DNA of 37,962 nucleotides. Source: Flavobacteriales bacterium (GTDB lineage Bacteria; Bacteroidota; Bacteroidia; NORP154). The notes below the pieces were generated by a model. That model did not search any database. It was not told the DNA's origin and worked only from the letters and a program-made list of their open reading frames with translations. Made by a program: the position numbers and the translations under genes. The stretch spans positions 1 through 37,962 of the forward strand of contig DTRI01000096.1 of NCBI GenBank assembly GCA_012966015.1, in the 5' to 3' direction. This document shows, piece after piece, positions 1 through 37,962 of this stretch (within the stretch, counting starts at the first letter, position 1; each line of letters starts with the position of its first letter).

Positions 1-1
1 A

Positions 2-1813
2 ACTGGATGCACAGACGCACCGGTTACGTTTTACACGGATGCAACTGGAACCATAGAATGGTTTTTTGGAGCGGGCTCTGTGCCCTCAAACATTATTGGA
101 AGCCCATCCATTGCAAGCTACACTACTACCGGAAGAAAAACTTTTACAATGGTGGTCAATGGCATTCCTTACACTTACTCCGATTTTATAGACATTTTTA
201 GTACGGGTGCAGGCTTAAATCCAACGATTGTTCCCATAACGCCAGATACGCTATGTGCCGGTGATATTGGTTCGTTTACCAGCTCTGTTACGGCTGCTGA
301 TTACACATGGTATATCACGCGAGATACAGTGGTGGATACTTTTGCTGGGGCTGGCTTCCTGTCTCTTTCTTACTTATTCGACTCAGTCGGTACTTATACC
401 GTAATCCTGGAAACCAGAAATACATGCTGCGGCGTCTCATTTCCAGACACCTTTACGGTAACTGTTAATCCTATTGTTCAGCCCAGCATTGCCATACAGT
501 CCAGTGACACCAGCAACACGGTATGCGATGGCACAACGCTCACATTCAGCGCATCCGCCGATGATGTGACAGACCCATTGTACGCTTGGTTTGTAAATGG
601 TGTGCCGGTCGGAACCAATAGCCCCACATTCTCCACGTCCACACTTGTGGATGGCGATGTGATAACTGCTACTGTTCTAACAACCTCAGGCTGCTCAATA
701 GGCTTGTCTGATACCTCCAACTCAATTTCTGTGACGGTAGTTGGAATTCCTGCCGTAATCTGTACCGCGGATACTTTCATAACGGGTTTACCCACTTATT
801 TTACATCTACGGTTATCTCAGGTGGAATAGCACCATTCACGTATATCTGGGATTTTGGTGACCAAACGATGGGTGCTGGCGATTCTGTTGCACATATATA
901 TCTTTCACCGGGAGTTTATGACGTACAGGTGGATGTGGTTGATGCCAATGGATGCCCCGGAACATGCAACAGCGTTGTAACGATTTACAGCCTCTTGTCC
1001 GCTGCCTACACAGCATCTCTGTACAACGGATGCGCCCCACTAACGGTTGACTTTAACAATCAAAGCACCAATGCGGTTACCTATCTATGGGAGTTTGGCA
1101 ATGGCAGCACCATGGCGGCCACCAACACTTCTACCATCAGCTACACTTATACCAACCCCGGTACCTACGATGTGGTGCTTTATGCTTACGGAGCCTCTGG
1201 AAATGATAGCGCTTCGGTTATGAATCAAGTAATGGTGCTTCCCAGCCCGGTTGCGAATTTCCAGGGATATCCCCAGGTAATCTCAACATTGGGTGACACG
1301 GTATTTTTTGGTGACAATTCACTGGACGCCTGGATGTGGCAATGGACTTTTGGTGATCCCGCGTCTGGTGGAAATAACACCTCTATAATCCAAAATCCAG
1401 CACATTTTTATGCACTTGATGGAAGCTATACAGTTTCATTGGTAGTGACCAACGCATTCGGGTGTAAGGACAGTGTTACCAAGCCCGGCTTTATCGTGGT
1501 TAAAATTGATACGGGAGGAGGCGTTGACATAGCTGCACAGGTACCTGGGCTGAACACGATTACTATCTTCCCTAATCCTGTTGTGTCAAAATTGAATGTT
1601 GTTGTTGATGTTGAAAAACCCGGAATGCTGGAAATCACCATGATAAATATGAGTGGGCAGCGGGTACAGAAATTCTCAAATGAACGAATTCCCAAAGGCA
1701 ATACCCGCTTAACTTACTATCTAGACGATGGGCGGCTCAATAAGGGCTTATACTTTCTGGACGTGAACTACAACGGAAAGCACTACTACAAAAAAATCAT
1801 TCTAACGCCATGA
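2..1813 (+). CDS. PKD-domain T9SS cargo protein with type A sorting domain (5' end off window)
   Basis: Frame 2 stays open upstream of the listed ATG at 80 to the window edge (TGCTDAPVTFYTDATGTIEWFFGAGSVPSN...), so the gene is 5'-truncated. PKD motifs (YIWDFGDQTMGAGDSVAHIYLSPGVYDV) and a C-terminal type A T9SS domain (ITIFPNPVVSKLNVVV...GLYFLDVNYNGKHYYKKIIL). Confidence 0.85.
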   Translation, partial: TGCTDAPVTFYTDATGTIEWFFGAGSVPSNIIGSPSIASYTTTGRKTFTMVVNGIPYTYSDFIDIFSTGAGLNPTIVPITPDTLCAGDIGSFTSSVTAADYTWYITRDTVVDTFAGAGFLSLSYLFDSVGTYTVILETRNTCCGVSFPDTFTVTVNPIVQPSIAIQSSDTSNTVCDGTTLTFSASADDVTDPLYAWFVNGVPVGTNSPTFSTSTLVDGDVITATVLTTSGCSIGLSDTSNSISVTVVGIPAVICTADTFITGLPTYFTSTVISGGIAPFTYIWDFGDQTMGAGDSVAHIYLSPGVYDVQVDVVDANGCPGTCNSVVTIYSLLSAAYTASLYNGCAPLTVDFNNQSTNAVTYLWEFGNGSTMAATNTSTISYTYTNPGTYDVVLYAYGASGNDSASVMNQVMVLPSPVANFQGYPQVISTLGDTVFFGDNSLDAWMWQWTFGDPASGGNNTSIIQNPAHFYALDGSYTVSLVVTNAFGCKDSVTKPGFIVVKIDTGGGVDIAAQVPGLNTITIFPNPVVSKLNVVVDVEKPGMLEITMINMSGQRVQKFSNERIPKGNTRLTYYLDDGRLNKGLYFLDVNYNGKHYYKKIILTP

Positions 1814-4800
1814 GGATTCTAAGCCTGAGAATATCTTTCATGGTAATTATCGCCACGGCGTTACTCATTGATAACACCCTGGCGCAAGAATGCGGCATCA
1901 TCTACGTGACACCCAGTGGAGCTGGTAGCGGTGCAGCGGGGACCAGGGCAAATCCTGCCAGCTTAACCTATGGGTTATCCCTGGCAACACCTACAGATAA
2001 TCAGGTTTGGCTGGCCTCTGGGAGCTATTCTTTATCCACAACGCTGTTTATGATCAGTGATGTTACCATAGAAGGTGGCTTTGACCCCGTTACCTGGATA
2101 AAGACCAACCTGGTGCCCAGTATAATTTATCGTGACAACGCCAACATGCAAACGGTTCCCAGCCGGCTTGTGGCCGTAGAATGCACGGGGATTAGCAACT
2201 TTCGGTTACAGGACCTGACCATTAATGTTTCCAATGGGCTTGGAGATGGGGTTTCAGTATATGGGGTACATCTCGATGGCTGTTCAAATTACTCCATTAC
2301 CCGATGCATCATCACGGTGGGAAATGCAACGGATGGGTTGCAAGGAGGACCAGGAATAGGTGGTGTATCTGGTGCTAATGGAACAGCAGGGCTGGGTGGT
2401 GACGGAAATGGCGGATGCTGTACAGCAGGTGGGGCTGGAGGATCAGGATCATTTCCTGGAAGTTTTGCTGGTGGTGACGGTGGCGCCGGAGGAGCCCGGG
2501 GAACGGGGACAATCCTCTGTTTTGGGGGCGGGAATTCTGCCCCTGATGGAAGCGATGGCCTTGCCGGGGCGGGGCCTGGAGGTGGTGCATTTGGTACAGG
2601 CGGTGCGGGCTATTGTCAGCCGGTCTGCATTTCCCTTGGCTGTGATGCCGGCCCAGGAAATGCCGGAACCAACGGCGTAGCTGGGCTAGCCGGAACCAAT
2701 GGATTGGATGGAGCAGTTGGTACGCCAGCATTTGGAAATTACTTCATTAATGGCAGCGGCGTCGTTGGGCAACAGGGCGTTCATGGCTCTGGCGGTGGCG
2801 GCGGCGGCGGCGGTGGTTCGCAAGGGTGTTTGTGGTCGCTATTTGGAAATAACAATGGTGCTGGCGCCGGAGGAGGTGGTGGTGGCGAAGGCGGGCAAGG
2901 TGGATTTGGCGCTACAGGCGGCACAGGTGGCGGCGGCTCTTTTTCTATTTATCTTTTTAACAACATGGCTGGCTCGGAAGTGAAGGATTGCAACCTGTCT
3001 TCGGGCCTGCAAGGGCTAGGCGGCCTGGGGGGTGTTCCCGGGGGTTTAGGTGGAGGGTCTGGTATTGGGGCAATTAGCACTTCTTCCGATTGCGATCTCG
3101 GAGATCCGGGAGACGGAGGTGACGGCGGGTCAGGTGGCATGGGAGGCAACGGAGGCAATGGATCCCCTGGGGTGAGCTTCCCATTATATGAAGATCCATT
3201 GGGGCTGGCTGTGGCCCAATCAGATATGCGAAGCCAGGTAGAACCACAGATCTTTGTTAAAAACACAGGATGTACGTGGTCTGATGTTGAATTTTACACC
3301 AATGCGAGCGGAATAATAGTTTGGTACTTCGACGGTGGTGCATTGCCTTTAACAGCCACAGGTGACTCAGCAGTTATACAGTACGCTTCTATGGGGCGAC
3401 ATACCATCACATTGGTAATTGATGGTGTTCCATACATCTTCACAGATTTCGTCGGAATATTCAGCGATGGGCTTATCCCAAATATTGTATCTGCTGATTC
3501 CGTTACCTGTCCGGGTACCAATGCTACTTTCACCAGCTCTATTACCAATGCAACCAATTACGATTGGGTGGTTTATGATAATCCACCTGTTACATTTTCG
3601 GGAGCAGGTATTACTTCTATCAACCATACATTCGCCGACACGGGAACATACCAAATTACGCTTCAAACGACATCAATCTGCTGCGGAAAGTCGAAGATTG
3701 ACACGTTTGAAGTCATTGTAGCACCAGTACTTACGCCGATAGTTTATGTATCGGTAACTTCTGCAGCTATTTGCGAGGGCGACCAAACCACCTTTGGAGC
3801 AGTGCCGATCAATGGGGGAACCAATCCGATTTACCAGTGGCTGGTCAATGGAGTACCCGCCGGACCCAGCACCAATACTTTTACCTCGTCATCTCTTTCG
3901 GATGGAGATATTGTCACGTGCTTTATGTTGAGCAGTTATCCCTGTGCCGTACCCATAGACGCTACGTCTCTGCCAATAACAATTGAAGTAAATCCTCTGC
4001 CAGTTGTAACCTGCAATGTGGGCAACGTATATTTAGGCGCATTCACGAACTTCGATGCAACGCTTTCAACGGGCACTGCACCGTTTACCTATGATTGGGA
4101 CTTTGGAGATGGGGGCATTGATACAGGCGCAACAACCTCCCATTATTACGGAAGCACCGGGTCCTATTCGTACACGGTAACAGTCACCGACTCTAATGGA
4201 TGCGTAGGGGTGTGTTCTGACGTCCTCACAATAATAGTGGCGCCATTTGTTGATGCCGGCTATTCTAGCAATACCATTCCCGCATGTGATAACTCAACAG
4301 TAACATTTACGGATACCAGTATTGGCAACCCCAATACCTGGTTTTGGGACTTTGGAGACGGTGTTACCATTGGGCCGGGCAGCGGGGCCGTTCCCGTTAT
4401 GCCGAATACCAGCGGAACATACGATAATCCTACTCACGTCTTTACAACTCCGGGAACCTATAACGTAACGCTGGTGTCCAGCAATGGCGTTTATGCGGAT
4501 ACCGCCTTGTATCCAAATATTGTTGTTGTTAGGCCTTCTCCCATTGCCGGCCTCACCTCATTTGACACATCCGGCTGCACATCCATAAACACGCAATTCC
4601 TGGATGCCTCTCTTGGGGCCTACTGGTTCCTTTGGGATTTTGATGATGCCAGCAGCTCCACCCAACAAAATCCGAGTCACAGTTACGCCGCGGTTGGCAC
4701 TTATAACATTTCCGTTGAGGTATGGACAATTGACAGCTTTTGCTCTGATATTTCAACCATGACCATCAATGTTTATGAGACTCCCTTTGCTGCTTTTACG

Positions 4801-5568
4801 AGAGATACGGCATGCTCATCAATTCCTATACAGTTTACAAACCTGTCGTTTGTAACGGGAAGCTCCACCATAACAGGATATGAATGGGATTTTGGTGACG
4901 GGACAGACAGCATTACGGATGTTGACCCAATTCACACATTTGATCCAGGTGGCACCTATTACACCAGCATGATTGTAACGAGCAATTATGGCTGTAAAGA
5001 CACTGCTTTTGATACAATATTGATATATCCAAAGCCTGCGGTAATGTTCGATGCGGAACCGGACAGTGTTACCATACTTAATCCCGAGATAACATTTACT
5101 GACCAAACCATATCCGACAGTATTGCAACGTGGAATTGGCAATTTGGAGATGGAGATTCGTCAGGTGTTAAAAATCCTGTCCACATGTATCCGGATACCG
5201 GAACCTATAATGTTCTGCTAACCATAACAGACACTAACGGATGCTTCGATACCATTTCCCATAGGATAGAAATTGAGCCAGATTATATATTCTTTCTACC
5301 CAACACGTTTACTCCGAATGAGGACGGTATCAATGAGCTGTTCATCCCTCTATCCACGGGCCTCAATGAGGCGAGTTACCACTTCTATATTTTCACCCGA
5401 TGGGGAGATGCTATCTTCCACACTGAAGATATTACCGTAGGATGGAACGGTTTGGCAAATAACGGAAAAAAGCTGGCCCAGACGGGCGTTTATGTGTGGC
5501 TGGTACTGTCGAAGGATCTGACAGGCGTGAACCATAAATACACAGGGCACGTTACCTTAATGAGATAA
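1810..5568 (+). CDS. Large PKD-domain, glycine-rich T9SS cargo protein with gliding-motility-type (type B) C-terminal domain
   Basis: ATGA overlap with the preceding gene; signal peptide; N-terminal YVTPSGAGSGAAGTRANPASLTYGL...beta-helix-like start; Gly-rich tract; several PKD repeats (WDFGDG); C-terminus FLPNTFTPNEDGINELFIP...YHFYIFTRWGDAIFHTED...WNG...GVYVWLV typical of type B CTD. Confidence 0.88.
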   Translation: MRILSLRISFMVIIATALLIDNTLAQECGIIYVTPSGAGSGAAGTRANPASLTYGLSLATPTDNQVWLASGSYSLSTTLFMISDVTIEGGFDPVTWIKTNLVPSIIYRDNANMQTVPSRLVAVECTGISNFRLQDLTINVSNGLGDGVSVYGVHLDGCSNYSITRCIITVGNATDGLQGGPGIGGVSGANGTAGLGGDGNGGCCTAGGAGGSGSFPGSFAGGDGGAGGARGTGTILCFGGGNSAPDGSDGLAGAGPGGGAFGTGGAGYCQPVCISLGCDAGPGNAGTNGVAGLAGTNGLDGAVGTPAFGNYFINGSGVVGQQGVHGSGGGGGGGGGSQGCLWSLFGNNNGAGAGGGGGGEGGQGGFGATGGTGGGGSFSIYLFNNMAGSEVKDCNLSSGLQGLGGLGGVPGGLGGGSGIGAISTSSDCDLGDPGDGGDGGSGGMGGNGGNGSPGVSFPLYEDPLGLAVAQSDMRSQVEPQIFVKNTGCTWSDVEFYTNASGIIVWYFDGGALPLTATGDSAVIQYASMGRHTITLVIDGVPYIFTDFVGIFSDGLIPNIVSADSVTCPGTNATFTSSITNATNYDWVVYDNPPVTFSGAGITSINHTFADTGTYQITLQTTSICCGKSKIDTFEVIVAPVLTPIVYVSVTSAAICEGDQTTFGAVPINGGTNPIYQWLVNGVPAGPSTNTFTSSSLSDGDIVTCFMLSSYPCAVPIDATSLPITIEVNPLPVVTCNVGNVYLGAFTNFDATLSTGTAPFTYDWDFGDGGIDTGATTSHYYGSTGSYSYTVTVTDSNGCVGVCSDVLTIIVAPFVDAGYSSNTIPACDNSTVTFTDTSIGNPNTWFWDFGDGVTIGPGSGAVPVMPNTSGTYDNPTHVFTTPGTYNVTLVSSNGVYADTALYPNIVVVRPSPIAGLTSFDTSGCTSINTQFLDASLGAYWFLWDFDDASSSTQQNPSHSYAAVGTYNISVEVWTIDSFCSDISTMTINVYETPFAAFTRDTACSSIPIQFTNLSFVTGSSTITGYEWDFGDGTDSITDVDPIHTFDPGGTYYTSMIVTSNYGCKDTAFDTILIYPKPAVMFDAEPDSVTILNPEITFTDQTISDSIATWNWQFGDGDSSGVKNPVHMYPDTGTYNVLLTITDTNGCFDTISHRIEIEPDYIFFLPNTFTPNEDGINELFIPLSTGLNEASYHFYIFTRWGDAIFHTEDITVGWNGLANNGKKLAQTGVYVWLVLSKDLTGVNHKYTGHVTLMR
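2341..3170 (+). repeat. Glycine-rich low-complexity coding segment, including a GGC/GGT trinucleotide run near 2791-2815
   Basis: Translation GGPGIGGVSGANGTAGLGGDGNGG...GSGGGGGGGGGSQG...GGDGGDGGSGGMGGNGGNGSPG; DNA ggcggtggcggcggcggcggcggtggt. Confidence 0.85.
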
Positions 5569-5586
5569 GCATGCATTAGTTTTAAA

Positions 5587-5916
5587 ATGGAAGAGAGGAA
5601 GACATATAAGAATTTTGAAGAGTTTTACCCGTACTACCTAACGGAGCATAAAAAGCCTGGAACACGGGTAGCTCATTTTATAGGTACATCGCTATTCTTC
5701 GTTTTTCTGGTATTGGCTATTGTTAGGCTCGAGCCCATGTATCTGCTGCCTACTGTTATTGTGCCCTATGCATTTGCATGGGTAGGTCACTTTTTTATCG
5801 AGAAGAACAAACCCGCAACTTTCCAATATCCCGGAATGTCTTTGAGGGGGGATTTCAAGCTATACTTTCAGATTCTTTTAGGCAAAGAGGGGTTTACAGG
5901 GTCGACTGAAGATTAA
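5587..5916 (+). CDS. Mpo1-like / DUF962 membrane protein
   Basis: FEEFYPYYLTEHKKPGTRVAHFIGTSLFF...YAFAWVGHFFIEKNKPATFQYPGMSLRGDFKLYFQIL matches the DUF962 (YGL010w/Mpo1) pattern. Confidence 0.85.
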   Translation: MEERKTYKNFEEFYPYYLTEHKKPGTRVAHFIGTSLFFVFLVLAIVRLEPMYLLPTVIVPYAFAWVGHFFIEKNKPATFQYPGMSLRGDFKLYFQILLGKEGFTGSTED

Positions 5917-7604
5917 TAGCGCACAACTCTGGAAGAGAATATATTTGCTGTATTCTGTATGCGAATTATATAAAATCCCGGGGTGATGGCTTCCAGGTTT
6001 AGCTCTACCTTATCCTTTGAAGAGAGTTTTAGCACACCAGGCACCTCTTGCCCCAATGCATTATAGAGCCCAACATTCACAATGTCTCCTTCAATCCCTT
6101 CAATTGTCAATAATGACCTGGTGGGATTGGGATAAAGCCGTATGTCGTTTGGTTGCACACTCCATTCCATGCCCACATACTTGGTGTAATCACAATTGGC
6201 TAACAACATCAAGCTATTGTAAATGTTAAGCCTGCCATCCGTAACTGTAATCTCTGTGAGGTCGGCGATCGAATCTGTTCCATTGAAAATGTAATCTCTG
6301 ATTTGAAGTGCGTAAAATCCGGGATTACCCTTATAGTCAGCAATAAATTCTGAGCAAACTGCAGCATATAACAAGGCTACAGCACCCGCTACATGAGGCG
6401 TCGCCATAGACGTGCCCGTTTTTTGACCATAAGTATCATTCGGCTCAGTTGACCAAATATCCGTGCCGGGAGCACCCAGGTCTATTGTAGTCAGCCCATA
6501 GGCTGCCCCGGAGTTTCTCAGATCATCTTCTGTTGTATTGGTCACTGAAATCATCCATTCACTGGGACAGGCGGTAGGAATATCATTCTCCGAGTCAACA
6601 TCCTCATCTAAATTCATAGTTGCTCCTGCGCTTAGCACACCCGCCACTCCCAAAGAATCATAAAAGGCACACCAAATTGGAAAATCCACCGGATCGCCAA
6701 AATTGCTGCCAAATGATGAATTGGTAGAAACCACAAAGGCGCCAGAATCACCATTCGTCTCGTTGTAAGTTGCCCTTAGCTCCAAGACATAACCGTAGGA
6801 TTCTATCACCGTGGATTCGGTGCCCGATGAGCCTTGAACGGGCATGATTTTCACATTCCAATTTACACCTGCCAGGCCTACACCATTATTTCCAATTGCA
6901 CCTACGGTTCCCGCTACATGTGTGCCATGGCCGCATGAGCTTACATCTCCATCGCTGTTATAGGCGTTCCAACCATCATAATCATCGATGTATCCATTGT
7001 TGTCGTCATCAACATTGTTATTGGGAATTTCCTTTCTGTTTTTCCAATAAGCCAGATCCTCATGATTCAAATCAAATCCACAATCAATTACTGCCACCAC
7101 TATGGTGTCGCCCAATGCAGTGAGCCCTCCCGTAGCGGAGTCCCATGCCTGAGGGGCGTCTATGTCTGCATCGAGCATGCCACCACTTTGCCCCGTATTG
7201 TCCATGTCCCACTGATCTCCGAACCGAGGATCATTCGGAATTGTACCCCGCTGTTCAACAAAATGATTGAGCTGTGCGGCAAATACCTCTTCATTGTTCC
7301 GAAAAGCCCACAGCGCCTCTTTTTCCTCCAGCATTACCGGGTCAAATCCGATCAAATGAATGTTGAGTCTTTGCGAGAGCTGTTTGATGTGGCTCAGCTT
7401 TGAGGAGGTGCTTACACCACCATTAATAGTGGCAAGGACCTCGTTGACCTCTCCTTTGTAATGCAGCTGAATAATTAGCTGGCCGGGCACGTGATCAGGT
7501 CGCTGTGCAAAACATGGTGAGCCAGGAAAAAGGAACACTAGGGCCACGGTACACACGGCGATATGATTCTTCATACTCTCAATTATTTCGTTGTTCAGTT
7601 TCAT
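5913..7604 (-). CDS. S8 family subtilisin-like serine protease with propeptide and T9SS type A sorting domain
   Basis: Catalytic motifs VVAVIDCGFDLNHEDL (Asp), GHGTHVAGTVGA (His), GTSMATPHVAGAVALL (Ser); C-terminal DIRLYPNPTRSLLTIEGIEGD...GFYIIRIQ. Confidence 0.93.
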   Translation of the reverse strand: MKLNNEIIESMKNHIAVCTVALVFLFPGSPCFAQRPDHVPGQLIIQLHYKGEVNEVLATINGGVSTSSKLSHIKQLSQRLNIHLIGFDPVMLEEKEALWAFRNNEEVFAAQLNHFVEQRGTIPNDPRFGDQWDMDNTGQSGGMLDADIDAPQAWDSATGGLTALGDTIVVAVIDCGFDLNHEDLAYWKNRKEIPNNNVDDDNNGYIDDYDGWNAYNSDGDVSSCGHGTHVAGTVGAIGNNGVGLAGVNWNVKIMPVQGSSGTESTVIESYGYVLELRATYNETNGDSGAFVVSTNSSFGSNFGDPVDFPIWCAFYDSLGVAGVLSAGATMNLDEDVDSENDIPTACPSEWMISVTNTTEDDLRNSGAAYGLTTIDLGAPGTDIWSTEPNDTYGQKTGTSMATPHVAGAVALLYAAVCSEFIADYKGNPGFYALQIRDYIFNGTDSIADLTEITVTDGRLNIYNSLMLLANCDYTKYVGMEWSVQPNDIRLYPNPTRSLLTIEGIEGDIVNVGLYNALGQEVPGVLKLSSKDKVELNLEAITPGFYIIRIQNTANIFSSRVVRY

Positions 7605-7944
7605 GATTCAATTGCACATGGGTAATGTTATCATCCTGTTTAAGCAGATTCAAGGCGTTTCCTATGTCTTCACGCTTGTAGTTAATGGTCATCTCCCAGG
7701 TGTTCATGCGCGCCGAAAGAACCTTTACAACTGCCAAATTCAGGTCCTTATGCCGTGCGGCCAAAGACTCAATGTCGGCATTTTTCGCAACCTGTACAAT
7801 GATACTGATAAGCTCTCCGGCGCTCCGGTCCTTTTCAATCTTTGAAAACAAGCCGCAACCCACTATGAGAACACAGAGCGATAGCGTTAGAACAAGATGT
7901 GAATTGAAAATCGCTCTCATATGATCCCATTGAGCACTGCTCAT
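7579..7944 (-). CDS. Small lipoprotein resembling a subtilase propeptide (I9-like) domain
   Basis: Lipobox LIVGC; likely start at internal MRAIFNSH; 26 nt overlap with the downstream protease; C-terminal VQLNHETEQR resembles the protease propeptide end AQLNHFVEQR. Confidence 0.6.
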   Translation of the reverse strand: MSSAQWDHMRAIFNSHLVLTLSLCVLIVGCGLFSKIEKDRSAGELISIIVQVAKNADIESLAARHKDLNLAVVKVLSARMNTWEMTINYKREDIGNALNLLKQDDNITHVQLNHETEQRNN

Positions 7945-7965
7945 GCAAATCTACTAATAACTGCC

Positions 7966-7973
7966 TATTTTTG
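7966..7973 (+). promoter_or_regulatory. Candidate -7 element TATTTTTG for uvrC
   Basis: Matches Bacteroidota TAnnTTTG 6 nt before ATG at 7979; no convincing -33 element. Confidence 0.35.
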
Positions 7974-7978
7974 TGTTG

Positions 7979-9808
7979 ATGAGTTCTGCTCTACCCATAC
8001 ACGATCTAATCCGGAAAAAGCTTCGCTCCCTTCCGGAAAACCCCGGCATTTACCAGTTCATGGATGCTGAGGGAGGTATCATTTATGTTGGGAAAGCCAA
8101 GAATCTAAAAAAGCGGGTGTCTTCCTACTTTAACAAAACACGTGCTAATAGCGGTAAAACCGCCATGCTTGTGAGAAAGATTCGGGATATGAAATATCTG
8201 ATTGCGGATACTGAATTAGAAGCGCTTCTTTTAGAGAACTCCCTGATTAAAAAACTAAAGCCCAAGTATAACGTTCAGCTCAAGGATGACAAGAGCTTCC
8301 CCTGGATATGCATTAAGAGTGAACGATTCCCCAGGGTATTTCCCACCCGACAGCTGAGGGATGATGGTTCGGAATATTATGGGCCCTACGCTTCCGTAAA
8401 GATGATGAACACCATCCTGGAATTGATTAAACGGCTGTACAAGCTTCGAAACTGTAATTACAACCTCTCTGAAGAAAACATAGGCAACAAGAAGTTTAGC
8501 GTTTGCCTGGAATACCACATTGGCAACTGCCTGGGGCCCTGTGAGGATCTGCAATCGGAAAAAGATTATGATCAAACCGTATCCCAAATTAGAAATATCA
8601 TCAAAGGCAATCTGCATTCAGTGACAAAGCACTTCAAGCAGCTCATGAAAGAACACGCCGAGAATTTTGAGTATGAAAAGGCGCAGCTCATCAAAGAAAA
8701 GCTGGAATGGATGGAAAAGTACCGTGGAAAGTCAGTCGTTGTAAACCCGAAGATTCATGATGTGGAAGTATTTTCAATTGTCACCAACGACAAGTATGGT
8801 TATGTAAATTACATGCGAGTTGCTGAAGGGGCTATTGTACAGGGTCACACGGTAGAATTGAAAAAGAGATTGGATGAATCAGAAGAAGAGCTGCTCTCCA
8901 TCGCAATCTTAGACCTGAGATCCAGGTTCAACAGTGACTGCAGGGAAATCATTGTCCCCTTTCAGATTGATTTGAAAATGCCTTATAGAGAAGAGCCCGC
9001 TTCTTTTCTGATACCCAAAAAGGGCGACAAAAAACTCCTGCTTGGATTATCTGAACGCAACGCTAAATTCTACATGCTAGATAAACAAAAATCGCGGTTG
9101 ACGGTCTCCACGAAAAAGAACCGTACTAACGAGCTGCTGGAGAAAATGAAAGCTGAGCTAAAGCTCAGCACATTGCCGGTACATATTGAGTGCATTGACA
9201 ACTCTAATATTCAGGGGACCAACGCGGTAGCGGCTTTGGTTGTATTCAAAAATACAAAGCCTTCAAAGAAAGATTATCGTCACTTCAATATTAAGACCGT
9301 AGCTGGCGCGGATGATTTCGCTTCCATGGAAGAGGTGGTACTTCGCCGATATGGACGGTTAAAAAAGGAGAAAAAACCCCTGCCTCAGCTCCTGATCATC
9401 GATGGGGGCAAGGGCCAGATTTCATCTGCCATGAAAAGCCTGGAAAAGCTAAAATTAGCTGGCAAAATCAGTGTGATTGGTATCGCGAAAAGGCTGGAAG
9501 AGCTTTACTATCCATACGATCCGCTTCCGCTCTACCTGGACAAGCGCTCCGAAACACTTAGGGTAATTCAGCAATTGCGAAACGAGGCCCACCGCTTCGG
9601 AATTACGCATCACAGAAAGAGGCGCATTAAAGCTTCGATAAACACGGAGCTACAGAAAATTGATGGAGTAGGGGAGGCCACTTCGAAAATTCTATTGAAA
9701 AAATACCGTTCCGTGAAAAACATTAAGAGAGCGACGGAAGATGAGCTGATAAAAGTAGTGGGGAGGTCAAAGGCCAGGTTGATTCACGCTTACCTGGCAA
9801 AAAACTAA
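7979..9808 (+). CDS. uvrC: Excinuclease ABC subunit C
   Basis: GIY-YIG domain PENPGIYQFMDAEGGIIYVGKAKNLKKRVSSYF; UvrC central and C-terminal motifs HIECIDNSNIQGTNAVAALVVF, LPQLLIIDGGKGQ, HRFGITHHRKRR, C-terminal HhH. ORF track starts at 7973 (GTG); ATG at 7979 preferred. Confidence 0.95.
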   Translation: MSSALPIHDLIRKKLRSLPENPGIYQFMDAEGGIIYVGKAKNLKKRVSSYFNKTRANSGKTAMLVRKIRDMKYLIADTELEALLLENSLIKKLKPKYNVQLKDDKSFPWICIKSERFPRVFPTRQLRDDGSEYYGPYASVKMMNTILELIKRLYKLRNCNYNLSEENIGNKKFSVCLEYHIGNCLGPCEDLQSEKDYDQTVSQIRNIIKGNLHSVTKHFKQLMKEHAENFEYEKAQLIKEKLEWMEKYRGKSVVVNPKIHDVEVFSIVTNDKYGYVNYMRVAEGAIVQGHTVELKKRLDESEEELLSIAILDLRSRFNSDCREIIVPFQIDLKMPYREEPASFLIPKKGDKKLLLGLSERNAKFYMLDKQKSRLTVSTKKNRTNELLEKMKAELKLSTLPVHIECIDNSNIQGTNAVAALVVFKNTKPSKKDYRHFNIKTVAGADDFASMEEVVLRRYGRLKKEKKPLPQLLIIDGGKGQISSAMKSLEKLKLAGKISVIGIAKRLEELYYPYDPLPLYLDKRSETLRVIQQLRNEAHRFGITHHRKRRIKASINTELQKIDGVGEATSKILLKKYRSVKNIKRATEDELIKVVGRSKARLIHAYLAKN

Positions 9809-9821
9809 GGGCAATGTAGCC

Positions 9822-10820
9822 TCAGCTCATAAGATCCGCCAGGGCCTTCATTTCCACGCGGGCAGATGCATTGCCATAGATGATATTATAAACCGCATCG
9901 GTGATGGGCATTTCAACTTTGTGCTCTTTATTCAGCTCTACAATACATTTTGCTGCGTAATAACCTTCTGCAATCATGTTCATCTCTGATTGTGCAGATC
10001 TTACCGAATGCCCCTTTCCTATCATGTTGCCAAAAGTGCGATTTCTGCTAAACTGCGAATAGGCGGTAACCATCAAATCTCCTAAATATGCTGAGTTTTT
10101 TATATCCCGGTCAATTGGGTGAACGGCGTTGACAAATCTCTCTATCTCCTTAATCCCATTAGACACCAATACCGCCTGAAAATTGTCTCCATATCCCAGC
10201 CCGTGGCAAATGCCGTTCGCAATAGCAAAAATGTTTTTGAGCACCGCTGAGTATTCCGTGCCGTATATATCATCTGATACCTTGGTTTTGATATACCTGC
10301 ATTCCAAAACAGACGCCATTGCAACCGCCCTTTCTGTATTAGAACAGGCAATTGTCAGATAGGATAATTTTTCTTGTGCAACTTCCTCGGCATGGCAGGG
10401 CCCGGTAATTACTCCTATGTCATCATAGGAAAGGCCGTATTGATTGTGAAAGAATTCACCCACAATGACGTTGTTCTCGGGAACTATTCCCTTAATCGCC
10501 GAAAATATTACCTTGCCTGCGAGGCAGTCCTTTGGGCAGGGAGACAAGCTCTCTTTCAAAAAGGCCGAAGGAACAGCAAATACAACTATGCCTGCATCAT
10601 CAATACAAGCTCGAATGTCACTCGTGATGTTTAGCTTATGGGTGTCCAGCACCACAGAAGGCAGGTAATTTCTGTTGTGCCCATACTTTTTGATGTGCTC
10701 TATGTTATCCTCATCTCTCAGCCACCAATTGAGCCCATCCACATTATTCAACAGCATCTTGATAATGGCCGTGGCCCAGCTGCCACCTCCAATTACTGCG
10801 ATTGTAGGATTGTTCGCCAT
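9822..10820 (-). CDS. gpsA: NAD(P)H-dependent glycerol-3-phosphate dehydrogenase
   Basis: N-terminal IAVIGGGSWATAIIKML, FAVPSAFL, SAIKGIVPE, ITGPCHAEEV, YGTEYSAVLKNIFAIANGICHGLGYGDN, MITDAVYNIIYG-type C-terminus. Confidence 0.93.
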   Translation of the reverse strand: MANNPTIAVIGGGSWATAIIKMLLNNVDGLNWWLRDEDNIEHIKKYGHNRNYLPSVVLDTHKLNITSDIRACIDDAGIVVFAVPSAFLKESLSPCPKDCLAGKVIFSAIKGIVPENNVIVGEFFHNQYGLSYDDIGVITGPCHAEEVAQEKLSYLTIACSNTERAVAMASVLECRYIKTKVSDDIYGTEYSAVLKNIFAIANGICHGLGYGDNFQAVLVSNGIKEIERFVNAVHPIDRDIKNSAYLGDLMVTAYSQFSRNRTFGNMIGKGHSVRSAQSEMNMIAEGYYAAKCIVELNKEHKVEMPITDAVYNIIYGNASARVEMKALADLMS

Positions 10821-10912
10821 TCTCTTACAAATAAATGGATTATACTATCCTTTTAGAAAACAGGGTTGTCCCTAAATAGTAGTAACGTGCAAATCTAGTG
10901 AACTGAATGGTT

Positions 10913-13219
10913 TCAGTGGCTTACAATTATCTTTCGTGTAGTTTTACCCCATTGGTTTTGAAGGCTTACAAAATACACGCCATCTTCAGCGCTCGATAAA
11001 TCCACCGTAGTATAAGATCCCTTTACAGAAGCTTTGTAAACTAGTTTTCCAAGAATGTTAGTCACTACAATTTCGGATTTGCCAATTTGGTTACCAGCTC
11101 CGCTAATCTGTACAATGAACGTTCCCTTACTTGGATTTGGATATATACTAATCAGATTGCCAGCATCCATATCATAGATGCTCAATGGATCCTCACCTAT
11201 TACAACATTAGCAGTTATGCTCGTCCCATTGGCGTCAATTACTGTTATAATGTAATTCCCAGCACACAAACCAGTGGCCGTCACTCCGTTTTGAACTGGA
11301 AACGAATTCCAGGAATAGGTATAAGGCGTAATCCCGCCGCTTACATTAGCCGTTGCGGTACCATCACAACTTCCAACTGTTGCATTTGTTAACGTTGTTG
11401 TAACAGCCAGGGCCTGGGGCAAAATGCTATCGGGATCAATCCTATTAACCGTATTGTTTGGGGTGTTTACATACCATATCTTACCGTTTGGGCCTATTTC
11501 CAATCCCATCACGCCCGCTGAACCCGTTTGCAGCCTGGTCATTTCCGTAGCAGGAATGGCAGATATATCGTAAATAATGATCTCGCCATTGCTATTATCT
11601 GATACAAGCATTCTGTCTTCTATAACTGCAATCCCAGACGGCTTGACAAGCCCCGAGCTAACAACCACCTCCTGCGTTGCACCAGACACTTTTTGATAAG
11701 TGGCCAGCCCATCATAATTGGTAAAGCTGGGAGTACCGCCAACAGTTCCAGTGGTAATGTCCAATCGAATTACCCTCAGGCTGCCTGCGTCTACGATATA
11801 CAACCATTTTTTATCATCATCAAAGGCCAGATGGCATGCAGTTGTCAGGTCAATTCTATCTACAACAATATCCTCATACCTGTACACTTTCCCATCCCCG
11901 TGCTCTGTATTCCCTGGTCCATGGTCGTCAACAAAGTCGTATTTGACAATATCATTACTCTCTGAATCAAATACCCAGAAGATGTTGTCCTTCTCATTGG
12001 CAATCCCCATGGCATAAGGACTCATATGAAGCATATCCAAATGGCTGCCATTGCCACCTGAAGGTTGCGCATAAATCGACGAATCGCTAGACCATAAGGC
12101 CGGACCGGTAAAGGGTGAGCCTCCATTGTCATTTGCGTCGTAAACACTTGGTGATGTGGCAAAGTTTCCATTTAAACTAAAGGCGAGCCCCGTTGGCAAG
12201 GCCATGAAATGCTTAGAATTCGAGTCCTTCCTATACAGTGATTGCTGGCCCACTTCACCTGGTTTATAAAAAGTGATCGTTGTTCCACCTGATGAGCCTG
12301 TTCCATTCCAAAGGCCCAGGTTCACCACCCACAGCTCACCGTTGGGATGAAAATCGAGATCCATAGGAATGCTAATTGCATCAGTAGAGTTTCCAATTTC
12401 AGTGTAAGCAAAAGTATTCCCTGTGTAAGTATAACTAGAGATAATGTTTGGTGTTTGGCCGACGATGGTAATTTGCTTCGTGATCATATCGTTGGCAGGT
12501 ACAGAATCTACAGCGGATCCATTAACGTTGCTAACCCATACTTTTAATGTATAATCACCTCCGACAGTGGGTACCCATGGCGTAGCATGTGTAAAGTTGT
12601 ACTCAGTGAATGGCGCGATGTTTAGACCCGTTAAGGCATCTGTAACTGTTGGTCCGCTGTCAATTGAATAGTTGATATCGAGCGAAGTAATTGCAGTAGC
12701 TCCCAGGTTTTCAGCATCTCCAATAACATCTATACTCCCAATCTCCATAAAAGCTGAAGTCTCGAGGGTAAGCATCGAAGCGTCGAGTTCGGGAGGCAAT
12801 GAATTGATGAAGCTGAAATTATCAATAGTCCCTACCGCTGTGAATGAATAAATAGGAAAGGATTCGATTTTAACTGTGTATTTGGTTCCCCCATCATTAT
12901 AATCATCTATTGACTTTATATCGTAGGTGGCATTTTCTGTTAAACACCAGGGGCCCTCTGATATGGTAGTGCTATTTGCATAACCATTACCGATAGTAGC
13001 CGTTCCTCCGCTACACCCCAGCTGAGTAGTGTTGCCTCCTGCGAAAATTGTACCTGACCCACAAGGGTTTCCGCCAGGTACCAGCTCCCAATATCCTTCA
13101 AATCCCCAACCATCCGTGGTTACATCAATTTGTACTTCCAATTGCCCTGCGGGACATTGTGCATTTGCACCTAAGCAGGTTAGTCCTAATAGTGTTAAGA
13201 TTAAAGTAATGATTCTCAT
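10913..13219 (-). CDS. T9SS cargo protein with CARDB-like and NHL/beta-propeller-like regions, one SprB-type repeat and type A sorting domain
   Basis: Signal peptide; SCDGTATANVSGGITPYTYSWNSFPVQNGVTATGLCAGNYIITVIDANG (SprB-like); C-term LISIYPNPSKGTFIVQI...DGVYFVSLQNQWGKTTRKIIV. Confidence 0.85.
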   Translation of the reverse strand: MRIITLILTLLGLTCLGANAQCPAGQLEVQIDVTTDGWGFEGYWELVPGGNPCGSGTIFAGGNTTQLGCSGGTATIGNGYANSTTISEGPWCLTENATYDIKSIDDYNDGGTKYTVKIESFPIYSFTAVGTIDNFSFINSLPPELDASMLTLETSAFMEIGSIDVIGDAENLGATAITSLDINYSIDSGPTVTDALTGLNIAPFTEYNFTHATPWVPTVGGDYTLKVWVSNVNGSAVDSVPANDMITKQITIVGQTPNIISSYTYTGNTFAYTEIGNSTDAISIPMDLDFHPNGELWVVNLGLWNGTGSSGGTTITFYKPGEVGQQSLYRKDSNSKHFMALPTGLAFSLNGNFATSPSVYDANDNGGSPFTGPALWSSDSSIYAQPSGGNGSHLDMLHMSPYAMGIANEKDNIFWVFDSESNDIVKYDFVDDHGPGNTEHGDGKVYRYEDIVVDRIDLTTACHLAFDDDKKWLYIVDAGSLRVIRLDITTGTVGGTPSFTNYDGLATYQKVSGATQEVVVSSGLVKPSGIAVIEDRMLVSDNSNGEIIIYDISAIPATEMTRLQTGSAGVMGLEIGPNGKIWYVNTPNNTVNRIDPDSILPQALAVTTTLTNATVGSCDGTATANVSGGITPYTYSWNSFPVQNGVTATGLCAGNYIITVIDANGTSITANVVIGEDPLSIYDMDAGNLISIYPNPSKGTFIVQISGAGNQIGKSEIVVTNILGKLVYKASVKGSYTTVDLSSAEDGVYFVSLQNQWGKTTRKIIVSH

Positions 13220-13292
13220 AGTAATTAATTTGGGAATACGCCTGTATTCCAGGTTATTAACTTGTTATTTCCAATGGCTTAGACACAAAGTG

Positions 13293-13323
13293 CAAATTTA
13301 CCGCTATTCACGACCAACTGCAA
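13293..13323 (-). promoter_or_regulatory. Candidate Bacteroidota promoter (TTG-N20-TAAATTTG) for the 10913-13219 gene
   Basis: On the minus strand: TTG (13321-13323), 20 nt spacer, TAAATTTG (13293-13300); gene start at 13219. Confidence 0.5.
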
Positions 13324-13390
13324 CCTCAATTCGTAGAATCCACCCTTTATTAAAGAGAATTACGACGTCTGAGTTGCCAGCTACGCTTAT

Positions 13391-13540
13391 TTAGCACGCA
13401 AGACAGTGGCCCAGCTTTATCTCCTGCTCCCTTTGCCAGGAAGTGAACAAGGCCTTCCATTCCGCTTTGGTCTTTTTAGAGACCCGCTCAGCCACTGTTT
13501 TGGACTTGATCTCCTTAAATGGTGGTATATATGATTCCAT
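13391..13540 (-). CDS. 49 aa hypothetical protein ending in a CxxC motif, downstream of the MerTP cluster
   Basis: MESYIPPFKEIKSKTVAERVSKKTKAEWKALFTSWQREQEIKLGHCLAC; ORF track extends to 13576 but the MESYIPP start looks more likely; same strand as the mer-like cluster. Confidence 0.5.
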   Translation of the reverse strand: MESYIPPFKEIKSKTVAERVSKKTKAEWKALFTSWQREQEIKLGHCLAC

Positions 13541-13600
13541 AGTTATTGTTTTATTGATGTTATGAGTGATTGTCAAAGCTTATTTGAACTTTTTTCATTT

Positions 13601-13816
13601 TTAGCAACAATTGTCTCCGCCCTCCTGAATACTTGGGCAATCCACTGTGCCATATGAACAATACACACAGCAGCATCCATCCGTTGGTTTAATAACTTCA
13701 TGACAACTCACGCATTCGTAGAAATACACACATGCGTCTGTTGGCATTGTTTCTTCCTTTTGATGTCCGCATTTTGGACATGTAAATACAGATTGTAAAA
13801 TGATCGTCTTTTCCAT
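13601..13816 (-). CDS. GDCCVxC-domain-like small Cys-rich protein
   Basis: SVFTCPKCGHQKEETMPTDACVYFYECVSCHEVIKPTDGCCCVYCSYGTVDCPSIQ; resembles the GDCCVxC family, here with GCCCVYC. Confidence 0.8.
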   Translation of the reverse strand: MEKTIILQSVFTCPKCGHQKEETMPTDACVYFYECVSCHEVIKPTDGCCCVYCSYGTVDCPSIQEGGDNCC

Positions 13817-13820
13817 TCCT

Positions 13821-14453
13821 TTAATTGACTATCTCCTGATTTATTACTTTATAGCCGGTTTCCTCCTCCACTATATTGGATAGCTCTGCCAATGTGGTTC
13901 GTGATTTATCAAATTTTACAATGGCCAATCCTTCCTTGTATGATGAGCTCGCTTCTATAACCGCCTTTTGATCCGCCAGGCTCTTTGTTACATGATGTTC
14001 ACATCCAGTACAGGTCATTCCCTTTATTTCCAGCCTACCCTCCGCAATATTCTCTTCACTCACCACAATTGTGATGTTTTCCGATTCCGGGAAGAAAACT
14101 CCTGAATAATAAGGGAATGCAAGCATGATCGCAGAGAAAACAGTAACAATACCCAGAAATTTGGCAGACTGAAAAAAAGAAGGCCTATCCTCCCCGCCTC
14201 CCGGGCTGGTGGTCTCACAATCACATTCGACTGCGGCTCTTTTGTTCTTTACATGCTGATACCAGGCAAAGCCCAAAACAACAACCGTGAACCAAATGAG
14301 ATACGGCCGTGCCGGTTCCAACCAGGATGCTGAAGCTGCTATTCCTGAAACACTGGCCACTGCAGCAATTACCGGTACAATGCAACACAAAGAGGATGCA
14401 ATGGCCGCAAGAACTCCAGCTCCGATTAATTTGTTATTTGATTTCGTGCTCAT
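13821..14453 (-). CDS. merTP: Mercuric-ion-type transporter MerTP (MerT membrane domain fused to HMA domain)
   Basis: MerT-like VLAAIASSLCCIVPVIAAVASVSGIAASASWLEPARPYLIWFTVVVLGFAWYQ; C-terminal HMA motif IKGMTCTGCEHHVTKSL. Confidence 0.88.
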   Translation of the reverse strand: MSTKSNNKLIGAGVLAAIASSLCCIVPVIAAVASVSGIAASASWLEPARPYLIWFTVVVLGFAWYQHVKNKRAAVECDCETTSPGGGEDRPSFFQSAKFLGIVTVFSAIMLAFPYYSGVFFPESENITIVVSEENIAEGRLEIKGMTCTGCEHHVTKSLADQKAVIEASSSYKEGLAIVKFDKSRTTLAELSNIVEEETGYKVINQEIVN

Positions 14454-14830
14454 GCGGCTTTGGTTTCCAACAATGATTCATTCGTAATAAGACGAAAGAA
14501 TCCGCTTAATAGTTTTGCCGTTTCCGGCCCAAGAGAGTAATAAACCATTGCACCAACCCTGTTTTTCTCAATTACATTGCCATCCTTCATCTTGCGCAAG
14601 TGTTGCGCGATGGCTGGAATTTGCATTTCCAGTATGTCACTTATGTCACACACGCACAGCCTCTCTTCCTGATGGAGTAAGTATAATATGCTCAATCGGA
14701 CATCATTACCCGCCAGATTAAATACGCCGGCCAGCTTTCCAATAAACTTCCTGGCGCTCTTCATGTTTTTCTTGCAGTCCCTGATTTGTTCTTTGTCTGC
14801 AAAGACTCTAATGCATTCGTTTTTGCTCAT
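14450..14830 (-). CDS. ArsR/SmtB family metalloregulator
   Basis: Winged-helix LAGNDVRLSILYLLHQEERLCVCDISDILEMQIPAIAQHLRKMKDGNVIEKNRVGAMVYYSL with the CVC-type metal motif; ATGA overlap with merTP. Confidence 0.9.
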   Translation of the reverse strand: MSKNECIRVFADKEQIRDCKKNMKSARKFIGKLAGVFNLAGNDVRLSILYLLHQEERLCVCDISDILEMQIPAIAQHLRKMKDGNVIEKNRVGAMVYYSLGPETAKLLSGFFRLITNESLLETKAA

Positions 14831-14852
14831 CTCGCTGTGGCTTTAGTTTTAA

Positions 14853-14884
14853 CAAAGATAGCCCTTTTTAATTGTTTAAGCAAA
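14853..14884 (-). promoter_or_regulatory. Promoter for the arsR-merTP operon (TTTG-N20-TATCTTTG)
   Basis: Minus strand: TTTG (14881-14884), 20 nt, TATCTTTG (14853-14860), start codon at 14830. Confidence 0.65.
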
Positions 14885-14894
14885 CTCTTAAACA
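14873..14894 (-). promoter_or_regulatory. Candidate ArsR operator: TGTTTAAG-N6-CTTAAACA, overlapping the -33 element
   Basis: Perfect 8 bp inverted repeat with 6 nt spacer; a second copy sits at 15439-15460 at the same distance from the -7 element. Confidence 0.6.
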
Positions 14895-15389
14895 TCTCGC
14901 ATTGGGGTATTAGCTTTTGTTAAATGCGCAGGAAGCATCCGATCGACTTTTGGAGAAAACACCCTGCATGGCCCACACCAGTCTGCATAAAAATCGAAGA
15001 CCGTAATATTGCCAGCAGACAGGTGCTCTATAAATTTCATTTTGCGGCCGCCTTTAATCGTCTTGATATCATATGAAGATCTTTCCTCATCGGTAAGCGG
15101 TTTTGCCAGTGACTCTCCCTTAAAGAGCACCTCAAAATTGGTGTTCGTAGACATGGCTGCTTTGATATCCGCTTCAGATACTTTTCCAATCACGGTGGAG
15201 GTCTTGGTTTCAAAATCCACTTTTGCACTTTCTACCCCTTCAAGTGCCTGCAACACCTTTGCGGCAGTATTTGCACAGCTGCTACAGGTCATTCCCTCAA
15301 TGGTAAATGTGAACGTTTGGGGGGGGTTGCCCGAAAACAAACGATGATACCAAGATCATTGCTGCTATCGCAAATTTGGCTTTTCTCAT
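14888..15389 (-). pseudogene. Secreted HMA-thioredoxin protein, frameshifted at a C8 tract and apparently C-terminally truncated
   Basis: ATG at 15389 gives signal peptide MRKAKFAIAAMILVSSFVFGQPPPN then a stop; HMA frame GNPPQTFTFTIEGMTCSSCANTAAKVL continues in another frame (ORF 14888-15340, TTG start). One C fewer joins them as ...VFGQPPQTFTFTIEGMTCSSC. Trx motif FYADWCGPCRVFSPKVDRML is followed by only ~15 residues. Confidence 0.75.
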
Positions 15390-15418
15390 AGTATGGTAGT
15401 AATCGATATGCAGTCACC

Positions 15419-15426
15419 CAAATATA
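15419..15426 (-). promoter_or_regulatory. -7 element TATATTTG of the HMA-Trx gene
   Basis: TAnnTTTG match on minus strand 12 nt from the upstream dyad, same geometry as the arsR promoter. Confidence 0.55.
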
Positions 15427-15438
15427 CTCGCTAATGCT

Positions 15439-15460
15439 TGTTTAAGAAAATACTTCAACA
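15439..15460 (-). promoter_or_regulatory. Second candidate ArsR operator: minus strand TGTTGAAG-N6-CTTAAACA
   Basis: One mismatch from the perfect dyad at 14873-14894; same spacing to -7. Confidence 0.55.
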
Positions 15461-15466
15461 TCGAAA

Positions 15467-16312
15467 TTAGTGGATGATTATTATTCTTTTATGCAATTCA
15501 TTACTTACTTTAATCAGATATGACCCGGAGGGAACAGCGCTAACATCAATTCCTTGCTCTTGTATTTGCTCTCCAGAATACCGAAACGAGATTTGGCCGG
15601 TAATGCTGTACAGCATTACTTGATCTACCACCCATTGATTGTCATTAAATATGAAACGAATATATTGGTCGGCGGGATTGGGAAATACAGTGAGCTTGTG
15701 TTCTTTGGGAGGATACTTTGAAAATCCTACAGTAGTAGCCTGAAATACTGACAATGATGTTGTGTGAACATTCCCGGCAGGTGCCGATATTGGACTGTCA
15801 GCGGATACGCCAGCCGCATAAAGCCTGATCGGGCCAACATTAACTGATGGTGCGATCCATTGGAATTGCCAGGTAAAAAACCCCGCTCCAACATTATTCG
15901 GATTTGAGGCGCCGTAATGAGAAACATATTCCCTGGCTCCGGCCAATTGAATATATGTGTTTAAACTATCCAGTATCACGAAATCCCCCATCCTCAAATT
16001 GTTGCTGTCCAATGCAGTCATTTGAAAACCGAATATCTTCATGCTGCTATCGGTAACGGTTAACGATACATCATAAACCGTGTCGGGTTTATAACTATTC
16101 GCTCCATTATTAAACACGATATCTATACTTGCATTCGGAGGATTTAGTTCGTCCAACAAATGGCACCCGGCGGTATAGCATGTCTCCTCACCCGGAGCTC
16201 CTGTCTTGCCCGTTGGTGGAACGAGAGAAAATGTGGTCCCAATTTTATGCAATGCCAAGACCAACAATAACACAAAAACGCTGACGGCCCATTTTTTAAT
16301 CTTCCAATTCAT
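15467..16312 (-). CDS. Choice-of-anchor V domain-type T9SS cargo protein
   Basis: PPTGKTGAPGEETCYTAGCHLL...YDVSLTVTDSSMKIFGFQMTAL...GAGFFTWQFQWIAPSVNVGPIRLYAAG; C-term KLTVFPNPADQYIRFIF...GSYLIKVSNELHKRIII. Overlaps the RND gene by 17 nt. Confidence 0.75.
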   Translation of the reverse strand: MNWKIKKWAVSVFVLLLVLALHKIGTTFSLVPPTGKTGAPGEETCYTAGCHLLDELNPPNASIDIVFNNGANSYKPDTVYDVSLTVTDSSMKIFGFQMTALDSNNLRMGDFVILDSLNTYIQLAGAREYVSHYGASNPNNVGAGFFTWQFQWIAPSVNVGPIRLYAAGVSADSPISAPAGNVHTTSLSVFQATTVGFSKYPPKEHKLTVFPNPADQYIRFIFNDNQWVVDQVMLYSITGQISFRYSGEQIQEQGIDVSAVPSGSYLIKVSNELHKRIIIIH

Positions 16313-19300
16313 CTTGGTTCTTGTTCTTTAAGTGCTTTTTTAAGGCTTTTTCACCAAAGAGATAAAATACGACCGGTGTTACAATTATATCCAATAAGGT
16401 TGAGCTGACCAGCCCTCCGATAATTACAGTAGCTACAGGGTAGAGAATTTCCTTTCCGGGAGCATCTTTGGCCAGAGTAAGGGGAATAAGTGCCAGGGCA
16501 GCAGTTAATGCTGTCATCAACACGGGTACCAGCCTTTCCAAAGATCCCCTGATTATCATTTTTCTGTCGAACCGCTCACCTTCATTTTCGACTAAATGCA
16601 CGTAGTGAGAAATCATCATAATACCGTTTCTTGAAGCTATACCGGTGAGGGTAATAAATCCAACCAATGAAGCTACAGAAAATACGCCTCCGGTGAGCTT
16701 TACAGCAACAACACTGCCTATCAATGCAAGGGGGATGTTGAGCATTACCTGTAGCACAATACGAGGAGATTTGAAGTAGGAATACAGTGCTAAGAAAATA
16801 CCCGCAAGGGAGAATAGGCTCAATATCAAAATAAGGCGAGAAGCTGACTTTTGACTTTCAAATTGACCACCATAGGTAATGAAGTATCCCTGCGGCAAAT
16901 CAATCTCTTGTTTGATCTTATCCTCCAATTCAGCGACTGTACTGCCTAAATCTCTATCCGATACATTGCATGATACTATCATCCTGCGCTGCGTATTCTC
17001 GTGATTGATGGTGTTGGGGCCATTTTCAAAATATACATCTGCAATTTCTTTTATGGGAATCAACTCCCCGGTTGGTGTTTCCATCAATGCCCTGCTGATC
17101 TCTTCAATATTGTTTCGTTCATTCTCAGGCAGCCTAAGTACCAGCTCAAAGCGTTTTTCTTTATCCAGAATTTGAGATACCACTTTCCCCTGATACATTA
17201 TCTCCAGATCCTCAACAATCTCTCCTCTTTCCAAGCCATAATATTTGATAGCGTCATCTTTGGGTCGAATTAGCAACTGTGGAATTTGAACCTGTTTCTC
17301 AATCTGTATATCAACCACGCCATCAACAGTAGAGATCGTGTTTTTTACGTTGCTGGCGTATTTTCTCAGCTCCATCAGGTCGTTTCCAAATATTTTTATG
17401 GCCACCTGTGCCCTTACGCCAGAAAGCAAGTGGTCGAGCCTGTGTGAAATCGGTTGGCCGATATTAAAGGTGATTCCCTTCAACACAGACAGCTTTTCTC
17501 TGATATCCTGAATAATCTCATCCCTGCTGCGATTATTGGCACTCTTCTTAAAAGCAACCTCAATCTCAGAATTGGCAACCGGCTCAACATGCTCGTCCAA
17601 TTCTGCCCGGCCTGTTCTTCTGGCGGTAAATGCCACTTCAGGTACTTTCAGAATTTGTTTCTCGGCAATGCTGCCCAGCTTATTGCTTTCCTCCAAAGAA
17701 GTTCCGGTCGGCGCAACTGTATTGATGGTTAGAGACCCCTCGTTGAATGGAGGTAAGAATTCAGTTCCAAAAAAAGGAACAAATGAAAGGGCGATCAGAA
17801 ACAGAGCTGCTGCACCTATCAAAACTTTCCTTGGATTGCTCAGTCCGAAGTTGAGTAGTTTGGCATCTTGCTTCTTGAGCCATCTCACCAGGCGCCCATC
17901 CTCTTCCGTCTCCATTCGCTTAATATTCGGAAGCAGATAGTAGCACATGGCCGGCGTAACTGTTAAGGCAACAAGCAATGAAGCTATTATAGATGTGATA
18001 TAGGCAATGCCAAGTGGTGCAAATATTCTTCCTTCCATGCCACTTAGAGCGAATAGGGGAATAAATACCAATACCACGATGATTGTCGCATAAACAATGG
18101 AATTACGCACTTCTGTGGAGGCATTATATATGACTTTGATTGCTGGTTGTGGATTTGCCGCATTTCGGTTTTCCCTCAGGCGCCTAAAGACATTTTCCAC
18201 ATCTACAATGGCATCATCTACCAATTCGCCAATGGCAATGGCTATTCCGCCCAGCGTCATCGTATTTATACTGATGTCGAATACTTTGAATACCAACGCG
18301 GTAATAATAAGCGACAGCGGTATCGCGGTAAGGGTTATCAGCGTAGTTCTGAAATTCAATAAAAACAGAAACAAGACGATAATAACCAGAATTGCTCCAT
18401 CCCTCAACGCCTCTATCACATTAGATAGGGCTGCATCAATAAAATCCGCTTGCCTGAAGACATCCGTATTTATCCTGACATCCGGAGGTAAGGAAGGTTG
18501 TAATTCATCCAATGCCTTTATGACTTCGGCAGTGAGATCAATAGTGCTGGCGTTGGGTTGTTTTTCTACGGTAAGTATGACTGCGGGAATACCATTCAGG
18601 CTACCGTCACCCCTTTTGAATTTCGCCCCAAATTTTACTTCCGCTACCTGAGAAATCAATATGGGCGTATTGTCAGTATATCCTATCACAATATCCTCTA
18701 TTTCCGTCAGTGACGCTATCCTGCCCAGGTTTCGTATCAATACTTCAGATCCGCTTTTATTGAAAAAATTTCCGGTAGTGTTGAGGTTTGATTTTTTCAA
18801 TGCATCCAACACTTGGTTGATGGACAGGCCTGTAGCATTGAGCTTCGGCATAGAAACCAACACCTGATACTGTAGTATATCACCACCTGTAGGAATGACC
18901 TGAGATATTCCCGGGATAGACAATAGCCTTCTGCGAATGTCGTAATCGGCTATGGTCCGTAAAATAGCCATCGACGTGGTATCCGCCGACAGCCCAATTA
19001 ACATTATCTGTCCCATAACAGATGTTATTGGACCTAATACGGGTGTAACCCCATCCGGCAAGAGCTCCTGAATGGTTTGCAATTTTTCATTGACAATTTG
19101 CCTTGCCTTGTAGATATCAGTTCCGTAATCAAACTCCACAAATACCAACCCCAAGCCGATCGAAGAATTGGAGCGGACCTGTTCAACATTGGCAGCACCA
19201 TTTAAGGCGGTTTCCACGGGCAAGGTAACCAGGGCCTCGACTTCCTCTGGCGCCATGCCCTCAGCCTCCAAAAAGACAGTTACCCTGGGGCGATTCAGGT

Positions 19301-19421
19301 CTGGTAATACATCGACTGGCAACTCCAATGCGGTATAGGTTCCGCCGATCATCAAAATGATCGCGAAAGCAATCACGATCATTCGGTTTACTAGAGAGAA
19401 CTTTATTATTTGGTTTAGCAT
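16296..19421 (-). CDS. Heavy-metal efflux RND transporter, CusA/CzcA family
   Basis: 1041 aa; VNRMIVIAFAIILMIGGTYTALELPVDVLPDLNRPRVTVFLEAEGMAPEEVEALVTLPVE; TM4 GGIAIAIGELVDDAIVDVENVFRRL; GFITLTGIASRNGIMMISHY. Confidence 0.93.
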   Translation of the reverse strand: MLNQIIKFSLVNRMIVIAFAIILMIGGTYTALELPVDVLPDLNRPRVTVFLEAEGMAPEEVEALVTLPVETALNGAANVEQVRSNSSIGLGLVFVEFDYGTDIYKARQIVNEKLQTIQELLPDGVTPVLGPITSVMGQIMLIGLSADTTSMAILRTIADYDIRRRLLSIPGISQVIPTGGDILQYQVLVSMPKLNATGLSINQVLDALKKSNLNTTGNFFNKSGSEVLIRNLGRIASLTEIEDIVIGYTDNTPILISQVAEVKFGAKFKRGDGSLNGIPAVILTVEKQPNASTIDLTAEVIKALDELQPSLPPDVRINTDVFRQADFIDAALSNVIEALRDGAILVIIVLFLFLLNFRTTLITLTAIPLSLIITALVFKVFDISINTMTLGGIAIAIGELVDDAIVDVENVFRRLRENRNAANPQPAIKVIYNASTEVRNSIVYATIIVVLVFIPLFALSGMEGRIFAPLGIAYITSIIASLLVALTVTPAMCYYLLPNIKRMETEEDGRLVRWLKKQDAKLLNFGLSNPRKVLIGAAALFLIALSFVPFFGTEFLPPFNEGSLTINTVAPTGTSLEESNKLGSIAEKQILKVPEVAFTARRTGRAELDEHVEPVANSEIEVAFKKSANNRSRDEIIQDIREKLSVLKGITFNIGQPISHRLDHLLSGVRAQVAIKIFGNDLMELRKYASNVKNTISTVDGVVDIQIEKQVQIPQLLIRPKDDAIKYYGLERGEIVEDLEIMYQGKVVSQILDKEKRFELVLRLPENERNNIEEISRALMETPTGELIPIKEIADVYFENGPNTINHENTQRRMIVSCNVSDRDLGSTVAELEDKIKQEIDLPQGYFITYGGQFESQKSASRLILILSLFSLAGIFLALYSYFKSPRIVLQVMLNIPLALIGSVVAVKLTGGVFSVASLVGFITLTGIASRNGIMMISHYVHLVENEGERFDRKMIIRGSLERLVPVLMTALTAALALIPLTLAKDAPGKEILYPVATVIIGGLVSSTLLDIIVTPVVFYLFGEKALKKHLKNKNQDELED

Positions 19422-19450
19422 CTTATTTCAACTTGCAATAGGCAATTTCC

Positions 19451-21184
19451 CTATTGATTTAAGTAAATAGATTTCACCTGGTAGGTGCCGTTGACAACTA
19501 TTCTTTCTTTTTCTTTTAGTCCTTTTAAAATAATTGTTTCATTGGTGTTGCCCTGGCCCAATTGCACAAAGTTCACTTTAAACAATTCCGGAGCATTATG
19601 GGTAAACACCACCGGTTTCCCGTTGAGGTCGCTTATTGCAGAAGTGGGCACTACCAGAAGATTCTCATCAGATTTCGCCGTTACGTACACGTTCGCAAAT
19701 TGTCCGGGTTTGAATAACCCCTGTGAATTATCGAGTTCCAGTATCACCTGTGAAGACTGGTTAACGGGATTCACCACGTTTCCAAAGGCTATGAGGTGTG
19801 CACTTTCAGAATAGTGCTTCTCCTCTTGTATACATTCCACAAAAAATTTGACATCCTTGCTAATCTCTATTAAATCTGGGTGGTGCAGCTGATGCATGTC
19901 TTTATCAAATATCTGTGCTTCAACCTTTAGTGTTTTGGTATTATAAACACTGAAAAGCTTTTCTCCCTGTGCAATCTGTTGTCCAATTGCCAGGTTGAAA
20001 TTGTCAACTACACCGGAGATGGGCGACTTTACACTAAGCACTTTACCCCGCGCATAATTTCCGGAGAGATTATCGTATATCTTCTTGTTTTTTAAGGCGG
20101 TTTTGTATTGTATTTCAGCTTCTATTAAATCTTTTTTAGCAACAATATCATCAATGGATTTCAGCCGCTGCAGCTCTTTTTGGGCAGCTTCATAGGCCGC
20201 CACCGCTTCGCTGCTCGCCGTTGCCAGCTGAATCTGTTCAGCTGCATCGAAATTCTGTGCTATTACCGCTAGTATTTGCCCTTTACTCACTTTTTCTCCA
20301 ATGCCAATATTGATTGACACGATCGATGCATTTTGAGGTGCAATGATCTTTGCCTCTCCGTTGGTAACGGGCATTATTTTCCCATAAAGTTTAAGCGCAT
20401 TTTGAAAATCACTAAACCCCGTTAAGGCTGTACGAATATCGAACAGAAACTGTGTTTCCTTCAGTATCTCTGCCTCATCCACGGCCATATTTCCTCTGGT
20501 GGGTTTCTCTTTCTGCTCATCGTGATCCTCTCCGCCATGGGCGAATACCGTTTCGTAGCTACCGACAGGGATTGAAATAGTCAGCAGAACGATCATCACA
20601 CTAAAGGTTTTTTGAGACATCACCTTATTTCTACCAATTAAGCGTGTAATTACAGCGCCTGCAACCAATCCAACAAACAACAGGAGCATGGCTTTCCAAT
20701 TGAACCATGAGCTTTGATCATGGCTGTGCTCATCATCCAGCATTATCTTTTTCCCAACGTCAACGCTTTCCAGGATCATTAAATCTGCTTTTCCAAAGCC
20801 TGAAATATTGGCGACCAGGCTATACTCTTTGTTCTCCGGGAAAGTGGCTTCAACGTGGTATATTCCAGGTTCATGTTGAGTCACCTTAAATTTCAGGTCC
20901 CCATCTTCTATACATGTGATTTCAATCCTGGCATTGTCAATTGCTCTATTGGTTTCATAATCAGAGACAAACAATTTCATCTCGGCATGCTCACCAGCTT
21001 CAAACGGTTCGTAGCGCAGAACTACTTCAAAGTTGTCTGAAACACTATTAACCGTAAACCAGGACTTACCTGTTGGTTTTGATTCTTCCTTTTTTTCTCC
21101 GTGATCCTCGCCGCCATGAGCCACAGCTACGAATCCTATCAAGGTCAAACTCGTTGTAATGAGAATTGTTTTTATAGATGTCAT
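19451..21184 (-). CDS. RND efflux periplasmic adaptor (CusB/HlyD-type) with extra N-terminal membrane-anchored domain
   Basis: Adaptor core IMPVTNGEAKIIAPQNASIVSINIGIGEKVSKGQILAVI...VKSPISGVVDNFNLAIGQQIAQGEKLFSV; ~190 aa N-terminal extension with TM segments and repeated AHGGEDH. Confidence 0.88.
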   Translation of the reverse strand: MTSIKTILITTSLTLIGFVAVAHGGEDHGEKKEESKPTGKSWFTVNSVSDNFEVVLRYEPFEAGEHAEMKLFVSDYETNRAIDNARIEITCIEDGDLKFKVTQHEPGIYHVEATFPENKEYSLVANISGFGKADLMILESVDVGKKIMLDDEHSHDQSSWFNWKAMLLLFVGLVAGAVITRLIGRNKVMSQKTFSVMIVLLTISIPVGSYETVFAHGGEDHDEQKEKPTRGNMAVDEAEILKETQFLFDIRTALTGFSDFQNALKLYGKIMPVTNGEAKIIAPQNASIVSINIGIGEKVSKGQILAVIAQNFDAAEQIQLATASSEAVAAYEAAQKELQRLKSIDDIVAKKDLIEAEIQYKTALKNKKIYDNLSGNYARGKVLSVKSPISGVVDNFNLAIGQQIAQGEKLFSVYNTKTLKVEAQIFDKDMHQLHHPDLIEISKDVKFFVECIQEEKHYSESAHLIAFGNVVNPVNQSSQVILELDNSQGLFKPGQFANVYVTAKSDENLLVVPTSAISDLNGKPVVFTHNAPELFKVNFVQLGQGNTNETIILKGLKEKERIVVNGTYQVKSIYLNQ

Positions 21185-21185
21185 A

Positions 21186-22361
21186 TTATTTTCCTTTTAA
21201 ATAATTCAGTTCGATAACGGAGGCGTTATACTTTTTTAACGCTTCATAATAGTTGGTTTTTATTTCGAATGCCTGGCTAACTGAAAACAGATATTCAATA
21301 TAGCTTATCTCACCGGCGGTATAGGAACGCGATGCAGCATCCAAAATAACATCTGATTGCTTCAGGCCCACAGAATCAAAGTACTCTAATGATGCCTGGT
21401 TCGCCTGATATGCCTGAATCGCATCGAACCATTTGAAGTTAAAATTCTGCGCCGCCATTGCGCCTTCAAATGATCTCTTCTCAGCATTCGCTTTTGCAGC
21501 CTTAATGCGTGCAGTATGGGTCCAAAACCATAGGGGTAGCGATAATCCAAATTGAAATCGATACGTTGTCGATGAGGTGAGCTCAGCCTGATTCATGTAA
21601 CCAAATGAAAAATCTGGAGCCAATCCAAATTTTGCCAATTTCAGCTCTTTCCTGGCCACGACCGTGTTTTGGTTGGCATAATCAATAAATAGTCCCGAAG
21701 AAGGTGCTTCAATGATACTTTCATTGTAATCAAGCTTTTCATATGCACTAGCAGTAAGCATGCCCTTTATATCAATTCCTGTGAGCAAGCTGAGGCCTAA
21801 TTGAGCACTTTTCAATTGGGCCCGTGTCTGAGCGAGTTCAACAGAAGCTTCGCCTGCCCTGGCCTCTGCACTCGTGAGCTCAAGGAGTCCAACATCCCCA
21901 GCCTTATGGCGCTTGTCGGTTGCCAGATAATGGGCTGTGAAAATACTATCCTGTGTGACCGCCTGCCTGGCTCTTGCTTCTGAATACTGAAGCTGATTGT
22001 AAGCCCGGCTAGCCTGTCGGATAACGGCAGCCCTGCTAATCCGTATGCCTGCTTCTGCCAGTTTTACTTTCTCCTTTCCTACTTTGGATTGCTGAATGTA
22101 AACCAAAGGGTTATCAATGCTCTGTTGAATTCCAGGCGTGAAGAATTCGCCCGTTGGCGCCTCCAGCATCAATTGAGGGTCCGGCAGGCTAAAGCTTCCC
22201 TTCTTCAAGGCTCTCTGTTCTTCCAGCTCCAATTGCGCTGCTTTTAAATACGGGTGCTTTTTCAAAGTCTCGGCAATAGCGCTGTCCAGGCTGATTGTGG
22301 ACTGAGCAAACAACCCCAACCAAACGCATACGAGTAAAGCAGATAGCGTAACTCCTTTCAT
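21186..22361 (-). CDS. TolC family outer membrane efflux protein
   Basis: SLDSAIAETLKKHPYLKAAQLELEEQRALKKGSFSLPDPQLMLEAPTG...; coiled-coil rich; operon with adaptor and RND pump. Confidence 0.88.
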   Translation of the reverse strand: MKGVTLSALLVCVWLGLFAQSTISLDSAIAETLKKHPYLKAAQLELEEQRALKKGSFSLPDPQLMLEAPTGEFFTPGIQQSIDNPLVYIQQSKVGKEKVKLAEAGIRISRAAVIRQASRAYNQLQYSEARARQAVTQDSIFTAHYLATDKRHKAGDVGLLELTSAEARAGEASVELAQTRAQLKSAQLGLSLLTGIDIKGMLTASAYEKLDYNESIIEAPSSGLFIDYANQNTVVARKELKLAKFGLAPDFSFGYMNQAELTSSTTYRFQFGLSLPLWFWTHTARIKAAKANAEKRSFEGAMAAQNFNFKWFDAIQAYQANQASLEYFDSVGLKQSDVILDAASRSYTAGEISYIEYLFSVSQAFEIKTNYYEALKKYNASVIELNYLKGK

Positions 22362-22408
22362 TTTCTATTTTTCAATTTGTCCATCTCCATCCGGTAGTTT
22401 CATTAATG

Positions 22409-23008
22409 TCAATGTTGATGCCCATGACCACCGTGGTTTTCATGCTGGTGTCCGTGATCATCATGGCTTTCCTTGGGAAACTTCGCTATAACCGTTTTTT
22501 CGTTCACCACAAAGCTGACTATACTCGTGAAGGAAGAGGCTCCCTCCTTTAGCTCAAGTGTAAAATGATCATCTCCTTCCGGAGATAATTTATCACTGAT
22601 GGTTTCATCGCTAAACTGTAGAATAACCGTTCCCGTAACATCTTTGTTGGTGATTGATTTTTCCGCTCCGTCCAGGAGGTAGTAGCTGACTTTACCTGCG
22701 CCCACAACCTGTTCAATATGGTAATCACCTGCCGTCTTTACAACTCCTCCATGAGGCGAGCCGTGGGCGTGGTCCTCGCCGCCATGTTTATGGGCTATCT
22801 TAGCTGCTGTGTGTTCATGCGTTTCTTCTGTTGCATGCTCATGAAAATGTTCTTCCCCTTTGCTGTGTTGCTGTGTGTGTGCTTCATCGTGTTTGTCCTC
22901 ATGCGCTTCTTCGCCGTGGTTTTCTTTCGAATTTCCACAACCCATTATGGCAATAGAGCCCATCGCAAACAGCGTTGCTATTCCTATAGTTGAAATTGAT
23001 TTGTACAT
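22409..23008 (-). CDS. His-rich putative metal-binding lipoprotein
   Basis: SIAIMGCGNSKENHGEEAHEDKHDEAHTQQHSKGEEHFHEHATEETHEHTAAKIAHKHGGEDHAHGSPHGG...HDDHGHQHENHGGHGHQH; lipobox-like IMGC. Confidence 0.8.
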   Translation of the reverse strand: MYKSISTIGIATLFAMGSIAIMGCGNSKENHGEEAHEDKHDEAHTQQHSKGEEHFHEHATEETHEHTAAKIAHKHGGEDHAHGSPHGGVVKTAGDYHIEQVVGAGKVSYYLLDGAEKSITNKDVTGTVILQFSDETISDKLSPEGDDHFTLELKEGASSFTSIVSFVVNEKTVIAKFPKESHDDHGHQHENHGGHGHQH

Positions 23009-23196
23009 TGTTTTTTCTTTTTGTGTTTCGTGAAATGAGTCTAATTACTTGCCTATTTAGCTGTCATCCAGAGCGGATGAGTCCACCAAAAACAGTGCAA
23101 CAAGAAAGGCTTGCTTGTATCTAAAAAGCATTATAGAAAAAGGCATGGTCCTCCCTGCTTACTCACCATTAGCTTCTGGCAAACAAGAGAGGAAAA

Positions 23197-23652
23197 TCAG
23201 ACGAGGAAAGAGTGAAAAAGGACACGTAGATCTGACACTATCAAGGGAGGTGCCTTGTTTAAATAGTCCTTTCTCTGAATCATCAGGCCCAAATTAGCCG
23301 GGGATTTATTCAACTGTGTAAATAAATCAGTTGAAGGGAGAATTATTTTTATTCCACCAACGGGAATGGTTGTATTGGACAAAGCGGCGAAGAATACCGG
23401 TACGGATTCATTGCAGCAATCTTTTTCGGAATTATTATCATGGTCATGCCCCTTGTCTTTGTGATCATGTTCTACAACCGCAGAGCCGCTTCCGTGGTGA
23501 TGGTCATGACCATAAGGGTGGCTGTGTTCCACTCCCATTTTATCTATGACGTGGGCAACGTTGCAAAGGATGTTTGCAGTAAAGACACCAGCGAGTATCC
23601 CTAGCATTACCACGCTACCCATCCTGATTCCTATGTGTTTTCTTACATGCAT
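23197..23652 (-). CDS. Small His-rich membrane/secreted protein (possibly HYC_CC_PP-like)
   Basis: N-terminal hydrophobic segment; HSHPYGHDHHHGSGSAVVEHDHKDKGHDHDNNSEKDCCNE; C-terminal KAPPLIVSDLRVLFHSFLV with CC and PP elements. Confidence 0.6.
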   Translation of the reverse strand: MHVRKHIGIRMGSVVMLGILAGVFTANILCNVAHVIDKMGVEHSHPYGHDHHHGSGSAVVEHDHKDKGHDHDNNSEKDCCNESVPVFFAALSNTTIPVGGIKIILPSTDLFTQLNKSPANLGLMIQRKDYLNKAPPLIVSDLRVLFHSFLV

Positions 23653-23706
23653 TGAACCGCTTTAACGTAGCATTTGCTGTTTTGGTTGCATTAATCCGGT
23701 ATTTCT

Positions 23707-25008
23707 TTACTGGATAATTATTTTTTTTGTGAATACAAGCTCTGAAGTGTTCAACATTAGAAAGTAAATGCCCTTTGTGTAGCTGCTTACATCCAATTGC
23801 TGCTGGTAGGTATCCTGTATCATGGGAATAGGCTGGTTATACACCTCTTCTCCTAAGAGATTAATAATTTTCAACTTCGTTGGCTCTTGCAGCCGGGAAT
23901 TAATCTCAATTGTGATTTGGTCCGTAGAAGGGTTTGGATAAATGTTGAATGAATAATCTTTTTCAACCTCATTCATGCTTGTTGGGTTTTGCAATTTATA
24001 AAACTGGTTTAGGTTGCCCGTAAGATATCCGGTGTTACTTGTAAGATGTATTTCGAAAAGGTAAGATGTATCTATCACTTGAAACAAAGACCAGCTAACC
24101 CCGCCGTTTGTAGTTTTATACAGGTAGCTTTTATCCATTGACTCTTCCACAATAAATCCGTGTTCATCATCCGTGAAATCAAAGCACCTGAATATTGAAT
24201 TGCTCAAAGTATCGGGAATAGAAACCCCACTCCATGTCACACCATTGTTTGTCGTTTTGAATAACAAGGATAAATTAGATCCCCACCCAGCTGTACCAGC
24301 GTAAGCAACCATAGCAGAGGTTTGTTTTACTGAGCTCACGGAAGAAGAAGTGATACTAAATGCCGTATCGCTCCATGTTATGCCCCCATCTGTAGTTGAA
24401 AGCACTCCACCTAAATATGCAAAAGTGCCATTCCAGGTTCCAATTACACCATTATTTTCGTCATTAAAATGTATAGAATTAATAGAAAGAGCATTGTGCC
24501 CCAAAGGCAGTGTGGAGCTTGTCCAATTAGCGCCACCATCTATAGTCTTGTACAGTTTTTCTGATATCACCCAGTAACCAACAAGCTCATCCACAAAATG
24601 TACTGCGGCAAATCCTTGTCCTGTATTTGTTGTATCTGGAGTGAGTTCCGTCCAGGTAAGGCCATTATCAATGGTTTTATAAATCTTTGACGTATTTGGC
24701 GCAGCAGTGTTCAGGTCCCTGCAGGCCACATAAATAATTGAGTCGGCAGGAGCAGCCATGTCCATATAATCATATGTGTTCATTGGAGCATTAAGGATTG
24801 CCCAGCTGTTTCCCCCATCTACTGTTTTGGCAAGTTCAATTCTATTAGTAGATATATTAAACAAAGAGGCATATCCAATATTGTCATCTATAAAGTCATA
24901 GGAATTAGCCGCGTGGTTGGGTGTAACATTGATTTCTGTCCATTGCGCAATCGTATTTATGCTTATTAACAAAGCAGATAAGCAGATAATAATTGATTTA
25001 GCTTTCAT
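23707..25008 (-). CDS. YCF48/BNR-repeat-like T9SS cargo protein with type A sorting domain
   Basis: Repeated KTxDGGxxW motifs (AKTVDGGNSWAIL, YKTIDNGLTWTEL, YKTIDGGANWTSS, STTDGGITWSD, FKTTNNGVTWSG); C-term FNIYPNPSTDQITIEI...KGIYFLMLNTSELVFTKKIII. Confidence 0.85.
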   Translation of the reverse strand: MKAKSIIICLSALLISINTIAQWTEINVTPNHAANSYDFIDDNIGYASLFNISTNRIELAKTVDGGNSWAILNAPMNTYDYMDMAAPADSIIYVACRDLNTAAPNTSKIYKTIDNGLTWTELTPDTTNTGQGFAAVHFVDELVGYWVISEKLYKTIDGGANWTSSTLPLGHNALSINSIHFNDENNGVIGTWNGTFAYLGGVLSTTDGGITWSDTAFSITSSSVSSVKQTSAMVAYAGTAGWGSNLSLLFKTTNNGVTWSGVSIPDTLSNSIFRCFDFTDDEHGFIVEESMDKSYLYKTTNGGVSWSLFQVIDTSYLFEIHLTSNTGYLTGNLNQFYKLQNPTSMNEVEKDYSFNIYPNPSTDQITIEINSRLQEPTKLKIINLLGEEVYNQPIPMIQDTYQQQLDVSSYTKGIYFLMLNTSELVFTKKIIIQ

Positions 25009-25073
25009 AATAAAAAATTTATTTGTTCAACCATTATTTGATAGGAGTACAGCCCACGGTTTAAGTTTTCTCT

Positions 25074-25330
25074 TTAAACCATTATCTGATCCGAAGTGAT
25101 ATTATCAATCTTGCGCACCCCTTGTCCGTTGGCGTCATAAATAAGCAGCGAGAGCCTTTCATTTCTATAATGGGCAAGATCGATGGTAGCATATTAGAGC
25201 CTGTGGTGTCAATTTGGAGATCGTAACTTAAAGGAAGCTGCAGTCGGTAACCTGGGAATCGGAATCAACATACGTAACGGCAGCAGAAATGGTAAAAATT
25301 GAACTGGGGCTCCTATGTCGTAGAGCGCTC
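25074..25330 (-). pseudogene. Decayed T9SS type A sorting-domain remnant
   Basis: Minus strand, ending at TAA 25074: ...LAHYRNERLSLLIYDANGQGVRKIDNITSDQIMV*; aligns to EKHTLLIYNSMGQMVRAVDNIKDGQITI of the adjacent intact gene; upstream LPLSYDLQIDTTGSN is in a different frame. Confidence 0.55.
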
Positions 25331-25337
25331 ATCATCA

Positions 25338-26888
25338 TTATTCAACTATCACCGTTCCAATTCCAGCTATCTCTGATTTATTCATCAAGTGTAAAAAATA
25401 AATCCCCTTGGTTAAGCTCTCTCTATTAATTGTTATTTGTCCATCCTTAATATTATCAACCGCTCTCACCATTTGCCCCATGGAATTGTAAATCAATAGC
25501 GTGTGCTTTTCGCCATTATTATTTTCAAATTCCAGCGATGTGTAGGCGCTGAATGGATTTGGAAATATTTTAATGTTATTCTTCCCGTTCGTCACATCGT
25601 CATTATTTATCCCAACATTTTGCTCGAAAAATAATGCTCCCATATCCGACCTGGTACCATCTGGGTCGAATGGGCTGCCTGGATCGGCAACATCAATACA
25701 CGGAGAGATCGATTGCAAGCTGAAATCATTGTTCAACGAATCAGTAAAAACGGGACTTAAATCAATATTACCAGTTCCTATGTAGCCCCCCTCCACATCA
25801 CTGAATGTGACAATCACATTGCTTACAATAGGATCTAATATATTTATACTTTGAAAATTATTACCCCAAATTATCGTATTAGATACAGAAACATCCGAAG
25901 TGTCTCGTATGAATATTCCACTTCCTTCATTGAAAACAATCGTATTGTTGATAACAGTTGCGGACGAATTGAATAGATCAATCCCGTTCGGAGAATCTCC
26001 CCAGGATCCAGTTATCGTATTGTATGCTATATATGGCGCTCCTCCATTACATGCAATACCACTACCAATAATAACATAGCCCCCTCCATTAAAAACGATA
26101 TTATTATTTGTAATGATCGACGATGAATTCTCACAATAAATCCCTCCGCCATCTGCAAAGGATACCATATTTGAATCAATTAAATTATGATCAATGGTGG
26201 GGGAGGCGTTAATGCAGCAAATTCCTCCTCCATTACCATCCAGCCAGCTCGCACCATATCCGTTTCTTATGGTAAATCCGCTTATTAATGCTGCAGCGCC
26301 TTCACCATTGGTAAAGGTGACAACACTGCTGCTATCTCTACCATTAATTATGGTTTGGTCTATATAAGATTTATCCCCCGTTGTGAGGTAGAGAGACGCA
26401 ACAACTATGTTCTTCCCTGTGAAATTGATGTTCTCAAAATAGGTTCCCGGTGAAACAAGAACCGTGTCGCCGACATTTGAGGCGTTAATACCTTGTTGAA
26501 TAGTCGGGAAATCGTTGGGAATATTAATAACAGCAACAGGAGCAGGGTCGCTTACCACAATGCTAGCATCCATATGGCCTCCTCCCGAAGGGTGACATGT
26601 ATAATTGTATGTTCCGGGGACAGCTACTACATAGGTGAAGCCCGAACCTCCGATAGTTGGTGAGTTCCATGAGGCAGCCCCAGGCGGTATGCTTGTAGAG
26701 GCAGTAGTATGCTGGCCATTTCCATTTACCCACTTTATTGTATCTCCGGTGACGGCGGTTGCCAATGAAGGAACAAACCCTTCTACAGGAGTGCTGTTGG
26801 CAGTAATAATGACAACGCTTGCACTGGTTATATTAAATGTAAATATGAATACGAACAATAGACCGATAACGAAATTCCTTCTCTCCAT
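25338..26888 (-). CDS. T9SS cargo protein: N-terminal cupredoxin-like domain, right-handed parallel beta-helix, type A sorting domain
   Basis: GDTIKWVNGNGQHTTASTS...GTYNYTCHPSGGGHMDASIVVSD; FPTIQQGINASNVGDTVLVSPGTYFENINFTGKNIVV and NTI/N-rich helix repeats; C-term IKIFPNPFSAYTSLEF...KGIYFLHLMNK. Confidence 0.85.
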   Translation of the reverse strand: MERRNFVIGLLFVFIFTFNITSASVVIITANSTPVEGFVPSLATAVTGDTIKWVNGNGQHTTASTSIPPGAASWNSPTIGGSGFTYVVAVPGTYNYTCHPSGGGHMDASIVVSDPAPVAVINIPNDFPTIQQGINASNVGDTVLVSPGTYFENINFTGKNIVVASLYLTTGDKSYIDQTIINGRDSSSVVTFTNGEGAAALISGFTIRNGYGASWLDGNGGGICCINASPTIDHNLIDSNMVSFADGGGIYCENSSSIITNNNIVFNGGGYVIIGSGIACNGGAPYIAYNTITGSWGDSPNGIDLFNSSATVINNTIVFNEGSGIFIRDTSDVSVSNTIIWGNNFQSINILDPIVSNVIVTFSDVEGGYIGTGNIDLSPVFTDSLNNDFSLQSISPCIDVADPGSPFDPDGTRSDMGALFFEQNVGINNDDVTNGKNNIKIFPNPFSAYTSLEFENNNGEKHTLLIYNSMGQMVRAVDNIKDGQITINRESLTKGIYFLHLMNKSEIAGIGTVIVE

Positions 26889-26951
26889 GACTTATAATTT
26901 AAGTTAAGTAATTGATGTTAAATTAAAACAGAGTACGTTGGCCCTGTCTTA

Positions 26952-27098
26952 CTTAGACAAAGGTAGATAGAACTATTACCATAGTAAATGGACAATTCCC
27001 GCTAAAGCAGGTACTTTTTCTGGATGTTCTCTCTGAACTCGCTGGGTGAAACGCCGATTTTATTCTTAAAAAAACGACTGAAATAGGAGGGATCTTCG
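26952..27098 (-). repeat. 147 bp direct repeat copy 1 (3' end of AraC gene plus downstream promoter region)
   Basis: Differs from 36706-36851 by one substitution and one T indel by eye: cttagacaaaggtagatagaactattaccatagtaaatgg...gggatcttcg. Confidence 0.95.
26958..26965 (-). promoter_or_regulatory. Candidate -7 element TACCTTTG inside repeat copy 1, upstream of 25338-26888
   Basis: TAnnTTTG match on minus strand; dyad ACTAT-GGTA-ATAGT just upstream. Confidence 0.45.
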
Positions 27099-27925
27099 TA
27101 ATTCAGGAAATAGGCAATCTCTTTGTTGCTGAATTCCGAATACATCAGCAGTCGTTTTGCTTCCAGGATGATCCTGTCGCTTACCAGGTCGCTGGCCGTT
27201 TTGCCACGAATTTTTCTGGCTTTTTCATTTAGCTGTTCTGGCGTTGTTGAGAGCAAATCCGCGTATTCTTTTACCAGGTGCAGCTTTCTGTAGTTCTTTT
27301 CCACCAACATCTTGAAATTATATATCAGATCAGATGACAGATTGTCTTCAGGGCTGGTATCACTTTTTAATTGATCAAAAAAGCCCTTGCTTTTAAGTAA
27401 TATGATATTCAGATAGGATCTGATAACAGGTTCTTTCAGCTCATGGTCGCTCCGGTATTCGTTCTTTATGCTTTCTACCAGGCTTTTAAAAATCTGGAAA
27501 TCGCTATCACTCAAGTTCAAAATTGGTTTTGTGGTGTTATTATTCAGAAATGGCAGCTCGTACAATATGTTTTTGTTCGGGAGGTTGAGGTAATAAAAAT
27601 CCCTTGAGAAAAAGAGAACATATCCAAACGAGTCCAGTTCTCTTTTTACCTTGTGCACCTGGCCCGGTGAGACAAAGTGCACACTATTCGACTCAATTGG
27701 GAAAACTTCGAAGTCAATTTCATGGGTGCCGCCTCCCTCTATAAAGAGAAATATTTCATAATAGTTGTGCCGGTGAGGAATAGAGGTGTCATAACTTTCT
27801 CTGTGCTCCAATAGCTCCAATTCAAAATCGACACTGGATTCATCGTCACTTGTGAAGTCGTGGATGGGGATTTGTTCTTGCATGTTTTCTAGATTACACG
27901 TGGGCCGGCAATTCTGCCATGCCAT
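27002..27925 (-). CDS. AraC family transcriptional regulator (cupin-like sensor plus HTH)
   Basis: N-terminal HRHNYYEIFLFIEGGGTHEIDFEVFPIESNSVHFVSPGQVHKV; C-terminal SNKEIAYFLNYEDPSYFSRFFKNKIGVSPSEFRE. Confidence 0.92.
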   Translation of the reverse strand: MAWQNCRPTCNLENMQEQIPIHDFTSDDESSVDFELELLEHRESYDTSIPHRHNYYEIFLFIEGGGTHEIDFEVFPIESNSVHFVSPGQVHKVKRELDSFGYVLFFSRDFYYLNLPNKNILYELPFLNNNTTKPILNLSDSDFQIFKSLVESIKNEYRSDHELKEPVIRSYLNIILLKSKGFFDQLKSDTSPEDNLSSDLIYNFKMLVEKNYRKLHLVKEYADLLSTTPEQLNEKARKIRGKTASDLVSDRIILEAKRLLMYSEFSNKEIAYFLNYEDPSYFSRFFKNKIGVSPSEFRENIQKKYLL

Positions 27926-27991
27926 AACGCAGTACTGATGAAGTTAATTGATCACTTCATTGCCTTAGTCCTCATGTGCTCACCATTTCAT

Positions 27992-29524
27992 TTATTTTTT
28001 TAGCGTTGGCGAATGCTCTCCTTTGGGTCGCATTTGAGGAAAAAAGATGACATCCTGAATTGAATGTGAGTTGGTCATAATCATCACCAACCTATCAATT
28101 CCAATTCCCAAACCGGCAGTTGGCGGCATGCCGTACTCAATCGCCCGCAGGAATTCTTCATCCAGCACCATAGCTTCTTCATCTCCCTTCTCCCCCAGCT
28201 CCAGCTGATGTTCAAATCTCTCTCTTTGATCTTCAGGGTCGTTTAGCTCAGAGAAAGCATTGCACAGCTCTTTGCCGTTACAGATAGCTTCAAAGCGCTC
28301 CACCAACCCTTCATGCTCCCGGTGTTTTTTTGCCAAAGGAGACATTTCTATCGGATAATCGGTAATAAACGTTGGCTGAATGAGGTTTGGCTCTGCCTTT
28401 TCGCCGAATATTTCATCGATGACTTTACCCTTACCCATTTTCTCGTCTACGTGCACACCCAGAGATTTGGCCGTTTCAAAAAGCTCTTTTTCATCCATTT
28501 TTGAGATGTCCACTCCAGCATACGTTTTAATTGCTTCGAACATAGTCATTCGCTTCCAGGGGCGCTTGAAATTTATCTCGTTCTCTCCAACCTGAATCGC
28601 GGTCGTTTCGTGTAGGTCCAGCGCAACTTTCTCAACCATCTCCTCAACAAGATCCATCATCCAGTTGTAGTCCTTGTAAGCCACGTAGAGCTCCATTTGT
28701 GTGAACTCCGGGTTGTGAAATCTGTCCATTCCCTCGTTTCTAAAATCCTTGGCAAACTCATATACACCTTTAAATCCGCCTACAATCAACCTCTTTAGGT
28801 ACAGTTCATTGGCGATTCGTAAATACAGCGGCATGTCGAGAGCGTTGTGATGCGTTTTAAATGGCCTTGCGGCAGCTCCTCCATAGAGCGGCTGAAGAAC
28901 CGGGGTCTCCACTTCCAAATTGTCCTTTTCATTCAAAAACTCACGAATAGAATTGACTATTCTGCTTCTTTTAATGAACACCTCCATGGCCCCTGGGTTT
29001 ACAATTAAATCCAGCGAACGCTGTCTGTAACGCTGTTCTGCATCCGTAAATGCATCGAATGTCTCTCCTTCCTTTTCCTTTACGATAGGGAGTGGCCGCA
29101 GTGATTTGCAAAGCACCTTCAGCTCAGATACATGAATTGATATCTCGCCGACTTTCGTGGTGAATACATAGCCCTTCACTCCAATAATATCTCCGATATC
29201 CAGATATTTCTTAAAAACCTGGTTGTAAAGCGTCTTGTCCTCACCCGGGCAAATTTCGTCTCTCTTAACGTAAAGCTGTATCCGGCCAGTTACGTCTTGC
29301 AACTCCACAAAAGAGGCATTCCCCATGACACGTCGGCTCATTATTCGGCCCGCAATGCTGACATTTTGGTAGTCCAGCTTCCTCTTTTCGTAATTGTCCA
29401 GAATTCCCTTTGCGGAAACATTTATTTCATAGGTGTCGGCAGGATAGGGGTCGATGCCCAATTTTCGTATTTCCTCTAATGAGTGTCTTCTGACAATTTC
29501 CTGCTCTGAAAGATTTTCAGCCAT
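27992..29524 (-). CDS. lysS: Lysyl-tRNA synthetase (class II)
   Basis: [100 protein letters not shown]. Confidence 0.96.
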
Positions 29525-29729
29525 CTCTATAAATTTTGGTAAAGATAATAAAACAATAGAGGGTTGATTAAGGCGTTATGCGTGTGTACTATCAAAGATT
29601 CTATCTGAAAATTGGTAATTTCGCGACAAATAAATAATAGGATGAAACGAGCCATGACGATAATTCTGTCACACATGAAGATGATTGTTGGCGAGCACCA
29701 CGTGACCTTAAGAAACCAATTATAAACAC

Positions 29730-30713
29730 ATGAAAACATTAATTGAAAATTTTTCGGGGCAATTATCTGAAGCTGTAAAAATTGGTGAGGCCGCCGAATT
29801 AGCGTCTTGCGATAAAACATTAACCAATGTGCTTGTAAGTGGATTGGGGGGATCTGGAATTGGCGGTACTATTGTTTCGCAACTGACTGCCGGTGATGCC
29901 AACGTTCCTATAAATGTGAACAAGGAATATGGGATTCCGAAATACATCAGTGAAAATAGTTTGGTTATCATCTCTTCTTATTCTGGAAACACGGAAGAGA
30001 CACTGCAGTCAATGGAATACGCGATAAGTTCAGGCGCTGAGGTTGCCTGCATTACCTCAGGTGGTGAAGTGTTAAAAATTGCCCAGGAAAACAACCTAAA
30101 CCATATTGTAGTTCCCGGTGGCATGCCCCCGCGGGCGTGTTTGGGATATTCCCTCACTCAATTACTTTATTTATTGGATCATTACGGTATAACCTCCTAT
30201 GACTTTAGGAACGATTTAAGAGCATCAATTGATCTTCTAATACAGGAAGAAGACAACATTACAGAAGAGGCTAAAAAAGTAGCCGAATCACTTAGCAACA
30301 AGATTCCCATCATTTATTCAACCGCTGGTTTTGAAGGTGTCTCCATACGATTCAGGCAGCAGCTGAATGAAAATTCTAAGATGCTGTGCTGGCATCATGT
30401 TTTTCCTGAGATGAATCACAATGAACTGGTAGGTTGGAGAAATAAGTCTGAGGATATTGCCGTAGTTCTTCTGCGCAACGACAGTGATCCGGAAAGAGTT
30501 AAGACCAGGGTTGAGATATGCAAGGATATATTTTCAAAATACTGCTCTACTATTATAGAAGTCAACTCAAAGGGAAGCTCGGCACTGGAAAATACACTTT
30601 ACCACATCCATCTCGGGGATTGGATCTCCTGGTATCTTTCAGAAATAAATCAGGTTGACGCCACGGAAATAGATGTGATCAATTTTCTCAAGAATGAATT
30701 GTCCAAACAATAG
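29730..30713 (+). CDS. SIS-domain bifunctional phosphoglucose/phosphomannose isomerase-type protein
   Basis: NVLVSGLGGSGIGGTIVSQL, VIISSYSGNTEETLQSMEYAISSGAEVACITSGGE, MPPRACLGYSLTQLL, RFRQQLNENSKMLCWHHVFPEMNHNELVGW. Confidence 0.88.
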   Translation: MKTLIENFSGQLSEAVKIGEAAELASCDKTLTNVLVSGLGGSGIGGTIVSQLTAGDANVPINVNKEYGIPKYISENSLVIISSYSGNTEETLQSMEYAISSGAEVACITSGGEVLKIAQENNLNHIVVPGGMPPRACLGYSLTQLLYLLDHYGITSYDFRNDLRASIDLLIQEEDNITEEAKKVAESLSNKIPIIYSTAGFEGVSIRFRQQLNENSKMLCWHHVFPEMNHNELVGWRNKSEDIAVVLLRNDSDPERVKTRVEICKDIFSKYCSTIIEVNSKGSSALENTLYHIHLGDWISWYLSEINQVDATEIDVINFLKNELSKQ

Positions 30714-30721
30714 TTTTAGCG

Positions 30722-31453
30722 ATGCAAAAGGTATCCTATATTGATTTAGGGCTTATCAATTACCAGGAGGGCTGGGACTTTCAGGAGAAGGTATTCTCTG
30801 AGCTCGTTCAATGCAAAATAGACAACAGAAATCTTCCCAAGTCTGAACAACGCAATACCGAAAGCAGTTTGATCTTTTGTGAGCATCCCCATGTCTACAC
30901 ACTGGGCAAAACGGGTTCGGAAAGCAACCTGCTGTTGGACAAGAAGCAGCTTGAGGACAGGGGAGCCAATTTTTACAAGATCAATAGGGGAGGAGACATC
31001 ACCTATCACGGCCCTGGTCAAATTGTGGGATACCCCATCTTTGATTTGGATAATTTCTTTACAGATATTGGTAAATACCTCCGATTTCTGGAAGAGGTTG
31101 TTATACGAACACTCCGTGATTTTGACATTGCCGCCGGCCGACTGGAGGGTTGCACGGGTGTTTGGATTGATCCCTCAGACACTAAAAAAGCCAGAAAAAT
31201 CTCGGCTATCGGAGTGAGGAGCAGCAGGTGGGTAACCATGCATGGATTTGCTTTTAATGTAAATACTGATTTAGACTATTTCAACAACATTATTCCCTGT
31301 GGCATAGATGATAAGCAAGTAACATCCATGAAAAAAGAGCTGGGACATGACATCAATATGGAAAGTGTGAAGGGAAGCCTCAAGGGCCATTTTGAAAATC
31401 TATTTGAAATGGAGCTGACAACAACACTGGATCAATTTGAGAAAGCCAAATAA
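30722..31453 (+). CDS. lipB: Lipoyl(octanoyl) transferase
   Basis: CEHPHVYTLGKTGSESNLL, RGGDITYHGPGQIVGYPIFDL, ARKISAIGVRSSRWVTMHGFAFNVNTDLDYFNNIIPCGI. Confidence 0.95.
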   Translation: MQKVSYIDLGLINYQEGWDFQEKVFSELVQCKIDNRNLPKSEQRNTESSLIFCEHPHVYTLGKTGSESNLLLDKKQLEDRGANFYKINRGGDITYHGPGQIVGYPIFDLDNFFTDIGKYLRFLEEVVIRTLRDFDIAAGRLEGCTGVWIDPSDTKKARKISAIGVRSSRWVTMHGFAFNVNTDLDYFNNIIPCGIDDKQVTSMKKELGHDINMESVKGSLKGHFENLFEMELTTTLDQFEKAK

Positions 31454-31459
31454 TTATCG

Positions 31460-32617
31460 ATGAGACTTCTTTTAAAAATCGGGAAAGGCTTTTTGATATT
31501 TCTGGTTCTGCTCAATATATTGATCTTGATAAGCGGAAACACACACGTTTACAAAGGCATTGTCAATACCTACATGAAGGGCAAAATGAGCGCCGACATA
31601 GATGAATATCAAATTTTCGAGAACAGAGAAGTTAAAGCCGGTACGCACCGGCCCTGGCCCACCGGATTGGATTACAACAAGACGCCCATCCCAGCAGAGT
31701 ATTTGAGCGCCATTGAAAGCAGTAACAGCATCGCTTATCTCCTCATCAAAAATGACTCTATAAGAGTAGAGAAATACTGGAGCGGTTATGGGGATACTTC
31801 GGTTACCAACGCATTCTCCATAGCCAAAACCTTAATAGGCATGCTTGTAGGCATCGCAATTGAAGAAGGAAAGATCGAATCTGTGGAACAAAAGGTGGGT
31901 GACTTTTTACCGGCATATAAAGAAGGGAGGGCCAGTGACCTTACAGTTAAGCACTTGCTTACCATGAGTTCGGGAATAAACTTTGATGAGAGCTATGTCA
32001 GCCCCTTCGCCTATCCTGCCAAGGCCTACTTTGGCAGCGATCTAAAAGCCACCGTTGCGGAATACGAGGTTACGGAAAAGCCCGGTGAACAGTTCGAATA
32101 TCTCAGTGGGAATACGCAGCTGTTGTCATTTGTGCTGGAGGCCGCAACCGGAAAAAAAGTTGCCAATTATTTCTCTGAAAAACTATGGATACCGCTGGGG
32201 GCAAAGAGGCCCGCCTATTGGAGCCTCGATGATGAAGATGGGTTTGAGAAGGCTTATTGCTGCTTCAATTCCAATGCGCGTGATTTGGCGCGATTGGGGC
32301 AATTGTACCTTAAAAAGGGAAATTGGTTTGGAGAGCAGCTGGTACCGTCCGAATACATAGAAGAATCTATTGTTCCCGCCAGGCTGACAGAGAAGGATGA
32401 TGGGAGCGTATTAACAAGATATGGATACTCCTGGTGGATGCTGGACTACAAGAATCAGCACATCTATCTTGCGCAGGGAATGCTGGGACAATACATTGTT
32501 GTTATTCCTGAGAGCAATATTGTATCGGTAAGATTGGCCAGTAAGCGTTCGAAGGAAAAGAGAGGGCGCTTTCCCATCATTTTGTTCACGCTTCTGGATT
32601 ACGCTTTGCAATACTGA
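31460..32617 (+). CDS. Serine hydrolase (beta-lactamase/penicillin-binding-like)
   Basis: SxxK motif NAFSIAKTLIGMLVG; LTVKHLLTMSSGINFDESY; YLSGNTQLLS; membrane-anchor-like N-terminus. Confidence 0.9.
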   Translation: MRLLLKIGKGFLIFLVLLNILILISGNTHVYKGIVNTYMKGKMSADIDEYQIFENREVKAGTHRPWPTGLDYNKTPIPAEYLSAIESSNSIAYLLIKNDSIRVEKYWSGYGDTSVTNAFSIAKTLIGMLVGIAIEEGKIESVEQKVGDFLPAYKEGRASDLTVKHLLTMSSGINFDESYVSPFAYPAKAYFGSDLKATVAEYEVTEKPGEQFEYLSGNTQLLSFVLEAATGKKVANYFSEKLWIPLGAKRPAYWSLDDEDGFEKAYCCFNSNARDLARLGQLYLKKGNWFGEQLVPSEYIEESIVPARLTEKDDGSVLTRYGYSWWMLDYKNQHIYLAQGMLGQYIVVIPESNIVSVRLASKRSKEKRGRFPIILFTLLDYALQY

Positions 32618-32803
32618 TAATACAGCTCTTGTTGGAGAGGGTATTTAGTTATCACACGTTTTTGTGTAACCTTGTCCTTGTCACCCAAATAGGTGATTTT
32701 TACAAAACCCGAATAAACGAAGGGATTACAGAGGTAATTTTGGAGAAAAACCCAATGCAGTCATAGCTAAGGGCCATAAGCTTTTGTAGGGCTAATAAGG
32801 AAG

Positions 32804-32837
32804 AGGCCTGCTGTAAATAGCAGGCCTTTTCTTTTGC
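32804..32837 (+). terminator. Rho-independent terminator
   Basis: Perfect 9 bp stem AGGCCTGCT-gtaaat-AGCAGGCCT followed by tttctttt. Confidence 0.85.
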
Positions 32838-32854
32838 CTACATTGGGTTTTATT

Positions 32855-35800
32855 TTATCGTATTAGGCTAACTTTTTTGGTATGGACTGTTCTTCCATCG
32901 TGAACTCTTATGTAGTAAATTCCTCTGGAGAACTCAGATAAATTAACACTGTAGTTCTCTCTTGCTGATCTCGTAACATCATCAATAACTAATACCTTCC
33001 CTGAGATGTCGAATATCGTAACATTGATATCGCGGTTGCTTTCCTCACTAAAATCGAAGTGTACAACTCCGCTAGTTGGGTTTGGATAGATGTTGAATTC
33101 AAATTCTTTCTTGATAATAATGATTCCCATCACAACAGAATCCAAATAGATACTTCCGCCTCCCGTACATCCGTTGGCATCGGTAACCACCACACTTTGG
33201 CTGCCCAGGCAAAGCCCGATAGCAGTTGCCGTGGTTTGATTAGCGGGATCGTTCCATGCGTAGGTATATGGCGGTGTGCCCCCTGATACACTTGCTGTTG
33301 CAGTGCCATCACAAGCAGTCTCTGCCGATACCTTTATATACGACATAGAGGTACTCATCAAGGTAGGTTCGGTAATCGTAACAACTGATGTGGCTATACA
33401 TCCCATGGAATCCGTTACAATAACATTGTACACTCCAGCGGGAAGGCCGGTTGCAGTACTCGAACTTTGCGAAACCGCATCACTCCACAGATAGCTATAA
33501 GGCAAACTCCCACCTGATGCAGCTACCGTTACACTTCCATCACTACTCCCGAAACACGATGTGCTTTGCGAGGTGGTAAAGACAGTGGGCGCACCAATAT
33601 TATTCACTGACACTGAAGTTTCAGTTGTGCAACCATTGGCATCTGTTATGGTAACATCATAAAGGGCAGCGGATAAATTACTGGCTGTTGATGTAGATTG
33701 CCCATCGCTCCATAAGAAGGAATACGGGCTCGATCCATTGCTCGCACTAACATAGGCAGTTCCATCAGAAACACCGCATGTCGCATCTGTACTTGTTGTA
33801 ATGGCAACAATTGCCACCGGCTCGTTTATGGTCACCTGATCAACTGTGTTGCAGCCATTGGCATCATTAATGGCTACCGAATAGGTTCCGGCACAGAGTC
33901 CCGTAGCAATGGAAGCAATTTGAGCAGGGGATGAATTCCAATAGTAATAATAGGGGGCTGTTCCACCGGTAATTGTAACAGATGCGTTACCGTCGCATAG
34001 GCCCGCACAATTCGCATCAGTTGAAGTTGCCACCGCAACTATAGAAGGGCCACTGCTTATTGAAACCGTGGTTGTTGCCACGCAACCATTTGCGTCTGTT
34101 ATTGTTGCAACATGACTACCCGGACAAAGCCCCGTTGCCGTGCTTGAGTTTTGTGTAGGTGTGGTATCCCAGCTATAGGTGTAGGGAGTTGCTCCGTTAA
34201 TAGCAATTGCTGTTGCAGACCCATCACACGCTCCCACACAGCTTGTACCGTTACCCGTTGAGGTTGCGGTCATCATGCTTCCACCCGACGCCACAATTAC
34301 AGCTCCTGTGCCAGTACATCCATTTCCATCTGTAACCGTAACAGAATGTGAGCCCGCGCATAAGTTGGTGGCGGTAGCTCCACTTTGTGGAGGAGAGGTG
34401 CCCCAGTTATATGTGTAAGGTGTTGCCCCATTTGCTCCGCTTGCCGTAGCGGTTCCATCACATGAACCACAGGCTGCATCTGTAGATGTCCCTGTAACCG
34501 TAGGTGCATTCACAATTATCATGGAAGTTGTTGTTTTTGTATTGCCGCCATCTCCGTTAATGGCTGTTAATGATACCGTATAAGTACCAGCCGAATTATA
34601 GACAACAGTTGGGTTTTGATTGGCCGAACTATTGGGTGTGCCTCCAGTGAAGGTCCATGCCCACTGTGTGGGCGTATTGGTACTCAGATCAGTAAAAGTA
34701 ACCGTTCCTCCTTCACAAATACTCGTGGAGCTGGCAGAAAAGTTGGCCACGGGTGGGGTGCCACCCGCAGTTGCATGTATATTAATATCATCTATATACA
34801 GGTTGTTGCCATAATCGCCTGTACCCTTAAATGCAATCATAACGCTTGATAGTCCATCAAAGGCCGCTAAGCTAATATTTGCTGAATCCCATTCTGCAAT
34901 AGCTGGATAATAATGTCCTCCGCTGTACGGAGCCGCGGTAGACAGGGCTGATCCTGCCTTGTCAAATACGTTGGTCCAGGTTGCTCCACAATCATCCGAA
35001 ACATTGACTTCCAATCTATCATTTTCATTAATGTACTGAGCGTAAGCATAGGAGAACCTAAGACCGTTTCCCCAGTTGGTGCTCAGGTCGATGTTCTCAA
35101 AAACTATGGTCGCCTCGCTTCCAGCCGCCCACGTATAAAATCGCATTCTCCATGACAGGTCACTATTTCCATATCCACCTAAGGGCCAGGTTACTGACGG
35201 GCCGCCTACAGCATTACTAACTACATAAGTGTTTTCCGCATTGTCGTTAATAACAATTGCATTATCAATGGCTTTCGTACCCGAGCTATAACTTTCAAAG
35301 CCCTCCGAATGAGAGGTTGCAAATGCAACTGCAGATATCGTGTTAATAGTCCCAGAGCTGGCCGCATTGTTACCAGACACGTTGTCAATAAGCTTAATAG
35401 CAGCGCCCAAATTCACGCTGTAGTCAATCGTATGTGACCCGCTTGTTAGCACAATAGCTGGAAATGTTATTGTAGCCGATCCTGAAGGGGCCAGGCTACT
35501 GGTTCCAGCGAGAACAACAGGAGCACCACCATCCAAGACATAGTTCACCTCAAAGGTATCAACTGTCATTGAGCTGTTATTCGTCACGGTAATCTCAGGA
35601 GTAACATTGGCATCACAGTAATTGGCAGGCATGGTCATATTGGTAGATGCGCTGAGATCCACCAGGCTGACTCCTGGAGGCATAATTAAATTCATAGACG
35701 CTTTGTTGCCCGAGATAATTTCTTGCTGGCCTTCTGCAATATAAACAACGACCTCCAGATCGAAGAGATTATAATCAACTCCATTTAAGTCCGCTGGAAT

Positions 35801-36553
35801 TGTGTAGGTATACTGATTCGTAAAAGTTGTTCCAGATGTAGTAGCCGTTGTCACCGTACCCCATTGGCCAGACAGAAGATGTCTTAGCATGTGCTGGTGA
35901 TTGTAATTACCATTGGGTAGAATGTTTCCCGGGTTGAATGATGTAGCTCCCGTTTGAGGACCTTCTACGTTATTCTGCAATAGAGCGACATTAATGTTAT
36001 TAACCCCTGTACCGTTCGCAGTATAATAGGCTTCAACATCTACTGTTAATACCCTTGTAGTATAGTCAAGGGTTGCTTCTGCAGCAATATTTACATACGA
36101 TGATTCGCCCAGAGAGATTCCCGCTGAATTCGTCCAATAGCTTCTACTCATTGCGGTGCAAGTGCTACAGTCGCCCATGCCAGTACCAGAAGGATTGGCG
36201 CTTGGTCCAGTGTTGGGAAATGGGTGTCTGTTTATTGTTCCGGCAGGATAGCCCGTTAATTGAGACTGGGAACTAATTGCAGTTCCAAAAGAAGTGCGAA
36301 AATCCGGGTCCCCACTAGTTCCTGGGTCTGCATACCCTCCAACATGGATGTTGACCAATACTACATCGTTGGGATTGTCATCGGCTAGCTGTTGAGCCCT
36401 TTTGTGTCCATCCGGACAAAACGTGCAATAAATACCGGTAAATTCTTCCAGCACTACATTTTTGTTTTCGGGAGTTTGGCTTACAAAAGTTTGTGCGTTT
36501 GTAAAAGCACAGACACCTGTAATTAATGCAATTGAGAGTAATGATCTTTTCAT
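32855..36553 (-). CDS. Omp28/thioredoxin-like-fold T9SS cargo with PKD domain, six tandem SprB-type repeats and type A sorting domain
   Basis: N-term KNVVLEEFTGIYCTFCPDGHKRAQQL...VLVNIHVGGYADP; PKD GGTVTFTDLSTNTPTQWAWTFTGG; tandem CDGTATASxxGGxxPYTYxW..GLCxGxxxVTVTDANGCT; C-term EFNIYPNPTSGVVHFDF...RGIYYIRVHDGRTVHTKKVSLI. Confidence 0.9.
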   Translation of the reverse strand: MKRSLLSIALITGVCAFTNAQTFVSQTPENKNVVLEEFTGIYCTFCPDGHKRAQQLADDNPNDVVLVNIHVGGYADPGTSGDPDFRTSFGTAISSQSQLTGYPAGTINRHPFPNTGPSANPSGTGMGDCSTCTAMSRSYWTNSAGISLGESSYVNIAAEATLDYTTRVLTVDVEAYYTANGTGVNNINVALLQNNVEGPQTGATSFNPGNILPNGNYNHQHMLRHLLSGQWGTVTTATTSGTTFTNQYTYTIPADLNGVDYNLFDLEVVVYIAEGQQEIISGNKASMNLIMPPGVSLVDLSASTNMTMPANYCDANVTPEITVTNNSSMTVDTFEVNYVLDGGAPVVLAGTSSLAPSGSATITFPAIVLTSGSHTIDYSVNLGAAIKLIDNVSGNNAASSGTINTISAVAFATSHSEGFESYSSGTKAIDNAIVINDNAENTYVVSNAVGGPSVTWPLGGYGNSDLSWRMRFYTWAAGSEATIVFENIDLSTNWGNGLRFSYAYAQYINENDRLEVNVSDDCGATWTNVFDKAGSALSTAAPYSGGHYYPAIAEWDSANISLAAFDGLSSVMIAFKGTGDYGNNLYIDDINIHATAGGTPPVANFSASSTSICEGGTVTFTDLSTNTPTQWAWTFTGGTPNSSANQNPTVVYNSAGTYTVSLTAINGDGGNTKTTTSMIIVNAPTVTGTSTDAACGSCDGTATASGANGATPYTYNWGTSPPQSGATATNLCAGSHSVTVTDGNGCTGTGAVIVASGGSMMTATSTGNGTSCVGACDGSATAIAINGATPYTYSWDTTPTQNSSTATGLCPGSHVATITDANGCVATTTVSISSGPSIVAVATSTDANCAGLCDGNASVTITGGTAPYYYYWNSSPAQIASIATGLCAGTYSVAINDANGCNTVDQVTINEPVAIVAITTSTDATCGVSDGTAYVSASNGSSPYSFLWSDGQSTSTASNLSAALYDVTITDANGCTTETSVSVNNIGAPTVFTTSQSTSCFGSSDGSVTVAASGGSLPYSYLWSDAVSQSSSTATGLPAGVYNVIVTDSMGCIATSVVTITEPTLMSTSMSYIKVSAETACDGTATASVSGGTPPYTYAWNDPANQTTATAIGLCLGSQSVVVTDANGCTGGGSIYLDSVVMGIIIIKKEFEFNIYPNPTSGVVHFDFSEESNRDINVTIFDISGKVLVIDDVTRSARENYSVNLSEFSRGIYYIRVHDGRTVHTKKVSLIR
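33130..34506 (-). repeat. Six tandem ~75 aa (~229 bp) SprB-type repeats
   Basis: Six units of the pattern CDGxAxxxxxGGxxPYxYxWxxxxxQxxxxAxGLCxGxYxVxVTDANGC counted in the translation. Confidence 0.85.
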
Positions 36554-36705
36554 GAGTGAGTTTTTTTGATTACTAAATCTTGTAAAAATTAATTAGTTTT
36601 CAGGATTAAAAAGATTGTGAGCCACCCCAGTAATAACAGAGCGCTTGCCAAAAGGCAGGCGTAAAGGTACAAAACTTTCTATATATAATATATATGCGTG
36701 ACTCT

Positions 36706-36851
36706 CTTAGACAAAGGTAGATAGAGCTATTACCATAGTAAATGGACAATTCCCGCTAAAGCAGGTACTTTTCTGGATGTTCTCTCTGAACTCGCTGGGT
36801 GAAACGCCGATTTTATTCTTAAAAAAACGACTGAAATAGGAGGGATCTTCG
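36706..36851 (-). repeat. Direct repeat copy 2: AraC 3'-end fragment plus promoter region, in front of the 32855-36553 gene
   Basis: Near-identical to 26952-27098; AraC reading frame fragment without the rest of the gene; one T deleted near the former C-terminus. Confidence 0.95.
36712..36719 (-). promoter_or_regulatory. Candidate -7 element TACCTTTG inside repeat copy 2
   Basis: TAnnTTTG match, same as copy 1. Confidence 0.4.
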
Positions 36852-36899
36852 CAATGTTGTTGTATAGATAGGGGGCGGAGCTCGTTGTGGTCAATGTAT

Positions 36900-37962
36900 C
36901 TATTTGGCTACCACGAACTTTTTGGTGGCTCGGTCCTTTCCGGAATAAATATTCAGATAATATACTCCTGTTCTCAGCGCGGTGGCATCAATTGCTATCT
37001 GATAACTTCCCTTCGACAGCTCCCGGTCAACTACCGTTCTTATTTGTTGCCCCATGATGTTGTACAGCACCACTCTGGTATCTGCTCTTTCTTTCACGTT
37101 TAATCTCAAAAATCCAATTGCATTCATTGGGTTGGGGAAGATCTCGCTAATACCGATCTGCGTGTCTGGGCTTTCGTCCATGCCCACAGCTATAGGCCCC
37201 GAGACGTTCAGGATTTCGTTGGTCTTCAGCTCTGTGGCATCATAATAGGAAACAAAGCCGATAAGCGTAATGTTTGCCTCGTTGTATGCTTCAGGAAGCG
37301 TGTAAGAATAGTTTTGTGAGTAGCTGGAGCTGGGCAGCACCAATGATGGAATTACAGAGCTTGTTCCCAGTGCGCCCGAAGGAACGGCCCGGAGCACATA
37401 TCTGTGGTCATATGCCAAAATTGGATTAGAAAAACCATACAGCGGGTGTGCAGCTCCCCCTGCGCCCTCGCTCTGGCTGCTGTAGTAGTTCACCTGGTCA
37501 TATCCAGCTCCCGTATCGGCCGCTATGTGGTCTTCAACGACATACAAGTTAAACCTCATGTCGCCCGTGGCGTAGTCAACAAAGTTGGCCGTCACCGTTG
37601 CATCAATAACACGCGTACTATAATTATATGATTTGGTAACAATAACATTTAATACCGCACCCACATTGACCCTGCTGGCGCAATTATTCATCCAGGCATT
37701 GTCAGCTCTGCTAATGGGTAGCTTTTCTTCACCTTCATACAGGACCCTGTCTATCATTGCCCTTGGATAAATTGTAACGCCATATTCCGATGCAAGATCG
37801 AGCCCCTCCTGAATTTTCATGCTGTCTGCTTCCGACCCGGCGTGGATAATTACGGGTACTACATTCGCATTTGTCGAGACTATGTCATCCAGCTCCAAAT
37901 ATCCATCCGGGCAATATCCGCACCATGCACCAGTAAACTCTTCCATTAATACATTTCGCGTG
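36900..37962 (-). CDS. Omp28-related T9SS cargo protein (5' end off window)
   Basis: TRNVLMEEFTGAWCGYCPDGYLELDDIV...VPVIIHAGSEADSM; frame open past the listed ATG at 37946 to the window edge; C-term ISEIFPNPMNAIGFLRLNV...TGVYYLNIYSGKDRATKKFVVAK. Confidence 0.87.
   Translation of the reverse strand, partial: TRNVLMEEFTGAWCGYCPDGYLELDDIVSTNANVVPVIIHAGSEADSMKIQEGLDLASEYGVTIYPRAMIDRVLYEGEEKLPISRADNAWMNNCASRVNVGAVLNVIVTKSYNYSTRVIDATVTANFVDYATGDMRFNLYVVEDHIAADTGAGYDQVNYYSSQSEGAGGAAHPLYGFSNPILAYDHRYVLRAVPSGALGTSSVIPSLVLPSSSYSQNYSYTLPEAYNEANITLIGFVSYYDATELKTNEILNVSGPIAVGMDESPDTQIGISEIFPNPMNAIGFLRLNVKERADTRVVLYNIMGQQIRTVVDRELSKGSYQIAIDATALRTGVYYLNIYSGKDRATKKFVVAK

Follow-up and report, generated by a model that had tools for sequence, protein, structure and literature searches.

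A recently duplicated araC-end and promoter segment that may supply a second T9SS cargo gene with an extra promoter in a Flavobacteriales bacterium

A 147-nt segment comprising the 3' end of an AraC-family regulator gene and the predicted promoter of the neighbouring T9SS cargo gene occurs a second time in the same contig, upstream of another T9SS cargo gene, and this second copy is absent from the corresponding site in two relatives. We lean towards the reading that a recent duplication, not mediated by a transposon, gave the second cargo gene an extra promoter, probably under the same AraC regulator. The window analysed (37,962 nt) is the entire contig C96 of a 3.5-Mb, 79%-complete draft genome in 421 contigs.

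Results and Discussion

Two near-identical copies of an araC-end segment

The copies, at 26952-27098 and 36706-36851, are direct repeats separated by ~9.6-9.75 kb. They differ by one substitution (agaactatt/agagctatt) and one 1-base T indel, and share identical blocks of 20, 42 and 83 nt. Direct comparison reproduced the coordinates, orientation and both differences as written in the initial annotation, which was also right in describing copy 1 as the 3'-terminal 97 bp of an araC-family gene plus the start of the spacer before a T9SS cargo gene, and copy 2 as lying in the same orientation upstream of another such gene; copy 2 in fact sits between two T9SS genes. BLAST extends the match slightly (26952-27102 and 36706-36855, 98%), and both repeat edges are abrupt at 99% identity. 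The relevant features, all on the minus strand, are as follows.

26952..27098, minus strand: copy 1, most likely the donor; araC 3' end, stop codon and predicted cargo gene 1 promoter to about +2; single ortholog in G001 (88%) and G002 (82%)
36706..36851, minus strand: copy 2, most likely derived; same segment, with a 1-base deletion that shifts the reading frame of the araC tail; missing from the syntenic G001 and G002 spacers
27002..27925, minus strand: AraC-family regulator gene, 307 aa; HTH_18 (3e-17) and AraC_binding (2.3e-7), both passing Pfam cut-offs
25338..26888, minus strand: cargo gene 1; beta-helix protein ending in a T9SS sorting tail; its N-terminal part weakly resembles pseudoazurin, a copper protein
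32855..36553, minus strand: cargo gene 2; Omp28-like domain, PKD and SprB repeats, T9SS sorting tail
36900..37961, minus strand: Omp28-like T9SS gene located upstream of copy 2 and incomplete at the contig end; also the neighbour in G001 and G002

The regulator has the C-terminal AraC helix-turn-helix and the N-terminal ligand domain that define its family, and its stop codon, at 27002, lies inside copy 1. The T9SS sorting tail family is the sole feature shared by cargo genes 1 and 2.

The genome search for more copies that had been suggested at annotation returned only these two in the assembly. When up to 3 mismatches were allowed, the 31-nt promoter part was observed 2 times against an expectation of 0.00 in shuffles. 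In a self-comparison of ~0.88 Mb of sampled contigs, taken by stretches and equal to a quarter of the genome, this was the only pair on a single contig to exceed 60 bp in length and 1 kb in separation. An exact-pattern scan of a collection of genome contigs, from which near records were perhaps excluded, gave no match, neither the G001 spacer nor the other flank of copy 2 was multi-copy, and Rfam returned no match. The sampled contigs also contain a dispersed family of ~110-178 bp with 90-94% identity, apparently non-coding and present on three contigs (L077:2774-2951, L175:7561-7738 and L076:1-112), perhaps a small mobile element or repeat.

A conserved footprint and a -7 box within the segment

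In a three-way alignment of copy 1 with its orthologs in two genomes of the same genus, G001 (JACZWC010000012.1) and G002 (NVRZ01000030.1), the araC-cargo spacer is only 44% identical outside a run of 15 invariant columns, AATTGTCCATTTACT (permutation p 0.0001). This footprint starts 5 bases past the araC stop codon and is followed, after a spacing of 17 bases, by a putative -7 box, TACCTTTG. Both elements recur intact in copy 2.

26983..26997, minus strand: footprint AATTGTCCATTTACT at about -44 to -30, conserved without change in three species; proposed AraC site
36737..36751, minus strand: footprint AATTGTCCATTTACT in copy 2, intact; sequence match
26958..26965, minus strand: putative -7 box TACCTTTG of the cargo gene 1 promoter; consensus match
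36712..36719, minus strand: putative -7 box TACCTTTG in copy 2; consensus match

The -7 consensus of Flavobacterium psychrophilum, TAnnTTTG, is located at -12 to -5 (PMC9723704). Placing our box likewise puts the footprint at -44 to -30 and the end of the copied piece at about +2, that is, at the predicted transcription start. With the box at -12 to -5, the footprint would overlie the -33 region of a Bacteroidetes-type promoter, where a -33-overlapping activator would bind. When seven genomes of the family were searched for the footprint core together with a -7 box, the combination turned up at these sites only. In three genomes araC and cargo gene 1 remain paired, with the footprint between them, from which we may fairly infer that this AraC protein controls cargo gene 1. 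For the uncharacterised regulator that araC encodes, predicted to act on a T9SS cargo gene, AATTGTCCATTTACT is a concrete candidate site.

A different binding site had been proposed initially, namely a dyad, ACTAT-GGTA-ATAGT, said to be present in each copy. This dyad, located between the footprint and the -7 box, is intact in copy 1 only, as the substitution turns its second arm into ATAGC in copy 2. The equivalent positions in the relatives read ACTTT-GGTA-ATGGC and ACTTA-GGAG-ATTGT. Given its imperfection in copy 2 and its lack of conservation in both G001 and G002, the dyad was discarded as an AraC site and is unlikely to be an operator.

Copy 2 is absent from the syntenic site in two relatives

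G001 and G002 each carry one copy of the segment, at the end of the orthologous araC gene and before the orthologous cargo gene, and no copy was found in 96 other genomes of the class. Cargo gene 2 and the same Omp28-type neighbour are present in both relatives, and the syntenic spacer between them lacks copy 2, as seen in the comparison with relatives that the initial annotation had advised. By gene coordinates, this spacer measures 346 bp here, or 200 bp minus the copy, and ~194 bp in G002 and ~267 bp in G001. Once freed of the copy, it aligns in parts with that of G002, for example at CTACTGGGG and at TTTTGTAC(C/A)TTTA; its alignment with G001 is poor. Within 36554-36705, upstream of cargo gene 2, there is also a small hairpin-like sequence, GCCTTTTGGCAA, identical in G001 and not in G002.

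Since the relatives keep the gene pair without the insert and carry copy 1 only, copy 2 is most likely an acquisition of this lineage. The frameshifting deletion in its araC tail is found neither in copy 1 nor in G001 or G002, which indicates the direction of copying, with copy 1 the most likely donor. Moreover, only 2 changes separate the two copies, versus 12-18% against copy 1 of the relatives, suggesting that the event is recent. The proposal of a recent duplication of a promoter-bearing segment thus finds support in the two copies, in the relatives lacking copy 2, and in the presence of both the footprint and the -7 box within the copied piece.

Possible origin of copy 2 and its effect on cargo gene 2

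We propose a single recent copying event in which the 147-nt stretch, running from the araC end over the stop codon to about +2 of the cargo gene 1 promoter, would have been placed 9.75 kb away, in the same orientation, in the spacer before cargo gene 2. The likeliest route would be illegitimate recombination or template switching at a few bases of end homology. At the araC-side junction, the sequence is ATTGCGAAGATCC in copy 2, ATTACGAAGATCC in the donor and ATTGCGATCC in the spacer of G002; suggestively, this junction may lie within a short shared stretch, with the G coming from the recipient. At the opposite junction, GTCTAAGAGAG resembles GTCTTAAAGAGA of G002. These homologies are weak and, having one diverged relative as their basis, suggestive only; they would be compatible with illegitimate recombination or with a templated insertion. 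A transposon, insertion sequence or MITE was rejected as the vehicle, as terminal inverted repeats, a target-site duplication and further copies are all lacking: the window contains no inverted repeat pairs of at least 24 nt, and inspection by eye of the edges CTTAGAC and GATCTTCG and their flanks revealed neither terminal repeats nor a target-site duplication, in agreement with the earlier remark that no IS ends were seen.

Copy 2 presumably exists in the organism itself, and we consider it improbable that it is an amplification or assembly artefact in which chimeric fragments put araC-end sequence into the spacer. Such an origin would be in keeping with an incomplete draft genome, with the length of copy 2, which approximates one short read, and with other short, spurious-looking duplications in the same assembly. 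On contig C112 (L092:4024-4108), 75 bp of sufB coding sequence recur, exact and inverted, beside a 10-N gap before sufC, resembling an assembly or amplification chimera. On contig C10 (L060:4310-4370), an inverted insert of ~48 bp in ksgA, with its source ~260 bp away, introduces an in-frame stop and is absent in G001; it is likely an artefact, or else ksgA is disrupted. Further inverted pairs in the sampled contigs (44 and 52 bp) lie at a contig end and next to a gap. However, these cases are inverted, lie less than 400 bp from their source and for the most part adjoin gaps or ends, whereas copy 2 is direct, 9.6 kb from its source and away from gaps, in a window without N, and has both flanks syntenic with the relatives. 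In addition, the 75-bp and ksgA inserts are exact while copy 2 differs from its source at two internal sites. Chimeras formed during MDA resemble copy 2 in being short misplaced segments, often with junctions at a few shared bases (PMC1855051), a likeness whose relevance depends on the use of MDA here; 85% of them are inverted, and direct chimeras within 10 kb made up 11/475 (PMC1855051), whereas copy 2 is direct, less than 10 kb away and carries two differences from its source. Contig ends share exact 55-bp matches in the sampled contigs, which suggests assembly by a de Bruijn graph with k=55. The graph would then hold the 83-bp identical run in common for both copies and leave it to read pairs to resolve, while the promoter side of copy 2 has differences of its own. 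A contig mis-join at the repeat is unlikely in view of the conserved synteny on both flanks of both copies.

If real, copy 2 could in principle be the remnant of a larger duplication of the whole araC gene and promoter, the remainder having been deleted. Inclusion of an araC tail with no evident use in copy 2 would suit such a history, but the abrupt edges and the extra deletions required make it very improbable, and a site starting so close to the araC stop would readily drag the tail along when copied. In the scenario of direct copying that we prefer, copy 2 probably acts as an additional promoter for cargo gene 2, read by the same AraC-family protein, because the -7 box and the conserved site at -44 to -30 are retained. 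The predicted 5' leader would be ~154 nt for cargo gene 2 versus ~65 nt for cargo gene 1. A genuine but neutral duplication, with cargo gene 2 relying on its own promoter and copy 2 lacking any regulatory effect, seems to us rather unlikely. Cargo gene 2 may indeed have an older promoter nearer the gene, TTTTGTACCTTTA, partly conserved in G002 as TTTTGTACATTTA; the copy is too recent for intact elements to indicate selection, and the predicted structure of the ~154-nt leader is of unremarkable strength (z -1.4). Against neutrality, every footprint base and the -7 box are intact and aimed at cargo gene 2, and no terminator was found between copy 2 and that gene.

Comparison with known forms of promoter reuse

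Putative mobile promoters are defined by near-identical upstream sequences before non-homologous genes of one genome, by an active promoter, and by occurrence at several loci or in several genomes. Near-identical upstream sequences before non-homologous genes are present here, and the consensus -7 box and the conserved footprint mark, at the sequence level, a putative promoter. Spread over several loci or genomes was not observed, with 2 copies in this genome, 1 in each relative and 0 in the 96 others. Promoter propagation of this kind was described by Matus-Garcia, Nijveen and van Passel (2012), as cited in PMC8049555. Our case is similar in that near-identical promoter sequence precedes different genes within a genome and no transposase was seen, and dissimilar in having two copies only and in a piece that includes coding sequence of the regulator. 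In promoter capture, as for the citrate transporter in the E. coli long-term evolution experiment, a gene likewise acquires a promoter via duplication by illegitimate recombination (PMC11111574), but usually by tandem duplication or deletion, whereas here the insertion is dispersed, 9.75 kb off. The alteration of an intergenic region with retention of the flanking genes also recalls horizontal regulatory transfer, or switched intergenic regions (PMC5890482).

Promoter reuse by duplication is thus already known, and the present case, probably one of ordinary promoter reuse, adds a neat example in which an ancestral-like empty site can be seen; it is not a new system and leaves general understanding unchanged. 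If confirmed, it would be a clean example of one-step regulon gain in which donor, recipient and ancestral-like empty site are all visible. More tentatively, the transposon-free copying of a target promoter and regulator-gene tail onto a second secreted-protein gene within one genus could be regarded as a natural one-step regulon expansion.

Genomic context of the regulator and cargo gene 1

The association of AraC-type genes with sorting-tail genes recurs elsewhere: distant AraC relatives (~40% identity) at L044, L045, L046 and L047 adjoin genes with T9SS-like sorting-tail ends. Behind AraC relatives outside the genus (~50% identity and below), sometimes near sorting-tail-like genes, no recognisable motif copy was seen by eye. 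The pseudoazurin match of cargo gene 1 (1.2e-5) is far under the curated cut-off. On the same contig as this pseudoazurin-like cargo, positions 13821-22361 hold a cluster of MerT/HMA, HlyD/CusB-type and OEP outer-membrane efflux genes, probably for metal efflux.
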